Positions 1 through 64,000 of a DNA stretch of 64,000 nucleotides are shown here, piece by piece. A model generated the notes under the pieces. It searched no databases, had not been told where the DNA came from, and saw only the letters and a program-made list of their open reading frames with translations. Position 1 is the stretch's first letter, and every line of letters begins with the position of its first letter. Both the position numbers and the translations under genes were made by a program. This stretch comes from Bacillus gaemokensis (GTDB lineage Bacteria > Bacillota > Bacilli > Bacillales > Bacillaceae_G): contig NZ_LTAQ01000034.1 in NCBI RefSeq assembly GCF_001590835.1, positions 131,185 to 195,184 on the forward strand. The letters are read 5' to 3'.

Positions 1-839
1 GCGTAACCCATTACAAGACTACCTTTTTGAATTTCTTGTGGTCCTGGTAATAGAGGAGCGACAATATCTTCTGCTAAGTCCATCATTTTATACAAATCTA
101 TATCTACCTTATATCCCATGCGATCTAATACAGCTAACAATACCTCAGTTTGCGCATTCCCAGCTCCGGCTCCAAGGCAACGAACACTTCCATCAATACG
201 AGTTGCACCTCCTTCAATTGCCGCAACTGTATTTGCTACTGCAACAGAAAGATTATTATGGCCATGAAAGCCAATTTCAATATTTAAAGATTGACGTAAT
301 GCCTGAATTCGCTCCCGTACTTCATGTGGTAATAAAGCCCCAGCTGAATCTGTTACATAAACAGCTTGCGCTCCATAGTTTTCCATAAGCTTTGCTTGTT
401 CTACTAATTTCTCAACCGGTGCCGAATGTGCCATCATTAAAAACCCGCACACTTCCATACCTAACTCCCGCGCCAAATGAATATGTTGTGCAGAAACATC
501 TGCTTCCGTTACATGAGTTGCTACACGAACAAGTCTTGCTCCAATGCTTTCTGCTTGTTTTAATTCATGGACAGTGCCAATGCCGGGAATAAGTAAAACA
601 GCTACCTTTGCCTGTCTACATTCTTCTACTGCCGCTTCAATGAGCTTCATTTCATCTACTAACGATTTTCCATATTGTAAAGTAGAACCGCCTAATCCAT
701 CCCCATGACTAACTTCAATATAATGCATACCCGCCTCATCCAGCGACCTAGTTACGGAACGAACTTGCTCCTCTGTAAATTGATGCCTCATCACATGACT
801 TCCATCACGTAAACAAACTTCAGTTATTTTAATCGGCAT
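1..839 (-). CDS. 4-hydroxy-2-oxovalerate aldolase (partial, C-terminus off the left edge)
   Basis: The minus frame is open from an ATG at 839 to the window edge, giving 279 residues of a family usually near 340. It begins MPIKITEVCLRDGSH, the HMGL-like TIM-barrel start with the metal-binding Asp, and carries the later metal motif GFHGHNN. The enzyme cleaves 4-hydroxy-2-oxovalerate to pyruvate and acetaldehyde and normally forms a channeling complex with acylating acetaldehyde dehydrogenase, whose gene ends 4 bp upstream. It is the last visible gene of the catabolic operon. The family call is secure. The exact substrate is inferred from the neighbours. Confidence 0.93.
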   Translation of the reverse strand, partial: MPIKITEVCLRDGSHVMRHQFTEEQVRSVTRSLDEAGMHYIEVSHGDGLGGSTLQYGKSLVDEMKLIEAAVEECRQAKVAVLLIPGIGTVHELKQAESIGARLVRVATHVTEADVSAQHIHLARELGMEVCGFLMMAHSAPVEKLVEQAKLMENYGAQAVYVTDSAGALLPHEVRERIQALRQSLNIEIGFHGHNNLSVAVANTVAAIEGGATRIDGSVRCLGAGAGNAQTEVLLAVLDRMGYKVDIDLYKMMDLAEDIVAPLLPGPQEIQKGSLVMGY

Positions 840-843
840 ATCA

Positions 844-1743
844 CTATTTCGTTTCATTCATCACACCTCGCTTCTGATCTACAATTATTCGGCACGCATA
901 TCCTTCACCAACTTTTAATGCCGCTGCTGTCATAATATCTAAATTACCAGCGTAAGGAGGAAAGTAATCTCCCGCTCCTTCTACCTCTAAAAATACAGTG
1001 ACACGGTTCTCATCAAACATTGGCTCTTGTTTTAAAGCATATCCTGGAACGTATGACCTAACTACTTCAACCATCTTATAAATCGCTTGCCTAATAGATA
1101 ATTCATCCATATGTTTGACTTCGCAATATACTGTATCTCTCATTAGGATAGGAGGATCGGCAGGATTTAATATAATAAGCGCTTTTCCACAATCTGCTCC
1201 TCCAACTTCTTCAATCCCACGCCTTGTTGTAATCGTAAATTCATCAATATTTGCCCGTGTACCTGGACCTGCACTTAAACTAGAAATTGTAGCAACTATT
1301 TCTGCATACGCAACATCCGCTACTTCATTAATAGCATGGACAATTGGAATTGTTGCTTGCCCACCGCATGTAATCATATTGACATTCCGCGCTTCTACAT
1401 GATTATCATCTTGTACTGCTGGGCAAACAAACGGACCACATGCTGCTGGTGTCAAGTCAATTACTAGTTTCCCTAGCCCTCTTAAGACTTCTGCATGACG
1501 AATATGAGCTTTGGCAGACGTTGCATCAAATACAACATCTGCTATGTTAGGATTCTCAATGATTGCTTGTATACCGTTATCAAAAGTCTCATATCCTTCG
1601 CTCTTAGCCCGCTTTAATCCATCTGATTCAGAATCTATTCCAATCATGGCTGTCATTTCAATTACTTCACTTTTTCTTAATTTATACATTAAATCCGTAC
1701 CAATATTTCCAGAACCGATAATAGCGGCTTTCACTTTCCCCAC
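844..1743 (-). CDS. acetaldehyde dehydrogenase (acylating), DmpF/MhpF family
   Basis: This 299-residue protein opens with a Rossmann NAD site (IIGSGNIG, residues 8-15). It carries the catalytic cysteine in [10 protein letters not shown] (Cys126), as in DmpF and MhpF. The enzyme converts acetaldehyde, NAD and CoA into acetyl-CoA and NADH, in physical complex with the aldolase encoded just downstream. Length matches the family (about 300-315). The gene lies 32 bp after the hydratase and 4 bp before the aldolase, the classical order for the lower meta-cleavage pathway. Nothing looks broken. Confidence 0.95.
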
Positions 1744-1775
1744 ATATATCCCCTCCTTTTCACACGATCATAGGA

Positions 1776-2555
1776 CTATACAAATTTAATAGAAACCGAA
1801 CCAAGGGAACCGAAATCAGCTCGAATTATATCATTGCCTTGAACTGAAACAGCGCCAGATAACGCACCCGGTAAAATTAACTCCCCAGCCTTCAACGAAA
1901 TATGAAATTCACTAAGTTTATTTGCTAACCAAGCAACAGCTTGTGCAGGATGTCCTAATGCCGCCGCTCCCGCTCCAGTAGCAAGTAAACGATTATTTTT
2001 ATAAAGCGTCATTCCTGCCGTACGTAAATCTACTTCATTGACGTTAGAAAACGTATTGCCAACGACTACTTTCGCAGATGAACCGTTATCTGCCACTGTA
2101 TCAGCAAGCTTAATCTTCCAATCCGCAATACGACTATCAATAATTTCAAGTGTTGGTACAATATATTTCGTTGCCATTAACACGTCTACATATGTAATAT
2201 TAGGACCACTTAAATCCTCTGCTAAAACAAATCCGATTTCTGCTTCTACTTTTGGAGATACAAATGAATCTACCGAAATTGTACTTCCACTTTCTACTTT
2301 CATATCATCTAGTAAATGTCCGTAATCAGGTTCATCTACTCCAAGCATTTGTTGCATTGCAGTGCTCGTAAGCCCAACTTTTTTCCCAATCACTTTACGT
2401 CCTTGTTTTAGCTTCCGCCCTACTACTTCGAGCTGAATGTTATATGAATCTGAAACAGATAAATTTGGATACCTTTCCGTAAAAGGAGAAATCGCTTTAC
2501 ACGATTGTTCAGCCTGCAATAGTTCGTCGGCTAATTCTTTTATTAACACTTGCAT
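1776..2555 (-). CDS. 2-oxopent-4-enoate hydratase (2-hydroxypenta-2,4-dienoate hydratase)
   Basis: This 259-residue member of the hydratase / 4-oxalocrotonate decarboxylase family carries the blocks KKVGLTSTAMQQMLGV, EAEIGFVL and NGSSAKVVVG. The stretches GVDEPDYG and HPAQAVAWLAN look more like hydratases (MhpD/DmpE) than decarboxylases (DmpH), so hydration of 2-oxopent-4-enoate to 4-hydroxy-2-oxovalerate is the favoured reaction. The pathway also needs a decarboxylase of the same fold. None is visible here, so one may lie beyond the left edge, or this enzyme may act more broadly. Start ATG follows TGAGGTGA. Confidence 0.85.
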   Translation of the reverse strand: MQVLIKELADELLQAEQSCKAISPFTERYPNLSVSDSYNIQLEVVGRKLKQGRKVIGKKVGLTSTAMQQMLGVDEPDYGHLLDDMKVESGSTISVDSFVSPKVEAEIGFVLAEDLSGPNITYVDVLMATKYIVPTLEIIDSRIADWKIKLADTVADNGSSAKVVVGNTFSNVNEVDLRTAGMTLYKNNRLLATGAGAAALGHPAQAVAWLANKLSEFHISLKAGELILPGALSGAVSVQGNDIIRADFGSLGSVSIKFV

Positions 2556-2591
2556 TTATCTCACCTCATTTTTAAAATCTATATTTATAAC

Positions 2592-2621
2592 CCATCAGTG
2601 GAAATACCATTCTACTGATGG
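2592..2621 (-). other. intercistronic stem-loop in the catabolic operon
   Basis: The 75-bp gap between the semialdehyde dehydrogenase stop and the hydratase start holds an 8-bp perfect inverted repeat (CCATCAGT / ACTGATGG) with a 14-nt loop. There is no T-run after it on the minus strand, so it is not a standard terminator. It could be an mRNA stability or processing element separating the upper and lower pathway genes. That role is inference. Confidence 0.45.
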
Positions 2622-2630
2622 AAATTCAAT

Positions 2631-4100
2631 TTATAATTTCATCGTAACTGTCTTAGCTTCCGTATAAAATTCAAAACTATGGCGTCCACCTTCCCTGCCA
2701 ATACCACTTGCCTTAGAACCACCGAACGGGGTACGTAAATCCCGAACATACCAACAATTAATCCATAATAATCCTGAATCAATTTGCGAAACTACTCGTT
2801 GTGCTCTTCTAAGATCATTTGTCCAAACAACTCCCGCTAAACCATAAATAGAATCATTTGCAATACGAATTGCATCTTCTTCTGTTTTAAATGGAATAAC
2901 AACTAAAACTGGACCGAAAATCTCTTCTTGAGCTACGCGCATACGGTTATCAACATCATATAATACAGTCGGTTCATAGAAATTCCCTTGTGCTAAGCTC
3001 TCGATTCTTTTTCCACCGTGAGCTAATTTCGCCCCCTCGGAAAGACCTATTTTCACATAATTATCAACTATTTCTAAATGCGATGCTGACACAAGTGCCC
3101 CCATATCTGTCTCTTCATCAAGAGGATTTCCCACTTTTATCTTTTTCACAACTGTAACGAATTTCTCTAAAAACTGGTCATATACGCTTTCTTGTATGAG
3201 TAATCTTGAACCCGCTAAACAAATTTCTCCTTGATTCCGATAAATCGCTTCAATCGATCCTTGTACCGCTTCATCTAAATCGGCATCTTCAAATACAATA
3301 TTCGCGGATTTCCCGCCTAATTCTAACGAAACTGGTATTAAGTTTTCAGAAGCATTTCGCATAATTGTTTTCCCTGTATTGCTTTCCCCTACAAATGAAA
3401 TACGCCTTACAGAAGGATGTGTTGTCATTTTCGTTCCCACCGTACTTCCTGGTCCTGTAATAATATTCAGTACACCTGGAGGTAATCCAGCTTCATTCGC
3501 AATTTCACCGAGCATAACAGCGCTGAGCGGTGTATAAGAAGCAGGTTTCACAACCACTGTATTTCCAGCAGCAAGTGCAGCCGATGCCTTCCATGTCATC
3601 TGCATAAATGGTAAATTCCAAGGAATAATTAAACTTGTTACACCCGCCGGTGCATATTTTACATACGACATAAAGTTATGCTTATCATAATGTTCATGCA
3701 CCATATACTTTGCCATCTCAGCAAAGAAACGAAAATTATGTGCGGAACGCGGAATATCAAAGCCCTGGCTCTCTTTTATCGGCTTCCCAACATCAAGTGT
3801 TTCAATATATGCTAACTCATTCACTTTTTCCATAATCAAATCGGACATTTTACATAAAATTTCTGAGCGTTCTTCCACAGGCATTTTACTCCAGATGCCG
3901 CTTGTAAACGTTCTTTGTGCCACGTCTATTGCTCTCTTAACATCCTCTTCATTTGCTTGTGCAACAGAGGCGAGTTTCCTATTTGTCGATGGATTGAACG
4001 TATCAAACGTTTCGCTGGACATCGCATCAACATATTGACCATCAATAAATAACTTTGCGTCTTTCACTTTCATTTTTTCAGCTAATAGTTCTTTATTCAT
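2631..4100 (-). CDS. 2-aminomuconate 6-semialdehyde dehydrogenase (aldehyde dehydrogenase superfamily)
   Basis: This full-length 489-residue NAD-dependent aldehyde dehydrogenase has the expected motifs: PWNLP with Asn162, the general base Glu260 in LELGGK, and the nucleophile Cys294 in GEICLAGSR. The enzyme family that includes AmnC, NbaE and DmpC oxidises muconic semialdehydes. The gene sits between the deaminase (12-bp gap) and the hydratase, after the ACMS decarboxylase, so 2-aminomuconate 6-semialdehyde is the likely substrate, giving 2-aminomuconate. The superfamily is certain. The substrate comes from context. Confidence 0.9.
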   Translation of the reverse strand: MNKELLAEKMKVKDAKLFIDGQYVDAMSSETFDTFNPSTNRKLASVAQANEEDVKRAIDVAQRTFTSGIWSKMPVEERSEILCKMSDLIMEKVNELAYIETLDVGKPIKESQGFDIPRSAHNFRFFAEMAKYMVHEHYDKHNFMSYVKYAPAGVTSLIIPWNLPFMQMTWKASAALAAGNTVVVKPASYTPLSAVMLGEIANEAGLPPGVLNIITGPGSTVGTKMTTHPSVRRISFVGESNTGKTIMRNASENLIPVSLELGGKSANIVFEDADLDEAVQGSIEAIYRNQGEICLAGSRLLIQESVYDQFLEKFVTVVKKIKVGNPLDEETDMGALVSASHLEIVDNYVKIGLSEGAKLAHGGKRIESLAQGNFYEPTVLYDVDNRMRVAQEEIFGPVLVVIPFKTEEDAIRIANDSIYGLAGVVWTNDLRRAQRVVSQIDSGLLWINCWYVRDLRTPFGGSKASGIGREGGRHSFEFYTEAKTVTMKL

Positions 4101-4112
4101 ACTCTTTGCCTC

Positions 4113-4571
4113 CTACTCTTCAATTTCTAAAATCATCTCAATTTCAATTGTTGTGTTATTCGGTAGTTGAGCCATTCCAACGGCAGAACGAGCATGTTTT
4201 CCCTTTTCACCAAAAACATCTACTAATAAGTCAGATGCACCGTTCATCACTTTTGGCTGATCTATAAAATCCTCCGTACTATTTACAAAGCCAAGCAACT
4301 TCACAACTCGTTTCACCTTATTTAAATCACCAAGTTCCTGCTTTACAACACTTAATAAGTTCAACATAGATTGTCTCGCTGCCTTATATCCATTTTCTAT
4401 TGATACATCCTTACCTAATTTTCCGTGGTACTCATCAACACCTTGTCCAGCAGTAAACAATAAATTCCCCACTCTTACGCACCCAACATAATTACCAACC
4501 GCCGGGCGAATTTCTGGTAGCATGAATCCCATTTCGTTTAATTTACTCTCCGGTGTTTGTACTTTCTGCAT
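4113..4571 (-). CDS. RidA/YjgF-family protein, probable 2-aminomuconate deaminase
   Basis: This 152-residue RidA-fold protein starts MQKVQTPESKLNEMG, continues into VGNLLFTAGQGVDEYHGK, and ends in the typical IEIEMILEIEE strand. Known 2-aminomuconate deaminases (AmnD, NbaF) belong to this family and release ammonia from 2-aminomuconate to give 4-oxalocrotonate. Its start lies 29 bp inside the upstream decarboxylase gene, which implies translational coupling. RidA proteins also act as general enamine deaminases, so the assignment rests mainly on operon position. Confidence 0.83.
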   Translation of the reverse strand: MQKVQTPESKLNEMGFMLPEIRPAVGNYVGCVRVGNLLFTAGQGVDEYHGKLGKDVSIENGYKAARQSMLNLLSVVKQELGDLNKVKRVVKLLGFVNSTEDFIDQPKVMNGASDLLVDVFGEKGKHARSAVGMAQLPNNTTIEIEMILEIEE

Positions 4572-5586
4572 ATACTACACCTCTTTTTTTCATATCAATA
4601 TTTAAAAAATTGGCCGCATTTTCACCGAGCATAGCTTCCTTTTGTTCCTCTGATAACTCAAGTGTCTCGTCAATCACTTTACCTGGATGAATTTCCCGTA
4701 GTAAAAATGGATAATCCGATCCCATGAAAATCTTTTCATAACCAAAACGCTCTATCATATATTTAAGATTGATTGGATCATAGTTTAAAGAATCAAAATA
4801 AAATTTCTTTGCATAATAACTAGGAGGATATGTAGTCAGTCTCAGATGTGGCCATACTTGCCATCCTTGATCTAATCGCGGCAAAATATATGGGAAAGAA
4901 CCACCACCATGCGCAAAACAAATCTTTAGCCCCTGGAACTTTTCCATCATTCCACTCCATATGAGTGTAGCTGCTGCAAGAGCCGTTTCACTCGGCATTC
5001 CGACAGTGTACATCAAATTATGATGCTGCATTCTATCACGCCCTAGTGTTTCCCACGGATGAATAAAGATCGGAACTTGCCACTTTTCAGCCATTCGGAA
5101 AAATTCAATAAATGAAGGATCATCTAAATTTTTTCCATTTACATTCGTTCCAATTTCAATTCCATGTAGCTTTAATTCAGTTATGCATCGCTCCATCTCA
5201 CGAACTGCAGTTTCTCCATCTTGCATCGGTACTGTTCCTAATCCAACAAAACGATCTGGATATGCCAGGACTGTTTCCGCAATAAAATCATTTTGAATAC
5301 GTGCCATACTTTCCGCTTCTTCTGGTTTTGCCCAATAGGAAAATGTAACAGGAATTGGTGATAATACCTGTATATCAACACCTTCTCGATCCATATCTTC
5401 AATTCTTTTCTCTGGACACCATACTTGATCTGTCACATCGCGAAAGTTTTTCCCTCCAACCATAATAGCAGCGCCACATGTACAAGTTCGATTTAATATT
5501 GGCCAACGTCCCCCACCAAACTTCTCTTCAAAATCCGGAAATGTTTCAGGAATAATATGTGTATGAAAATCTATTCGCACTTCCAT
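4543..5586 (-). CDS. 2-amino-3-carboxymuconate-6-semialdehyde decarboxylase (ACMSD, amidohydrolase family)
   Basis: This 347-residue amidohydrolase-fold protein has the zinc set of ACMSD: HTH at residues 8-10, His176 in FIHPW, His226 in FAHGGG and Asp291 in GSDYPF. ACMSD removes CO2 from the unstable ring-opened product of 3-hydroxyanthranilate, yielding 2-aminomuconate 6-semialdehyde and diverting flux away from quinolinate. It overlaps the dioxygenase gene by 16 bp and the deaminase gene by 29 bp, so these three are tightly coupled. Length and ligand spacing match the bacterial enzyme. Confidence 0.92.
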   Translation of the reverse strand: MEVRIDFHTHIIPETFPDFEEKFGGGRWPILNRTCTCGAAIMVGGKNFRDVTDQVWCPEKRIEDMDREGVDIQVLSPIPVTFSYWAKPEEAESMARIQNDFIAETVLAYPDRFVGLGTVPMQDGETAVREMERCITELKLHGIEIGTNVNGKNLDDPSFIEFFRMAEKWQVPIFIHPWETLGRDRMQHHNLMYTVGMPSETALAAATLIWSGMMEKFQGLKICFAHGGGSFPYILPRLDQGWQVWPHLRLTTYPPSYYAKKFYFDSLNYDPINLKYMIERFGYEKIFMGSDYPFLLREIHPGKVIDETLELSEEQKEAMLGENAANFLNIDMKKRGVVYAESTNTGE

Positions 5587-6110
5587 TCCTCCACTTCTTC
5601 CGGCATAATATGTCCGCAGTTTTTACACGCACGAATTTCCTTATTTGAATTAAAACTATGAATTGCTTCCTTCACTTGTTTTTCAATATCGTTTAATTGG
5701 ACCCGTACGCGATGCATTTCATGATTACACTCATCGCAGAACCAAACAAAATCCTCAAGTTCTCCTTGGTTACGCTTCCTTTCAATTACTAATCCATATG
5801 TGTTTGCAACGCGATGGGGTGAATGTGGCACCATAGCTGGTAACATAAACACATCGCCTTCTTTCACTGTAACGACTTCACGTTTTCCTTCTTCCGTGAT
5901 ACATTCCACATAACATTCGCCTTTTATTTGATAAAAGAATTCATCTGAAGGATCCACATGAAAATCACGTCTTCTATTTGGACCTCCTAAAATCATTGCA
6001 ATAAACTCTGAATCTTGCCAAATCACCTTATTATTCACTGGTGGTTTTAATAACTCTTTATTTTCATCAATCCATTTTAGTAAATTAAAAGATTGTAATG
6101 TTTTTGACAT
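5571..6110 (-). CDS. 3-hydroxyanthranilate 3,4-dioxygenase
   Basis: This 179-residue cupin has the Fe(II) ligands His51, Glu57 and His96 in DFHVDPSDEFFYQ and VPHSPHR. A C-terminal rubredoxin-like site is formed by Cys125/Cys128 (CDEC) and Cys162/Cys165 (CKNC). The second metal site is typical of bacterial 3-hydroxyanthranilate dioxygenases. The enzyme opens the ring to 2-amino-3-carboxymuconate semialdehyde, the substrate of the next gene. Start ATG follows AGGAGG; the gene begins 33 bp after the IclR gene. The call is specific because substrate residues and context agree. Confidence 0.95.
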   Translation of the reverse strand: MSKTLQSFNLLKWIDENKELLKPPVNNKVIWQDSEFIAMILGGPNRRRDFHVDPSDEFFYQIKGECYVECITEEGKREVVTVKEGDVFMLPAMVPHSPHRVANTYGLVIERKRNQGELEDFVWFCDECNHEMHRVRVQLNDIEKQVKEAIHSFNSNKEIRACKNCGHIMPEEVEEWKCE

Positions 6111-6143
6111 GTTTTTTCCTCCTCATATTTCATTCCATCGTAA

Positions 6144-6890
6144 TCAAATATCTAAATAGCCAAATTCCTTTGAAATTAAATTTGCCGTATTCATCACACT
6201 TCGAATCATCACTTGACGATTGCTTCCTTGCATATACGATATCGGACCAACAATATTAAGAGCAGCAATCGTTCTCCCAGTATAAGAGCGAATAGGAGCC
6301 GCAATTCCATATAATCCATGCTCATTTTCGTTATCACTGATAGAATAACCTTGCTTACGAATTGTCTGTAATTCTTTCTGAAATCGTTTCATACAGGTAA
6401 TCGTATTTGGTGCCCTGGGCAAAAGCCGATTTTCTGAAGTATATTCTAAAGAAGAAGGGTTAAACGAAAGAAGGACTTTCCCTGTACTTGTACAATATGC
6501 TGGCTTTCTTGATCCAACATGAGTTGAAATTTGCACTGAATCTTTTGATGAAATTTTCAAAATAAATACAACGTCTCCACGATCAAACATACCAATGTGC
6601 ACTGTCCCATTAAATTTTCTTACCAGTTCTTCAACGATCGGAATCGCTCCGCTATAAATCTCTTGTTGAAACATCACTTGATTGCCCCACTCTAGCAATT
6701 TCCAACCTAGACGATATTTTCTCTGTTCATCACGAATTAACATTCCTTCTTCACATAATGTACGAACAAGATGGTGAACTGTACTCGGATTCATATTTAA
6801 TTTTGCTGCAATTTCAGAATTTCCTAGGACCGGCTCACCACTCGTAAAACAATTTAGAATTTTACAAATCTTACTGATAGATGCGATCAA
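6144..6890 (-). CDS. IclR-family transcriptional regulator
   Basis: This 248-residue regulator has an N-terminal winged helix (roughly residues 5-65, with NSEIAAKLNMNPSTVHHLVRTL) and a C-terminal effector domain (PAYCTSTGKVLLSF, GYSISDNENEHGLYGIAAPI). The start codon is TTG, supported by a strong GGGGAGGT 8 nt upstream. It lies between the hydroxylase gene and the dioxygenase operon on the same strand, so it is the natural regulator of both. The effector is probably a pathway intermediate. Which sites it binds is not shown, but the palindrome at 8627-8669 is a candidate. Confidence 0.9.
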   Translation of the reverse strand: MIASISKICKILNCFTSGEPVLGNSEIAAKLNMNPSTVHHLVRTLCEEGMLIRDEQRKYRLGWKLLEWGNQVMFQQEIYSGAIPIVEELVRKFNGTVHIGMFDRGDVVFILKISSKDSVQISTHVGSRKPAYCTSTGKVLLSFNPSSLEYTSENRLLPRAPNTITCMKRFQKELQTIRKQGYSISDNENEHGLYGIAAPIRSYTGRTIAALNIVGPISYMQGSNRQVMIRSVMNTANLISKEFGYLDI

Positions 6891-7020
6891 AATAACTTAC
6901 CTCCCCTATTCCAGTTACATATTTTCAGATTCATATATAGCTAAAACATATAAGAAGATTTACATCCTAACAGTAAAATTCTTGTTATCTATTTACCTCT
7001 CCTTCCTCTTCTAACAAAAA

Positions 7021-7034
7021 TGTAAGCGCAACCA
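7021..7034 (+). promoter_or_regulatory. possible CcpA cre site
   Basis: TGTAAGCGCAACCA matches 12 of 14 positions of the Bacillus cre consensus TGWAANCGNTNWCA. It lies just downstream of the hydroxylase gene and 130 bp upstream of the IclR start. Catabolite control of an aromatic pathway would make sense, but a single degenerate match is weak evidence. Confidence 0.3.
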
Positions 7035-7043
7035 TTTTCGTTG

Positions 7044-8516
7044 TTAACTTAATGCACTTTCAGACGAACTTGTTCGTAAAGCATTGTTCACAAGCGATAG
7101 AGATTGTTGCTTTTTATACGCATTATAAAACATCCCCATTTTCCGAACTGGATCTCCAGAGTAATAGCGCTCATATTGTAATAAACGTTGTCCAAATGCT
7201 TCACCACATAAATCCCAGGCTAATTTAAACAAGCGAACACGCTCTTCAGAAGATACTCCTTCACGACCAATATAATATTTATGCATATCATCTTGAATCT
7301 CCGGATTCATAAAATCAGCACCTGTCGGTGACATAAGAAGTCCACCAGCACCAATTGTTTGAATAATTTCAATAGCTCGTGGATACATTTTAGGTAATAA
7401 GCTACGTATTGTATCAAGCGGTAATCTTGCTGGTACAGCTTCACCATATGCATTCATTTCATGTTCATATTCAGCTACTTGCAAGAGTGCACGAATCGTT
7501 TCTACATCTTGCATTAATTCTGCTAACTGATTTTGTACATTTAAAAAGCCATCTACTCCAATTGAATCTGCTAACTTTATAGCCACTTCAGCTGCAAAAG
7601 AAAGTTTCACTAGTCCTCTTACTCCAGATTGATGTGCTGGCTGATGACCAATTCCTGTTTTAGGATATAGCTGATTCCCTGCCTCTACACTTTGATAAAT
7701 AAACACTTTATTCCATGGGATGAACACATTATGAAAAACAAGTAATGCATCCATTTCTTCAAACCTTGATGCAAGTGGATGATCAAACAAGGAGCGTTTT
7801 CCATCTTGCATTGGCTCACGACAAAGAATTCTTAATCCTGGCGCATCAATTGGAACTGCAAATGAGATTGCATGACGCTCATCACCTGGTTTAAAGCTCG
7901 GATAAGAATAAATGATTACCTCATCTGTAATTGGTGCAAGTGTCGCTAGCATCTTCGCCCCGCTCACATACATTCCTTCTTCTGTTTCGTTCACCACGCC
8001 TAAATGCATTGTTTCATCTTCTTGCTGATGGGAGGCTTTACTTCGGTCATTTTGCGGATTAATAATTGCATGTGTTAAAAATAAATCTTGATCACGTATA
8101 TGTTTATAATAATTTTTTATATTCGTTCCCCATGAGGAATCAAACTTTTCAAAAAACCAAGCATTGCTCGCCATTGAAGTGACTGTAACATTTAAAAAGT
8201 CTGGTGTTCTCCCCATTAAACCAAATGTAGCTTTTGCCCATATTTCAAACAATTCACGGCGCGCTTTTAAATCCTCATAATTTTTCGGCACTAAAAATGC
8301 ATTCGAAACACGTTCCCCTGTCTCTTCACATATGTGGGTAATCTTGTCCTGATACTTAGGGTCGTGCTGCATATCATATAATTTTGCAATTTGTAAAATC
8401 GGTTCCCGAAAAACATCTTCATTTACAACATCCGTTACTCTTCTCCCGCCAATCCAAATTTCAGGATTTCTTTCTTTTAACCCTTCAATATACTGAGCCC
8501 CTGTTCGAATTGCCAT
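7044..8516 (-). CDS. FADH2-dependent aromatic hydroxylase (HpaB family), probable anthranilate 3-monooxygenase
   Basis: This 490-residue HpaB-family oxygenase has the hallmark blocks [21 protein letters not shown] and [16 protein letters not shown]. The start was set at 8516 because GGAGGGGG precedes that ATG; an in-frame ATG 42 bp upstream lacks a good site. Family members hydroxylate phenols or anilines using reduced flavin from a separate reductase, which is not in this window. The next genes degrade 3-hydroxyanthranilate, so ortho-hydroxylation of anthranilate, as described for Geobacillus thermodenitrificans, is more likely than 4-hydroxyphenylacetate oxidation. Confidence 0.85.
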
Positions 8517-8611
8517 TTTTCCCCCTCCAATATACACGTTTTTAATATTACTATACATATAAGTTTAAAAACTCTTGTTATCCCCCTTTACAATTAACTG
8601 AATTTTAAATC

Positions 8612-8669
8612 AGTATAAAGCATTTACTAGGATTTCATAATGTACTTATTTCACATTATGAAATCCTAG
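8612..8669 (-). promoter_or_regulatory. promoter region with 17-bp perfect palindrome upstream of the hydroxylase
   Basis: Arms CTAGGATTTCATAATGT (8627-8643) and its exact complement (8653-8669) are separated by 9 nt. On the minus strand a TATACT hexamer (8612-8617) begins 9 bp after the palindrome, so the repeat covers the -35 region. This geometry fits a repressor or activator operator better than a terminator. As a transcript it could also end + strand RNA, since a T-run follows on that strand, but no + strand gene is there. Confidence 0.6.
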
Positions 8670-8679
8670 GTAATTTTTT

Positions 8680-8714
8680 AAGGGACGTAAAAAAGGAACA
8701 GTTCCCTGTCCCTT
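8680..8714 (-). terminator. nested inverted repeat, probable terminator of the SpoIIP-like gene
   Basis: AAGGGAC (8680-8686) pairs with GTCCCTT (8708-8714), enclosing a second small palindrome (GGAAC/GTTCC) followed by six T on the minus strand. It starts about 5 bp after the stop of the upstream SpoIIP-like gene. Confidence 0.55.
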
Positions 8715-8719
8715 TCGCA

Positions 8720-9850
8720 TCACCCATTTACTTTCTCTGCATCCCAATAATATTTACTAAAAGCCTCCGTCAACACATCAATTGTGTTATATAACTCCTC
8801 CAACGTATTATCAACACCACCAACCTCAATGAGCATTGCATTTTTTGATAAATCTTGATTATAAACTCCATTTCCATCCTTTTTATATTTCGGGAAAATC
8901 CCTCTACTTAATCCATAATAGTTTTCATCTAAATAGGAATTTATCGCTCTTGCAATCTTCTCATTATTAGAACGCCCTGCATTTTCCATCCCTATTATAA
9001 AGTATAGCCGAGCATAAGATTTACCATTAATCACTTTTGTCGTCACATTCTTCGGCTGATCATCTCTGTGAATATCGATCGGAAACATAACGTTTTTATT
9101 TTGTGATAACGCTTCTTTCACATACCCATGAGATGCTGTATAAGCTTGATACCATTTCCATTTCTTATTCGCTAATAAATCCCCCATATTTGTTTTGTCA
9201 TGTAGAACTGGTATTCCCTGACCTTCCAATTGCTCTTTTAAACGCTCCCCTAACAGCGAGACATTTACATCAGGACTTGATGGATTTTCCGCTCCAGGTA
9301 ACAACGGATAGAAAGATTCCCAGCTATGTGTGTGATAAATATATACCGCACTTTCACCTTTTACATTTCCGTTATTCTTTTGTACTGGATTCTTTTTCTC
9401 AGCTTCTGTGACTTTATCCTTCGCTACTTCCCGTTCTTTCGTTACCTCTTCAATTGGTACACTTGATTCGTTCGGAATATTCGTGTAATCAGTACCTTCT
9501 CCAGCTACGATAATATTAGAATAGTACTTTGACATTCCCGGTACTTCTTTTCCAACAAACGTTCTTAAATCTTGTATTTTAAGATCCGTGGCGATAGAAA
9601 ACAATAAATTCCCAACTGATTCTCTTTTATTTGTTTTAAAGTAATCAGATGCAAAGTAGCGATTTTCACTCTCCAACATTTGAACAAAACCTTGCATCGA
9701 AACTTTCCCAAACCACTGATTCGCATAATAAGATTTCATTGTATGTAAAAGCGAGGTCACAATAGACGCCGTTACTACTATTACAAATGCATAGGAGAAG
9801 ATTAAAAACAGCAATTTCTTTCCATATATACGAGTTGCATACTTTTTCAA
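8720..9850 (-). CDS. SpoIIP-like peptidoglycan amidase/endopeptidase (paralogue 1)
   Basis: This 376-residue protein has an N-terminal membrane anchor (about residues 12-35) and a linker with charged repeats near residues 135-160. Its SpoIIP amidase domain shows YIYHTHSWESF, FPIDIHRDD and LIEVGGVDNT. SpoIIP proteins degrade septal peptidoglycan during engulfment. The start was set at TTG 9850 because GAGGGTGAT lies just upstream, exactly as in the paralogue at 16224. This is not the usual gpr-linked spoIIP, so a specialised or redundant sporulation role is inferred. Confidence 0.85.
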   Translation of the reverse strand: MKKYATRIYGKKLLFLIFSYAFVIVVTASIVTSLLHTMKSYYANQWFGKVSMQGFVQMLESENRYFASDYFKTNKRESVGNLLFSIATDLKIQDLRTFVGKEVPGMSKYYSNIIVAGEGTDYTNIPNESSVPIEEVTKEREVAKDKVTEAEKKNPVQKNNGNVKGESAVYIYHTHSWESFYPLLPGAENPSSPDVNVSLLGERLKEQLEGQGIPVLHDKTNMGDLLANKKWKWYQAYTASHGYVKEALSQNKNVMFPIDIHRDDQPKNVTTKVINGKSYARLYFIIGMENAGRSNNEKIARAINSYLDENYYGLSRGIFPKYKKDGNGVYNQDLSKNAMLIEVGGVDNTLEELYNTIDVLTEAFSKYYWDAEKVNG

Positions 9851-9886
9851 TGTATCACCCTCTTTATACATGGGTATGTACAGGCT

Positions 9887-10138
9887 CTATGCAATATACA
9901 TTTTTAATAAGCTTGTTCCATTTAATACAACAGCTAAACAAAATAGTAGTGCAAATACTTTTTTATTTGATTTATATGCATGGATAGAGCTTAGCGAAAA
10001 ACAAATGATATATAACCAATGTAACCAAACAGAATAATTTAAATATGTATTGAAAATGATATCTTTCATCATCCAGTACCAAATCAAAACAAATACTACC
10101 GCCATACAAATTTTCATTATTTTTAAAGCCTGCTTCAT
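9887..10138 (-). CDS. small membrane protein of unknown function
   Basis: This 83-residue protein has three hydrophobic segments (roughly residues 8-27, 30-50 and 59-77). Start ATG 10138 was chosen because AGGGGGGAT precedes it by 4 nt. It lies between the SpoIIP-like gene and the SPFH gene on the same strand. I do not recognise the family; the sequence shows only that it should be an integral membrane protein. Confidence 0.65.
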   Translation of the reverse strand: MKQALKIMKICMAVVFVLIWYWMMKDIIFNTYLNYSVWLHWLYIICFSLSSIHAYKSNKKVFALLFCLAVVLNGTSLLKMYIA

Positions 10139-10194
10139 ATAATCCCCCCTAAACCACAAAAAGAGAAATGGCAGCCCATTTCTCTTTCTCGTTG

Positions 10195-11163
10195 TTATTG
10201 TTCTTTTGGTGTATCAGAAGAAGGCAATTTCTTCGCTTGTTTTTCTTTGAAAATTTCACCAATTGCACCAAGTGTACCAAGTGTTTCGATTGCATTAGAT
10301 GGAATGAAGACTTTATTTGCTGGTCCTTTTGCTACTTCAGCTAATGACTCGAATGATTTATAAGCAAGAACGCGTTCATCTAAGTCCGCTGCACGTAATA
10401 ATTCAATTCGATTTTGTTCCGCTTTTGCAATTTCTTCAATCGCTCTTGCTTCCCCTTGCGCTTCTAGTTCTTTCGCCTCACGTATACCTTCCGCTTCGCG
10501 AATACGCGCTTCTTTATCCCCTTCAGCCATCAAAATTTTACTTTGTTTTTCCCCTTCAGCACGAAGGACTTTATCTTGTTTTGCAGCTTCTGCTTCTAGA
10601 ATGATGGCACGTTTGTTACGTTCTGCCTTCATTTGTTTTTCCATCGATGCTTGCACATCTTTTGGCGGATTAATATCAACAACTTCAACACGTTCAATAC
10701 GAACGCCCCATTTTTCTGTTGCTTCATCAAGCGCTAAACGAATTTCTGTTGAGATTTTTTCACGCCCTGATAATGTTTCATCCAGTTCCATCTTACCGAT
10801 AATTTGACGCATTGTTGCAGATGTAATATTACGTACACCATATTCATAGTTAGAAATACCATATGTCGCTAGTTCTGGTTCAACAATTTGGTAGAAAATA
10901 ATTGTATCAATTTCTACTTGTACATTATCTTTCGTAATTACTTTTTGTGGTGGTACATTTGTTTGTTGAATACGTAAATCATGGTATACACGAATGCGGT
11001 CTACAATTGGGATTAAAATATTCAATCCCGGATGCATGATACGCTGGAATTTACCAAACCTCTCAACAACCCCTACCTTTTGTTGTGAAACAATTTTAAT
11101 TGTTAACGCTACAAATACAACAACAATTAATGCGAAAATAATCGTTAATGTCAATGCTACCAT
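10195..11163 (-). CDS. SPFH / band 7 membrane protein (QmcA- or paraslipin-like)
   Basis: This 322-residue protein has one N-terminal transmembrane segment (residues 3-24) and an SPFH domain starting VGVVERFGKFQRIMHPGLN. A long Glu/Ala/Lys-rich coiled region (about 195-250) contains repeated AEGDKEARIREAEG-type units. SPFH proteins form oligomeric rings in membrane microdomains and commonly pair with NfeD proteins. The NfeD gene ends directly upstream, which supports a QmcA-YbbJ type pair. The SD AAAGGGAGAG overlaps the NfeD stop region. This is distinct from FloT, which is longer. Confidence 0.9.
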   Translation of the reverse strand: MVALTLTIIFALIVVVFVALTIKIVSQQKVGVVERFGKFQRIMHPGLNILIPIVDRIRVYHDLRIQQTNVPPQKVITKDNVQVEIDTIIFYQIVEPELATYGISNYEYGVRNITSATMRQIIGKMELDETLSGREKISTEIRLALDEATEKWGVRIERVEVVDINPPKDVQASMEKQMKAERNKRAIILEAEAAKQDKVLRAEGEKQSKILMAEGDKEARIREAEGIREAKELEAQGEARAIEEIAKAEQNRIELLRAADLDERVLAYKSFESLAEVAKGPANKVFIPSNAIETLGTLGAIGEIFKEKQAKKLPSSDTPKEQ

Positions 11164-11165
11164 TT

Positions 11166-11594
11166 TTATTCACTCTCCCTTTTCACATGTAAAACAGTGC
11201 TACTTCTCTTTATAACAATGACCTTTTCTCCAACTGAAATAGGAACATCTGAACTAGCAGTCCAAGTATCTCCATCCACTTTCACAATTCCATTCTCTTC
11301 AGATGTAATCGCTTGCATGACGATCCCTTTTTTACCAACTAATTTATCTACAGTATCAGTAAATCCTTTTGCCTCACGAAAATTTTTGGAGATTCTTTTC
11401 GTGAAAAAAGTTAATGTCAAACTCACAATTGCTCCTACAGCAACTTGTAAAAATAGCGCTTCTGGAGCGAATAGTGCAATAAGACCTCCGACAACAGCTC
11501 CAATTCCAAGCCACAACATGTAAAAAGTAATTGATAACATTTCTGCAATAAATAGAATACCAGCTATGATAAACCAAATTACCCATCCAGCCAT
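11166..11594 (-). CDS. NfeD-family membrane protein
   Basis: This 142-residue protein has two to three N-terminal membrane helices (about residues 5-70) and a C-terminal OB-fold domain with VGKKGIVMQAI and SVGEKVIVIKR. Start ATG 11594 was chosen over a TTG six bases upstream because GAGGG gives proper spacing only for the ATG. Short NfeD proteins partner with SPFH proteins in microdomain assembly. The SPFH gene follows with its start 3 bp after this stop, so the two form one transcription unit. Confidence 0.88.
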   Translation of the reverse strand: MAGWVIWFIIAGILFIAEMLSITFYMLWLGIGAVVGGLIALFAPEALFLQVAVGAIVSLTLTFFTKRISKNFREAKGFTDTVDKLVGKKGIVMQAITSEENGIVKVDGDTWTASSDVPISVGEKVIVIKRSSTVLHVKRESE

Positions 11595-11867
11595 ATGCAA
11601 CCCTCACTTTCTTTTTATTTTCTATATGTATATGAAAAAAAGAATTGTTTATCACGTCCTCTTGATTAATACGAGGCGGTTCAACAGAAGCTACTATACA
11701 TATTCACTGTTATAATGAGTATTATTAAAATAGTATATTTGTATATTCTTTATTATACATGAAAATCCCTTTATAAAAGTGACAAAAAATAAAAATCTTT
11801 AAAAAATAAAACTTTCAAACTATAATAATTTTAAAGAGAAAATCATTATTGAAAGGAGGTCTCCATA

Positions 11868-13085
11868 TTGAGCCAACACTCGTTGCCCTTTTATTGGTTT
11901 TCAAAAATGTGTATTACTCTCGCCAATGTTGTTTACGTGATGATCCTTACTACTCATATTTATGTGACAACAAAATCAGCTACCATTACTGCCCTTTTTC
12001 CTTTATTACAAGTTATTGCAAATCTCATTGCAAGTGCATCAGCCCCACTTCTAATGAACCGCTTTCCGTCTTATTCATTACTTGTCACACTACAGTGGGT
12101 TAAAGCTTTCCTATTCATTCTTTTGACCGTACTATTTCCTTTTCTATCATCAAGCGTTACAGCCCTTTTAACTTTCATTATTCTTATTTCATTATGTGGG
12201 GGCTGGAGTTCGCCTTTATTATACGCTGTTCTTCCACGTCTAACACCACAAGAAAAATTAGTAAAAGTAAATAGTGTTTTTTCCTTTTCAACACAAATTG
12301 TTCAAGCAGCTGCTTATTCATTTACAAGTATAGTTGTTCTGCTTATTGGCGCTACTTCTACACTTATGATCAACAACATATTAATGATTTTTGGATGTAT
12401 TACACTATATGTTTCTTTGCGTTCTATACAAACTGAACAAGCAGCAGAGAAATCAGCAGAGAAATCAGCTGCATTACTAGAAGGTTGGAAACTGTTATTC
12501 CAACATCCCTCCTTACGCGCAGTTACATATATGGACTTAATTGAAACATTTGCTGGAACGATATGGATTGGCGGCATTACGATGGCATACGTAACAACCG
12601 CTCTCCATAAAGGAGAAGAATGGTGGGGTTATATTAATACAAGTTATTATATCGGAACATTACTTGGCGGTTTGTTAGCATGGCGAATGAGTACATATAT
12701 TCAAAATAACTTAATACGTTCAATGGCTTTAGGCTCTCTCCTATTTAGCGTGTTCACTTTCTTATATGGCATAACAAGCAACGGATTTATTGCATTGTTT
12801 CTTTGCGTTTTAATGGGTCCTGCTTATCAAATCCGGGATATTTCCCAAACAACTGTTTTACAATCAAGCGTACCACCATCTCTATTATCCAAAATGTATA
12901 CAGCTCACGGTACACTTACTTCAACAGTTTCAGGACTTTCTATGTTAGGTGTCGGGATCATCGCCGATACGTTCGATGTTCGCACTATTTATATCATCGC
13001 TGCTTTTCTTATTTTATGTTCTGCTTGTTTATCTTTTATTTTACTAAAACATACGAAGCAGCAAGAAAAAGATATTTCTCTTTGA
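11868..13085 (+). CDS. MFS transporter (putative exporter)
   Basis: This 405-residue protein has about twelve hydrophobic segments split by a central charged loop (residues 186-206), as in EntS/MFS_3-like exporters. The start is TTG with AAAGGAGG 7 nt upstream; a TATAAT at 11821 with a weak TTTAAA 17 bp before it is a possible promoter. The central loop contains a direct 12-bp duplication (coding AEKSAEKS). The substrate is unknown, and no adjacent biosynthetic or regulatory gene gives a clue. Confidence 0.82.
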   Translation: MSQHSLPFYWFSKMCITLANVVYVMILTTHIYVTTKSATITALFPLLQVIANLIASASAPLLMNRFPSYSLLVTLQWVKAFLFILLTVLFPFLSSSVTALLTFIILISLCGGWSSPLLYAVLPRLTPQEKLVKVNSVFSFSTQIVQAAAYSFTSIVVLLIGATSTLMINNILMIFGCITLYVSLRSIQTEQAAEKSAEKSAALLEGWKLLFQHPSLRAVTYMDLIETFAGTIWIGGITMAYVTTALHKGEEWWGYINTSYYIGTLLGGLLAWRMSTYIQNNLIRSMALGSLLFSVFTFLYGITSNGFIALFLCVLMGPAYQIRDISQTTVLQSSVPPSLLSKMYTAHGTLTSTVSGLSMLGVGIIADTFDVRTIYIIAAFLILCSACLSFILLKHTKQQEKDISL

Positions 13086-13129
13086 TTCTGCTGTTTTTAA
13101 GCATATGAATATGAAACTTTACAACATAC

Positions 13130-13158
13130 AAAAAAGATAGAGTCCCTTCTATCTTTTT
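13130..13158. terminator. bidirectional terminator between the MFS gene and the amidase remnant
   Basis: AAAAAGATAGA pairs with TCTATCTTTTT across a 6-nt loop, giving A/T runs on both sides. It sits between the convergent MFS gene and the amidase remnant. Confidence 0.7.
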
Positions 13159-13168
13159 CATACTATTT

Positions 13169-14200
13169 TCACGATAAATTCGGGATTCTTCTATACTTTG
13201 TAGCTTGCTCAAAAGCATATGCAAGCTTGATTAAAGTCCCTTCGCTAAATGCATTACTTGCCAAAGTGGTTCCAAACGGTCTTCCGCTTTTCATATATCC
13301 AGCCGGTACCGCTATTGAAGGATATCCAGCTTTCGCACAGATTGTCGATCCTATATAGGAAGGAAAAAAAATGGCGTCAAGATCATATTTTTTCAAGGCA
13401 AAATCAATTCCTTGCTCCTGTGAAAAATATAAATCTTCTAATCTTGCATTCAAATACTCAGGGTTTCTTAACGTATTAGGAAAATCTTTTCCAAATTCCA
13501 ACCTGCTTTGTCCATATTTTAATGCTTTTTCTTCTATGCTTTTATTAAATGCAATTAATTCAGAGATAGAATGCACTGGAATATTTGAAGGTAACTTAGA
13601 AAGATAATTATCTAAGCTATGTTTTAATTCATACGACGAGACTCTCCAGGTCCACTCTCTATGAAAAGATGGGATGTCTATCTCTTCTACTACTGTCACT
13701 CCTTCATTACGAAGTGTTTGTATAACATTCTGAAATAATTCTTCATCATACTCTCCAGATTCGTAATAATCTTCAGGTGCTTTGTTGAACACTCCAATCT
13801 TTGCACCTCTTAAGCCATTAGATTCTAAATACATCGTATAATCTTGTTGAACTCTTCCTTCGCTTTTATAAGTCGCAGGATCAAGCTGATCTACCCCAGT
13901 TAAATTTCCCAATAGAATTGCTGCGTCAGTTACTGTTCTTGCAAATGGCCCCGCTGTATCTTGGGAATATGTGAAAGGCAGAATCCCTCTTCGACTAATT
14001 AAACCAACAGTAGGCTTATGCCGGACTTAAAATAGGTGCATCTGTTTCTGTGCCAACAGATACAACAGTAAAGTTTGCAGCAACTGCTACTGTCGATCCT
14101 GTACTCGAGCCCCCAACAAAGAGATCATCATCACCTGAGCCGTATGGATTAATGACTTGTCCACCTCTTGAGCTATATCCAGCCCACATTTCAAAAAACC
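13169..14200 (-). pseudogene. amidase-signature family remnant (truncated and frameshifted)
   Basis: The stretch up to about 14200 encodes GGQVINPYG and [25 protein letters not shown], the Ser-cisSer-Ser core of amidase-signature enzymes, then hits a stop at 14016-14018. The homologous frame resumes at 14017 with KPTVGLISRRG and runs 283 codons to 13169. A short deletion at the junction leaves the frames offset. The N-terminal region with the catalytic lysine is missing altogether. An intact relative would be near 480-530 residues. The 247-residue reading frame from 13912 is therefore a fragment and not a gene. Confidence 0.85.
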
Positions 14201-14216
14201 TTCCATTTCAAGTGAA

Positions 14217-14258
14217 ATAAAAAACGCCTTAAACGAATAAGATTCCGTCTAAAACGTT
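14217..14258 (-). terminator. terminator of the NUDIX gene
   Basis: A 13-bp stem (14223-14235 with 14246-14258, three G.U-type pairs) is followed on the minus strand by a T-run. It lies about 40 bp after the NUDIX stop codon. Confidence 0.65.
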
Positions 14259-14298
14259 TTAGAAATTACATGTATTTTTCATATTTTCAAACTCGCTT

Positions 14299-14745
14299 TT
14301 ATTTCACATACATTTCTTCTAGCAAATGTACAAATTCATCCTGTTTTCCTGCTAATGCAGGACACTTTGCTATATCAATCCATTCATAACAAAATGCCAA
14401 ACCTTGATCTTCCTGTCCCGCACTTACTGTATGTTCCCATGTATCCTTAACGTCTGTTAGTAAAGAAATATGGAAGAAGTGGCGTTTTTGATATTCCTGT
14501 TTTTCTTTCACATAGATGATATAGTCATCAATGAAACGTTCTATGCACAAATGACGCAGTCCTGACTCTTCCAGCACTTCACGCAGTACTGCCATTTCTA
14601 ATTTTTCTCCTTCATCAACTGTGCCGCCCGGAACTTGTATACCAGCTTCTGGCATATCACGATGTGTAAAAACAAGCAATTGCATAACTCCCTCTTTTTC
14701 CCTTGTAATATATGCATATACCTTTTTCTTATATAACATCGTCAT
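14299..14745 (-). CDS. NUDIX hydrolase
   Basis: This 148-residue protein has a complete Nudix box at residues 40-62: GGTVDEGEKLEMAVLREVLEES. The family hydrolyses nucleoside diphosphate derivatives with Mg2+; the substrate cannot be told from sequence. Start ATG follows GAGGGGAG at about 9 nt. It lies 23 bp after a VanY-like gene on the same strand and could be cotranscribed with it. Length is normal for a single-domain member. Confidence 0.88.
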   Translation of the reverse strand: MTMLYKKKVYAYITREKEGVMQLLVFTHRDMPEAGIQVPGGTVDEGEKLEMAVLREVLEESGLRHLCIERFIDDYIIYVKEKQEYQKRHFFHISLLTDVKDTWEHTVSAGQEDQGLAFCYEWIDIAKCPALAGKQDEFVHLLEEMYVK

Positions 14746-14768
14746 CTGGACCGTCTCCCCTCAATTCA

Positions 14769-15509
14769 TTACTTCATTGCTTCCTCTAAGGTAAGTTGAT
14801 TTTCATATAGATATGTCGCTTGCGGATTTCCTACATATCGTACGTGCCACGGCTCATACCGATAACCGGTAATGGCCTCTTTCTCTTCTGTGTACCGAAT
14901 AACAAAACCAAACTTATGTGCATTTTGAGCAAGCCATTTCCCTTGCTTTGTATCTCCAAAAACAGACTCTAATTGAAATTTAGCAGATTGCGATGTAATA
15001 TCCATTGCGAGTCCTGTTTGATGCTCACTCGTTCCTGGAACCGCACTAGACATCGCTGTTTTCGCTTCTCCATCTTGGATTTTATACATTGTATTTAACG
15101 CTTTTTGTCGATCAAAAGACCTGAATCCAGAGACTGCAAAGAGAAAAATACGCTCCTGATCTCCTTGCTGAAACATTTTCTCAAGCGCCTGTGCTGCTTC
15201 TTTCCGCATCTTCTTCTTCTCCTGATCGCCTTCACTTGAATAACGCACTTTCGGAATGACTAAATCTTGTGGCTTATAACGATCCGGTAACCGTCTACTT
15301 TTATTTACAAGTACAAGTATAGAATCAGGATTATTCACAACCGCAATATCTCCTTCTGTTTTAGCAATGGTTTCTTGCTCTTTTGGAAATGCTACACTGA
15401 CATTTACTTCTTGCGCCTTCTTATCTTTATACAGTTTATAATTTATCCCTGCTACTCCAACAATAATTGCAAATGCTACGACACTCAGTAGTGCCCATCT
15501 TTTTTTCAT
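14769..15509 (-). CDS. D-alanyl-D-alanine carboxypeptidase, VanY/LdcB (LAS) family
   Basis: This 246-residue protein has an N-terminal membrane anchor or signal (residues 5-25) and a zinc peptidase domain. It has SGFRSFDRQ (about 127-135), SEHQTGLAMDI with His163 and Asp170, and EPWHVRYVG with His222. These are the LAS-family metal ligands. It should trim D-Ala or tetrapeptide ends of peptidoglycan outside the membrane. The next gene, a GNAT acetyltransferase, lies 12 bp upstream and probably shares the transcript. There is no VanR/S or ligase context, so glycopeptide resistance is not implied. Confidence 0.88.
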   Translation of the reverse strand: MKKRWALLSVVAFAIIVGVAGINYKLYKDKKAQEVNVSVAFPKEQETIAKTEGDIAVVNNPDSILVLVNKSRRLPDRYKPQDLVIPKVRYSSEGDQEKKKMRKEAAQALEKMFQQGDQERIFLFAVSGFRSFDRQKALNTMYKIQDGEAKTAMSSAVPGTSEHQTGLAMDITSQSAKFQLESVFGDTKQGKWLAQNAHKFGFVIRYTEEKEAITGYRYEPWHVRYVGNPQATYLYENQLTLEEAMK

Positions 15510-15520
15510 AAAACGACCTC

Positions 15521-16018
15521 TTATTTTAATAATTTGGCCATATAATACTCATCGACATCCTTTCCATCGAAAATAAGAGAAGCTTTTTTGACACCTTCTT
15601 GTGCAAACCCTTCCTTTTTATATAGTGCCTGTGCTCTTGTATTATGGGCCATTACAGTTAATTCCAAATGCCATACATCATGTAATCTTGCCCACTTTTC
15701 TATTTCTTTAAACAGCGCCGTTCCAATCCCTTTGCCACTATATTCTTGCAAAATGCCAATCACAATTGCTGCTGTATGCTTATTTCTTTGCACATTACCA
15801 CCATTAGCTAAAATAAATCCTACTAATTCTGCTCCATCACTAGCTACAAATATGATAGAGTTATTATTTTCTATAAAGCGTTGAATCATTTTCGCTTGTT
15901 GCTCTACCGTTGTATCTCTTTCACCTGGTTCTAATAGCATAAAAGTCGTTTCTTCATCTAATTGTTTTCCTAATTGCAAAAATGCTGCTGCATCCTCTGC
16001 TTGAATTTCTCGAATCAT
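15521..16018 (-). CDS. GNAT-family N-acetyltransferase
   Basis: This 165-residue GNAT has the acetyl-CoA motif region VIGILQEYSGKGIGTALFKEIEKWA and the C-terminal NTRAQALYKKEGFAQEGVKK. Start ATG 16018 was preferred over GTG 16027 because AGGGTGAT is correctly placed for the ATG. The substrate is unknown; the family covers antibiotics, polyamines and protein N-termini. It probably forms a small unit with the downstream carboxypeptidase and NUDIX genes. Confidence 0.85.
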   Translation of the reverse strand: MIREIQAEDAAAFLQLGKQLDEETTFMLLEPGERDTTVEQQAKMIQRFIENNNSIIFVASDGAELVGFILANGGNVQRNKHTAAIVIGILQEYSGKGIGTALFKEIEKWARLHDVWHLELTVMAHNTRAQALYKKEGFAQEGVKKASLIFDGKDVDEYYMAKLLK

Positions 16019-16189
16019 CCCTATCACCCTATCAATTTCTTAATATAAAAATTTTCTTTATAAAGAGATTTTCTCTATCCTTTTATAAAATCCCTGTCTA
16101 TTTCTCCTAGGAGAAATAGACAAATTTCGATATTAATATAATGAAGAAAAATTGTAGCAATAGAAAGCCGGCTCCCATTTTTTCTTTTT

Positions 16190-16224
16190 TTAAATAAAAA
16201 AAACGTAAGTGTCTCACTTACGTT
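16190..16224 (-). terminator. terminator of SpoIIP-like gene 2
   Basis: A 10-bp perfect stem, AACGTAAGTG with CACTTACGTT and a 3-nt loop, is followed by eight T on the minus strand. It overlaps the stop codon of the gene. Confidence 0.85.
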
Positions 16225-17378
16225 CATCCATTCACCTTCTCAGCTTGCCAAAAATATTCGCCAAATGCCTTGGCGAGTGCATCAATTGAAAGATTTAATT
16301 CTTCAGATGTATTATCTACACCTCCAACTTCAATTAAAATCGCTTGTCCTGATAAATCTTGATTATAAACACCATTCCCTGTTTGAAACCCTTTTTGAAT
16401 AACCCCTCGGCTTACTCCAGGATATTTTTTATTAATCGTTTCATGTAACGCAGTTGCTAATTGTAAGTTTTTTGCATAATTTTTATTTCCCTTTCCAATT
16501 ACAAAGGCAAGCTTTGCATAGGATTTATCTCCAATGGTTTTTGTTGTAATGTTTTTACGAGCACTATCGCGGTGCAAATCAAAAAAATATTGTAATTCTT
16601 TATCACTAGCCATTGCTTCCTGCACAATTTCTCGAGACATTTTATAAGAACTATTACTATTTAAGCCCTTACTAATTAGCTTTTTCCCGACATCTGTTTT
16701 ATCATTTACTGCCCCTATACCTTCACTTGCTAACTGTTCACGGAAACGTTCTCCAAGTATAGAAATATTCGTTACAGAACTTGTTGCTTTATTCGGATCT
16801 GGATCATTTGTTAAATTTAATAGTGGCAAATACGATTCCCAGCTATGTGAATGATAAATAAAGGCAACTTGTCTTGTTCCTGTTGTTTTAGCTGGTTGTT
16901 TCGTGTCTTTATTTGTATCATTTTTCGGAACTTGTCCTGTTTCTCCTGTCCGTTCTTTTACCACTTCTTCAAGCGGAACACTCGATTCTATTGGCAAATT
17001 AGAATAGTCAGTCCCTTCACCAGCAATGACGATTTCTGTATCATACTTTCCAAAACCCGGAAGCTCTTTCCCAACAAAACTGCGTACATCATCAAAACGG
17101 ATATTCGTTGCCAGTGAAAATAGAAATGATGAAATCGAAAAGTCTTGGTTTAAATTCCGATATTCTTGTGTAAAATAATGATTTTCCTTTCCAATCACGT
17201 ACATATATCCATTCATTGATAACTCATTTAACCAATTATATAAATACGCAGACTTTGTTTCTTTCATTGAAGTTACCATCATACTAATAAGAAAAAAAGT
17301 CGCTAACATCGTAATAATAATAAACAAAATCAACTTACGTACACTTGTTAGTTTCACATAAAAGAAGCCTCGATTCAT
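16224..17378 (-). CDS. SpoIIP-like peptidoglycan amidase/endopeptidase (paralogue 2)
   Basis: This 384-residue paralogue of the gene at 8720 has a membrane anchor near residues 12-35, a Thr/Lys-rich linker near 155-180, and an amidase domain with FIYHSHSWESY, FFDLHRDSARKN and ILIEVGGVDNT. Start ATG 17378 follows GAGGGTGAT. Both copies share the N-terminal plan KSAYLYNWL / KSYYANQWF and the phrase IVAGEGTDYSN / TDYTN, so they arose by duplication. SpoIIP hydrolyses peptidoglycan during engulfment; the need for extra copies is unknown. Confidence 0.87.
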   Translation of the reverse strand: MNRGFFYVKLTSVRKLILFIIITMLATFFLISMMVTSMKETKSAYLYNWLNELSMNGYMYVIGKENHYFTQEYRNLNQDFSISSFLFSLATNIRFDDVRSFVGKELPGFGKYDTEIVIAGEGTDYSNLPIESSVPLEEVVKERTGETGQVPKNDTNKDTKQPAKTTGTRQVAFIYHSHSWESYLPLLNLTNDPDPNKATSSVTNISILGERFREQLASEGIGAVNDKTDVGKKLISKGLNSNSSYKMSREIVQEAMASDKELQYFFDLHRDSARKNITTKTIGDKSYAKLAFVIGKGNKNYAKNLQLATALHETINKKYPGVSRGVIQKGFQTGNGVYNQDLSGQAILIEVGGVDNTSEELNLSIDALAKAFGEYFWQAEKVNG

Positions 17379-17467
17379 AACATCACCCTCTCTGTTCCAA
17401 CTTATGTACAAGCTATAGAGAATAGACCGCCTACTTTTCGGCTATATTGTCATAGAGGTGAAATGAA

Positions 17468-17761
17468 TTGAAGCTTATCATAGGTTTACTTCCCATCGTT
17501 CTATCATGTGTTTTTCTAGTATTTGCAACACACCCTAAATTCCGTGTCTTTTTAGACATTTGTGCATACTGCTCTTTGTATATACTTGGTACTGTAATCG
17601 CATTAAACATATATGATGTGTTGGTACATGGTTTAGTATATATGACAACCATACATGGTATTTTATTAAACCCACTGTTTCTCATCACTGGCGCTTATGT
17701 AGGTATATATGCCTTATACTTTCTTTTATATAAACTAGTAGCAAATATAAGAAGAACCTGA
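17468..17761 (+). CDS. small membrane protein, unknown
   Basis: This 97-residue protein has about three hydrophobic helices (residues 2-20, 28-50 and 64-90). The start is TTG with GAGGTG 7 nt upstream. The following 100-residue membrane protein begins 26 bp downstream on the same strand, so the two probably form one unit divergent from the SpoIIP-like gene. I recognise no family. Confidence 0.65.
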   Translation: MKLIIGLLPIVLSCVFLVFATHPKFRVFLDICAYCSLYILGTVIALNIYDVLVHGLVYMTTIHGILLNPLFLITGAYVGIYALYFLLYKLVANIRRT

Positions 17762-17787
17762 TGATTATTATGAAATGAGGTGTAGAG

Positions 17788-18090
17788 ATGAAGCCGCCTT
17801 TTATATGTCATATATGCAAAAAAAGAATTGCAAGAAAGCAAAATCTTATTACAGCCATACTTTACATTCGCATTTACTTATTTCACACATCTTGTTTTAG
17901 TAGGCTCTTCTTTCCTTCTCGCTTTATTCCGATTAATACGCTATTTGGAGTATATTTCATTTGGTACACTCTCGCTACAGGAATTATTTTAATTGTAACG
18001 GAGCAATCAATTATTTGGATTGTCTTTTTAGCCCCATCTCTATATCGTTTTATTTCTTACTATATGATTGAACGTCATTTAGAGAGATAA
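17788..18090 (+). CDS. small membrane protein with CxxC motif
   Basis: This 100-residue protein starts MKPPFICHICKKRIA, a short CxxC motif that may bind metal, then has two hydrophobic stretches (about residues 20-45 and 50-90). ATG is preceded by TGAGGTGTAGAG. It overlaps the convergent DUF1572 gene by 16 bp at its 3' end. Function unknown. Confidence 0.6.
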   Translation: MKPPFICHICKKRIARKQNLITAILYIRIYLFHTSCFSRLFFPSRFIPINTLFGVYFIWYTLATGIILIVTEQSIIWIVFLAPSLYRFISYYMIERHLER

Positions 18091-18590
18091 CGATTAGACT
18101 GTCCTTTTGGAATACTCAAACATTCCCAATCTTTTTCTTTTAACATTTTGCCAATATAAATGATTTGTCCAATATGTAAAGCATAGTGAGCAATCTGTCT
18201 TTCAATTGCTTGTATAACACTATGTGCTTCCCCTCGAATGTATACTTTCTGTAAAAGATGTTGTGAGGTCAAGGTAGCTAGTGTTTGAAAAACATATCCC
18301 CAGCCTTCCTGCCATACTACTAACACTTCTTCTTTTGAAGTATATCTTCCTTCAAACTCGGTATCACGGTTCCGGTCCAACTTTTCACCATCTGTCGTTA
18401 AAAAATCTGTCCATCTTGAACGCATATTACCGTGTAAATGTTTGATTATAATTGCAATACTGTTCGACTCTTCATGAGGTGCCCAACATATTTGTTCATA
18501 TGACAATTGCGAAAGCGTCCGCTCTCCTTGCTTCTGAATCATCTTAAAGTTTGAAATTACGCATTGTAAATATTCGTTTCCAATATCCAC
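18075..18590 (-). CDS. DUF1572 / DinB-like protein
   Basis: This 171-residue protein fits the DinB-superfamily four-helix plan. Candidate metal histidines occur in IIIKHLHGNMRSRW (near residue 50) and IAHYALHIGQIIYIG (near 135-140). DinB-like proteins include thiol-dependent S-transferases using bacillithiol in Bacillus; whether this one is active is not known. Overall length and motif order match DUF1572 members. The gene is convergent with the CxxC membrane protein. Confidence 0.8.
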   Translation of the reverse strand: MDIGNEYLQCVISNFKMIQKQGERTLSQLSYEQICWAPHEESNSIAIIIKHLHGNMRSRWTDFLTTDGEKLDRNRDTEFEGRYTSKEEVLVVWQEGWGYVFQTLATLTSQHLLQKVYIRGEAHSVIQAIERQIAHYALHIGQIIYIGKMLKEKDWECLSIPKGQSNRYLSK

Positions 18591-18608
18591 ACTTCCCCCC
18601 CCTACATG

Positions 18609-18938
18609 TTAACTAATTGGCGTTCCATTCGGTACCTCAATATCAGGTTGCAGCAAAATTACATCCCCCTGCTCCGGGACTCCCCCTAACACAAGTACCT
18701 CTGATTTAAACCCTGCAACACGCTTTGGCGGGAAGTTCACAACAGCAACAACTTGTTTACCAATTAACTCCTCTGGTGTATATCGCTTAGTAATTTGAGC
18801 ACTTGATTGTTTTATACCAAGTTCCCCAAAATCAACTTCTAGCTTAATCGCTGGTACACGCGCTTCTTTAAATTCCTCCGCTTTTCTTATCGTCCCAATT
18901 CGTAAATCCAGTTGTAAAAAATCTTCAAAATTAGCCAT
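18609..18938 (-). CDS. csaA: CsaA, tRNA-binding-domain export chaperone
   Basis: This 109-residue protein starts [17 protein letters not shown] and contains the EMAP/tRNA-binding-domain signature [24 protein letters not shown]. subtilis CsaA (110 residues) binds preproteins and SecA and has an OB fold. Start ATG 18938 follows GGGAGG; an upstream in-frame start would add eight residues not seen in the family. It is monocistronic, downstream of brnQ. Confidence 0.93.
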
Positions 18939-18990
18939 TTTATCATGCCTCCCAACTATCATTTAGACAAAACATACAAATTTCCTTTTA

Positions 18991-19022
18991 AAAAAAGAAA
19001 GATGCTTAAGCACCTTTCTTTT
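18991..19022 (-). terminator. brnQ terminator
   Basis: An AAAGAAAGGTGC / GCATCTTTCTTT hairpin with a TTAA loop is followed by seven T on the minus strand. It overlaps the last codons of brnQ. Confidence 0.75.
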
Positions 19023-20358
19023 GTAACTCACTTGATTCATTTGATTTATAGAAGAAGAAACCGAGAATTCCACCAATACATGATGGTAATAACCAACCAA
19101 TTCCTTCTTTATATAATGGAAGCATTTCTAATACATTTGAGATTACATCAATCTTTATATTTGCACTTTCTAAGCCATTAAATAGACTAACTAATAATGC
19201 ACCTAAAATTGCACCAATATACACTGTGTTACGTTGTCCAATCCACTTATGGAAATATGACAGTACAATTAGAACAATTGCAACTGGATAAATAATCATT
19301 AACACGGGTAATGTTACCGCAATAAGCTGTGTTAAACCTAAATTTGATACAATTAAACTAAACACACATACCATTGTTACAATTGTTTTATGTGAAAGTT
19401 TTGGAACCAGGTTTGTAAAGAATCCTGCACATGCAGAAGTTAGTCCAACTGAAGTTGTTAAACAAGCAAGTGTAATAACAAGACCTAATAAGACTTTACC
19501 GCTCGTTCCATATAACTCATTTACAACTTTCGTTAAAATAAGACCTCCATTATCAGAAACACCAAGTGATGTACTTGTCGAACCAAGATACGCAAGTGAT
19601 AAATAAATTAACGTTAAACCTAACACAGCAATAATTCCTGATACAATTGTTGTTTTTGCAATTTGCCCGCTCTCTTTTATGCCTTTTGAACGAATGACTT
19701 GTACAACAACTATTCCAAATACAAGTGCACTAATGGCATCCATTGTTAAATAACCTTGGATAAACCCACCGAAGAATGCATTATCTTTATATGCATCTAA
19801 CGGCGTAGCTGGTGCTCCAATTGGATCAATAATTGCTTTTCCAACAATTACAGCAACAATTAATACTAATAACGGAGTAAGAAACTTTCCAAACCAATCA
19901 ACTAGTTTTGATGGATTTAATGATAAGTACCAAGTTATACCAAAGAAAACCGCTGTGTAAAGAAACAGCATGTACCACTCTGAAACCATCGCTTCCGATA
20001 AAAACGGCTTCATTCCCATTTCAAATGAAACTGCTCCTGTACGTGGAATCGCAAAGAATGGTCCAATTGCTAAATAACTAATTAGTGGGAAAACAAATGC
20101 AAATATAGGGTGTACTCTAGAGGATAACGCTTTCAGGTCCCCTTCTACAAAAGCTACAGCAGTTACAGCTAATAGGGGGAGTCCGACTCCTGTTACAAGG
20201 AATCCAATTGTGGCAATCCAAACATTCTCTCCTGCTTGTTGACCTAAAACCGGTGGGAAAATTAAATTTCCTGCTCCTAAAAATAGCGCAAATAGCATCA
20301 AACCGATTGCTACCGTATCTCCTGGCCTTAATCGTCCCTTCATATCTTTATTTTGCAT
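19006..20358 (-). CDS. brnQ: branched-chain amino acid transport protein BrnQ (LIVCS family)
   Basis: This protein of about 450 residues has twelve predicted membrane helices and the family N-terminus GDTVAIGLMLFALFLGAGNLIFPP. It imports Leu, Ile and Val with sodium. The start is uncertain: ATG 20358 and ATG 20343 both lack a strong SD, and an open stretch runs upstream to 20442 with an AGGAGG inside it. I chose 20358 as the outermost ATG that keeps a family-like N-terminus. The upstream 350 bp are gene-free; I see no T-box there. Confidence 0.9.
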   Translation of the reverse strand: MQNKDMKGRLRPGDTVAIGLMLFALFLGAGNLIFPPVLGQQAGENVWIATIGFLVTGVGLPLLAVTAVAFVEGDLKALSSRVHPIFAFVFPLISYLAIGPFFAIPRTGAVSFEMGMKPFLSEAMVSEWYMLFLYTAVFFGITWYLSLNPSKLVDWFGKFLTPLLVLIVAVIVGKAIIDPIGAPATPLDAYKDNAFFGGFIQGYLTMDAISALVFGIVVVQVIRSKGIKESGQIAKTTIVSGIIAVLGLTLIYLSLAYLGSTSTSLGVSDNGGLILTKVVNELYGTSGKVLLGLVITLACLTTSVGLTSACAGFFTNLVPKLSHKTIVTMVCVFSLIVSNLGLTQLIAVTLPVLMIIYPVAIVLIVLSYFHKWIGQRNTVYIGAILGALLVSLFNGLESANIKIDVISNVLEMLPLYKEGIGWLLPSCIGGILGFFFYKSNESSELQKKGA

Positions 20359-20442
20359 AGCACGTTCTTTATTGTTTATCTCTTTTTCACAATATGCTAT
20401 GCATCCTCCTCTCTGCTCATGATGATAATGTATACCCCTCAA

Positions 20443-20770
20443 AAAGCAATGTCTTTCTCTGTAATTTCTCCATTTCCCCTTTTTCTTACTTTAATTAATA
20501 ATTTTTTATTTTTGATTTTTTTGAATATTTAAATCATTAGAGTGTTATACCATGGAGTTAACTTGTCAGACCTCTTTACTTTTGTCACACATATAGTAAC
20601 ACATTTAGTTGAAAAATAGAAACATATTTTTTATATGGAATTTTTTGAAAAACAAAATAGTATATACTTATTTTGTTCATTTTTATTCTTTTAGGAAAGT
20701 ATCTCTAAAGAAAACTTCTACACGTCTAACTTGTTATCCTAAGATAACTCTTCTTTTGTTTGTATACGCT
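20443..20770. other. AT-rich intergenic region without a recognisable gene
   Basis: This gap lies between brnQ and the CBS-domain gene. I found no T-box signature, no strong promoter pair and no conserved short gene in it. Confidence 0.5.
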
Positions 20771-20804
20771 AAAAAGACCATCTAAATTATATAGATGGCC
20801 TTTT
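20771..20804 (-). terminator. terminator of the CBS-domain gene
   Basis: A GGCCATCTA / TAGATGGTC stem is followed by TTTTT on the minus strand, starting about 5 bp after the stop codon. Confidence 0.8.
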
Positions 20805-20808
20805 CACT

Positions 20809-21456
20809 TTATTCTATTATTTCCACTTCTCGCGGATTATTCATTTTTTCTACATATACAACACGAAATCCATGATCTTCTAAATCTTTTAGCAAGAAAT
20901 CTAATTCTTCTGATTTAAATTCTTCACCTAACGTAAACATAATTCTACGTACTAACAACGCATTATTATCAAATGTCATCAAGCTTTGAATACCACTATA
21001 TTTTTTCAAAACTGTAGATAATTTTTGAATGGCCCCATTATAGTCTTGCGTTCCAACCATGACGGAGTAAACACTAGAATGAACACCCCACGCATCTTCT
21101 AATAGCTCAAACACCTTTTTATGAGTTAAAATCCCAAGGAATATTCCCTTTTCATCGACTACAGACAAATATGGTAACTTCTTAATCGTAAAGAACACTT
21201 TAAAGAAAGAAGAATCTTCTCTCACATAACCCTCTTTATCATTTAACAATTGTAATAAATTATCTTCTAATGATCCTTTATATTCTAAAATATCTACTTT
21301 GTATACATTTCCTAAAAATTCCTCCTGCTTTTCATCTAAAACCGGGACACAACGATAACCTGTTTTATTTAAATGATCCAATGCTTCACCTATTGTAAAT
21401 GAAGCTGAACAAAATAATACTTCTCTTTTTGGCACATAGTTTCCTTTTATCCTCAT
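20809..21456 (-). CDS. CBS-domain protein
   Basis: This 215-residue soluble protein has a pair of CBS motifs. The first is around residues 5-70 (GYRCVPVLDEKQEEFLGNVYKVDIL), the second around 75-125 (LPYLSVVDEKGIFLGILTHKKVFELL). A further C-terminal domain of about 85 residues is unassigned. CBS pairs bind adenosine nucleotides, and small Bacillus CBS proteins such as DarB sense cyclic di-AMP, but this protein is longer and its ligand is unknown. It appears monocistronic. Confidence 0.85.
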   Translation of the reverse strand: MRIKGNYVPKREVLFCSASFTIGEALDHLNKTGYRCVPVLDEKQEEFLGNVYKVDILEYKGSLEDNLLQLLNDKEGYVREDSSFFKVFFTIKKLPYLSVVDEKGIFLGILTHKKVFELLEDAWGVHSSVYSVMVGTQDYNGAIQKLSTVLKKYSGIQSLMTFDNNALLVRRIMFTLGEEFKSEELDFLLKDLEDHGFRVVYVEKMNNPREVEIIE

Positions 21457-21615
21457 AAAAAGCCTCCTTATGTTAAAATACTTTCTGTGCCATAACTATA
21501 TTATATTTTCTGAAAAAAATAAATGATTTATTTTATTTTTCTGAAAATTATCTATATTCTTGTCATAATTTATTCATGAATGATTCACTTTTATGATATG
21601 AAACAACTTTCTATT

Positions 21616-22254
21616 TCATTGCTTAAACGTATTATCATAAGGACCTAATTGCTTACTAGAAAAGTTATAAATAGATTTTTTATTTTTCATCATCATATTC
21701 CCTCTAACGATAAAGAGGTACGTAGCAATAACAAAATAAATTGTCCCTAAAATCCAATCCAGTACCGTAACCAAATCATTAGAAATAATATAATTCATAT
21801 ATGCACCTCCCACAGGAATATGCAATAATACAACTGCTCCTAAACCAGGATTATATATTGTTTTAGCTTTCCTATTAGCAAAAACACCGTGCCAAATAAA
21901 TTGAAAAAAACCCATAAAAACAGGTGCCATACCCAGCCATATCACATTTTGAAAAAAGATGGGAAGAAGATAAAACAAATACGCAATCAAAATATTTACA
22001 ATCATAGCAGACTGCGTATTTAATGGATAGCGATCTGGCATATCACTCTTAAATATAACAACATTGAAAAGACCGGCAAAATATCCCGGCCAACGATATT
22101 CTTCAAATTGATGCAACAAAATTGCTACAAAACTTAGCAATAAAAACACTTGTATTTTAGATACTTCTCCCCAACTCACAAATAAGTAGAGACATACACC
22201 AACGGCCACTACTGCTCCTATATCATACCAATGCTTTCTAAAAAAATTCATCAT
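21616..22254 (-). CDS. HXXEE-domain membrane protein
   Basis: This 212-residue protein has about six hydrophobic segments and the defining HQFEEYRWPGY motif near residue 48, plus a second conserved His in FQFIWHGVF and one in LLHIPVG. These polar residues inside membrane helices define the HXXEE family, whose function is unknown. Start ATG 22254 follows GGTGGGTGAT. Its 5' end lies 32 bp from the left 15-bp repeat that borders the FAD/MFS module. Confidence 0.8.
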   Translation of the reverse strand: MMNFFRKHWYDIGAVVAVGVCLYLFVSWGEVSKIQVFLLLSFVAILLHQFEEYRWPGYFAGLFNVVIFKSDMPDRYPLNTQSAMIVNILIAYLFYLLPIFFQNVIWLGMAPVFMGFFQFIWHGVFANRKAKTIYNPGLGAVVLLHIPVGGAYMNYIISNDLVTVLDWILGTIYFVIATYLFIVRGNMMMKNKKSIYNFSSKQLGPYDNTFKQ

Positions 22255-22360
22255 TTCTATCACCCACCATCTCAAATTTCATAAATTTGCAACACCCTCA
22301 TTAAAACTATTTTATTTGTAAATCTTCTATATTGAGAAAGTTTTTACGAGTAGAAAGTCA

Positions 22361-22389
22361 TTTACAACTTTGCCCTAAGGTTATATAAT
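22361..22389 (+). promoter_or_regulatory. SigA-type promoter of the FAD/MFS operon
   Basis: TTTACA (22361-22366) and TATAAT (22384-22389) are separated by 17 bp. The start codon is 66 bp downstream of the -10 box. Confidence 0.65.
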
Positions 22390-22454
22390 TTGTTTCATAC
22401 AAAAAAGTTTACCTGAGGAAACAAAATGGGATTCAGCTAAATTAGGAGGTTATT

Positions 22455-23984
22455 ATGAGTCAATCTAATAGGTCTATAGCTATTATCGGTAGTGGTGCAG
22501 CAGGTGTTTCATTATTACATTATCTCACAGTAAATCTCAATAAAAGTAATGAATCAAAGCCCCCAATAAGTATTACTATATATGAAAGAGAGGCTTCTAT
22601 TGGTCCAGGTATCGCTTATCGAGATGATTGTAGTTCGTTATTGCTAAATAGGGATTCTAAGCAGATGTCTGTTATGGTGGAGAAACCTAATCATTTTTGG
22701 GAGTGGTATAAAAGTAAATACAGAATGGTTTTTGAACAAGAAGAATTTCTGCCTAGAAGTTTATTTGGAGAATACTTAAAGAATGTTTTTGAAAAAAGTA
22801 TTCAAAGAGCTTTAAGGAAAAATGTTAGAGTTAGTATTAAATATAATGAGGTAGCAAGTGTATTAAAAACGGATAAAAAATATATTATTACGACAAGTGA
22901 TGAGGAAACGAAAGAGTTTGATCAAGTCTTACTATGTATAGGAAGCACAAGATTAAATGATTTTTACAATCTGAATGGGAAATCACAATTTATCTATAAC
23001 CCTTATCCTTTTAAAGAAACTATGTCAATCATACCGAAGAATTCCAAAATTGCTATTTTAGGATCTAGTTTAACAGCTATAGATATCTGTTTAGCTCTTA
23101 AAGAGAATGAATATGTGGGAAAACTGGATATGTTATCTAGAAGGGGAGAGCTTCCTTCTGTTAGAGGAGAAATTAAACCATATAAGCTTAAGTATTTAAC
23201 TCGTGATTCACTAATTCAGCTACTTTTGAGTGGAAATGGGAAAATTACATTAAAAGATATTGCTAGACTCATAAAAGAAGAGTTTAACGTACTACATTTA
23301 GAGTGGAAATATATATTTTCACCTAGTTATAAAGATACAAATATAAAAAAAAGATTAGAAACAGAGATAAGAAATAGTAAAATGCAGGGATCGTGGCAGT
23401 CTATATTGTTATCGATGAATGAAATAATTGAAGAATACTGGCATTTTTTAAATGAGAAAGATAAAAAACTCTACCTTGATAAATATGATAGTATTTTTCA
23501 GAGTAGAAGAAATCCAATGCCTTTAACTAATGCAATTAAAATACTAAAATTTATGAATGACGGGCAACTATTAATAAGGAAAGGGATTACACATATTAAT
23601 TGTCAAAAAGATCACACGTTTTGTGCTCAATTCAATAATGGAGAGTATGTAAATTATGACTGGATTATTAATGCAACTGGACCGACTAAAAATCTGAACA
23701 AATTATGTGGAAGCAAGTTAGTTGAGTCATTGATCAGAAATGGTTATGCAGTAACTGATACTTATGGTGGCTTAAAAACTGAATTTAGCTCAGGTGCTTT
23801 AATTGGACAAAATGGTGAATTGGATAAAAGATTAAGAGCTTTAGGTCATATAACTTGTGGAACTTATTATTACACAAGCTCGATGGAAATGATTGCAAAA
23901 CACGCTAAAGCGATAGCAGAAGATATTTCTAAGCTAGTTAATAAATCTCTACAAGAAGATAAGAAGGCTGTAAATTTAAATTAA
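22455..23984 (+). CDS. FAD/NAD(P)-binding oxidoreductase (NAD_binding_9 type)
   Basis: This 509-residue protein has two dinucleotide-binding motifs: IIGSGAAGVSLLHYL (GSGAAG at residues 12-17) and IAILGSSLTAIDICLAL (203-208). It also has a C-terminal WIINATGPTKN typical of flavin monooxygenase-like folds. It resembles the poorly characterised YdhS-type family. ATG follows AGGAGG. The downstream MFS exporter starts 15 bp later, so an enzyme-plus-exporter pair is likely, perhaps acting on one small molecule. The substrate is unknown. Confidence 0.8.
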   Translation: MSQSNRSIAIIGSGAAGVSLLHYLTVNLNKSNESKPPISITIYEREASIGPGIAYRDDCSSLLLNRDSKQMSVMVEKPNHFWEWYKSKYRMVFEQEEFLPRSLFGEYLKNVFEKSIQRALRKNVRVSIKYNEVASVLKTDKKYIITTSDEETKEFDQVLLCIGSTRLNDFYNLNGKSQFIYNPYPFKETMSIIPKNSKIAILGSSLTAIDICLALKENEYVGKLDMLSRRGELPSVRGEIKPYKLKYLTRDSLIQLLLSGNGKITLKDIARLIKEEFNVLHLEWKYIFSPSYKDTNIKKRLETEIRNSKMQGSWQSILLSMNEIIEEYWHFLNEKDKKLYLDKYDSIFQSRRNPMPLTNAIKILKFMNDGQLLIRKGITHINCQKDHTFCAQFNNGEYVNYDWIINATGPTKNLNKLCGSKLVESLIRNGYAVTDTYGGLKTEFSSGALIGQNGELDKRLRALGHITCGTYYYTSSMEMIAKHAKAIAEDISKLVNKSLQEDKKAVNLN

Positions 23985-23999
23985 ACAGGAGTTATAAAA

Positions 24000-25247
24000 A
24001 TGAAACAAAAAAATCACTCTTTGCTTATTTTTATTTTGATCACACTTGTATGCATCCCGCAAGCATCTATTGGATTGTATATTCCTTCTTTACCGCATAT
24101 GGTTAAGGCACTACATACAAATAGTAATGAGTTACAATTTACGTTAAGTATATATATGATTGGTTATGCTTTTTCAACGTTAGTATGTGGCATTCTTTCA
24201 GATAGGTATGGAAGAAAACCTGTGTTACTAGCTGGTTTGAGTATATATTTAATTGCTACGTTACTTTGTTTAACAGCAAGTAGTGTATATGTGTTAATTA
24301 TTGGGCGCTTTTTGCAGGCTCTTGGTGGATGTTGTGGAACTGTGCTAGCTCGGGTAATCGCAAAAGATACTTTTGAAAATAAAGATCAAATTCGAATATT
24401 AACTTATTTATCGACTGCAATTGCTATTACCCCAGCAATTGCTCCAATTCTTGGTGGCTATTTAGAATTTTACTTCACATGGAAATCTGGTTTCTTAATT
24501 TTAAGCTTCATCTCTTTCATGGCTTTGTTGCTTTGTATGTTCGGATTGAAAGAAACAAATGAACATAAGGATTTAAGTGCTACAAATTTTTTCACAATAG
24601 CAAAAAATTATAAGCATCTTTTAACTCATAGGCTGTTTTTGACCTATAGCATATCTATTGGTCTCGCATGGTGTGCTTATTATTCTTTTATACAATCATC
24701 TTCTTTTGTATTTCAAGATATTTTTAAAGTAACACCTATTGTATATGGTGGTATGTATGCAATAGTAATTTTAGGTTATATTTTGGGTACTACATTTACT
24801 AGAAGGTATTCTAATAAGATTGGAATCAATAATGTAATTATGTATGAAAGCTTACTTGCACTAGGTGCAGCAATAGTAATGTTATTTGTTATGTATGTTA
24901 ATAACAGTGCATTGATAGGTATTTTACTGCCTATGGCTATACTTATGATAGGAGTTGGTGGTATTTTTCCTGCATGTCAAGCAGCGGTTATGCAGCCTTT
25001 TGTTCATATTGCTGGAACTGCATCTGGATTGTTTTTCTTTATCCAAATGATTTTTGGTGCAATTTGCGGATTAATTCTTGGTAGTTTTCATGTTCATTCT
25101 CAAGCACCAATGGTAGTTACGATTACTTTTTCTTGTAGTTTATTAGTTTTAGTTTTTTATTCACTTGTTTGGAAGGATTCTAAACATAGTCCAATTTATA
25201 ATGCGGAAAAATATACTGAATACAGCCAATATAAAGAAAAAAACTAG
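24000..25247 (+). CDS. MFS multidrug exporter, Bcr/CflA-like
   Basis: This 415-residue protein has twelve predicted helices, the loop 2-3 motif GILSDRYGRKPVLLAG and the motif C-like stretch LGGYLEFYFTWKSGF. These fit the Bcr/CflA drug:H+ antiporter branch (DHA1). ACAGGAGTT precedes the ATG, which lies 15 bp after the flavoprotein gene. Context suggests export of a product or substrate of that enzyme, or resistance to it. It ends 32 bp before the right 15-bp repeat, so the whole operon sits within the bordered module. Confidence 0.85.
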   Translation: MKQKNHSLLIFILITLVCIPQASIGLYIPSLPHMVKALHTNSNELQFTLSIYMIGYAFSTLVCGILSDRYGRKPVLLAGLSIYLIATLLCLTASSVYVLIIGRFLQALGGCCGTVLARVIAKDTFENKDQIRILTYLSTAIAITPAIAPILGGYLEFYFTWKSGFLILSFISFMALLLCMFGLKETNEHKDLSATNFFTIAKNYKHLLTHRLFLTYSISIGLAWCAYYSFIQSSSFVFQDIFKVTPIVYGGMYAIVILGYILGTTFTRRYSNKIGINNVIMYESLLALGAAIVMLFVMYVNNSALIGILLPMAILMIGVGGIFPACQAAVMQPFVHIAGTASGLFFFIQMIFGAICGLILGSFHVHSQAPMVVTITFSCSLLVLVFYSLVWKDSKHSPIYNAEKYTEYSQYKEKN

Positions 25248-25353
25248 ATTTATTCAAATAAAAAAACACCTTAGTTTATTGAGGGTGTTGCAAAACTAAA
25301 CTAAGTATTCATTATTATGAATCAGTAAAACTAGTTGAACATGCAATAAATAG

Positions 25354-25570
25354 GGTTCTGGTGCAAAAAAGCGAAAACTCTTGCAAAGAGTCTTTTAAAC
25401 TTTTTCATACTGATACTATTATTCTAAAAGGACAGACTTTCCAAGGGGAGAAGTCTGTCCAAAAACAAATACAGTTAATCGCTCAGCTCTTCTGCCTTAC
25501 CGCATAGTAGTAGATTTCGTTAGGAATCTACACCGCTATTTCTAGTCCACATATTATTTGCACCAGAACC
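25354..25570. mobile_element. MITE-like element with IS6-type 14-bp terminal inverted repeats
   Basis: GGTTCTGGTGCAAA (25354-25367) and its exact complement (25557-25570) bound 217 bp without a transposase. The ends closely resemble IS6-family termini (GGTTCTGTTGCAAA type). Flanks share ATAAA next to both ends, a possible decayed target duplication. The interior has two strong hairpins: GGACAGACTT/AAGTCTGTCC (about 25430-25460) and GTAGATT/AATCTAC (about 25508-25530). It may be a structured, non-autonomous element. Confidence 0.65.
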
Positions 25571-25842
25571 ATAAAAGCACGTTACTATTCTCATTAACAT
25601 AAGAGCATAGTCTAAATCCTTAAGTTGATGGATGTGGGGCGGTACCCCATATTGTTTTATTCTTTCATCCCAGATACATGTAAAAATAGGTCATAGAATG
25701 TATTTTATTTTCGTCAAGTGCTGTTTTGAATGCAAAGTAAATGCACCTCTTTAGCCAGCTTAACACATAAGAGAGTTTTAGATTTATATTAAGGGATTTT
25801 GAATGTAACGTAGCGAAAAGGAGTTTGTATTAGATTACTTGT
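25571..25842. other. gene-free stretch with an IS231-like end
   Basis: CCATCAACTTAAGGA (minus strand, about 25618-25631) resembles the inner part of IS231-type terminal repeats, and a GGTACC-centred palindrome follows at 25636-25648. No partner end was found nearby. Short open stretches here have no ribosome site and look like decayed coding DNA. Confidence 0.35.
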
Positions 25843-27036
25843 TTAATTTTTTGAACCTAACACTTTAAAGTCATAAGCATAAATTGACTTTCCTCCCCGG
25901 ACAGAATTAACAATTTCCTCCATCCCTGTAACTTCAGTTTCTTTAATTTTCTTACCGTTTTTTAAAGAATAATTTTCCATATAATATTTGTTTTTTCGAT
26001 TTGCATCGTAGCGTAATACATATAATTGATCACCTTTGAAAAATGTTTGTTCATTGTATCTAACACCATCAGTTACATGATAGTCAATCTTAAATTTAAT
26101 ATTCACTGAATTTGTCTGTGTATTAAACGTAGTAACTTCACCTAGGCCATTTATAAAATATAGTTCATTGTTATATAGATATGCGGAATTATTTTTTGTA
26201 AAAGGTATTGAAGCTGTAGAGTCTTCTTCGGAAGACATCAAAATTAATTCTTGTTTTAATGTTGTTTTATCAATACGTAACAAATAGACTTTTCCTTTAA
26301 CCGTACTATCATTTTCAACTAAAACATTATAATAAAACTTTGAATCACTTAACACAGAAGAATAACTAGAATATGACATATTTTTATCTAAATCAATTGC
26401 TCTAACATCTTCAATCTTCATCTTTAAATCATTGAATGTGAGCTTTTTTAAACTGTATTCTTTTTTATCTATATCTTCAGTTATGATCAAAACAGTCTCT
26501 TCATCCACCCCTGAACTCATAAGATAATGTGGAATATTCCCTTTATGAATACCTTTTTTATTACCATATACAACGTTTGAGTTATATCCTCCAGTTTCAA
26601 TATTATTTCCAGAATTATAAATGTTTACAAACAAGTCATTTTTCTTTAAATAGACCCTCTGATCACCTGTATGTTGATATTTCACCTTAAAATCTCTAAA
26701 GTTCTCTCCTACAATCTTAAGCCTATTCTTACTCTCTAATAAAAGTTCTTTTTTATTCTCAGATACACCTATACCACCAAGTTCTAAACCATTCATTTTA
26801 TAACCTCTTGCTTTCCCGTTCTCATCGATAAACACCGCAAAACTAATACCCTGACCGTCCATATCTTGATCAGCAGTAGAAGAAAGGTATACCACAGCTT
26901 GTTTATCCTTCAAAAAATCTTTTTTTTGAATATCCTCCTCAGATATTAAATCCACATTTGAGTTACTGAAAAAGAAAAAATAGACTAAAGCTGTAATCAA
27001 GATTATACCTAAAATAACAAATAATAGTTTTTTCAT
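25843..27036 (-). CDS. membrane-anchored extracytoplasmic protein, unknown
   Basis: This 397-residue protein has an N-terminal membrane anchor (residues 4-24) and a long exported region. The exported part is rich in short beta strands and repeated Lys/Asn/Tyr motifs (VYLLRIDKTTLK, LYNNELYFINGLGEVTTFN, LYVLRYDANRKN). This pattern suggests a beta-propeller-like fold, which I infer and cannot prove. It lies 62 bp downstream of a secreted cysteine-protease-like gene on the same strand, with a terminator between them. No family recognised. Confidence 0.65.
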   Translation of the reverse strand: MKKLLFVILGIILITALVYFFFFSNSNVDLISEEDIQKKDFLKDKQAVVYLSSTADQDMDGQGISFAVFIDENGKARGYKMNGLELGGIGVSENKKELLLESKNRLKIVGENFRDFKVKYQHTGDQRVYLKKNDLFVNIYNSGNNIETGGYNSNVVYGNKKGIHKGNIPHYLMSSGVDEETVLIITEDIDKKEYSLKKLTFNDLKMKIEDVRAIDLDKNMSYSSYSSVLSDSKFYYNVLVENDSTVKGKVYLLRIDKTTLKQELILMSSEEDSTASIPFTKNNSAYLYNNELYFINGLGEVTTFNTQTNSVNIKFKIDYHVTDGVRYNEQTFFKGDQLYVLRYDANRKNKYYMENYSLKNGKKIKETEVTGMEEIVNSVRGGKSIYAYDFKVLGSKN

Positions 27037-27060
27037 TATGATATATTCCTTTCTTACAAG

Positions 27061-27094
27061 AAGAAGTGCAACAAATTGTTTCGTTGCACTTCTT
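27061..27094 (-). terminator. terminator after the secreted permuted papain-like gene
   Basis: AGAAGTGCAAC and GTTGCACTTCT form an 11-bp perfect stem 6 bp after the stop codon, ahead of a TTCTT tract on the minus strand. Confidence 0.7.
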
Positions 27095-27098
27095 TCTA

Positions 27099-27836
27099 TT
27101 AAATATTACGAATTACTGAAGTCTCTTTCGCATCACGAACATCTCGTGGATATACGCCAAGGCCACCATCTTTGTCTAAATCTAAACCACCATTAAGTTG
27201 ATAAGCTGACCAGATAAGTTTTGAACAATTTTTATCGCCATAATGACTAGTAGATCTATTAGTGGCAAAATTATAAGAATATGAATCTTTACCTACACGA
27301 TCTTTCGCCCACCATACAGCATCATTTTTATTTTGCCAAGAGGTGTTTACAGATTTTACAACAGCGTCACCTTTATCCACTTTACGAGCTGTTGTACTAA
27401 GTGTACGTACTCCATCACCTGGAACGGATTCTACTATTGTATTTGAATTATAGTACATACCAACATGTCCATGATTTAAATATGCAGTATATGAACTAGT
27501 ATAAAAGAAATCACCCATATTGCTATTACCTACAGAAACTGTACCACCACCAGCTCCTAATGTATTTACTTTTTTACTTGCCTCTTTTTTACCTTGAGCT
27601 TCATCTGCTTTGAGTTCTTTATAAATCTGTTGAGCAATTGCATCTTTCGTATCTCCTGTATTTTTTGCCAATTCATTAATACTTGAAATTAATTCCGATG
27701 TACTCAAATCAGGTTGCATTTTCTTAATTTCATTCAAATAAGGTAAATCATCACTTCCTGCAAAAGTAGCAGTAGGTACAACCACAGCTGAAGTCATTAA
27801 ACCCATTGTTAATACGAATGCATGTAATTTTTTCAA
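27099..27836 (-). CDS. secreted YiiX-like permuted papain/NlpC-P60 superfamily protein
   Basis: This 245-residue protein has a clear signal peptide (hydrophobic residues 4-20, cleavage near ATFAG). The mature domain shows YLNHGHVGMYYN with a probable catalytic His, and NCSKLIWSAY with a probable catalytic Cys late in the chain, the reversed order of permuted NlpC/P60-like enzymes. The start is TTG 27836, chosen because GGGGGAT lies 5 nt upstream and the signal peptide then begins MKKLHAF. It may cleave peptidoglycan peptides or lipid amides. The substrate is unknown. Confidence 0.78.
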   Translation of the reverse strand: MKKLHAFVLTMGLMTSAVVVPTATFAGSDDLPYLNEIKKMQPDLSTSELISSINELAKNTGDTKDAIAQQIYKELKADEAQGKKEASKKVNTLGAGGGTVSVGNSNMGDFFYTSSYTAYLNHGHVGMYYNSNTIVESVPGDGVRTLSTTARKVDKGDAVVKSVNTSWQNKNDAVWWAKDRVGKDSYSYNFATNRSTSHYGDKNCSKLIWSAYQLNGGLDLDKDGGLGVYPRDVRDAKETSVIRNI

Positions 27837-27863
27837 ATTATATCCCCCACTTTTTGAAATCAT

Positions 27864-28168
27864 CTACAAAAAAATTGAATTCCCCTCCTTTTCCATATAA
27901 TTGGTACGTCGTCCTTATCGTAACTTACAAATATTGTATATGTAAATATATTTTTGTTATTTTTTTATTATTCAGAAATAAATATGAATTTTTCTAGGAA
28001 AATAGACGTATGGGTGATACTAGAAACTTAAAGTTTTTAAGTGCGAATTTTTAAATAGTTTATACTAGCCCTTTATAGAAAAAGCGAAAAAATTTCTTCT
28101 GAAACAGTCATTCTATAACCTTAGCTTGATAGCGACGGGGTGAAGTCCTTAATGATTAAAGTTTCGGT
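27864..28168. other. intergenic region, no gene found
   Basis: AT-rich, and it should contain the promoter of the secreted protein gene. I found no PlcR box of the TATGNANNNNTNCATA form and no conserved small gene. CCTTAGCTTGATAG near 28120 loosely resembles the IS231-like stretch at 25618. Confidence 0.4.
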
Positions 28169-28951
28169 TTATACTATATCTCCTATTCTTTTATTCCAAA
28201 TCCAAAGAGACATACTAAAAAATACTAATATCATTAGTAAGAATAGTAATCCTTGATTTAGATCATATACTCCTCCTAAAATTGAAAAAGCAATAACATC
28301 TGTATTAAAAATTATCTTTTGTATGGGTTTAAATACATATATACAACTTACTAATAATGCAACAGTTCCAAGTGAAACCAAAAGCGGCTTTTTCACAATC
28401 ACACTAAAAAGTGAGATTACTGAAAGCCATGCGATATGAACAAATAGAACAATGAAATAAAACTCTATATTATATATAAATGAATCTAACATTCCTATCG
28501 GTTCATCTATATGAAAATAACTTGTACTCTCCACTCTCGGCATAAAGACATACCCAATTAAAGTATACATGGTAAATGTACAAAAAAGGATCTGTCCATG
28601 AATAATTATAAGAGCAAACCACTTACTCATAATAAGTTTCCATTTCTTAAAAGGCCTTATTACGACGAATTTGTATGCACCTGAATCAATTTCAGAACTT
28701 AGAGAATCAGAATAATATAAAGGCAACAGAATAAAGACAAAAAGAAAATTGTACTCAGTTATCTGTGTTACTGAGTAGTTCAAACTATTCAAGGGCATTT
28801 TTATTCCATGTACAACATATGTATCAAACCCCCATCTTATTTGCACTAAATAATAAAATAAGATAGGAAATATGATCGCAATCCCAAATATTATTTTCGT
28901 ACTTCTTCTAGCGAAAATCCTTTCCATTTCACATAAAATCAACCTTTTCAT
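28169..28951 (-). CDS. ABC-2 type permease subunit (LanG/BcrB-like)
   Basis: This 260-residue protein has six predicted helices and starts MKRLILCEMERIFARRSTK, the cytoplasmic lead-in common to lantibiotic and bacitracin immunity permeases. SGAYKFVVIRPFKKWKLIMSKW forms the first intracellular loop. It is the second permease after 28967 (15-bp gap) and the ATPase. Together they would form a transporter removing a peptide antibiotic from the membrane. No precursor peptide or modification gene is nearby. Confidence 0.8.
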   Translation of the reverse strand: MKRLILCEMERIFARRSTKIIFGIAIIFPILFYYLVQIRWGFDTYVVHGIKMPLNSLNYSVTQITEYNFLFVFILLPLYYSDSLSSEIDSGAYKFVVIRPFKKWKLIMSKWFALIIIHGQILFCTFTMYTLIGYVFMPRVESTSYFHIDEPIGMLDSFIYNIEFYFIVLFVHIAWLSVISLFSVIVKKPLLVSLGTVALLVSCIYVFKPIQKIIFNTDVIAFSILGGVYDLNQGLLFLLMILVFFSMSLWIWNKRIGDIV

Positions 28952-28966
28952 TTGATAAACCCCTTT

Positions 28967-29782
28967 TTAATCAAGATAATCCTTACTTGTAAATGTTCTA
29001 TATGATAACAATTTAAAAAACATAAAAAGAATAGCAGAGCTGTAAATAAACATATTGGTAATTCCCGCAGCAAATGAAGCACTTCCTTTAAACTGTACAT
29101 AAGGTATCGATAAGGCTTGAAAAACCAATATACTAGAACCCTTTCCAAAATAAACCCCTAACACAATTACATATAGCATGCTAGCAACTAAAAAACCTAG
29201 ACTTAACGCAATTACACTTGTAATAGATTTACACTTCAATGAGATAAACTCAACAATACTCGAGAAAGCTAATAAGCTCATGTAAGCTAATAAATAAAAT
29301 TTAACAGAGTACAAACTAATTTCATTCATACCATACAGTCCATCCTTAAAAAACAAGGCGGCTTCTTGTACTTTTGGCAATACAACTAATCCAGCCAAGA
29401 TAAAGACATTAAGCTGTAATAACAACACCAAAAATATATTTACTGCAACAACTACAGACTTTGCTACGTACAATCCGCCAATAGAAATCCCTCTTACAAA
29501 AACACTTCTTAAATTCCCTTTTCGATACTCTTCATGAAAGCTTAACGCACAAAAAATGATAACAATAGCATTAAATGCAGAGAGCAGCATTTCTTGTAAA
29601 CTCGTGATATGGAAGTTTAAATTAGAACTGAATGCTGGACTCATTACTTTTGTTAACTGATTTGATTCCAAAGTAAATTTTAGTGATAACAAAACGATTA
29701 ATGGTATTGCTATAAAACAGACTATATTCATTTTCTTCGACCAAAATTTTTCAAATTCATATAGTAAAAGAGATTTAAACAT
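28967..29782 (-). CDS. ABC-2 type permease subunit (LanE/BcrB-like)
   Basis: This 271-residue protein has six hydrophobic segments and starts MFKSLLLYEFEKFWSKKMN. The loop HEEYRKGNLRSVFVRGISIGGLYVAKS matches the equivalent loop in the partner permease. It lies between the ATPase gene (57 bp upstream) and the second permease. Two different small permeases plus one ATPase is the LanFEG plan. Substrate unknown. Confidence 0.8.
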   Translation of the reverse strand: MFKSLLLYEFEKFWSKKMNIVCFIAIPLIVLLSLKFTLESNQLTKVMSPAFSSNLNFHITSLQEMLLSAFNAIVIIFCALSFHEEYRKGNLRSVFVRGISIGGLYVAKSVVVAVNIFLVLLLQLNVFILAGLVVLPKVQEAALFFKDGLYGMNEISLYSVKFYLLAYMSLLAFSSIVEFISLKCKSITSVIALSLGFLVASMLYVIVLGVYFGKGSSILVFQALSIPYVQFKGSASFAAGITNMFIYSSAILFMFFKLLSYRTFTSKDYLD

Positions 29783-29839
29783 GAAATCCTCCTATTCATT
29801 TAGAAAATTAAGCTTATGTAATAATAAATGCAATTTGCT

Positions 29840-30574
29840 TTATGCCATCAAGTCCATAAATACAGTTTCTAAGCTCTTCCCATTTCCCACAGAATTCAGA
29901 AGTGCCCCATGATCTCCTGTCCACTTGATACTTCCTTCTTTAATAAATACATATTTGGTACATATTTTTTGTAACTCATCTAGCAAATGACTAGAGATAA
30001 AGAATGTAATTCCTCTATTTTCCTTTAGACTAGTGATTAATTCTCTTAACTCTTTCATCCCAATTGGATCAAGTCCATTGGCAGGTTCATCCAAAATCAC
30101 TATAGACGGATTATTCAATAACGCTTGTGCGATTCCAAGTCTTTGTTTCATCCCTAATGAGTATGCTTTTACTTTATCGTCCCCTCGTTCAGTCAAACCT
30201 ACAATGGATAATACTTCCTCTACCTTTTCCAATTGCTCTTTTCGATTCCTATCATGATTTAACCGCGCAAGGTTTCTAAGATTCTTTCTTCCCGACATAT
30301 ATTCAAAAAATACAGGGGTTTCTATCATTGCACCTATTCCCGATAACGCTTCTTCTCGATCGTTACTTACATCTACACCATCAACAATTACTCTACCTTC
30401 ATCAGGCTTTATAAGTCCCGTTATCATTTTCATTATAGTTGTCTTTCCCGCACCATTCGGACCAATAAAACCACAAATATCCCCGCCACAAACTTCAAAG
30501 GTAACATCTTTAATGACTTTCCTTTTGCTAAGTGTCTTACTAATATTTTGAACTTCAATTTTTTTCTCGTACAT
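29840..30574 (-). CDS. ABC transporter ATPase, LanF/BcrA-like
   Basis: This 244-residue protein has Walker A GPNGAGKT (38-45), signature YSLGMKQRLGIAQ (138-150) and Walker B IVILDEPANG (158-167). The usual Q-loop glutamine is replaced by Glu85 in GAMIETPVFF, the E-loop variant known from lantibiotic and bacitracin immunity ATPases. The gene heads a three-gene transporter operon and is divergent from a response regulator / kinase pair, which probably controls it. ATG follows AGGAAAGGAAT. Confidence 0.88.
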   Translation of the reverse strand: MYEKKIEVQNISKTLSKRKVIKDVTFEVCGGDICGFIGPNGAGKTTIMKMITGLIKPDEGRVIVDGVDVSNDREEALSGIGAMIETPVFFEYMSGRKNLRNLARLNHDRNRKEQLEKVEEVLSIVGLTERGDDKVKAYSLGMKQRLGIAQALLNNPSIVILDEPANGLDPIGMKELRELITSLKENRGITFFISSHLLDELQKICTKYVFIKEGSIKWTGDHGALLNSVGNGKSLETVFMDLMA

Positions 30575-30694
30575 ATTTTCATTCCTTTCCTAAGCAAACT
30601 TCATATTGTAACAAAACGTATGAACTCGTCTGTATCTATAAAAACATATAAGTCTCAACTTTTTATCAACTTTCAAAATTATTATGATTTAGCG

Positions 30695-30722
30695 TTGTAA
30701 ATTAGAAAATCAACGTTATAAT
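30695..30722 (+). promoter_or_regulatory. SigA-type promoter of the two-component system
   Basis: TTGTAA (30695-30700) and TATAAT (30717-30722) are separated by 16 bp, 90 bp upstream of the response regulator start, in the divergent region shared with the ABC operon. Confidence 0.6.
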
Positions 30723-30812
30723 ACAATGTGTATGAGGATATAAAACTATATAGATTTTTAATATACAAAGAAAATAAATATATACATAACGGTTGGATAC
30801 GAGGTGAAAATA

Positions 30813-31496
30813 ATGGATGGAAAAGTACTCATTGTGGATGATAATAAAGATATTATTTCGTTTTTAAAACCTGCTTTAGAAACAGAAGGATACACTGTAG
30901 ATTTTGCTACAAACGGAAGTGATGCATTAGAAAAGATCCATGCTGATTTAACACTTATTTTATTAGACGTCATGCTCCCTGATATGAACGGTTTTGATAT
31001 TTGCAGACAGATTAGGCAACATGTAAGTTGCCCCATTCTCTTCTTAACAGCAAGGGGCTTAGAGCAAGAACGAGTGAACGGTTTTTTAGTCGGTGGAGAT
31101 GATTATATTGTAAAACCATTTTCATTACAGGAACTTATCCTAAGAGTAAATGTACATGTAAAGAAGGATCCACGATGGATTCAAAAAAAAGAGCACCCTA
31201 CTTTACAATTTAGTAATCTTATCGTGGATATGCTAGCAAAAAGCATTCGTATTAATGGAGAAATAGTAGACTTTACAAAAAAGGAATATAAAATTATTGA
31301 ACTTTTATCCACACACCCTAGCCAAGTATTCTCTAAAGAACAAATCTTTGAAGAGGTATGGGGCTATATGAGTGAGAGCGATATCAATACAATTACAGAA
31401 CATATTAGAAGAATACGAGCAAAACTCCAACTGCATGGATGCAATCACAACTATATTAAAACAGTTTGGGGGATAGGTTATAAATGGGAGTATTAA
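30813..31496 (+). CDS. OmpR-family response regulator
   Basis: This 227-residue protein has a receiver domain (phosphoacceptor Asp52 in ILLDVMLPD, acidic pair Asp9-Asp10, Lys in YIVKPF) and a C-terminal winged helix (VDFTKKEYKIIELLSTHPSQVFS). Start ATG 30813 follows GAGGTG; an in-frame GTG nine bases upstream overlaps that site. It overlaps the kinase gene by 13 bp. The divergent neighbour is a LanFEG-like transporter, so it probably induces antibiotic-peptide defence. Confidence 0.92.
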   Translation: MDGKVLIVDDNKDIISFLKPALETEGYTVDFATNGSDALEKIHADLTLILLDVMLPDMNGFDICRQIRQHVSCPILFLTARGLEQERVNGFLVGGDDYIVKPFSLQELILRVNVHVKKDPRWIQKKEHPTLQFSNLIVDMLAKSIRINGEIVDFTKKEYKIIELLSTHPSQVFSKEQIFEEVWGYMSESDINTITEHIRRIRAKLQLHGCNHNYIKTVWGIGYKWEY

Positions 31497-32947
31497 AATA
31501 TGTAACTACCAATTACAAAATAAAAACACAGTTTTTAATATTTTTCACTTTAAGTGTGTTTATTGCAGCTATGCTCTCAATCACCCTTTTTGGTTACTTT
31601 TCGTTTTCATTTTATAACAAGAAAATATCGTTCAACATTCAGCAATATGTAAATAACAATATTGAGCATATATTAAACCCACAATTTAAAAATGAACTAG
31701 GCAAACAAATTCCTCAAGAGGGTTTTGAATACTGGGTTTTATCAAAAGATAAAAAAGTCTTATATGCTTCAAGTACAAATCCTTTACCAAAAAACATACA
31801 AATGATCTCCCAAGCTTATTCAAAAAAAGAGAGTGATAAAGAAACTTATGGCATTACCTTTCAACCCTTTTTAAATGGAAATCAAGTAAGCGGTGGAATC
31901 GTCTTGAAATACCAAAGCAGCGCTCTTGCAGAATCCACTCTTGTAAATACACTAATAAAAAAAACAAGCTATAACATGTTTTTCACATTTTGTATTACCT
32001 TACCTCTTTTCATTTTATGTCCTCTCATCATCGTCTTTATCTTTGCCTTGATATTTGCAAAAGGTCTGAATCGTCCTTTAAAAGAATTGATTGAAGCAAA
32101 TAATAAGATTAAAAGCGGAAACTTAGATTTCCAAATTAACACATCTTATAACAATGAATTAGGACAAGTGTTACAATCTTTTGAAAATATGAGAGTAGCC
32201 CTTCAAGATTCACTAAAAGTACAGTGGACGATGGAAAAACAAAGAAAGGAAATGATTCTCTCCCTAACACACGATATAAAAACACCTATTACGGTTATAT
32301 GTGGCCATTTAGAATTGCTTTCTGGTCCTTATACAAACATTTCAGAAGAACAAAAAGAAGCATGTATGAAAACTTTAGTTAATAACGCTGACCGAGTAAG
32401 GATTATGATTAATGAATTAAATGAAGTTTGGGATTTAGAAAGACCAAATTTCGTACTACATATGCAAAGTATAAATATAGATGAATACCTTTCCGATATG
32501 CAAAATAATTTCACTTATATTTGCGCCCAACAAAATGTTAACTTCAATATACATTCTTTATTCCAGAATAATGAATGCTTCACCTTTGATCCGTTTAGAA
32601 TAAATGAAGTATTTGAAAATATTCTATCAAACTCTCTCAAATATATAGATGACAATGGAGCAATTTCCATTGAAACATTTTGTAAACATGACAATTTAAT
32701 CTTTAAGGTGTCAGATAACGGAAAAGGTTTTACTGAAGATGCAGACATTATTTTCAACAAACATTATAAAGGATATGAAGATCATGTCTACAAACATAGT
32801 TCAGGCTTAGGCCTTTATATTAGCAAGCTTATTGTTGAAAAACATGATGGAAAAATTTCAGCATACAATAACGCGAATGGTGGTGCTACCATCGAAATTT
32901 CTTTACCTCTACAACGTCATCACGACTGTCTTCCAACTCCATCCTGA
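31484..32947 (+). CDS. sensor histidine kinase
   Basis: This 487-residue kinase has TM1 (about 15-45), an extracytoplasmic domain of roughly 120 residues, TM2 (166-193) and a HAMP region (194-246). It has the phosphoacceptor His263 in LTHDIKTPIT and a HATPase with NILSNSLKY, SDNGKGF and GLGLYISK. The sizeable sensor domain differs from the very short loop of BceS-type kinases, so direct ligand sensing is possible. ATG lies inside the end of the regulator gene. Confidence 0.92.
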   Translation: MGVLKYVTTNYKIKTQFLIFFTLSVFIAAMLSITLFGYFSFSFYNKKISFNIQQYVNNNIEHILNPQFKNELGKQIPQEGFEYWVLSKDKKVLYASSTNPLPKNIQMISQAYSKKESDKETYGITFQPFLNGNQVSGGIVLKYQSSALAESTLVNTLIKKTSYNMFFTFCITLPLFILCPLIIVFIFALIFAKGLNRPLKELIEANNKIKSGNLDFQINTSYNNELGQVLQSFENMRVALQDSLKVQWTMEKQRKEMILSLTHDIKTPITVICGHLELLSGPYTNISEEQKEACMKTLVNNADRVRIMINELNEVWDLERPNFVLHMQSINIDEYLSDMQNNFTYICAQQNVNFNIHSLFQNNECFTFDPFRINEVFENILSNSLKYIDDNGAISIETFCKHDNLIFKVSDNGKGFTEDADIIFNKHYKGYEDHVYKHSSGLGLYISKLIVEKHDGKISAYNNANGGATIEISLPLQRHHDCLPTPS

Positions 32948-32967
32948 AATTCACTATAGGGTGGAGT
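32936..32967 (+). terminator. possible terminator of the two-component operon
   Basis: ACTCCATCCT pairs with AGGGTGGAGT (one wobble) across 12 nt and overlaps the kinase stop codon. The following CTTTCCCC is only a weak T tract. Confidence 0.45.
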
Positions 32968-33182
32968 CTTTCCCCTGCTTACAATCATCTTGAAGTCCCT
33001 TCTCACATCTGTCTCTGAACCTATGGACTTAAGGTTTTATCACTCAAAAAGACTAAGATACAGCATTTATTTAGCATCACAGCTTATACCAATATGTAAA
33101 GAAAAAGATATTGTAACTTTCCTCAAAAGACGCTACAATAAGAATAAGAATTTTCTGAATTTTCAAAGAGTAGGTGAATCAT

Positions 33183-34079
33183 ATGTCTTCTTCCTTATTT
33201 CGCTCTTGCATATATCGTTTTTTATTAGGCATGCTTTTCATTCTTATCATAAGCCCTATTCCCGCCATATTATTATCACATGAATCATCGTATTTAAAAG
33301 GTCTACTTGGGATTTTTCATAATCTCGTCCATCTCTCAAGCGTTTCTATCCCAATGATTGATTGGATGCATGAATCCATTCTTTTCTCGTCGCAACCTAT
33401 CATAAATTCAAAAGTAGTATCAGTATCACATACCCAAGGACATTCTATGCTTTTTTTCCCTTATATATGGGAAGTATACTTTTTATCCATAGTTCGTTTT
33501 ACACTCACACTTGTGGTTGGCTTTTTTATTAGTCTAGCAATCGGTCGTGCTTTCTTAAGAACACCAACATCTTTTAAAAAACACACTTCATTTTTACGCT
33601 GGATCCCATACTCATTCAGTACCGTTTTGTTACAATGCTCGATTATACTATTTTCTCTGTACATAGCAAAGTACATAAATATCCCGTTCCTTTCTTCCCT
33701 GATTATTATATTTAGTACATCAATGATTATCGTTATACAAGCAATAAAAAAATGGATACCATTTTTAAGCAAAACAGAAGAGCATGAAATACGGGATTCT
33801 GCCTTTCTTATGAATACATTGTTTATGGCTCTTGTTTCCAACCATAAATCTATTTTAAGTTCCATTATTCTTTCTTTTTTTTATATGGAATGTATTTTCC
33901 ATGCGCAAGGATTGCTACAATTTATTATTCAATTTGGAGGAAGCTCACCCATTGTTGTCACAATAGGTTTATTACTTCTTTATATCCCATACACCATTCT
34001 TTCTTTTCTCCAGTCTCTTTGGACAACAAACTATTCAAAACGACAATCATACACTCTTACTAGAACGATGTTAAAATGA
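33183..34079 (+). CDS. solitary DppB/OppB-like inner-membrane permease
   Basis: This 298-residue protein has about six helices. Its C-terminal half (FFYMECIFHAQGLLQFIIQFGGSSPIVVTIGLLLLYIPYTILS) resembles the last helices of peptide ABC permeases of the DppB type. Start ATG 33183 follows GTAGGTG. No second permease, ATPase or binding protein is adjacent, so it is an orphan or a repurposed subunit. The family assignment is moderate because the EAA-loop region is diverged. Confidence 0.6.
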   Translation: MSSSLFRSCIYRFLLGMLFILIISPIPAILLSHESSYLKGLLGIFHNLVHLSSVSIPMIDWMHESILFSSQPIINSKVVSVSHTQGHSMLFFPYIWEVYFLSIVRFTLTLVVGFFISLAIGRAFLRTPTSFKKHTSFLRWIPYSFSTVLLQCSIILFSLYIAKYINIPFLSSLIIIFSTSMIIVIQAIKKWIPFLSKTEEHEIRDSAFLMNTLFMALVSNHKSILSSIILSFFYMECIFHAQGLLQFIIQFGGSSPIVVTIGLLLLYIPYTILSFLQSLWTTNYSKRQSYTLTRTMLK

Positions 34080-34296
34080 AAAGTACACACATGACCTTCT
34101 CCCTTAAAAATTCAAGGCAGAGGATTATTCCTTTTATATACAGGGTAAAATAACAACAAAATTATGAACAATTAACAAAACATGCCAATATTTATTCATT
34201 TTCTTTGACTATTATTTTCGTTTCGATTTATTATAAAAGTATAACATACTTGCAGGAGGTGACATCTTTATTCCGATTTCGGAGTAGAGAACACAC

Positions 34297-35604
34297 TTGG
34301 ACATATTAAATATCTTTCTCATTTTTGTACTTATTCTCATTTCTGGCTTTTTCGTTGCATCTGAATTCGCGGTTGTAAAAGTACGAAAAAGCCGAATTGA
34401 CCAGCTTGCAAATGAAGGAAATAAGCAAGCACTAGCTGCCAGAAGCGTTGTATCTAACTTAGATGTGTATTTATCAGCCTGTCAGCTTGGTATTACTATT
34501 ACGTCTTTAGGATTAGGTTGGCTTGGTGAACCAACTGTAGAACATTTACTACGACCACTATTTGAAAAAGTAAATATTACTGGTGCAATGGCTAACACGT
34601 TATCGTTCATTATTGCCTTTAGTATCATTACTTTTTTCCATGTTGTATTAGGTGAGCTTGTCCCAAAATCTTTTGCAATTCAAAAGGCAGAAACAATTAC
34701 CTTAAAATTTGCCAAGCCACTCATTTGGTTTGATAAAATTATGTATCCTTTCATTTGGTTACTTAATAGTACAGCCATATTCTTTACAAAGCTGTTCGGC
34801 TTAGAACCTGCAAAGGAAAATGAACTTGCCCACTCAGAAGAAGAACTACGACTTATCTTGGGCGAAAGCTTTAAAAGCGGTGAAATTAATCAAACCGAAT
34901 ATAAGTATGTAAACAATATTTTTGAGTTCGATGATCGTGTTGCTAAAGAAATCATGGTACCACGTACAGAGATGGTTTGTTTATCTACAGAGAATACATT
35001 GGCAGAAAATATGGCAATTGTCGCATCCGAAAAATATACACGTTATCCAATCATTGAAAAAGATAAAGATGATATTATTGGGATGCTAAATACGAAAGAA
35101 ATTTTTCATGATCAAACGAAAGGGATTAACAAACCTTTAGAAGCATACATACATCCAGTCTTAACTGTCTTTGAAACAGTTCCAATTCGAAAGACTTTAA
35201 TTCATCTTCAAAAAAACCGTGTTCAAATGGCAATTGTAATGGACGAATACGGAGGAACTGCTGGGCTGCTAACCATGGAGGATATTATTGAAGAGATTAT
35301 TGGAGAAATTCAGGATGAATTCGATGCAGATGAATCACCAATGATTGAAAAACGTACACCGAAGCTCACTGTCCTTGATGGAAAAGTACTCATCTCTGAA
35401 GTGAATGACATGTTTGGCTTACATATTGATGAGAGCGATTTAGATACAATTGGTGGCTGGCTTCTTTCTCAATCAGTTGATTTAAATATTGAACCTGGCT
35501 ATTCCATTGAATACGCTGGTTTTCAATTCAAGGCGTTGGAGCTTGATGGTCATCAAATCAAGAAAATTGCTGTACATAAACTAGATAATAAAAAGGAGAT
35601 ATAG
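34297..35604 (+). CDS. CNNM/CorC-type membrane protein with CBS pair (hemolysin-like)
   Basis: This 435-residue protein has an N-terminal CNNM membrane domain (residues 1-200, SGFFVASEFAVVKVRKSRI). A CBS pair follows (about 210-335, IMVPRTEMVCLS and VQMAIVMDEYGGTAGLLTMEDIIEEIIGEIQDE), then a CorC/HlyC transporter-associated domain (345-430). These proteins are linked to Mg2+ efflux or tolerance. The start is TTG with GGAGTAGAG upstream. The DUF456 gene begins 1 bp after its stop, so they form an operon. Confidence 0.92.
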   Translation: MDILNIFLIFVLILISGFFVASEFAVVKVRKSRIDQLANEGNKQALAARSVVSNLDVYLSACQLGITITSLGLGWLGEPTVEHLLRPLFEKVNITGAMANTLSFIIAFSIITFFHVVLGELVPKSFAIQKAETITLKFAKPLIWFDKIMYPFIWLLNSTAIFFTKLFGLEPAKENELAHSEEELRLILGESFKSGEINQTEYKYVNNIFEFDDRVAKEIMVPRTEMVCLSTENTLAENMAIVASEKYTRYPIIEKDKDDIIGMLNTKEIFHDQTKGINKPLEAYIHPVLTVFETVPIRKTLIHLQKNRVQMAIVMDEYGGTAGLLTMEDIIEEIIGEIQDEFDADESPMIEKRTPKLTVLDGKVLISEVNDMFGLHIDESDLDTIGGWLLSQSVDLNIEPGYSIEYAGFQFKALELDGHQIKKIAVHKLDNKKEI

Positions 35605-35605
35605 A

Positions 35606-36088
35606 GTGACTGTCTTATTAACTCTTTGTATAATTGCTTGTTTTATCGTTTCATTTATCGCTTTTATCTATCCAATTATCCCTGGCATACTTGCCTTATG
35701 GGCTGGGTATTTCATTTATCATTTTGGTATAAACGGCGGGGAGCTAACAACCCTCTTTTGGATTCTTCAAGTCATTTTTACAATTATTATTTTCGTTGCT
35801 GATTTTATTGCAAATGGATATTTCTTAAAAAAATATGGCAGTACAAAATGGGGCGAACGTGTGGGAATGGTTTCTATTATTGTAGGTTCCTTTTTCTTCC
35901 CACCATTTGGTCTCATTATTATCCCGTTTTTGTCTGTCTTTATGACAGAACTCATGCATACAAAGTCACCGAAAGAAGCTTTTATGGTTGGTATTGCAAC
36001 AGTTGTTGGATTTTTAAGCAGCACAGTAGCAAAAGCAATTTTACAAATTATTATGATTATCATTTTTGTTTGTTATATCATTTTTTAA
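35606..36088 (+). CDS. DUF456 membrane protein
   Basis: This 160-residue protein has four to five hydrophobic segments and a glycine-rich, small-residue pattern characteristic of DUF456 (FPPFGLIIIPFLSVFMTEL). The start is GTG, placed by AAGGAGAT 5 nt upstream. It is translationally linked to the CNNM/CBS gene. Function unknown; glycine-zipper-like transmembrane helices are inferred. Confidence 0.85.
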   Translation: MTVLLTLCIIACFIVSFIAFIYPIIPGILALWAGYFIYHFGINGGELTTLFWILQVIFTIIIFVADFIANGYFLKKYGSTKWGERVGMVSIIVGSFFFPPFGLIIIPFLSVFMTELMHTKSPKEAFMVGIATVVGFLSSTVAKAILQIIMIIIFVCYIIF

Positions 36089-36114
36089 CCATCCCTTTTT
36101 AGGGATGGTTTTTC
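36087..36114 (+). terminator. terminator of the CNNM-DUF456 operon
   Basis: AACCATCCC and GGGATGGTT pair around TTTTTA, followed by a TTTTC tract. Confidence 0.88.
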
Positions 36115-36734
36115 TAATATGCAATGCCTATCCGGTGATTTTTATATATTTTTTTATGTAATACAGACCATGTAAAATGAGCGGTATCTCCAACTGTAAT
36201 CTTTCCTTCATCCGCCGGTAACATATTCACTTCAGTTCGATAAACACCTGTCGCTTCCCCATCAATTAAATGTGTCGGACAAACAATTCTCCAACATAAT
36301 CCACTATTTTTTAAGGTTACGTAGGCAGCTAGATGATCTTCCGCAGCTGTCGTTGTTCTTCTCCTCGATTCTTTTGATTGAAACCGATATATATCCGGAT
36401 TTATTCGGGACTGTAAAATACCTGCTGTTCCTATTGTAATAATCCTTTCTATCCCCTCTTCTTTCATATGTTTTATAATATGAGGCGTACTTTTCGATAA
36501 CGTTCCATTCCCATCTGTACCAAGAGCACTTATAACAATATTCGCTCCCTTTAATGCCTTACGCACATCATTTTCATGTAATACATTTCCTTCTATAATA
36601 TGTAGATTTTCATGATTTACTTCAATCTTCTTCAAATCACGAACTAATACTGTAACATGATATGAAGCTTGTAATGCTAGCTTCATTAACTCCGTCCCTA
36701 CTCTACCTGTAGCTCCAAATATACATATTTTCAT
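36114..36734 (-). CDS. NAD(P)H-binding protein, NmrA/BVR-B-like
   Basis: This 206-residue protein starts MKICIFGATGRVGTELMK, a GxxGxxG Rossmann motif of atypical short-chain reductases, with ANIVISALGTDGN in the fourth strand. Start ATG 36734 follows AAGGAG; a longer in-frame extension lacks a ribosome site. Such proteins act as flavin or biliverdin reductases or as redox sensors, and a specific activity cannot be named. Convergent with the DUF456 gene. Confidence 0.85.
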   Translation of the reverse strand: MKICIFGATGRVGTELMKLALQASYHVTVLVRDLKKIEVNHENLHIIEGNVLHENDVRKALKGANIVISALGTDGNGTLSKSTPHIIKHMKEEGIERIITIGTAGILQSRINPDIYRFQSKESRRRTTTAAEDHLAAYVTLKNSGLCWRIVCPTHLIDGEATGVYRTEVNMLPADEGKITVGDTAHFTWSVLHKKIYKNHRIGIAY

Positions 36735-36795
36735 CTTCGTTCTCCTTACTATCTCTTTTTCTCTATTTTTTCGCAAAAAAGAAAAATATACAACT

Positions 36796-36824
36796 AAAAA
36801 GCTCCCTCATACATTGAGGAAGCT
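36796..36824 (-). terminator. terminator of the small lipoprotein gene
   Basis: AGCTTCCTCA / TGAGGGAGCT is followed by TTTT on the minus strand, 24 bp after the stop. Confidence 0.8.
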
Positions 36825-36847
36825 CTACTATATACTATAAAACAAGC

Positions 36848-37030
36848 TTATTTCTTTTCTTTTGAATCTGAAGATTTAGTATCTCCGCTTGTTTCTTTAT
36901 CTTTCTTTTCATCTTGCTGCGTTGTTGTTTCTTCATCTTTTTTCTTTTCCTCATTATTATTATTACAACCTACCAGAAATAAAGAGCTCGCAAGTGCCGT
37001 AGCAGTTAAAGATTTAACCCATTTATTCAT
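36848..37030 (-). CDS. small lipoprotein, unknown
   Basis: This 60-residue protein has a signal peptide and lipobox FLVGC (Cys about residue 22). A short tail made almost only of Lys, Glu, Asp, Thr and Ser follows. Start ATG 37030 follows GGGAGG. Such charged short lipoproteins are common in the B. cereus group and have no known function. Monocistronic with its own terminator. Confidence 0.75.
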   Translation of the reverse strand: MNKWVKSLTATALASSLFLVGCNNNNEEKKKDEETTTQQDEKKDKETSGDTKSSDSKEKK

Positions 37031-37217
37031 TTGCTTATCCTCCCTTTGATAGAATATGTACAATCTCATATTACTTCTCTTTTTTAAAGGAAATATTAGA
37101 AAACAGTAAAGATACAGTAAATGTTTGTAAATTTTCTGATAACAAAGTCGTATATTTTTTATTTTCCAGCATTTTCACCTATAATAAAAGTAGTATAGAA
37201 GAGAAAGGTTGATACAT

Positions 37218-38003
37218 ATGGAATTTGGTTTATCTGGAAAAACAGCTCTTATCGTCGCTTCTAGTCAAGGATTAGGAAAGGCAATTGCTACAGAGTTTGT
37301 AAAAGAAGGAACAAATGTTATGTTGCTCAGCCGTAATGAAGAAAAACTAGCATCTTTACAAAAAGAGCTCGCTACCCTAAACAAAGGGAATGTTATGTAT
37401 ACAGTTTGTGATGTTACAAACAAAGAAAATATTAAACAAGCTGTAGCGTATACTGCACAGACCTTTGGAACAATTGATATTTTAGTCAACAATGCCGGTG
37501 GTCCAAAACCAGGTACATTTGAAGAATTAACTGACGAAGATTGGTACAGCTCATTTGAACTCAATTTATTAAGTTATGTTCGTATAATTCGTGAAGTACT
37601 TCCTTATATGAAAGAAAAAGGTGGCAAGATTATTAATATTGCTTCTTCTTCTATTAAAGAGCCTATTCCTGGGTTATTACTATCAAATACATTCCGAGTT
37701 GGTATTACAGGCTTAGCAAAAACATTAGCCTCTGAACTTGCTCCTTACAACATTTTAATTAACACAATTGCACCAGGGCGTATCGCTACAGACCGCATCG
37801 CTTCTTTAGACGAAACAATTGCTGAAAGTCGTGGAATTACGGTAGAAGATGTTCAAAAACAATATGAGGCAATTATTCCTCTTGGAAGATATGGACATCC
37901 TAGTGAATTCGCAGCATTTGCTACCTTCCTTGCATCCGATGCGAATACGTATATGACTGGACAATCTTTTCTTGTTGATGGGGGAATGGTGAAAAGTTTA
38001 TAA
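37218..38003 (+). CDS. SDR-family oxidoreductase with non-canonical catalytic residues
   Basis: This 261-residue protein has a cofactor motif (VASSQGLG) and NNAGGPKPGTFEE typical of classical SDRs. The YxxxK pair is replaced by SNTFR in GLLLSNTFRVGITGLAKTL, so Tyr is Ser and Lys is Arg at the expected places. The nearby serines (IASSSIKE) are kept. It may be a reductase with altered chemistry or a non-catalytic relative. Start ATG 37218 follows AGAAAGGTTGAT. Confidence 0.85.
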   Translation: MEFGLSGKTALIVASSQGLGKAIATEFVKEGTNVMLLSRNEEKLASLQKELATLNKGNVMYTVCDVTNKENIKQAVAYTAQTFGTIDILVNNAGGPKPGTFEELTDEDWYSSFELNLLSYVRIIREVLPYMKEKGGKIINIASSSIKEPIPGLLLSNTFRVGITGLAKTLASELAPYNILINTIAPGRIATDRIASLDETIAESRGITVEDVQKQYEAIIPLGRYGHPSEFAAFATFLASDANTYMTGQSFLVDGGMVKSL

Positions 38004-38013
38004 TTCTTATACA

Positions 38014-38049
38014 AAAAAACAAGACGGCTACTATTCCGTCTTGTTTTTT
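38014..38049. terminator. bidirectional terminator
   Basis: AAACAAGACGG and CCGTCTTGTTT flank an 8-nt loop with A/T runs on both sides, between the SDR gene and the convergent coat-like gene. Confidence 0.85.
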
Positions 38050-38502
38050 CTACGCAAACTTTTCATCTTCGTATACATGTTCAATCTTATATTCTTTCTT
38101 CACTACATATTGCCATACACTATATGCATAGCGGTTCATTTTCACAAAACAGTTTTCTAGAAAAGATCGAAATTCAGGATTGGCAACTTCTACAGCAACC
38201 TGAGCAAACCTGAGTGCTAACCTTTTCAAATTTGAAATATAAGAAATAGCGATTCCGAGATCACCTGAATTTTCCATATCTATACCATTTTGTATAAAGG
38301 GAGACTTTAGTTGCTCACAAATCATATGTTGTATATTTTCTCCTTCTTGGAAGTTCACCTGCTCATTATAAGCTTGCAACATATAGGGTAAATGTTGCCG
38401 GAATATATCTCGTAATTCCTCATCTTGAATATTTTTCAAATGCTCACCGATCATACATATAATTGTATAACTACAACTCATTAATTCCTCCATACACTTC
38501 AT
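38050..38502 (-). CDS. CotF-like spore coat family protein (tentative)
   Basis: This 150-residue mainly helical protein ends FRSFLENCFVKMNRYAYSVWQYVVKKEYKIEHVY, resembling the helical bundle end of CotF/YhcQ-type coat proteins. Start ATG 38502 follows AAAGGGGGAG. The upstream extension into the cardiolipin synthase gene has no support. The assignment rests on pattern rather than a strict motif, so an uncharacterised ferritin-like helical protein is an alternative. Confidence 0.55.
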   Translation of the reverse strand: MKCMEELMSCSYTIICMIGEHLKNIQDEELRDIFRQHLPYMLQAYNEQVNFQEGENIQHMICEQLKSPFIQNGIDMENSGDLGIAISYISNLKRLALRFAQVAVEVANPEFRSFLENCFVKMNRYAYSVWQYVVKKEYKIEHVYEDEKFA

Positions 38503-38534
38503 ATTATAGCTCCCCCTTTCTTCTAAATATATGC

Positions 38535-39719
38535 CTATAAATAGAAAGCCAGAACATTTGCCACCCTTGCTAAAAACCAGTCCCAACTACTGATTTTGTC
38601 AAAATCTTTGTCTGTTAGTCGTTTAGAATCATGAAAATCCTTTTGTAATCGCCCCCATACTTCAGCAACCACTGCTTTGTCATATATAAAACAGTCTGAC
38701 TCTGTATTTATATAAAAACTACGATTATCAAAATTAGCTGTTCCTACATCAGCACTTGTATCGTCAATTATTGTCACCTTTCCATGAAAAAAGCCATTTC
38801 GGTATTGATAGATTTCCGCTCCAGTATCCAACATCTTTTTTAAATGTGGATAAGCAGCTTGTTTTAGTAACAGAGCATCACTTTTAAATGGAACAAGAAT
38901 CTTTACAGAAACTCCCCGCTGCAATGCTTCTTGTAATACGTTTATCATTTCTTTGTTTGGCACAAAATATGGCGTTGCAATGATAATTGACTTTTTAGCT
39001 TGCTTTAGTAGCGCACTATATTCTTGCCAAAATCCTTTCCCATCAGAAAATATATACTGATATTTTGCATTTCCTTGTACAGAAGCCGCTTTATATAAAG
39101 AAAGCTTTTCACCAGTATCTGCATGCCAATCTTCTGCAAATTTCCTTTCCATATCATTTGCTCCATCTCCTTCAATGCGCAGCTGATAATCACGCCATCT
39201 TCCGAATTTAGGATCCTTCCCGAGATACTCCTCTCCAATATTAAAACCACCAACGTATGAAACTTCCCCATCAATCACTGCAATGCGACGATGATTGCGT
39301 TGATGTAATGAATGAAAAAAATGCTTTAATTTAGGTTTTTTACTAAAAGTAAATTTGACACCCTTCTCTTTCAAGCGTTGAATCACTTTTTTCTTAATTT
39401 TATAGCCACCAATTCGGTCTACCGATAATTTCACATCCACACCACTCGATGCTTTCCTCTCTAATAGCTCTAAAAATTCACGACTGACTTTATCTTTACC
39501 TACAATATAAAAATGAAGATAAATAAATTTTTTAGCACGATTGATATCTTCAAACATATTTCGATATAAATCTTCTCCATTTGCAAATGACTGGAAACTC
39601 CCCTGCCGAATTTGTGATATTTCAAGTTGATTCGTCATTTTATTCCCCATTTCTACATCGACGTTCATCCATATGAATACCCCTATGATACATAACAGAA
39701 TGGCTATACATTTTTTCAT
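38535..39719 (-). CDS. cardiolipin synthase / phospholipase D-like protein
   Basis: This 394-residue protein has one N-terminal membrane segment (residues 3-21) and two PLD repeats: HQRNHRRIAVIDG with the first catalytic His, and FFHGKVTIIDD with a canonical HxKxxxxD. In the first copy Arg replaces Lys of HKD. The family condenses phosphatidylglycerols into cardiolipin. With only one anchor it is shorter than ClsA (about 480-510) and close to minor Bacillus paralogues such as YwiE or YwjE. Start ATG 39719 follows AAAGGG. Confidence 0.87.
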   Translation of the reverse strand: MKKCIAILLCIIGVFIWMNVDVEMGNKMTNQLEISQIRQGSFQSFANGEDLYRNMFEDINRAKKFIYLHFYIVGKDKVSREFLELLERKASSGVDVKLSVDRIGGYKIKKKVIQRLKEKGVKFTFSKKPKLKHFFHSLHQRNHRRIAVIDGEVSYVGGFNIGEEYLGKDPKFGRWRDYQLRIEGDGANDMERKFAEDWHADTGEKLSLYKAASVQGNAKYQYIFSDGKGFWQEYSALLKQAKKSIIIATPYFVPNKEMINVLQEALQRGVSVKILVPFKSDALLLKQAAYPHLKKMLDTGAEIYQYRNGFFHGKVTIIDDTSADVGTANFDNRSFYINTESDCFIYDKAVVAEVWGRLQKDFHDSKRLTDKDFDKISSWDWFLARVANVLAFYL

Positions 39720-39879
39720 GGATAAAACCCTTTCTTCAAAATCCGTTATTCCTATATGTTTCCTTTTTTTCACGTTAACATACAAGAAAAATCCATGCCT
39801 ACAGGATATTTGTCCCTGTCAAGCAAGTATGGATTTGCATATTGTATGTTGTATCTTAAAATAAAAGGAGGAAATAGCA

Positions 39880-39966
39880 ATGGGCTTCGCACATGGGAAT
39901 GGATTTGCGTTACTTGTCGTATTATTTATCCTCTTAATTATCGTTGGTGCTGCTTGCTTTTGCTAG
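39880..39966 (+). CDS. YjcZ-family sporulation peptide
   Basis: This 28-residue peptide, MGFAHGNGFALLVVLFILL then IIVGAACFC, is a single hydrophobic helix after a Gly-rich head and matches YjcZ/YnzH-type sporulation peptides of Bacillus. AAAGGAGG lies 8 nt upstream. Such peptides are made late in sporulation in the mother cell or spore membrane; their job is unclear. A terminator follows at 40009. Confidence 0.85.
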   Translation: MGFAHGNGFALLVVLFILLIIVGAACFC

Positions 39967-40008
39967 TTAGCCACCCTAGAGAGAGCGATATGTAGATGAA
40001 AAAACTAT

Positions 40009-40042
40009 AAAAGCGGACACCTCTTTTTAGGTGTCCGCTTTT
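40009..40042. terminator. bidirectional terminator
   Basis: A 14-bp perfect stem AAAGCGGACACCT / AGGTGTCCGCTTT separates the YjcZ gene and the convergent thioesterase gene. Confidence 0.88.
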
Positions 40043-40056
40043 CATTTTAAGATTTC

Positions 40057-40563
40057 TTATACAACTAACAAAGTTGCAATTTTCTTACTTTCTGCTTTTC
40101 GAATATGACGTTGCTGCGCACGTAAAACAGCAATCTCATGTAGTTCTTTTTCTCCTTCTGTTTCCGGAATTACAGGTGGAACTGGAACTGGATTATTTTC
40201 TTTTCCCAGTGCTACAAATGTAACAAATGACGTTGCTGCGATACGTTTTTTACCAGAAATCAAATCTTCTGCCACTACTTTCACAAATACTTCCATAGAA
40301 GTTCTTCCTGTCCAAATAACAAACGATTCATAGCTCACGCAATCCGTTGAACGGACAGGATGTAAGAAATCAACCCAGTCCATGGATGCCGTTACACACT
40401 CCATTCTTGAATGCCTCGTTGCAGATATAGAAGCAATCATATCCATTTCAGCTAATATTTTCCCTCCAAATAATGTATTATGATCGTTTAAATCTGTCGG
40501 AAAGACACGGCTCGTTTTAAAAACCCTTGATTCGTTAACTGTTTTCCCCTTTGTTTCTTCCAT
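40057..40563 (-). CDS. acyl-CoA thioesterase (hotdog fold, YkhA-like)
   Basis: This 168-residue single-hotdog protein has DLNDHNTLFGGKILAEMD, the conserved active-site start of the YciA/BFIT family, and VTASMDWVDFLHPV for the substrate channel. It hydrolyses acyl-CoAs to fatty acids and CoA. Length is typical (about 160-175). It stands alone between terminators. Confidence 0.9.
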   Translation of the reverse strand: MEETKGKTVNESRVFKTSRVFPTDLNDHNTLFGGKILAEMDMIASISATRHSRMECVTASMDWVDFLHPVRSTDCVSYESFVIWTGRTSMEVFVKVVAEDLISGKKRIAATSFVTFVALGKENNPVPVPPVIPETEGEKELHEIAVLRAQQRHIRKAESKKIATLLVV

Positions 40564-40752
40564 CTACTTCACCCCTTTAATGAACTCATTACTATTATTT
40601 CCTTTAAGACAAATCTCACCTTATAAAAAATTAGAAAATGTTCAAACTCCCCTATACTTTCTTGTTCATTCTGCTTGATCAAAGATACACCAAGTGAACT
40701 ATATATTAACAATTTTTCGAACTTTACGTCTATAAAAAAGAACCGATTTTGA

Positions 40753-41622
40753 TCAATCGGCTCCTCTAAATACATATTGTTCTTTCGGCTGTTCAACTTT
40801 ATTCCATTTTGTTATTTCCAAAACAGGAATATTTGCATGGAATGGTTGATAAAATTCAGTTGAAATTGTTCCTTCTACTTGAATCCAATCATCATTTTTC
40901 CACTCTACTCCCTCTGGTTTTTTCACTAACATACCATATACACCTGAATCGGCTACGCAGTGAATAATACCAAAGCGGAATAAGAAGTATTGCTCTTTCT
41001 TTGAAGAATCATCTCGGAAAACAAACCCTTTAAACGAAAGTGTCTTACCTGTAAATTCACCAGGATAATTATAAATGGTTTCCATTCCTTTTAAAAAGTC
41101 TTCATCTTTTAAAGCAATGCTATCTTTTGTTACATATTGTTTTTTCCCTTTTTCCATTACACCACGATACCCCTCTTTCCCGTAGTAAATACTCGTATCG
41201 GGTCTTAGAAATTGTCTTCTCATAAATGGATCTGTACTCTCCGCCTGTGCAACAGGAAAATGAAACCCTTTCGCTTTAACAATATCCGAATCTAATGTTG
41301 CAATTGGAAAAAATAGTCCTGAAATAATAGGGAAACAAAATAATGTATACGAAAAAGTTCGTTTCCACCATGTGTTCTCATCTTTTGAATGGTCATGTCC
41401 ACAATGACTATGGTTACAACTGCAATCATGCTGCTCTTTTTCTTTTTGATGTTCCTTATGGAAAACAATGATGATTTGAACAAGTGTTAAAAAACCTAAA
41501 ATAATTGCAGCTGTTTTTGATAAATATGCATACTTCATATTTATATACTTTGTTATATTACCCGAAATATGAAGCTGTGCAATTAAAATTGTAAACCCTA
41601 GTAAAATATATGCTCGAAACAT
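40753..41622 (-). CDS. TIGR03943/DUF1980 permease subunit, YcgQ-like
   Basis: This 289-residue protein has N-terminal membrane helices (residues 5-20, 34-52 and 92-112). A His/Cys-rich cytoplasmic stretch (HDCSCNHSHCGHDHSKDE, about 64-81) may bind a metal. A soluble domain follows with FKGFVFRDDSS and RFGIIHCVADS. It pairs with the permease encoded 3 bp upstream, as ycgR-ycgQ in B. subtilis. Metal transport or sensing is an inference from the His-rich loop. Confidence 0.85.
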   Translation of the reverse strand: MFRAYILLGFTILIAQLHISGNITKYINMKYAYLSKTAAIILGFLTLVQIIIVFHKEHQKEKEQHDCSCNHSHCGHDHSKDENTWWKRTFSYTLFCFPIISGLFFPIATLDSDIVKAKGFHFPVAQAESTDPFMRRQFLRPDTSIYYGKEGYRGVMEKGKKQYVTKDSIALKDEDFLKGMETIYNYPGEFTGKTLSFKGFVFRDDSSKKEQYFLFRFGIIHCVADSGVYGMLVKKPEGVEWKNDDWIQVEGTISTEFYQPFHANIPVLEITKWNKVEQPKEQYVFRGAD

Positions 41623-41625
41623 AAC

Positions 41626-42522
41626 CTACCACCCCATCGCATAAATGAGTAGTGAGCTTGCATAAACAACAAGTGTAACTGTAACTGTCACAACAATTAC
41701 AAACCTTGTTTTAAATGTTGCAAGCATCATAAACATGTTTTTAATATCCACCATCGGTCCATAAACGAGGAACGCGACAAGTGACGCTGTTGAAAATGTA
41801 CTTTGGAACGAAGATGCAATAAAAGCATCCGCTTCTGAACATAGCGACAAAATATAAGCAAGCCCCATCATAACTGCCGAAGAAGAAAACGGACCTTGTC
41901 CAATAGCAAGTAATGTCGACGTTTGTACAAATGTTTGAACCGCAGCAGCAATTAATGCTCCCAATACTAAGTATTTCCCCATTGAGAAAAACTCTTCAAC
42001 TGCGTGTGTACAAACATCCCACATTTTTTTACGCAATGGAAGTTTATGATTTACTTCGGGAAAATGATCATCGCGTAATTGATGATTTTTAAACATAAGC
42101 GATAATATAAGTCCAACAATAATTGCCACAACAATTGCCACAATTGAACGGTACCATACCATCTGCATATTGCTTCCGAATGCAACGTACGTTGCAAACA
42201 ATACAACCGGATTAATGATTGGTCCCGTTAACATAAATGCAATTCCAGCATATGGCGGAACACCTTTTCCAATTAAACGTCTTACAATTGGAACGATTCC
42301 ACATTCACAACCTGGGAACATCATGCCAAGGAAAGTAGCTAATAGTACGGATAGAAATCGATTTTTCGGCATCCACTTTGCCACCATATCTTCCGTCACA
42401 AACATTTGAATGAATCCTGAAATAAATACACCAATCAGCACAAATGGTAGTGCTTCAATTAAAATTGAAATAAAGATTGTATTCATTTGCAGGAATGCTT
42501 TCGGTAACTGAAACAATTCCAT
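41626..42522 (-). CDS. UPF0718 permease, YcgR-like
   Basis: This 298-residue protein has about eight helices and the family motif FPGCECGIVPIVRRLIGKGVPPYAGIAFMLTGP (near residues 72-104), including the CxCG pair shared with ArsP-type permeases. Start ATG 42522 follows GGAGGAAAT. It is the first gene of a two-gene operon with the DUF1980 protein. The substrate is unknown. ArsP relatives export organoarsenicals, but that function should not be assumed. Confidence 0.87.
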   Translation of the reverse strand: MELFQLPKAFLQMNTIFISILIEALPFVLIGVFISGFIQMFVTEDMVAKWMPKNRFLSVLLATFLGMMFPGCECGIVPIVRRLIGKGVPPYAGIAFMLTGPIINPVVLFATYVAFGSNMQMVWYRSIVAIVVAIIVGLILSLMFKNHQLRDDHFPEVNHKLPLRKKMWDVCTHAVEEFFSMGKYLVLGALIAAAVQTFVQTSTLLAIGQGPFSSSAVMMGLAYILSLCSEADAFIASSFQSTFSTASLVAFLVYGPMVDIKNMFMMLATFKTRFVIVVTVTVTLVVYASSLLIYAMGW

Positions 42523-42664
42523 GATGTATTTCCTCCATTTTTTCTTTAACAATATGTAATTTTAACCTCAAATAACAATTTGAACAAGCCTTACACAAAT
42601 TTTAAAATAATATCGAAGAAATTGTCATCTATGCATATAGCGTACAAAAAGCATTCATTATAAC

Positions 42665-42712
42665 AAAAAAAGCTGCTCTAGCGTAGTTTCATAACTATGC
42701 TAGAGCAGCTTT
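42665..42712 (-). terminator. corA terminator
   Basis: A near-perfect 19-bp stem (42669-42687 with 42694-42712) is followed by a run of seven T on the minus strand, close after the corA stop. Confidence 0.88.
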
Positions 42713-42720
42713 CTTACAGA

Positions 42721-43662
42721 TTAAAAATAACGTTTCTTCCAAAAAATAAACGCTAAAGTGCAAGATAATGTTGCACATATAATCATGACAATTACAAAGC
42801 CATGTGGATTCTTTTCAAGCGGAATGGCTACGTTCATTCCAAAAAAGCTCGAGACCATTGTCGGTAATGATAAAATAATTGTAATCGACGTTAAAAGTTT
42901 CATGACACTGTTTAAGTTATTTGAAATAACCGAACTAAACGTATTCATCATACCACTTAAAATGTTACTATATATTTCAGCCATTTCAATGGCCTGTTTA
43001 TTTTCAATTAATACATCTTCTAGCAAATCTTGATCGTCTTCATACATTTTAATAAAAGTATTATTGCGCATTAATTTCTGAATTACGATTTTATTTGCTT
43101 TTAAAGATGTCGTAAAGTACACCAAACTTTTTTCAAGTCCTAGTAATGTGAAAATTTCTTTATTTTTCATCGACTTATTTAATTGGTGCTCTAAGTCGAT
43201 TGTTTTTCGATTAATTTGTTTTAAGTATCTTAAATAATAAGTAGAAATTGTATATAAGAGCTGCAAGGCAAAACGCGTTTTTTTAAACGTATAAAATTCT
43301 TTTATTCTTTGATTAATAAAACGCTCAAAAATCGGATTTTCTTCCAAACAAATCGTAACAAAACATTCCGGCATGACAATCATACCAATCGGAATCGTGT
43401 CATATATGGAATTTCCTTCCTCATCATGCCTTACTGTAGGAATATCGACGATAATTAATGCATTATCATCTTCTTTTTCAATACGAGATCTCTCTTCATC
43501 ATCTAAAGGGTCTTTAATGAAATCCAATTCTACATTTAAGGTTTGTACTAGGAACTGAATTTCCTCTTCTGTTGGATGGAGTACATTAATCCAACAACCT
43601 TTTTCAATCTCCTCAATTTCTTGTAGTTTTCCGTTTCGGTCTGTTAAATAAATATTTAACAT
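42721..43662 (-). CDS. CorA-family magnesium transporter
   Basis: This 313-residue protein has a large N-terminal cytoplasmic domain and two C-terminal helices. The pore motif is FFGMNVAIPLEKNPHGF (GMN near residue 274), where classical CorA has YGMNF. It forms pentameric Mg2+ or divalent-cation channels. It is monocistronic; the CNNM/CBS protein elsewhere in the window is also Mg2+-related but not linked. Confidence 0.92.
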   Translation of the reverse strand: MLNIYLTDRNGKLQEIEEIEKGCWINVLHPTEEEIQFLVQTLNVELDFIKDPLDDEERSRIEKEDDNALIIVDIPTVRHDEEGNSIYDTIPIGMIVMPECFVTICLEENPIFERFINQRIKEFYTFKKTRFALQLLYTISTYYLRYLKQINRKTIDLEHQLNKSMKNKEIFTLLGLEKSLVYFTTSLKANKIVIQKLMRNNTFIKMYEDDQDLLEDVLIENKQAIEMAEIYSNILSGMMNTFSSVISNNLNSVMKLLTSITIILSLPTMVSSFFGMNVAIPLEKNPHGFVIVMIICATLSCTLAFIFWKKRYF

Positions 43663-43812
43663 ACTATCACCCCGATTCTTTTTACATGTGGGAATCTACC
43701 TCACTTAAATAACAGTTTTTGAACCGCTATTTTCAGCATATGAAACAAACGTTCAAATTTCAATAGAAAATTATTTTGAAAACGCTTTTCTTTATAAATT
43801 CTTTCAAAATAG

Positions 43813-43840
43813 AAAAAGACAGAGTTTGCTCTGCCTTTTT
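43813..43840 (-). terminator. terminator of the flippase gene
   Basis: AAAAAGGCAGAG and CTCTGTCTTTTT form a stem with a 4-nt loop and a downstream T tract, 7 bp after the stop codon. Confidence 0.82.
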
Positions 43841-43846
43841 AAAAGC

Positions 43847-45226
43847 TTATGTTGCCTTTATAACATATTTAGAAAGCATCCACAAGTTAAATGACACTGA
43901 AACGGTGTAACCCGCATATGTTGCGATAATAAAACTTGTATAGTCAAAGTAAGGTAATAAGGTAATATTTAATACACCTTTTATAAGAATGCCTATAAGT
44001 AATCCGATAATTGTTTTTTGTTGCTGATTAATTCCTTGTAACATTGCAGCTGTCACTGCAAACAATGAAAATAATATACACGCTGGTGCATAATACTGTA
44101 AAATAACGCTTCCCATATTTGGATCGTTCCCTACTCCAAATAAAAGAGTATATACAGGTTTAGCTAATACAATCATTCCAATCGCTGCGGGAATGGTAAT
44201 TCCTATCACCAACAAATTCGTTTTCGTAAAATGTTTATATAATAGTTGATCATTTCCCGCTGTATAAGCTTTCGTCATCTCTGGGACAAGAGACATACTA
44301 AAAGCTGTTGCAACAGAAACTGGGATAAGTACAACCATTTGGACTAGCCCAATGATCGCATTTATTTTCTCTGCTTCTCCTTGTCCATATCCTATCTGAA
44401 TTAATAATTTATTAATCGTAAATGTATCAATCGTCTGATAGAGTGGTATCGCTAAACCAACAACAACAAATGGAATTGAATACGTAAATAGCTCTTTGTA
44501 TAATGAGAAGGATGATTTCGTTGTTTGCGGAATACTTGCTATTTCTTTTTTCTTTAAATACTTTCGCCTTCTCAAATAATATCCAACCAAAACCGTTAAT
44601 CCAGCTATGGCCCCCATGAATGCTCCAAACGTTGAAACTCCTACTGCTAATGAAACCGATGCTTTCAAAATATATAACACAACAAAACTTCCTATTAAAA
44701 TTGTTAATACCCGAAAAAATTGTTCTACAACGATACTAGATGCAGAAGGTCCCATAGATTGAAATCCTTGAAAAAAACCGCGCAATAAGCTCATTACTGG
44801 CACAATTAATAAGGCGAAGCTTACAATTCGAATATTATAGGTCACAGCCGTCATACTATTACCTGTTTGGTCATTCCCATCAATCACTAGCTTTGCAAGA
44901 TATGGAGCCAACATGTATAACACTAAAAATGAAGCAATTCCCATAAAAATCATAAAGAACAATCCACTTTTCAATACCCTTTTTACTGTATGATAATCGT
45001 TTAACTCATCATATTTCGAAACCATTTTAGAAACTGCTAATGGTAGTCCCATCGTCGCAATACTTAACATAATTGTATAAGGACGATATGCATATGTATA
45101 TAATACATATCCGCTCGTTCCTACCATCGCTGTAAACGGTATGACATATATAAACCCTAACATTTTAGAAATCATTGTTGCCATCGTCAAAAATAGTGTT
45201 CCACGTAAAAACGGTGATCCTTTCAT
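43847..45226 (-). CDS. MATE-like lipid flippase of the SpoVB/YtgP family
   Basis: This 459-residue protein starts GSPFLRGTLFLTMATMISKMLGFIYVIPF, the SpoVB/YtgP-type N-terminus, with about twelve hydrophobic segments. The family normally has 14 helices and 520-550 residues, so this copy lacks the final pair. It may move lipid-linked wall or polysaccharide precursors. The shorter end is followed by a proper terminator, so it could be a natural short form rather than a recent truncation. Confidence 0.85.
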   Translation of the reverse strand: MKGSPFLRGTLFLTMATMISKMLGFIYVIPFTAMVGTSGYVLYTYAYRPYTIMLSIATMGLPLAVSKMVSKYDELNDYHTVKRVLKSGLFFMIFMGIASFLVLYMLAPYLAKLVIDGNDQTGNSMTAVTYNIRIVSFALLIVPVMSLLRGFFQGFQSMGPSASSIVVEQFFRVLTILIGSFVVLYILKASVSLAVGVSTFGAFMGAIAGLTVLVGYYLRRRKYLKKKEIASIPQTTKSSFSLYKELFTYSIPFVVVGLAIPLYQTIDTFTINKLLIQIGYGQGEAEKINAIIGLVQMVVLIPVSVATAFSMSLVPEMTKAYTAGNDQLLYKHFTKTNLLVIGITIPAAIGMIVLAKPVYTLLFGVGNDPNMGSVILQYYAPACILFSLFAVTAAMLQGINQQQKTIIGLLIGILIKGVLNITLLPYFDYTSFIIATYAGYTVSVSFNLWMLSKYVIKAT

Positions 45227-45293
45227 TGCATTCCCCCGCTACGCTTTATTACTACACATTATGGACAACTTCTTTCTTTTAGAACTCGATCGC

Positions 45294-45324
45294 ATAAAAA
45301 AAAGCCAATGCATTCATTGGCTTT
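45294..45324 (-). terminator. DedA gene terminator
   Basis: AAAGCCAATG / CATTGGCTTT with a short loop is followed by eight T on the minus strand, overlapping the stop codon. Confidence 0.85.
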
Positions 45325-45925
45325 ACCGAACTGTTTTTTTCTTTTTCAAAACCTTTAAACCGAAATAAAGAGCACCAAAGAGTACTGCACCGATAATTAT
45401 GTAATGTGTATAATCAGCTGCATATTCTTTAATATGACGCCAATTCCCACCTAGTTTTTCCCCTAAATAAATAAAGAGAATCGACCATGGAATAATCGCA
45501 ATTACTGTATATAATGTAAAAAGTTTCAAAGGCATTTTTGCCAATCCTGCTGGTATTGAAATTGCATGGCGTACAATTGGTATAAAACGTGCAGAGAAGA
45601 TTACCCCCGCGCCATAACGTTTAAACCAATTTTCAGCTACATCTAAGTGATGCTTGTTAATTAATAAATACTTTCCATACTTCTCAACTACAGGACGTCC
45701 TCCATAATACCCTAACCAGTATAAAAAGATTTGTGCTAATGTACCACCAATTGTACCCGCAATTACTGCCCCGACAAAACTTATTTTACCTTGTGCAACT
45801 AAAAAACCAGCATACGAAAGGACAATCTCACTTGGAATAATTTCAATCATTAGTCCTAAAGCAACCCCAAAGTAACCTAAGCTTGTAAAGAATTGTAATA
45901 ACTGATCTATTAAATTCGCTAACAT
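45323..45925 (-). CDS. DedA-family membrane protein
   Basis: This 200-residue protein has the DedA/SNARE-associated core: GLMIEIIPSEIVLSYAGFL, GTIGGTLAQIFLYWLGYYGGRPVVEKYG and FSARFIPIVRHAISIPAGLAKM. Start ATG 45925 follows AAAGGAGAT; the open frame extends 41 codons further without a second site. DedA proteins translocate phospholipids such as undecaprenyl phosphate or PE. B. cereus carries several; this resembles YngC/YkoX-type members. Confidence 0.92.
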   Translation of the reverse strand: MLANLIDQLLQFFTSLGYFGVALGLMIEIIPSEIVLSYAGFLVAQGKISFVGAVIAGTIGGTLAQIFLYWLGYYGGRPVVEKYGKYLLINKHHLDVAENWFKRYGAGVIFSARFIPIVRHAISIPAGLAKMPLKLFTLYTVIAIIPWSILFIYLGEKLGGNWRHIKEYAADYTHYIIIGAVLFGALYFGLKVLKKKKTVR

Positions 45926-46114
45926 TTTTTCCCTATCTCCTTTTCTTTTCACATACTCTCTCATTATCCCACAAAGGTTTGTGTATGCCAATATATTCAT
46001 TGTTCTCTTTTGAAAATATGTACCATTCATGATTATTAGACCAAGCACAAATAAGAAGAAAAGTTCAATTTGAATTTACAAAAACAACTTCATTTTCACT
46101 TTAAACTTTTTCTC

Positions 46115-46732
46115 TTAATCCAACAATGTCTCTTTATTCCAATCTTTCATATAAGTAAACATCTCTTTAATTTGCCACTCTGTGTTTCTAGCAACTGACA
46201 TTTCCGGCAGTTCCGTTTCAGCAAAAAAATCTACCGCTTCAGTTTCGATACTTGTTCGTTTCTCTCCCCCAACAATTTCGCAGCCAATAAATATTTTATA
46301 TACATGTGTTGCTGAAGGTGATGGATGATGTTTTTCTTTATCAAATACTGCTAGCAATCGAAAGTGATCCACTTTATAACCAGTTTCTTCCCACACTTCT
46401 TTTGCTGCAACTTCTGTTGGTGTATATCCAACGTCTGCCCATCCACCTGGAAGTGCCCATTTCCCATCACTTTTTTCTTTTACTAACAACAATTTTCCAT
46501 TTTGAAATACAACTGCTCGAATATCTACTTTCGGTGTTTGATAGCCAGTTTCACTTGCAAACAACTTCTCTACTACTTCCCAATCTGTCTTCGTATAATG
46601 TGACATCATAGAAACTGAAAGATCACGTAGTTGTTGAAAACGTTCGATATCATACACATCTTTCGAATACGTTAAACCAGCCTGTGCAATAGCTTGTATT
46701 TGTTTTACCCAATCAACCCATTTTGCCTCCAT
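46115..46732 (-). CDS. NUDIX hydrolase with N-terminal helper domain
   Basis: This 205-residue protein has an N-terminal helical Nudix_hydro_N domain (residues 1-60, WVDWVKQIQAIAQAGLTYSKDVYDIERF). A Nudix box follows near residue 98: GGWADVGYTPTEVAAKEVWEETGY. This two-part plan is known from ADP-ribose or CDP-choline pyrophosphatases of Bacillus. The exact substrate is undecided. It stands alone with ATG after AGGTGAGAAT. Confidence 0.9.
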   Translation of the reverse strand: MEAKWVDWVKQIQAIAQAGLTYSKDVYDIERFQQLRDLSVSMMSHYTKTDWEVVEKLFASETGYQTPKVDIRAVVFQNGKLLLVKEKSDGKWALPGGWADVGYTPTEVAAKEVWEETGYKVDHFRLLAVFDKEKHHPSPSATHVYKIFIGCEIVGGEKRTSIETEAVDFFAETELPEMSVARNTEWQIKEMFTYMKDWNKETLLD

Positions 46733-46944
46733 ATTCTCACCTACCTATTTGAAATTTCTCTAATTCACCACGCTATACCGAAGAGGAGATTAAACATTTT
46801 TTATAAAATGAAGCTTTACTCACCCGAGGGATTCATCCGATATTCCCTATATTAAAATATCGTCACACGAAAGCACGCTGTTGAAAGTTTCACTTCATTA
46901 TATAACAAAAAAAGAGATTGATTGTAAATCAATCTCTTGTCAAA

Positions 46945-48021
46945 CTATGATAATTCATATAGATGTTCGTGTATATATTGACGTCGATTCATTATATATT
47001 GCAAAATCATCTCTGCCTCTTGATCAAAGATGTCTATTTTATCCTTCATATAAGGATCTTGAATGAGATATGGACGTATTAATTCACACATACTCTCTAC
47101 TTTTGGCTTGATAAAAGAAACTGTAAATTTTTCTTCTAAAATTTCTTCGATAATATTACGATATTGCTTTCGAAATACAGGTATATCAAGTATTCTTGCA
47201 CTTAAAGTATTATATCCTTGAATTCTGATGTATTCATGATTTAATGGTCTCCCCTCTACATCTCGCCCCCATGTCGCATCATAATCCCACGGTATCACTT
47301 CAAATAGATTTGTTTCATCATTATGGTACAATGCATAGTTATGAACAAAACCATCAAAGTTTTGAGTCAAAATAACCCCTGCTAACCATCGTAAATATTT
47401 TTCGACATCAAGATAATTCACAATTCCTTTTTCATAATTTTCGCGTGATAGTGAATTTGCCTGATAGACAAATTCACTAAGTTGCTCTTCACTATTTTCA
47501 TTTGCACATTTGAATTCATATCCTGCAAAAAGCTCAGTTTTAACATCTTGATCTCGCTCACTTATTAATGAAAAATTTGCATCATCATCGATTGCATAAT
47601 AAATAGAGCCACTCGGTAAGTTTCTACTTTTTAAAAAGTTTTCATCAACAGATTCTAATTGTAAATATACCCCTTGTATTTGACCATTAATTTTAACGAA
47701 AACATGTTGTGACTTTGGTGAAAGCACTCCTATATCATTAAAAAAATCAAGTGATAACTTGTTTCTAATAAGCGATGGATCTTTAAACTCAGAATTCAAA
47801 TGAAATTCTTTTACACCCTGGAATTGTTTTGGCTTATAAAACATAACATGATATGATTTTTTCTCAAATTTACGAATATGTGCCCCTCGGTAGACAATGT
47901 CAATATCATACTTTCTTTTCCCATACGTTAATTTAGCAGGCACTGGACTATCCGACCAAATGTCTTTCTTTAATTCAACTACGTACATTGGATGAATAAA
48001 AAAATCATAAGAAGGTATCAT
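46945..48021 (-). CDS. cotH: CotH spore protein kinase
   Basis: This 358-residue CotH-fold kinase has [18 protein letters not shown] with the ATP-binding Lys region and [19 protein letters not shown]. It has the catalytic [15 protein letters not shown] and the metal-binding [12 protein letters not shown]. CotH phosphorylates Ser/Thr in Lys-rich coat proteins, for example CotB and CotG in B. subtilis. The divergent gene encodes a repetitive Lys/Cys/Thr protein that fits as substrate. Length equals that of B. subtilis CotH (about 360). Confidence 0.93.
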
Positions 48022-48207
48022 ATTTCCTCATCCCCTCTATTTTCTCTCCATTCAATGTATGCGCCTTATTTTGTCCATACATCCGCTATATATCTATTTC
48101 TATAAAAATTAAACTGTTGTCCTATACAGAGAGCAACCTATGTTCATATCATAATTAATGTAAAAAAGAATACCTTTTCATTTCAACAAACGATAAGGAG
48201 GATTTCT

Positions 48208-48759
48208 ATGAAACGCGACATTAGAAAAGCCGTAGAAGAAATCAAAAGCGCGGGGATGGAAGAGTTTTTACATCAAGATCCAAGTACTTTTGATTGTGAT
48301 GATGACTGTTTTTCAAAAAAAGAATGTTCAACAGATTGTAGATGCCCGAGAACAAAATGCACTCGTGTAAAACATTGTACTTTTGTTTCCAAATGTACAC
48401 GTGTGAAAAAATGTACATTTGTTACAAAATGTACACGCGTACGTGTTCAAAAATGGACATTCGTTACAAAGGTTACACGTGTGAAGAAATGTACGTTTGT
48501 TACGAAACGAACTCGTGTAAAAAAATGTACATTTGTTACAAAATGCGTTCGTTTTGAAAAGAAATTTTTCTGGACAAAACGATGTTTCTGTAAAAAATGT
48601 GTTTTCATCCGTGATCACGATAAAAAACCTTGCCATCATTCAGATTGCCATGACGGAAAAGATCATCATTCAGACTGCCATGATTGGAAAGGCCATAAAC
48701 ATTCATTCTGTAAAAATAAAAAATTCGATCACTTCTGGTATAAAAAACGTAATTGCTAG
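48208..48759 (+). CDS. ExsB-like repetitive exosporium/coat protein
   Basis: This 183-residue protein has about six tandem 12-residue repeats of the form CTRVKKCTFVTK (residues 51-124). One copy is expanded to 14 and the last is degenerate. A His/Asp/Cys-rich tail follows (HHSDCHDGKDHHSDCHDW). Thr, Lys and Cys dominate, as in B. anthracis ExsB, which is heavily phosphorylated on Thr. AAGGAGG precedes the ATG by 7 nt. The divergent cotH is its probable kinase. Cysteines suggest cross-linking in the spore surface. Confidence 0.85.
   Translation: MKRDIRKAVEEIKSAGMEEFLHQDPSTFDCDDDCFSKKECSTDCRCPRTKCTRVKHCTFVSKCTRVKKCTFVTKCTRVRVQKWTFVTKVTRVKKCTFVTKRTRVKKCTFVTKCVRFEKKFFWTKRCFCKKCVFIRDHDKKPCHHSDCHDGKDHHSDCHDWKGHKHSFCKNKKFDHFWYKKRNC
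48358..48579 (+). repeat. tandem repeat coding for the CTRVKKCTFVTK units
   Basis: The 36-bp unit is repeated about six times within the ExsB-like gene. Its DNA copies are diverged at synonymous positions, which points to an old and selected repeat. Confidence 0.8.
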
Positions 48760-48790
48760 TTCTTTATACTCTATAGTTAACAGTAAGTGT

Positions 48791-48820
48791 AAAAAGACCG
48801 CATAAGGCGGTCTTTTTTAT
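48791..48820. terminator. bidirectional terminator
   Basis: AAAAGACCGC / GGCGGTCTTTT hairpin lies between the ExsB-like gene and the convergent phosphatase gene. Confidence 0.85.
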
Positions 48821-49434
48821 ACTTGCTGAAAATGACTTATATCGGCAAACTGTTTAACATCAGCCTTTTTATCTTCGAATTCAATGACACTTAGGCTCGC
48901 ACTATGCATAAATGGATCATCCCACACTTTTTCAACAGAAAGACCAGCAAAATGTCCCACAAGTAATTTTGCTGCAGCTGCATGCGATACAATTAGAATA
49001 CTTTCTCCTTGATGTTTTTCTAAAAGAAGATTTACTCCTTCTATGACCCTACTATGTACATCATAAAAATTTTCTCCAGATGCCGAGCAAAAACGATGTG
49101 GTTCATTCCAAAATAAATTTACTTCCTCCGGATATTGCCTTTCCAAATCAGCAAGTGTTTGACCTTCCCAAATTCCCATATTAATCTCGTAAAAGTGCTC
49201 ATCCGCTATAACTGGTATATCTCGGTCCCCTTTAATTAACTCTGCTGTATGAATCGTTCGGTTACTGGGGCTACTATATATTGCATGAAGTGGTATATCC
49301 TTTATACGATCCCCTAATTGCTTTGCCTGTAACATTCCTTTTTCAGTCAAATTCGAGTTCTTTCTTCCTTGCATACGCTTTGCTACATTCCATTCTGTTT
49401 CTCCATGACGTGTTACATACAATGCTGTTTTCAT
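48817..49434 (-). CDS. histidine phosphatase family protein
   Basis: This 205-residue protein has the phosphohistidine motif VTRHGETEWN (His10), substrate residues IYSSPSNRTIHTA and the second His in ILIVSHAAAAKLL. It belongs to the PhoE/GpmB-like branch; substrates are small phosphoesters and cannot be specified. It lies 18 bp after fosB on the same strand and could share its transcript. Confidence 0.9.
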   Translation of the reverse strand: MKTALYVTRHGETEWNVAKRMQGRKNSNLTEKGMLQAKQLGDRIKDIPLHAIYSSPSNRTIHTAELIKGDRDIPVIADEHFYEINMGIWEGQTLADLERQYPEEVNLFWNEPHRFCSASGENFYDVHSRVIEGVNLLLEKHQGESILIVSHAAAAKLLVGHFAGLSVEKVWDDPFMHSASLSVIEFEDKKADVKQFADISHFQQV

Positions 49435-49452
49435 TCGTCTCCTCCTCTGTAC

Positions 49453-49872
49453 TCATTCATAAAATTCCATATGCGGCTTTGCTTCCTTATAATAATTTAA
49501 GCGATTCTGCAATGTACCTGAATGGAATTCAAACTTATGTCCATCTGGATCAATAAAATAAATAGACTGACAATCTCTCACATCACGTTCTCTTCCTTGT
49601 AAAATATGAACTTTATTGTCTTCTAGTCTCTGTAGTAATTTTTCAAAGTCCTCTCGTGCAACAGAAAATGCAAGATGTGTATATGACTGATGAATCTCAT
49701 CTCTTGGAATATCTACTTCTTCATTGAGCGCTACCCACATTCCGCATATATCAAAATATGCAAGTTTCCTTCCTCTTACTAATAAGCTTCCCTCTAGTAC
49801 GGTCTTATAAAACTGAATAGATTTTTCTAAATTTGAAACCGAAAAACAAAGATGGTTCACACCGTTTATCAA
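49453..49872 (-). CDS. fosB: FosB fosfomycin bacillithiol transferase
   Basis: This 139-residue vicinal-oxygen-chelate protein has metal ligands His7, His66 and Glu115 and the conserved Cys9 in [28 protein letters not shown] and [24 protein letters not shown] match chromosomal FosB of B. cereus closely. It opens the fosfomycin epoxide with bacillithiol. It is a core gene of this group rather than an acquired cassette. A SD of AGGAGGACTAG type precedes the ATG. Confidence 0.95.
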
Positions 49873-49929
49873 AACTAGTCCTCCTTACATAGTAAAAGAT
49901 GAGTGAAAATTCACCCATCTTTTATTTTA

Positions 49930-51591
49930 CTACTTTTTTGTAACATAAGCCCATTTATAACTAAAATCTCCACCAAATGTATGATTCGCAATTCCTTTTA
50001 CATATGTTTTCTCTAAATATGCTGTACTTTGTTGATAAGTAGGTGAAATCGCTGCATCTTCCCCAATTAAGATTTTTTCAGCTTCAGCAAGTGCTTTCCA
50101 ACGCGCTGCGTCGTCTTTTAACAATTCGCCTTTCGATTTAGCAACTAATTCATCATATTTCGGATTTGAATAGGCCATTTCGTTAAATGAACTTCCTGTA
50201 ATAAACATATCAATATACGTCATTGGATCTGGATAATCTGGACTCCAAGCTGATAATGAAAACTCATATTGCAATTTCTTCTCTAAATCTAATTTTTGTT
50301 TATACGGTTGTTGTTTCAAATTCACTTTAATACCAGGTAAGTTTTTCTCAAGCTCTTCTTTAATAAAGTCGCCCACTTTCTTCCGGCTACCATTATCATC
50401 ATTTAGTAATTCTACCGTTATTGTCTCTTGACCCAGTTCTTTTTTCGCTTCTTCCCATAATTTTTTTGCTTTTTCCGCATTATTTTTACTATCTCGGAAG
50501 TTTTTGTTTACAGTACGGAAATCCTTACCATCAGGTCCCGTTGTGAACTTTTCTGGTACTAAGAAATACGCTGGTAAAGAACCATCATTTAAAATAACAT
50601 TTGCAATTCCTTTTTTATCATAAGCTAAATCAATTGCTTCGCGTACTTTTTGATTTTTAAATGTTGCATTTTGTTGGTTAAAACGTAGAAAATACATACG
50701 TGGATCTAATTTCGTTTTGAATTCATCTGGTTTACTCTTTTTGTATTTATCAATAAACTCTGAACTTAAAATGACACGATCTGCTTGATCACCATCATAT
50801 AAGTTTACACCTGTACTCGTTTCTTTTACGACACTCACATTAATTTCTTCTAGTTTCACAGCACCTTTATCCCAGTAATTCGGATTTTTCTTTAATTGAT
50901 AGCTCTGTTCATGTTTCCACTCATTTAACGTAAAAGGTCCATTGTATAAAACTTTGTCAGCCTCTAGTGCATACTTATCTCCTTGTTCTTTTAAAAATTT
51001 CTCATTTAAAGGAAAAAATGTTGGAAACGATGTAAGCTCGAGAAAATACGGTGCTGGTTGCTCTAGTTCTACTACTAATGTTTTGTCATCTTTTGCTTTT
51101 ACACCTAATTGATCTAGTGGCAATTCTCCTTTATTAACCTTTTGTGCATTTTTTACATCAAATAAAATAAATGCATATTCAGCAGCTGTTGCTTTATCAA
51201 GGGCACGTTGCCAACCATATACAAAATCTTGTGCACGAACTGGTTCACCATTCGACCACTTTGCATCTCGCAATTCAAAAGTATATGTTTTCTTATCGTC
51301 ACTAATCTTCACATCTTTCGCCATACCTGGAGCTGGTTTATTATCTTTATCTAATCGATATAAACCTTCCATTGCATTTACAAATACACGAAAGGACACT
51401 GAATCTGTTGATTTTGACGTGTCCATCGAAGGGATTTCTGCCGCTTCTAGTAAGTTTAGTACTTGTTTATCAGCTATCCCCTTACCTGTGTCTTTTTTTG
51501 TTGTTGACACCTTTTCACCATTTCCACAACCTGCGACGAACACACTTGTTGATAATGCAAGTACAGCAAACATTGGAATCTTTTTCTTCAT
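49930..51591 (-). CDS. oligopeptide ABC transporter substrate-binding lipoprotein
   Basis: This 553-residue OppA-family protein has a signal peptide and lipobox VFVAGC (Cys about 22) and the SBP_bac_5 core (YRLDKDNKPAPGMAKDVKISDDKKTYTFELRDAKWSNGEPVRAQDFVYGWQRALD). Start ATG 51591 follows GGAGGGAAG. No oppBCDF genes are adjacent, so it is one of the many orphan OppA paralogues of this group and probably feeds a shared permease. Confidence 0.92.
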   Translation of the reverse strand: MKKKIPMFAVLALSTSVFVAGCGNGEKVSTTKKDTGKGIADKQVLNLLEAAEIPSMDTSKSTDSVSFRVFVNAMEGLYRLDKDNKPAPGMAKDVKISDDKKTYTFELRDAKWSNGEPVRAQDFVYGWQRALDKATAAEYAFILFDVKNAQKVNKGELPLDQLGVKAKDDKTLVVELEQPAPYFLELTSFPTFFPLNEKFLKEQGDKYALEADKVLYNGPFTLNEWKHEQSYQLKKNPNYWDKGAVKLEEINVSVVKETSTGVNLYDGDQADRVILSSEFIDKYKKSKPDEFKTKLDPRMYFLRFNQQNATFKNQKVREAIDLAYDKKGIANVILNDGSLPAYFLVPEKFTTGPDGKDFRTVNKNFRDSKNNAEKAKKLWEEAKKELGQETITVELLNDDNGSRKKVGDFIKEELEKNLPGIKVNLKQQPYKQKLDLEKKLQYEFSLSAWSPDYPDPMTYIDMFITGSSFNEMAYSNPKYDELVAKSKGELLKDDAARWKALAEAEKILIGEDAAISPTYQQSTAYLEKTYVKGIANHTFGGDFSYKWAYVTKK

Positions 51592-51729
51592 TCTTTCTTC
51601 CCTCCAGTCTATATGTATACAGTAAAGCATGTATGATACATATTATACAAAAGATTCTGATTATTTTAAATATTTTATTTTAGTAAATAAAAAAGAAACA
51701 AATGAAAACGTTACTTTTTCATTTGTTTC

Positions 51730-52674
51730 TTACAACATTTCTTTCTTATCATCCCTTTGTAATCCATCATCTAATTCAAAAGGATTTTGAATGCGGAATA
51801 CCTCTTCCATCATTTTTAAAAATCCTTTTTCACTTTGCGGTTCACCATTAACAGTAAAAGAATACGGTTCAATTTCATGCAATTGATAATCCACAACAAA
51901 TTGAATCACAATTTGTTCCCGTGTCATCCCACTTCTATATCCATGAAATTCAACTAACTCTACTCCATCTGTTCCACGGTAATAAACCCATCCTGGTTGT
52001 TGGAAATACTGCTCAAATGCTTCACCAATAGAAAAGAAAGGATATTCATATAAGGAACTCGTGCGTACTTTTCGAATAACATCTTGATCTGTCGGAAAGA
52101 AAAAGTGACTCATAAATATAGCAGCAGCTGTCAAAAGAGTAACAATTGCCGCTCCTATTTTACTTGTTCCGCCACTATCACGAATTAAATAGTTTTCTAC
52201 AGACTTATTCTTAACTCCTTTTGCTTTTATCTGGTATATTTTACGCTCTGCAAATTGATAGTATAGACCATTAGCAAAAATCCCTATCCCTATCATCATT
52301 AAAATAAGCAATAGAAACGTAAGTGGGGCCATATTTATGATTGGGAGCGCTACATTAAATCCCATGTAATAAGAAAATGCATCACAAGCTACTAATAAAA
52401 TTACAAACAAAAATGCAGGTAAGTAATACTTACGGTATCCAAACCATCCAGCATTAAAAATAGCAGCCCATCCATTCCAACTCCACCTTGCTATTCGTAT
52501 CCTTTCTTTCTCCCATTTTCTTTTAAAATATAGATAATGTCCTCCGACATATTGTTCCATGTCTTTTTCGATTGATGAGATCTCCTCTTTTGTTTCGTTA
52601 TGTAGCATTTTCTGACAATCTTCACAATTAAGTTGACCGTCAAAACAAGGATTCCCACAATTTATACAATGCAA
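51730..52674 (-). CDS. membrane protein with N-terminal zinc ribbon and DUF2628-like region
   Basis: This 314-residue protein starts with HCINCGNPC and NCEDCQ, a four-cysteine zinc ribbon. Two to four helices follow (about residues 80-150 and 175-195) with FNAGWFGYRKYYLPAF as in DUF2628, then a C-terminal soluble domain. Start TTG 52674 was chosen because AGAGGG is at the right distance; a GTG 18 bp upstream is the alternative. Function unknown. Confidence 0.75.
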   Translation of the reverse strand: MHCINCGNPCFDGQLNCEDCQKMLHNETKEEISSIEKDMEQYVGGHYLYFKRKWEKERIRIARWSWNGWAAIFNAGWFGYRKYYLPAFLFVILLVACDAFSYYMGFNVALPIINMAPLTFLLLILMMIGIGIFANGLYYQFAERKIYQIKAKGVKNKSVENYLIRDSGGTSKIGAAIVTLLTAAAIFMSHFFFPTDQDVIRKVRTSSLYEYPFFSIGEAFEQYFQQPGWVYYRGTDGVELVEFHGYRSGMTREQIVIQFVVDYQLHEIEPYSFTVNGEPQSEKGFLKMMEEVFRIQNPFELDDGLQRDDKKEML

Positions 52675-52720
52675 ACTAATCCCTCTTTCCACGATTTATC
52701 CCGTACTGATGATCTCGTCC

Positions 52721-53173
52721 TTATTTCAAAATCCCCTCATGTTTTAACAACCATTCTTTCCGCCATAAGCCTCCTGCATAACCAACAAGCTTGCCACTTT
52801 TACCAATAACTCGATGACACGGAACAATAATTGAAATAGGATTTCGACTGTTTGCTCCACCTATTGCGCGCGCAGCCTTTATATTCCCAACCTTTTCTGC
52901 AATCTCTAAATAGGACACACTCACACCGTATGGAATCGTATAAAGCGCATCCCAGACACTCTTTTGAAAGGACGTTCCATCTGCTGATAACGGAACTGAA
53001 AATTCAGTTCTTTCCCCGTGGAAATATTCATCTAATTCAGCTAAACACCGCTCTACAATTTCATTCTTACTTTCTTCTTTTCGTTCCTCCACAAATATAA
53101 CTGACGTAATCCCTTTATCGTTTGCCGTAATTTCAAGTAAGCCTAATTCACTTTCATAATAAGCTCGATACAT
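52721..53173 (-). CDS. ogt: methylated-DNA-protein-cysteine methyltransferase
   Basis: This 150-residue protein has the alkyl acceptor motif PCHRVIGKSGKLVGYAGG and the helix-turn-helix RAIGGANSRNP. It removes methyl groups from O6-methylguanine in a suicide reaction. The length is typical of Ogt-type proteins without an Ada domain. It stands 29 bp upstream of the zinc-ribbon protein's in-frame GTG and may share its transcript. Confidence 0.93.
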   Translation of the reverse strand: MYRAYYESELGLLEITANDKGITSVIFVEERKEESKNEIVERCLAELDEYFHGERTEFSVPLSADGTSFQKSVWDALYTIPYGVSVSYLEIAEKVGNIKAARAIGGANSRNPISIIVPCHRVIGKSGKLVGYAGGLWRKEWLLKHEGILK

Positions 53174-53305
53174 GCTCTATCCCCCAATTTGGTTTATATT
53201 CGTAATTGTAACATGAATGAACATTTTTTTGAGAATAAGCGTTTCATTATGGAAACAAAATTGATAATGATACAATGAAAGAAACTGCAATAAGGAGGAA
53301 TTATT

Positions 53306-54346
53306 TTGAACTATCAACTTTTTTCACCTTATACAATAAAAGGCATTACGTTAAAAAATCGTATTGTTATGTCACCTATGTGCATGTATTCAGTAGAAAA
53401 GGAAGATGGAAAGGTAACAAATTTTCATCATATTCATTATGGAACGCGGGCAGCTGGCCAAGTTGGTCTCATTATGCTTGAAGCAACAGCTGTTGCACCT
53501 GAAGGGCGTATTTCTAATAAAGATTTAGGGATTTGGAGTAATGAACACATTGAAGGATTACAAAAAACAGTATCGTTCATTCATGAAAATGGTGCAAAGG
53601 CAGCTATTCAATTAGCCCATGCTGGACGAAAAGCTGAATTACATACAGATGCTCTAGCCCCTTCATCCATTCCATTTCATGATGGGATGAAAACCCCATT
53701 AGAAATGAGTAAACTTCAAATCCAAGAAACAATTGCAGCTTTCCAAGATGGAGCATTTCGTTCCAAGCAAGCAGGATTCGATATCATTGAACTACACGGC
53801 GCACATGGTTATCTGATTAATGAATTTCTGTCTCCTCTATCTAACAAACGCACTGATGAATATGGAGGTTCTCCAGAAAATCGTTACCGTTTCTTAAGAG
53901 AAATTATTGACGCTGTAAATGAAGTATGGAATGGACCTTTATTCGTTCGTATTTCTGCAAATGACTATCACCCTGAAGGATTGACAGTACATGATTATGT
54001 ACAATTCGCACAGTGGATGAAGGAACAGGGCGTAGATGTCATTGATTGTAGTTCTGGCGCAGTTGTACCAGCTCATATCGACGTTTATCCCGGTTATCAA
54101 GTTGAATATGCAAAACATATCAAAGAACACGTTCACATTGCGACAGGAGCAGTTGGGTTAATTACAAGCGGTCTACACGCAGAGCAAATTTTGAAAAATA
54201 ATGAAGCTGATTTAATTTTTATTGGTCGTGAACTACTTCGGAATCCATACTTCCCAAGAACAGCTGCCAATGAGCTCGGCTTTGAACTACAAGAACCATA
54301 CCAATACAGTCGTGCTCCTGGTAAAATAGCAAACACTACGAAATAA
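53306..54346 (+). CDS. namA: NADPH dehydrogenase NamA (YqjM, old yellow enzyme family)
   Basis: This 346-residue FMN enzyme has the YqjM signature VMSPMCMYS with the redox-tuning Cys, [13 protein letters not shown], and the catalytic [27 protein letters not shown]. It reduces enones and nitro compounds with NADPH. Start TTG with AAGGAGG 8 nt upstream. It is monocistronic. YqjM in B. subtilis is 338 residues and shares the C-terminal YQYSRAPG end. Confidence 0.94.
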
Positions 54347-54369
54347 TAAATAACATTAAGTATAACTTT

Positions 54370-54460
54370 AATCAGTGAGGGTTTTCTTCATCTCCCATCT
54401 AACTTCTTTACTTTCGCCGAATTTTGAGGTGAGGGGATAATCGCCCTCGAATAGTGGGAT
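54370..54460. repeat. possible B. cereus-group intergenic repeat (bcr-like)
   Basis: AATCAGTGAGGG followed by a GTTTTCTTCATCTCCC stretch resembles dispersed intergenic repeats of the B. cereus group, in which the GTG-rich arm is mirrored. The mirrored arm is degraded here. I cannot confirm the family without a genome-wide comparison. Confidence 0.3.
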
Positions 54461-54465
54461 AAAAC

Positions 54466-54497
54466 AAAAACGAGAAGGCATCTTCCTTCTCGTTTTT
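54466..54497. terminator. bidirectional terminator
   Basis: AAAAACGAGAAGG and CCTTCTCGTTTTT form a 13-bp perfect stem between namA and the convergent oxidoreductase gene. Confidence 0.88.
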
Positions 54498-54498
54498 G

Positions 54499-55158
54499 TT
54501 ATTTCATCGCTGCAATCTCTGTTGAATTGTAAATATGAACACCAGACTCTTCACGAAGTGCCGCTAAATACATTCCTTTTGCAACTTGTTCAGCTGTAAT
54601 CGGTTTATACTTTTTAAAAGTACCGTTAAATACGAATGGTAAAACTCCAGATATCTTTTCTGCCATTCTCTCTCCAAAACGAAATTCTTCTCGATCTCCT
54701 AACAATAAAGACGGTCTAAATATATGGATTCCACCAATGACTAACTTTTGAAGCTCTTCCTCCATTCTTCCTTTTACTTGTGAATAGAAGAAAAGAGATT
54801 TTGAATTTGCCCCCATAGAAGAGATAACAAGGAAATTTTGTACGCCTTGTTTTTCTGCCAAGCAGGCTGCTCGTACCGTATATTCATAATCTACTTTTTT
54901 AAAATTTGCTTTCGTTTTTGCTTTCTTAATTGTTGTTCCTAAACAACTAAACACATCATCCACAGCAAAAAATTCTTTATACTCTTCTAATATCGAAAAA
55001 TCTACTTGTTTTTGTTGTAATTTCTCATGCTCCCATTGCAGCGGTTTCCTTACAAAAACCATAACCGAATCATAGTAATCTGAGTCAAGTAATAGCTGCG
55101 TCACTTCTTGTCCAACTAAACCACTTGCACCGAGTACTAACGCTGTTCGTTTGTTCAT
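54499..55158 (-). CDS. NAD(P)-binding oxidoreductase (HTATIP2-like SDR)
   Basis: This 219-residue Rossmann protein has VLGASGLVGQEVTQLLL, VFSCLGTTIKKA and ISSMGANSKSLFFYSQVKGRMEEEL, the last giving Ser and YxxxK in correct register. It is related to HTATIP2/CC3 and bacterial nucleoside-diphosphate-sugar epimerase-like proteins; substrate unknown. It is single, with its own terminator. Confidence 0.87.
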   Translation of the reverse strand: MNKRTALVLGASGLVGQEVTQLLLDSDYYDSVMVFVRKPLQWEHEKLQQKQVDFSILEEYKEFFAVDDVFSCLGTTIKKAKTKANFKKVDYEYTVRAACLAEKQGVQNFLVISSMGANSKSLFFYSQVKGRMEEELQKLVIGGIHIFRPSLLLGDREEFRFGERMAEKISGVLPFVFNGTFKKYKPITAEQVAKGMYLAALREESGVHIYNSTEIAAMK

Positions 55159-55244
55159 GTATTTTTATACCTCTTTATCTACTTTTATCCCGTCTGAACG
55201 GGCAGTGTGACTCCCACTTGTGAGAGTTTCCTTTATCTTATCAT

Positions 55245-55280
55245 AAGCAAAGCACTATGCGTGATGCAAGTGCTTTGCTT
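55245..55280 (-). other. 11-bp stem-loop overlapping the stop codon of a small membrane protein gene
   Basis: AAGCAAAGCAC and its complement are separated by 14 nt. No T-run follows on the minus strand, so terminator activity is uncertain. Confidence 0.45.
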
Positions 55281-55431
55281 ACTCTTCTTTCTTTTCTTTT
55301 TCTGTTGGTAATTTTGTTATCATTGTAGAATCACCTAGATTACTGATTAATGTCTTTAGAAAAATTAAAACACATGTTAATGGTAAAACTATCGCTAATA
55401 CTAAAAGGATTGCTTCCATTAAGTAATCCAA
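55279..55431 (-). CDS. 50-residue membrane protein
   Basis: The TTG start at 55431, with AGGGGATGAGAGA upstream, opens a 50-codon gene. It encodes an N-terminal hydrophobic helix (MEAILLVLAIVLPLTCVLIFL) and a charged tail ending PTEKEKKEE. The composition and ribosome site support a real product. No known family. A stem-loop covers its stop codon. Confidence 0.6.
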   Translation of the reverse strand: MDYLMEAILLVLAIVLPLTCVLIFLKTLISNLGDSTMITKLPTEKEKKEE

Positions 55432-55543
55432 TCTCTCATCCCCTTTTTATACCCTCTACCCCAATATATGAAAGCAATGTTGTCACATATGCAACAATCA
55501 TAAAAATTAACACCGTTCTTTTTGACAAATTTATAACAAAAAC

Positions 55544-55564
55544 AAATCGGAATGATTATTATTT
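55544..55564 (+). promoter_or_regulatory. Zur-type operator
   Basis: The 21-bp site AAATCGGAATGATTATTATTT agrees at 18 of 21 positions with the Bacillus Zur box (AAATCGTAATNATTACGATTT, N counted as a match). It ends 1 bp before the -35 box of the zinc lipoprotein gene, a position suited to zinc-dependent repression. Confidence 0.7.
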
Positions 55565-55565
55565 A

Positions 55566-55594
55566 TTGCAACTTCCGTAAAGATATATTATACT
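55566..55594 (+). promoter_or_regulatory. SigA-type promoter of the zinc-binding lipoprotein gene
   Basis: TTGCAA (55566-55571) and TATACT (55589-55594) are separated by exactly 17 bp, directly after the Zur-like site. Confidence 0.7.
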
Positions 55595-55698
55595 AAGTTC
55601 GCGAACTAAAACGTAATTATTCCGTTTTGCAAAAAAAGATACTTTCTTCTTAATTTGGAGAGAATAGACTTGGAAAAGATAGAAAAGAGGAGAATTAT

Positions 55699-56649
55699 AT
55701 GAATAAAAAGTTAACCGCATTTTCATTTTTACTTATTTTTACACTTATTTTCGCTGGATGTACTAACAAAAAAGATGGATCCGCAAAAAAAGATGGAAAA
55801 CTTACTGTGTACACAACAATTTTCCCACTTGCTGATTTTGCTAAAAAAATTGGTGGCGACTATGTAAATGTAGAAGCGATTTATCCACCTGGCGCTGACT
55901 CTCATACATATGAGCCAAGTCAAAAACAAACAGTGCAAGTTGCGAAAGCTGACTTATTTGTGTATAACGGAGCAGAATTAGAGCCATTTGCTGAGAAAAT
56001 GGAAAAAGCATTAAAAAAAGAGAATGTAAAAATTGTAAATGCATCTAAAGGCATTGAACTTCGCGCTTCATCGGAAGAAGAACATCATGATCATGAAGAA
56101 GGTCATAAAGAGGATGAACACCATCATGATAAAGACCCACACGTATGGTTAGATCCTACACTTGCAATGAAACAAGCTGAAAAAATCAAAAATGCACTTG
56201 TATCATTACAACCAGATCACAAAAAAGAATTCGAGAAAAACTTTGCAGCATTGCAAACAAAGTTTACTGATTTAGACGATCAATTTAAATCTGTTGTTGC
56301 AAGCCCAAAAACGAAAGAAATTTTAGTTTCTCATGCTGCATATGGATATTGGGAACAACGCTATGGTTTAAAACAAATCCCTGTTGCTGGCATCTCAGCT
56401 TCTGATGAACCATCACAAAAAGAACTTGCTAACATTACAAAAACAGCAAAGGATCATGACTTAAAATATATTTTATTTGAAACATTCTCTACTCCAAAAG
56501 TAGCCGAAGTGATTCAAAAAGAAACAGGAACAAAAATTTTACGCTTAAACCACCTTGCTACTATTTCTGAAGATGATGCGAAGAAAAATAAAGATTACTT
56601 TACATTGATGGAAGAAAACGTGAATGCTTTAAAAGAAGCAACTAACTAA
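55699..56649 (+). CDS. zinc ABC transporter substrate-binding lipoprotein (ZnuA/AdcA-like)
   Basis: This 316-residue cluster A-I binding protein has lipobox IFAGC (Cys21), metal His69 in GADSHTYEPSQ, a His/Glu-rich loop at about 127-145, DPHVWLDP and LVSHAAYGYW. The His-rich loop and the upstream Zur box point to zinc rather than manganese. No permease or ATPase gene follows, so it must work with a transporter encoded elsewhere. AGAGGAG precedes the ATG. Confidence 0.92.
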   Translation: MNKKLTAFSFLLIFTLIFAGCTNKKDGSAKKDGKLTVYTTIFPLADFAKKIGGDYVNVEAIYPPGADSHTYEPSQKQTVQVAKADLFVYNGAELEPFAEKMEKALKKENVKIVNASKGIELRASSEEEHHDHEEGHKEDEHHHDKDPHVWLDPTLAMKQAEKIKNALVSLQPDHKKEFEKNFAALQTKFTDLDDQFKSVVASPKTKEILVSHAAYGYWEQRYGLKQIPVAGISASDEPSQKELANITKTAKDHDLKYILFETFSTPKVAEVIQKETGTKILRLNHLATISEDDAKKNKDYFTLMEENVNALKEATN

Positions 56650-56664
56650 ACTTAGATTTTTTTC

Positions 56665-56697
56665 AGGCAGCTGAAACATATTCAGCTGTCTTTTTTA
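56665..56697 (+). terminator. terminator of the zinc lipoprotein gene
   Basis: GGCAGCTGAA / TTCAGCTGTC hairpin is followed by TTTTTT. A second inverted repeat (GTGAGGT / ACCTCAC) lies 15 bp further on. Confidence 0.85.
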
Positions 56698-56842
56698 TCC
56701 CAATTAGTAAGTGAGGTTCATTCGTGCACCTCACTAATTATAGTTTCACTTTATGGACTGCAACTTGACTTAAACGAAATAACAAGTAAAATTATCCATG
56801 TTAGCTTTAAAGTTATATCATTTCAGAAAGTGAGTTGGAACT

Positions 56843-57313
56843 ATGAATCTTCACATTTGTGAAGTAACAGCAACTAATTGGCGTTCAGTCGCTGCTTTAG
56901 ACGTAGCAAAGGAACAGCAACAGTTCATTGAAAGCAATGCATTTTCTTTAGCAGAGTCACTCTATGAAGAAAACGGAACGTCAGTAGGCTTATATGATGA
57001 AGAGAAACTTGTCGGATACGCAATGTATGGTTGGTATTCAGCAAAAGATGACAGCGTATGGCTAGACCGTTTTATGATTGATCACCATTTTCAAGGAAAC
57101 GGCTATGCAAAACGTTTTCTCCATCTACTAATCCAGTACTTACAACAAAAATTTCAATGTAAAAAGATTTATTTAAGTCTTCATCCAGAAAACAAACTAG
57201 CAATGAAACTATATGAATCGTTTGGTTTTCATTTAACTGGTGATATTGACGATGATGGTCCAGTTGTAGGTGTAGTTATGAAATTACTTATAGATAAAAG
57301 TGTAAGCCTGTGA
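56843..57313 (+). CDS. GNAT acetyltransferase, BltD-like (polyamine acetyltransferase)
   Basis: This 156-residue GNAT has LVGYAMYGWYS, VWLDRFMIDHHFQGNGYAKRFLHLLI and LHPENKLAMKLYESFGFHLTGDIDDDGPVVGVVM. The layout is close to B. subtilis BltD spermine/spermidine acetyltransferase. ATG follows AGTGAGTTGG (weak SD). There is no blt-type exporter next to it. Polyamine acetylation is likely but inferred. Confidence 0.8.
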   Translation: MNLHICEVTATNWRSVAALDVAKEQQQFIESNAFSLAESLYEENGTSVGLYDEEKLVGYAMYGWYSAKDDSVWLDRFMIDHHFQGNGYAKRFLHLLIQYLQQKFQCKKIYLSLHPENKLAMKLYESFGFHLTGDIDDDGPVVGVVMKLLIDKSVSL

Positions 57314-57513
57314 AAACGAGCTTTTTTTTAGTTGATATCTTTTCTACTTGCCTTTGTTAATTAGTAGAATATTTTCAATCTGTACTTTCTTCCCCTTATA
57401 TTTTGCATTCTCACAATCTAGCATTACTTCAACAAAACGAGTATGAATAAATACTTTTCATAACTATATACTCCCAAAGAATAAAAACAATCTCCTAGCG
57501 GAAATATATGTAA

Positions 57514-57747
57514 GCATATGAAAAACTTGATTTGACAAAGTTCTATCAATTAAACATTCCAAAAAGTTATTTCTATTTATCGGAAGATACGGCGGTTCTA
57601 CAAGGTGAACAATATGGCTGGCATCCTCATATGTCAAGTCGTCTTGGACTCTTTCGTTTGGTCACTACACAAGGCGATCATATGACTATGTTTCACGTTA
57701 AACCAGCAATTGTCGCTAAGAAATTAGTGGAAGCTGGAAGAGATTGA
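57514..57747 (+). pseudogene. C-terminal remnant of an alpha/beta hydrolase
   Basis: An open stretch of 77 codons lacks a proper start and ribosome site. It encodes IPKSYFYLSEDTAV and TTQGDHMTMFHVKPAIVAKKL, the Asp-strand and the catalytic-His end of hydroxynitrile lyase / esterase-type alpha/beta hydrolases. About 170-180 N-terminal residues with the nucleophile are missing. A terminator follows directly. Confidence 0.65.
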
Positions 57748-57755
57748 TGACAAAC

Positions 57756-57784
57756 AATAAGCCTGCTGAGTTAGCAGGCTTATT
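57756..57784. terminator. bidirectional terminator
   Basis: AATAAGCCTGCT / AGCAGGCTTATT hairpin lies between the hydrolase remnant and the convergent GTPase gene. Confidence 0.85.
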
Positions 57785-58730
57785 TCACACATTCTTGGAA
57801 ATGTTCTTGGAACCATTCTTTATTAATATCTTTCCCAATGAAAACTACTTCACTTACGCGTTCTTCTTCCTCTTGCCACTCTCTATCATAAGAAGCCGCA
57901 AACAATGTATGAACACCTTGGAAAACAATACGGCGATCTACTCCATCAATTGATAAAATTCCTTTATAGCGATATAAGTGCTCTCCTAATTCTTGAACAA
58001 CAGCTGACATCCATTCGTTTAACTTCTGCAAATCTAACGGACGCTCTTCGCGTAATACAAACGATTTCACACCTTCTAAATGATGATGCTCTTTATGTGG
58101 ATAAATTTCTAATGTATCACGCGTTTTAAATGTTTGAATTTCTAGCAAGGCTGGAATATCCACTTCACAATTTGTTGTTGGTATTAATTTTGCAGTTGGA
58201 TTAATACCTTGTAATTCGATAAGAAGATTTTCCTTTTCTGCTCCTTCAATTATATCTAGTTTATTTACTAAAATCATATCAGCAAAAGCAATTTGTTCTT
58301 TCGCTTCTAACCCTTTTTTAAAGTGTTTATGTATATGATAGCTATCTACGACTGTTACTACTCCATTAATTTGGTACGCCGACTGAATAACCGGATCTAA
58401 AAAGAACGTTTGAATAATCGGGCCTGGATTTGCAAGACCTGTAGTTTCAATTACTAAACCATCAAAATCCATTTTCCCTTCTGCTTTCACATCAAGTAAC
58501 TGTTTTAACGCAACAAGTAAATCCTCGCGCACTGTGCAACATAAACAGCCATTCGTCATTTCCATAATTTCTTCTTCTACATTCATAATCAATTGATTAT
58601 CGATACCAATTTGTCCTATCTCATTTACAATAACCGCTAATTTCTTACCGTGCTCTTCCGATAAAATGCGATTTAATAATGTTGTTTTCCCCGATCCAAG
58701 AAAACCAGTTAAAATTGTTACTGGAATCAT
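57780..58730 (-). CDS. G3E-family GTPase, CobW/YjiA-like
   Basis: This 316-residue protein has Walker A GFLGSGKTTLLNRIL, the metal-binding CLCC (GCLCCTVREDL), the guanine motif LVNKLD and a C-terminal CobW_C domain (LYRYKGILSIDGVDRRIVFQGVH). G3E GTPases insert or traffic metals, zinc in the ZagA/YciC branch. Start ATG 58730 was chosen because AAGGAG is 9 nt upstream. It lies near the zinc-binding lipoprotein, but I see no Zur box before it. Confidence 0.9.
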   Translation of the reverse strand: MIPVTILTGFLGSGKTTLLNRILSEEHGKKLAVIVNEIGQIGIDNQLIMNVEEEIMEMTNGCLCCTVREDLLVALKQLLDVKAEGKMDFDGLVIETTGLANPGPIIQTFFLDPVIQSAYQINGVVTVVDSYHIHKHFKKGLEAKEQIAFADMILVNKLDIIEGAEKENLLIELQGINPTAKLIPTTNCEVDIPALLEIQTFKTRDTLEIYPHKEHHHLEGVKSFVLREERPLDLQKLNEWMSAVVQELGEHLYRYKGILSIDGVDRRIVFQGVHTLFAASYDREWQEEEERVSEVVFIGKDINKEWFQEHFQECVK

Positions 58731-58810
58731 TTCGTACATCTCCTTATAGCTATATCTTCGTACATTATACCATACAGAAAAAGTCGTTTTTTATAACAAA
58801 GACATATTTA

Positions 58811-58839
58811 TTGTATGTACCTCTTGATAACTATATAAT
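58811..58839 (+). promoter_or_regulatory. SigA-type promoter of the aldo/keto reductase gene
   Basis: TTGTAT (58811-58816) and TATAAT (58834-58839) are separated by 17 bp, 62 bp before the start codon. Confidence 0.6.
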
Positions 58840-58900
58840 AGTACCGAACAAGAAAGCCCTTTCAAAAACTTCATCATTCATCAAGGAGGTCTATACTCAT

Positions 58901-59803
58901 ATGGAACGAGTTCAAATGGCTAATAACCTAGAATTTTCTCGTATCATTCAGGGATTTTGGCGTTTAGCAGAATGGAATATGTCAAAGGAAGAATTACTTT
59001 CTTTTATCGAAAATTGTATGGATATGGGAATTACAACTTTTGATCACGCTGATATTTACGGAGGATATACGTGTGAAGCATTATTTGGGGAAGCATTACA
59101 ATTTAAACCTTCTTTACGTGATAACATGCAAATTGTCACAAAGTGTGGAATCGCTCCCCCATCTCCAAAATTTCCAGAACGATATGTCGCTCATTATAAT
59201 ACTAGTGCTGAGCATATTGTAAAGAGCGCAGAACAATCACTAAAAAACTTACATACTGATTATATCGATGTGCTACTCATCCATCGTCCCGATCCATTTA
59301 TAGATCCGACTGAAGTAGCAGAAGCCTTCACACGTTTAAAGCAAGATGGAAAAGTACGTCATTTTGGTGTATCGAACTTTTTAACGCCTCAGTTCAATAT
59401 GCTAAGCTCTTATTTAAATTTCCCACTTATTACAAATCAAATTGAAGTATCAGCAATGCAGCTTGAGCATTTTGAAAAAGGTACGATTGACCTATGCCAA
59501 GAAAAGCGAATTGCACCTATGATTTGGTCTCCTCTTGCTGGCGGAGAAATTTTCACAGATAAGAGCGAACGCTCGATACGGTTACGTGAAACATTACAAA
59601 AAATCGCTAATGATCTAGGTGTTGACGGCATTGATACCGTAATGTATGCATGGTTACTTGCACATCCAGCAAAAATGATGCCAATCGTTGGTTCTGGTAA
59701 GCTTGATCGCGTGAAGACAGCTATCGAAGCTACAAAACTTACATTAGATCGTCAGCAGTGGTTTACCACCTTCGAAAGTTATAATGGACACCCTGTACCG
59801 TGA
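58901..59803 (+). CDS. aldo/keto reductase
   Basis: This 300-residue TIM-barrel reductase has the catalytic set Asp and Tyr in FDHADIYGGY, Lys in IVTKCGI and His in VLLIHRPDP. It resembles YdhF-type oxidoreductases. Start ATG 58901 follows AAGGAGG; the open frame extends upstream over the divergent gene without support. It reduces carbonyls with NADPH; substrate unknown. Confidence 0.92.
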   Translation: MERVQMANNLEFSRIIQGFWRLAEWNMSKEELLSFIENCMDMGITTFDHADIYGGYTCEALFGEALQFKPSLRDNMQIVTKCGIAPPSPKFPERYVAHYNTSAEHIVKSAEQSLKNLHTDYIDVLLIHRPDPFIDPTEVAEAFTRLKQDGKVRHFGVSNFLTPQFNMLSSYLNFPLITNQIEVSAMQLEHFEKGTIDLCQEKRIAPMIWSPLAGGEIFTDKSERSIRLRETLQKIANDLGVDGIDTVMYAWLLAHPAKMMPIVGSGKLDRVKTAIEATKLTLDRQQWFTTFESYNGHPVP

Positions 59804-59881
59804 TGTATGAGTAAATCATAATAGATATCGAATCCAGGCCTCCTTTTCATGTTATAATCCCCATAAAAAGGAGGTTGTCTT

Positions 59882-60023
59882 TTGAATAAATCAACTAAAG
59901 ATTACAACATCTAAAATAAAAGATTTTTACTATAAATCAAATCCTAAATTTGACGAGCAAATAGAAATTCTCTTTCACGATTCTCTTCCTTCTCAATACT
60001 ATAGCGAAAAAAAGAAGAGCTAA
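59882..60023 (+). pseudogene. possible frameshifted small gene
   Basis: AAGGAGG precedes a TTG that opens only 10 codons. A shift of one base would give about 46 residues (LKITTSKIKDFYYKSNPKF, then EQIEILFHDSLPSQYY) ending at 60023. A terminator follows. It could be a decayed B. cereus-type small gene or noise. Confidence 0.3.
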
Positions 60024-60045
60024 TATATTATAGCTCTTCTTTTTC
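60007..60045. terminator. bidirectional terminator
   Basis: AAAGAAGAGCT / AGCTCTTCTTT hairpin with an AT-rich loop lies directly after the RimJ/RimL-type gene's stop on the minus strand. Confidence 0.75.
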
Positions 60046-60612
60046 ATAACTACTTCTTGTCATAGCAAACACACATGTATCCCTTAACCCACTACCATCT
60101 ACCGCCACATTATTACTTTCTAAAATACCTTCTAATTTAAAACCTAACTTTTCAGGTATAGCTCTACTTTTTACATTTCTTGAATCACAGCGAATCTCTA
60201 TTCGATTTGCCTGTAACTCAGAAAAAGCATAGTCCATAATCCCTTGTGCTGCTTCTGTCATATAACCTTTTCCACCAAAACGCGAATCTATCCAATACCC
60301 AATTTCAAATCTTGGTATCTCCCAATTAATTCGATGCAATCCTGAAGAAGCAACAAACTCACCTGTTTCTTTTAAAAATACTAGTAACCTCAAATCTTCA
60401 CGCTGTAAAAATTGAATATGAGCTCTTCTTATACTTGCTTCTATCTCTTCTTCTGTTTGCTCTTTTTGCGCGAAAGCCATCCAAGGCCTGAGTTCTTCTA
60501 GCGATGCATTGATAGCTTCATAAACTACTTTACCATCCCCTGGCTTTGGCATCCGAATAAGAAGTCTATCTGTGTAAAATTCAGAAGGAAAATCAAGTAA
60601 TAATGGATTCAT
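60028..60612 (-). CDS. GNAT acetyltransferase, RimJ/RimL type
   Basis: This 194-residue protein has FYTDRLLIRMPKPGDG, IGYWIDSRFGGKGYMTEAAQGIMDYAF and RIEIRCDSRNVKSRAIPEKLGF, the standard RimJ/RimL series. It may acetylate a ribosomal protein N-terminus or a small substrate. Start ATG 60612 follows AGGGGTG; the upstream extension lacks a site. Confidence 0.9.
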   Translation of the reverse strand: MNPLLLDFPSEFYTDRLLIRMPKPGDGKVVYEAINASLEELRPWMAFAQKEQTEEEIEASIRRAHIQFLQREDLRLLVFLKETGEFVASSGLHRINWEIPRFEIGYWIDSRFGGKGYMTEAAQGIMDYAFSELQANRIEIRCDSRNVKSRAIPEKLGFKLEGILESNNVAVDGSGLRDTCVFAMTRSSYEKEEL

Positions 60613-60762
60613 CCCAAACACCCCTATTGTTCTTTTATGTATAATAATATTCAATCCAGACTATATAGTAAATATTTTTTTCTGAATCTTAAAACATACA
60701 GATTTACTAGTACATATATACCACTCAAAATCATCACCTAACTTCCCCTATTACAAGCATCC

Positions 60763-62235
60763 TCATACAATGAGTTGATTCACTTCTACCGCTGTACGTA
60801 TTCCCGACTCAATCGCTCCTTGTATCCAACCATGGTACAACGTTGTATGATCTCCTGCAAAATAAATTTTCCCCTCTGGTTTTACAATCGCAGACTGCAG
60901 TTCTGATTCTTGGCCTGCTTGAAAAATCGCAAAGCCCCCTAATGCATATGGATCTAGCGTCCAACTCTTTGCTACCCCTGACATAAATTCATCATATACT
61001 TGACCACCTAATATAGTCGCTAAGTTTTGTAATGTGTAATAAATACGATCACCTTTCGTTTGCCCATCCCAAAGTAACGCATCATACGACCATGTATAAC
61101 TCCCTAACATAATAGCCGGCCCCTTAGACCCAATACCATGACTTGGATAATACGCATATCGAATTGGTAAATCTGTAATGATTCTCCCACCCATTTGCCC
61201 CTGCTCTTCCCAAAAACGACTTTTAAATTGAATTCCTATTTTAGTAGCTGCCATATAATGTAGTTCACGAATTGCTTTCCACTTTTCATGTGATACAGAA
61301 TCAAATGGATCAATTTCAACAAAGCGCATTGTAGAAAAAGGAATTGTAACAATCACTACATCCCCCGTTATGCTACTATACTCAAATGTTTCCTCATTTC
61401 TACAAAAAGCAGTCACTTCTTTCTCATGTTGATGAAGCTTCATTAACTTTTGATTATAAACAATATCTTCTTGTAGCTGAGGTAAAAAAGCCTTTGGAAG
61501 CTGATCATTACCTCCTGTAATTTCACAAAAACCGCTTTCCTGCTGCAAAATATATATAAACCGTAAAGTTTCAACAAATGCTCTTTCCAAAAAACCTTCT
61601 AAATCTAAAAGTACCCCAATCATCTCTATTGTTACTGGTGAAAAGTATGTATTATACTGATACGGATGATGTTTTAAGAACTGCGCTGTTGAATACTTTC
61701 CAAAGTCTTTTTCAACAATCCCCCAGTTTTTCTCTGGATTTCTTTTAATAAAATCAATAATTGGCTGCACTGCTAACAATAATAATTCCTCTGACGTCTT
61801 TCCTTCTTCATTCATGGCTACTGGGTATCGTAATATACTAGGATTTTTCTCATATTGCCGCAATGTCGTTTTTCTACCATTCACATAAATAATGTCTGTA
61901 TCATTTCGATTAATAAACGGATTCACCTGTAAACCAAACTTTTTTATATACGCCATTGTTAGTGTATGTATATACGGAATGCGCATTGCCCCAACATCTA
62001 AATATAAACCTGTATCTTGCATTCTAATCGTCTCAATTCTACCGCCCACCCGGCTATTCGCCTCTAAAATTTTCACATAATGTCCTGCATTTTTTAGTAG
62101 TGAAGCTGATACTAGACCAGCCATTCCAGCACCAATTACAATGATTTGTTTTGGATGTGTCGTCTTCGGTAATCCCTTATCAATAATCCTTAACATTTCA
62201 TTAGTTGCACTATCAAATTGTATATCCTTTTGCAC
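60763..62235 (-). CDS. flavin amine oxidase (YobN / L-amino acid oxidase-like)
   Basis: This 490-residue protein has the FAD motif IIVIGAGMAGLVSASLLKNAGH and the second FAD block VGGRIETIRM. The C-terminal GKIYFAGDHTTLYHGWIQGAIESGIR is typical of monoamine and L-amino acid oxidases. Start GTG 62235 was set by AAGGGGTGGG upstream. No signal peptide is seen, so it should be cytoplasmic. The substrate could be an L-amino acid or amine. Related to B. subtilis YobN. Confidence 0.9.
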   Translation of the reverse strand: MQKDIQFDSATNEMLRIIDKGLPKTTHPKQIIVIGAGMAGLVSASLLKNAGHYVKILEANSRVGGRIETIRMQDTGLYLDVGAMRIPYIHTLTMAYIKKFGLQVNPFINRNDTDIIYVNGRKTTLRQYEKNPSILRYPVAMNEEGKTSEELLLLAVQPIIDFIKRNPEKNWGIVEKDFGKYSTAQFLKHHPYQYNTYFSPVTIEMIGVLLDLEGFLERAFVETLRFIYILQQESGFCEITGGNDQLPKAFLPQLQEDIVYNQKLMKLHQHEKEVTAFCRNEETFEYSSITGDVVIVTIPFSTMRFVEIDPFDSVSHEKWKAIRELHYMAATKIGIQFKSRFWEEQGQMGGRIITDLPIRYAYYPSHGIGSKGPAIMLGSYTWSYDALLWDGQTKGDRIYYTLQNLATILGGQVYDEFMSGVAKSWTLDPYALGGFAIFQAGQESELQSAIVKPEGKIYFAGDHTTLYHGWIQGAIESGIRTAVEVNQLIV

Positions 62236-62421
62236 AATCCCACCCCTTACTTCACACATACAAATTAGTGGTTTAATGCATTTTATTCACAAGCGTAGTT
62301 AAACATAACACGATAAGATTATGAATATTCACTAAAAATACACAAGAAGCTGCTCTCAATCCCCTCACTTCCTCATATAATAAAGATGTAGATAGGAAAT
62401 GTAAGGAGAGGATCGATAACC

Positions 62422-62613
62422 ATGAAACGTACTTACGACTATCATGCAACTAAAAAACACTTGGAATTAAAAAAACAGCAATTATGTAAACAACTCACAA
62501 GTGTAAAATTAACAGAAGAAGAGCGGAATCAAATTAAAATGGAAATTGATAACTACGAGTATATTTTAAATTTAGTAGAAATGAACCATTACGAACGTGG
62601 ATTTTCTCACTAA
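62422..62613 (+). CDS. DUF3896 family protein
   Basis: This 63-residue charged helical protein (YDYHATKKHLELKKQQL and EEERNQIKMEIDNYEYILNL) belongs to a B. cereus-group family of unknown function. AAGGAGAGG precedes the ATG. A terminator at 62612 marks it as a single gene. Confidence 0.8.
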   Translation: MKRTYDYHATKKHLELKKQQLCKQLTSVKLTEEERNQIKMEIDNYEYILNLVEMNHYERGFSH

Positions 62614-62645
62614 AAGCGGATGTGAAAGCATTCGCTTTTTTATTT
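62612..62645 (+). terminator. terminator of the DUF3896 gene
   Basis: An 11-bp stem, AAAAGCGGATG with CATTCGCTTTT, is followed by a T-run. Confidence 0.8.
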
Positions 62646-62717
62646 GAGCATTTCTTTACGCATTTTTCGTAAGTAAATATATAATAGAATGTACATTAAG
62701 ATTGTGAGGTATATTCT

Positions 62718-63722
62718 ATGATAAAACTAAGTGTATTAGATCAATCACCTATTTCCGATGGCAGTACAGCAATTGAAGCTTTTTCCAATACAGTAACACT
62801 TGCTCAAGAAGTTGAAAAACTAAATTTCACTCGTTTTTGGGTATCTGAACATCATAACTCTGTTAGTTTAGCTGGATCCAGCCCAGAAGTGCTCATTTCT
62901 CATATTGCAGCAAAAACAAACCATATCCGTGTTGGCTCTGGTGGCGTTATGCTCCCTCACTACAGTTCATATAAGGTAGCTGAAAACTTTCGTGTATTAG
63001 AAGCACTTTATCCAAATCGAATCGATCTTGGAGTAGGCCGTGCACCAGGTGGTATGCCTATCGCAACGCGTGCACTTCAAGAGGGAAAAATGATTTCACT
63101 CGACCATTATCCAGAGCAAATACAAGATGTAGCAATGTACTTACATGACAAAACACCTGATAACCACCAATATGCAAAATTAAAAGCTTCACCTATCATC
63201 CCAACTACACCCGAAATGTGGATGCTTGGGTCTAGTGGAGAAAGTGCGATGGTTGCAGCGAAACAAGGAACGGCTTTTGCATTTGCACAATTCATTAATG
63301 GCTATGGTGGTCCTGAAGTTATGAAAGCGTATCAAGAACAATTTCAGCCGTCTTTCTTAGGAGATAAACCTAAATCAATTGTTTCTATTTTTGTCGTTTG
63401 CGGAGAAACAAATGAAGAAGCTGAAAGAATTGCATCTAGTCTAGATTTGTCGATTTTATTATTAGAACAAGGAAAACGTACAACTGGTACTCCTTCTATT
63501 GAAACAGCACAAAATTACGCTTATAGTGCCTATGACCTATTCCGCATTAAAGAAAATCGCCAACGTATGATTGTCGGTGATCAAACGCGCGTAAAAGAAC
63601 AAATTTTAAAATTGAGTGAATCCTATAATGCTGAGGAATTTATGATTGTAACCATTACTCATCAATTTGAGGATAAATTAAAATCTTATCGTTTATTAGC
63701 AGACGCATTTGAATTACAATAA
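62718..63722 (+). CDS. luciferase-like flavin-dependent oxidoreductase
   Basis: This 334-residue LLM-class protein starts LSVLDQSPISDG and has FWVSEHHNSVSLAGSSPEVLISHIAAKT, RVGSGGVMLPHYS and RIDLGVGRAPGG, as in YceB/YwcH-type monooxygenases. It uses FMN or F420-like flavin; its substrate is unknown. AGGT lies near the ATG. A decayed tail follows in the same frame after the stop. Confidence 0.92.
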   Translation: MIKLSVLDQSPISDGSTAIEAFSNTVTLAQEVEKLNFTRFWVSEHHNSVSLAGSSPEVLISHIAAKTNHIRVGSGGVMLPHYSSYKVAENFRVLEALYPNRIDLGVGRAPGGMPIATRALQEGKMISLDHYPEQIQDVAMYLHDKTPDNHQYAKLKASPIIPTTPEMWMLGSSGESAMVAAKQGTAFAFAQFINGYGGPEVMKAYQEQFQPSFLGDKPKSIVSIFVVCGETNEEAERIASSLDLSILLLEQGKRTTGTPSIETAQNYAYSAYDLFRIKENRQRMIVGDQTRVKEQILKLSESYNAEEFMIVTITHQFEDKLKSYRLLADAFELQ

Positions 63723-63845
63723 CATGAACCTTTCGGAATTATCGATTTAGATGACTATTTCAAACTCGGTTACCCGAAACAAATTATTTCAAAAATTTTA
63801 AGACATGTATCGTATGGCGATCAATTTACTGAAATTAATACATAA
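63723..63845 (+). pseudogene. in-frame remnant after the luciferase-like gene
   Basis: Directly after the TAA the same frame stays open for 40 codons (EPFGIIDLDDYFKLGYPKQ, then IISKILRHVSYGDQF) to a second stop at 63845. It looks like protein but has no start codon or ribosome site. It is probably the rest of a small neighbouring gene whose 5' end was lost. Readthrough is possible but less likely. Confidence 0.45.
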
Positions 63846-63887
63846 AAAGTCATTCTGATTCATTATCAGAATGACTTTTTTGTTTTT
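63844..63887 (+). terminator. terminator
   Basis: AAAAAGTCATTCTGA and TCAGAATGACTTTTT form a 15-bp stem followed by TGTTTTT. Confidence 0.88.
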
Positions 63888-63951
63888 ACACATGAGATTG
63901 ATATTTTCTAGTTAAAGAGCTAAATGTAGCTACAAGAAATATGTGTATTTT

Positions 63952-64000
63952 TTATAAGCCAGTTGGGCCGGTTGGGCCAGTTTCTCCCGTCGGACCTGTT
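63952..64000 (-). CDS. collagen-like protein, C-terminal end (partial)
   Basis: The minus strand encodes TGPTGETGPTGPTGL and a stop at 63952-63954. These Gly-X-Thr-type triplets are the hallmark of BclA-like exosporium collagen proteins. Unlike BclA, no globular C-terminal domain follows the repeats, so this is a different collagen-like protein or a shortened one. The rest lies beyond the right edge. Confidence 0.75.
   Translation of the reverse strand, partial: TGPTGETGPTGPTGL

Follow-up and report, generated by a model that had tools for sequence, protein, structure and literature searches.

What placed a two-gene module of Bacillus gaemokensis between two perfect copies of a 15-bp inverted repeat, and have those repeats ever moved it? 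The locus lies in a stretch of 64,000 nucleotides, hereafter the window, and an earlier note on this DNA had suggested that it may be a mobile cassette with a function in small-molecule modification and export. We favour another answer, to which we give a probability of roughly 0.6: positions 22301-25279 would be an accessory two-gene operon induced by metal starvation, probably of manganese under the control of MntR, that makes or oxidises a small molecule and exports it, and that has decayed IS remnants alongside rather than being a transposon excised by flanking repeats. The features on which the argument turns are the following.

22286..22300, + strand: left repeat, 15 bp identical to an IS terminus (GAGGGTGTTGCAAA plus T), with its GAG side toward the module
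22361..22389, + strand: sigma-A-type promoter (TTTACA, 17 nt, TATAAT; 11/12)
22369..22384, + strand: predicted MntR-like operator 1, TTTGCCCTAAGGTTAT, in the promoter spacer; 12/16 to the B. subtilis MntR site
22407..22422, + strand: predicted MntR-like operator 2, GTTTACCTGAGGAAAC, with near-identical copies in four metal-ABC promoters; 11/16
22455..23984, + strand: FAD-NAD(P)-binding protein, 509 aa, PF13454 NAD_binding_9 (Pfam E 7.5e-32)
24000..25247, + strand: Bcr/CflA-family MFS exporter, 415 aa, passing TIGR00710 (262.9 bits, cut-off 200.9)
25280..25353, - strand: right repeat and IS remnant, GAG at 25281; transposase end, with the body pointing away from the module
25354..25570, no strand assigned: IS6-type element, internally deleted, 217 bp, with GGTTCTGGTGCAAA inverted ends; it truncates the IS remnant

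The repeats and the IS to which they belong

The sequence TTTGCAACACCCTCA occurs exactly at 22286-22300 (+) and again at 25280-25294 (-), as the earlier note had reported; no other site in the window matches with fewer than 3 mismatches, and the inverted arms around the module extend to 20 nt at 95% identity. The same note held a chance match to be very unlikely. The pair is real, but its rarity was overstated, for exact inverted 15-mers 100-5000 nt apart arise at a mean of 1.08 per dinucleotide-shuffled window (n=200 shuffles). At least one such pair was present in 114/200 shuffles, and the real window has three; pairs in which 7 or more of the 15 bases are G/C, as in the one that flanks the module, appeared in 7/200. 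Since shuffles yield inverted 15-mers this often, the pair taken by itself is no more than suggestive, and we accept it as real because its right arm is an IS terminus found elsewhere, not because 15-mers are rare. A reading of the right repeat as part of a terminator was rejected: its hairpin with AACACC just inside is modest (-8.1 kcal/mol, z -1.8), and the pair is not explained in this way, since the terminator scan gave no passing site and nothing comparable can pair with the left repeat.

The relative of the right arm came from a plasmid search with 21600-26000 as the query, in which the right repeat region matched plasmid pBEH5 of Priestia filamentosa (NZ_CP015327.1) at 87% over 75 bp, running outward from the module. 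The match is the 3-prime end of an IS of ~1.0 kb with inverted ends GAGGGTGTTGCAAAAC and a single transposase of 289 aa (DDE_Tnp_1/DUF772). The resemblance of the repeats to transposon termini, remarked upon earlier, is thus borne out. The absence of a transposase holds for an intact gene but not for fragments, because the C-terminus of the IS transposase is still encoded directly outside the right arm, in the first ~60 bp past the repeat (25302-25373, - strand; tblastn E 1.1e-4). The IS material left in the window amounts to 73 bp of one end on the right, with transposase codons, and 15 bp on the left. The transposase scores 84.7 against Pfam DDE_Tnp_1 (cut-off 23) and passes neither of two NCBIfam models (IS1182, 120.6 of 270 bits; IS5_4, 90.4 of 140 bits), and we call the family only IS1182/IS5-like. 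Relatives of the transposase occur in 84 plasmid records, in 6/19 genomes of one family (E up to 0.001) and in 6/299 genomes of the order (E up to 1e-40).

On its outer side the right remnant is cut by the 217-bp element, two blocks of which match both ends of ~850-bp elements, some annotated as IS6 family transposase; no 8-bp target duplication was seen by eye around it. Further out, 25603-25651 holds a short repeat with several copies in two other genomes (G300 and G301), which we take to resemble an IS231 end. Plasmid matches were found neither for 25572-25843 nor, in the large plasmid search, for 25295-50000. The left repeat we read as only a scar, whose IS body would have been on its left. 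The sequence beyond its 15 bp has no IS homology: 461/500 and 276/500 shuffles align equally well to the two IS ends.

Polarity of the ends and independent occurrence of the gene pair

Which way the termini point can be read directly from intact copies of the IS. Sixteen loci were scanned for ends, and both ends could be measured in 12 elements, pBEH5 included, the others having one end or none. These 12 elements are 996-1028 bp long and have GA[G/A/T] outermost in 12/12; exact direct repeats just outside the ends are of 5-6 bp in 6/12 and of 4 bp in 1/12, with none in 5/12, including pBEH5. The GAG sides of both repeats in the window are turned toward the module. Since GA(G) is the outer terminus in all 12 copies, the IS bodies must have lain outside the module, and a transposase acting on such inside-out ends would therefore not excise the module as a normal unit. 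Outside the repeat pair, the flanks TTTCATAAA and ACTAAACTA have no direct repeat of more than one base in common. A single IS on a circle was also considered and rejected, as the 6 nt that adjoin the two termini toward the module, ATTAAA and TTTATT, do not form a direct repeat. At least 120 viral-contig stretches match the 15-mer; among the matches listed each stretch has a single one and none has paired ends, and they were judged to be chance. Plasmid searches with the bare ends gave mostly weak chance matches, and one match (H39) led again to pBEH5.

The gene pair itself has a patchy distribution, which answers the earlier suggestion that its presence and absence be checked. In a contig scan the flavoprotein had a single close relative, that of Metabacillus arenae, where the gene order is the same and the DNA is 74% identical to the window over 22444-25119. 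The flavoprotein is present in 2/397 genomes of the order, M. arenae (G001) and G220 (41%), and in 3/80 genomes of the M. arenae family, namely G001, G452 (65%) and G457 (29%, with no exporter next door); the G452 pair is 73% identical to the window in DNA. By DNA, the module is absent from 19/19 genomes of the G130 family, which includes the closest genomes found, and the flanking genes of these are just 65-75% identical to those of the window. At the three other pairs (M. arenae, G220 and G452; loci L001, L201 and L238) there is no copy of the 15-mer within 3 mismatches. Upstream of the G452 pair lies a gene for a serine resolvase, and downstream of it one for an IS110 transposase. The pair thus exists elsewhere apart from these repeats, as an accessory unit.

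These observations bear unequally on the ways in which operon and repeats could have come together. A mobile cassette in the manner of MIC231, whose two repeats an IS transposase would recognise in trans, would fit exact inverted repeats that closely enclose the promoter and both genes, and it would fit a rare and patchy gene pair. We nevertheless regard it as highly improbable: the ends are inside-out relative to every IS copy with both ends read, the flanks have no target duplication, transposase coding sequence lies on the outer side of the right arm, and the pairs in other genomes do without the repeats. The proposal of mobilisation in trans is thereby contradicted.

A decayed composite transposon has a substantial chance of being right, if somewhat below even odds. 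Two IS copies would have brought the operon in, after which deletion reduced the left one to 15 bp and the IS6-type element cut the right one short. This would explain why IS-type termini face the operon from both sides at tight spacing, and the resolvase and IS110 genes near the G452 pair are in keeping with it; the left remnant, however, stops after 15 bp, past which there is no IS homology, and the IS copies may be later arrivals. We think it unlikely that the left repeat is a chance match, with the right arm as the sole IS remnant and the arrival of the operon unrelated to this IS. Chance readily produces inverted 15-mers in a window like this one, and the missing IS sequence beyond the left arm suits this account, but a chance arm would need to coincide with an IS terminus, and G/C-rich pairs are scarce among the shuffles. 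Under the reading that we prefer, an accessory operon with IS remnants alongside, the IS copies may either have carried the operon in as part of such a composite transposon or have inserted beside it. The case illustrates that an operon between exact inverted repeats can pass for a transposon where polarity goes unchecked.

A promoter shared with metal-uptake operons

The link to metals comes from the promoter. As a scan result alone it is no evidence, because it is the best of 13 promoter-like sites where shuffles average 17.5. It is conserved, though, in an alignment with other promoters: in an order-wide DNA search, 22351-22422 matched four genomes, each time ahead of two genes that form a metal ABC transporter operon, at 76-80% identity over 70-75 bp. 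Conserved in the alignment are TTTACA, TATAAT and AAAAAGTTTACCTNAGGAAAC, with one genome differing by a base; ahead of the metal ABC operon the 16-mer is exact in three of these genomes and has one mismatch in the fourth. The promoter thus has sequence in common with these four metal-uptake operons, and the two 16-nt sites within it are predicted operators by their likeness to the published B. subtilis MntR site, AAAATAATTTGCCTTAAGGAAACTCTTT (PMC9861239).

The core of the MntR-like 16-mer matches this site at 12/16 positions in the window, at 12 in M. arenae and at 13 in both G220 and G452. Per 1000 shuffles, the score was reached by 34 for the window, 93 for M. arenae (whose box is weak if taken alone) and 4 for G220, with a Fisher p of 0.001 from which G452 was left out, because its promoter is homologous to that of M. 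arenae and not independent. In the window, 4/46 upstream regions reach 12/16; these include the intergenic region before the module as read in the opposite direction. The motif GTTTACCTNAGGAAAC is not enriched over its reversed control (6 vs 7 at up to 1 mismatch, 8 genomes), and what it contributes lies only in the positions of its sites. A clear site was present at only 1 of the 3 mntH genes found, that of G301 scoring 13/16. In the same genome, locus L214 (C37:38518-38533) has an exact GTTTACCTAAGGAAAC ~40 bp upstream of a feoA-feoB pair; MntR control of ferrous-iron uptake is possible there. Names such as feoAB, cshB and nfo were assigned by eye. Rfam gave nothing at gathering score in the window, and only sub-threshold chance matches in the leader.

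MntR control of mntH and mntA is described in PMC11275975 and PMC10448178. The consensus given in PMC10448178 is noted there to differ from earlier ones, and calls of MntR sites carry doubt for that reason. A repressor domain of the DtxR type (PF01325) is encoded in 10/10 genomes searched, including M. arenae and G220. Two of the four metal-ABC operons were compared with NCBIfam; the best names were a manganese/iron ABC ATPase and a SloB-type metal permease, with all scores under their cut-offs, and the zinc model AztA came nearest to its own (198 of 220). These scores do not fix the metal, because every ABC family falls below its cut-off and a zinc model is the closest.

Another metalloregulator, Zur or an iron regulator, might control the operon in place of MntR. 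Homologous promoters do precede metal ABC operons whose models include one for zinc, the closest to its own cut-off, and a homologous site also stands upstream of the feoAB-like locus. The consensus for Zur is TCGTAATNATTACGA, and the sites of the window resemble the published MntR site and not this one, so that we hold a different regulator to be rather doubtful. Returning to MntR as the probable regulator, we suggest that when manganese, or a related metal, is plentiful this DtxR-family repressor would keep the operon silent, and that under scarcity it would leave the two operators and allow expression. The flavoprotein might then oxidise, or perhaps N-hydroxylate, a small substrate, the product of which the Bcr/CflA exporter would pump out of the cell.

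The enzyme and exporter compared with known systems

The description of the module as an FAD enzyme and an MFS exporter agrees with the family assignments given above, and a role in small-molecule modification and export is a fair reading of two genes for a PF13454 flavoprotein and a Bcr/CflA transporter. The exporter also matches EmrD in the PDB (2gfp, E 9.7e-35). The PF13454 protein is, from its sequence, a probable flavin-dependent monooxygenase or oxidase, with relatives at 63, 65 and 41% identity. A PDB sequence search with it returned only weak matches to flavin monooxygenases (E 0.01-0.03, and 0.1 in another search), and its AlphaFold model, built from two sequences, has a mean pLDDT of 35, leaving the chemistry unsupported by fold. 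With the profile matches weak and the fold prediction failed, N-hydroxylation is a guess.

Plasmids often carry distant relatives of the flavoprotein (509 records), and we looked at the context of five of these, taken from the top matches. On a Pantoea plasmid, genes for an ATP-grasp protein and an MFS protein adjoin the relative; on a Streptomyces plasmid an MFS gene lies two genes beyond it; and on a Phaeobacter plasmid it is accompanied by ATP-grasp and aminotransferase genes. The contexts on Rhodococcus and Thioclava plasmids have no exporter beside it. In G457 the relative adjoins a gene for a haem-containing dehydratase of the aldoxime type, a neighbour that would fit an N-hydroxylating enzyme. 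At that locus (L239, 3491-7301) the PF13454 gene is followed by those for the haem dehydratase and a homoserine O-succinyltransferase, and the leader has a stretch that by eye resembles a GEMM (c-di-GMP) riboswitch. Elsewhere in the window, 2631-8558 carries genes like HpaE and HpaB of 4-hydroxyphenylacetate breakdown, just below the model cut-offs.

If the parts are put together, the operon could make and secrete a molecule that scavenges or spares manganese: an MntR-controlled flavoenzyme, possibly an N-hydroxylase with a metal-chelating product, would act with its own exporter, and the two genes would be a minimal manganophore system distributed among Bacillales as an accessory pair. We consider this speculative and improbable. 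The two-gene unit holds neither a known synthase for a metallophore scaffold nor an uptake system for the loaded chelator, and a search by name in an open-licence library, which excludes most subscription journals, turned up no dedicated manganese chelator system. What the locus points to is a metal-regulated pair of enzyme and exporter that has no obvious import function.

Several known systems resemble parts of this locus. The IS of P. filamentosa pBEH5, whose relatives are annotated as ISNCY in plasmids of Geobacillus and Parageobacillus, has a 15-bp terminus identical to that of the window, which, unlike this IS, is devoid of a transposase gene. In the Bacillus cereus group, MIC231 mobile insertion cassettes carry passenger genes between IS ends and have no transposase; the locus shares this arrangement, but its IS ends have the opposite polarity, which leaves the passenger outside them. 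The YdhS-type FAD-NAD(P)-binding proteins of E. coli (PRK09897, PF13454) belong to the same family by their N-terminal domain, and the flavoprotein of the window stays far under their equivalog cut-off (69.6 of 783 bits). Opine metallophore systems, such as staphylopine cnt and its kin, combine, under the control of a metal, a gene for a biosynthetic enzyme with a neighbouring one for an MFS exporter, as we propose here; unlike them, the module has no gene for a nicotianamine-synthase-like protein, an opine dehydrogenase or an importer, and its enzyme is a PF13454 flavoprotein. The MntR regulon of B. subtilis (mntH, mntABCD) likewise has an MntR-like operator over the promoter and start region; there it governs metal importers, whereas the predicted operators of the window would control a flavoenzyme and an exporter.
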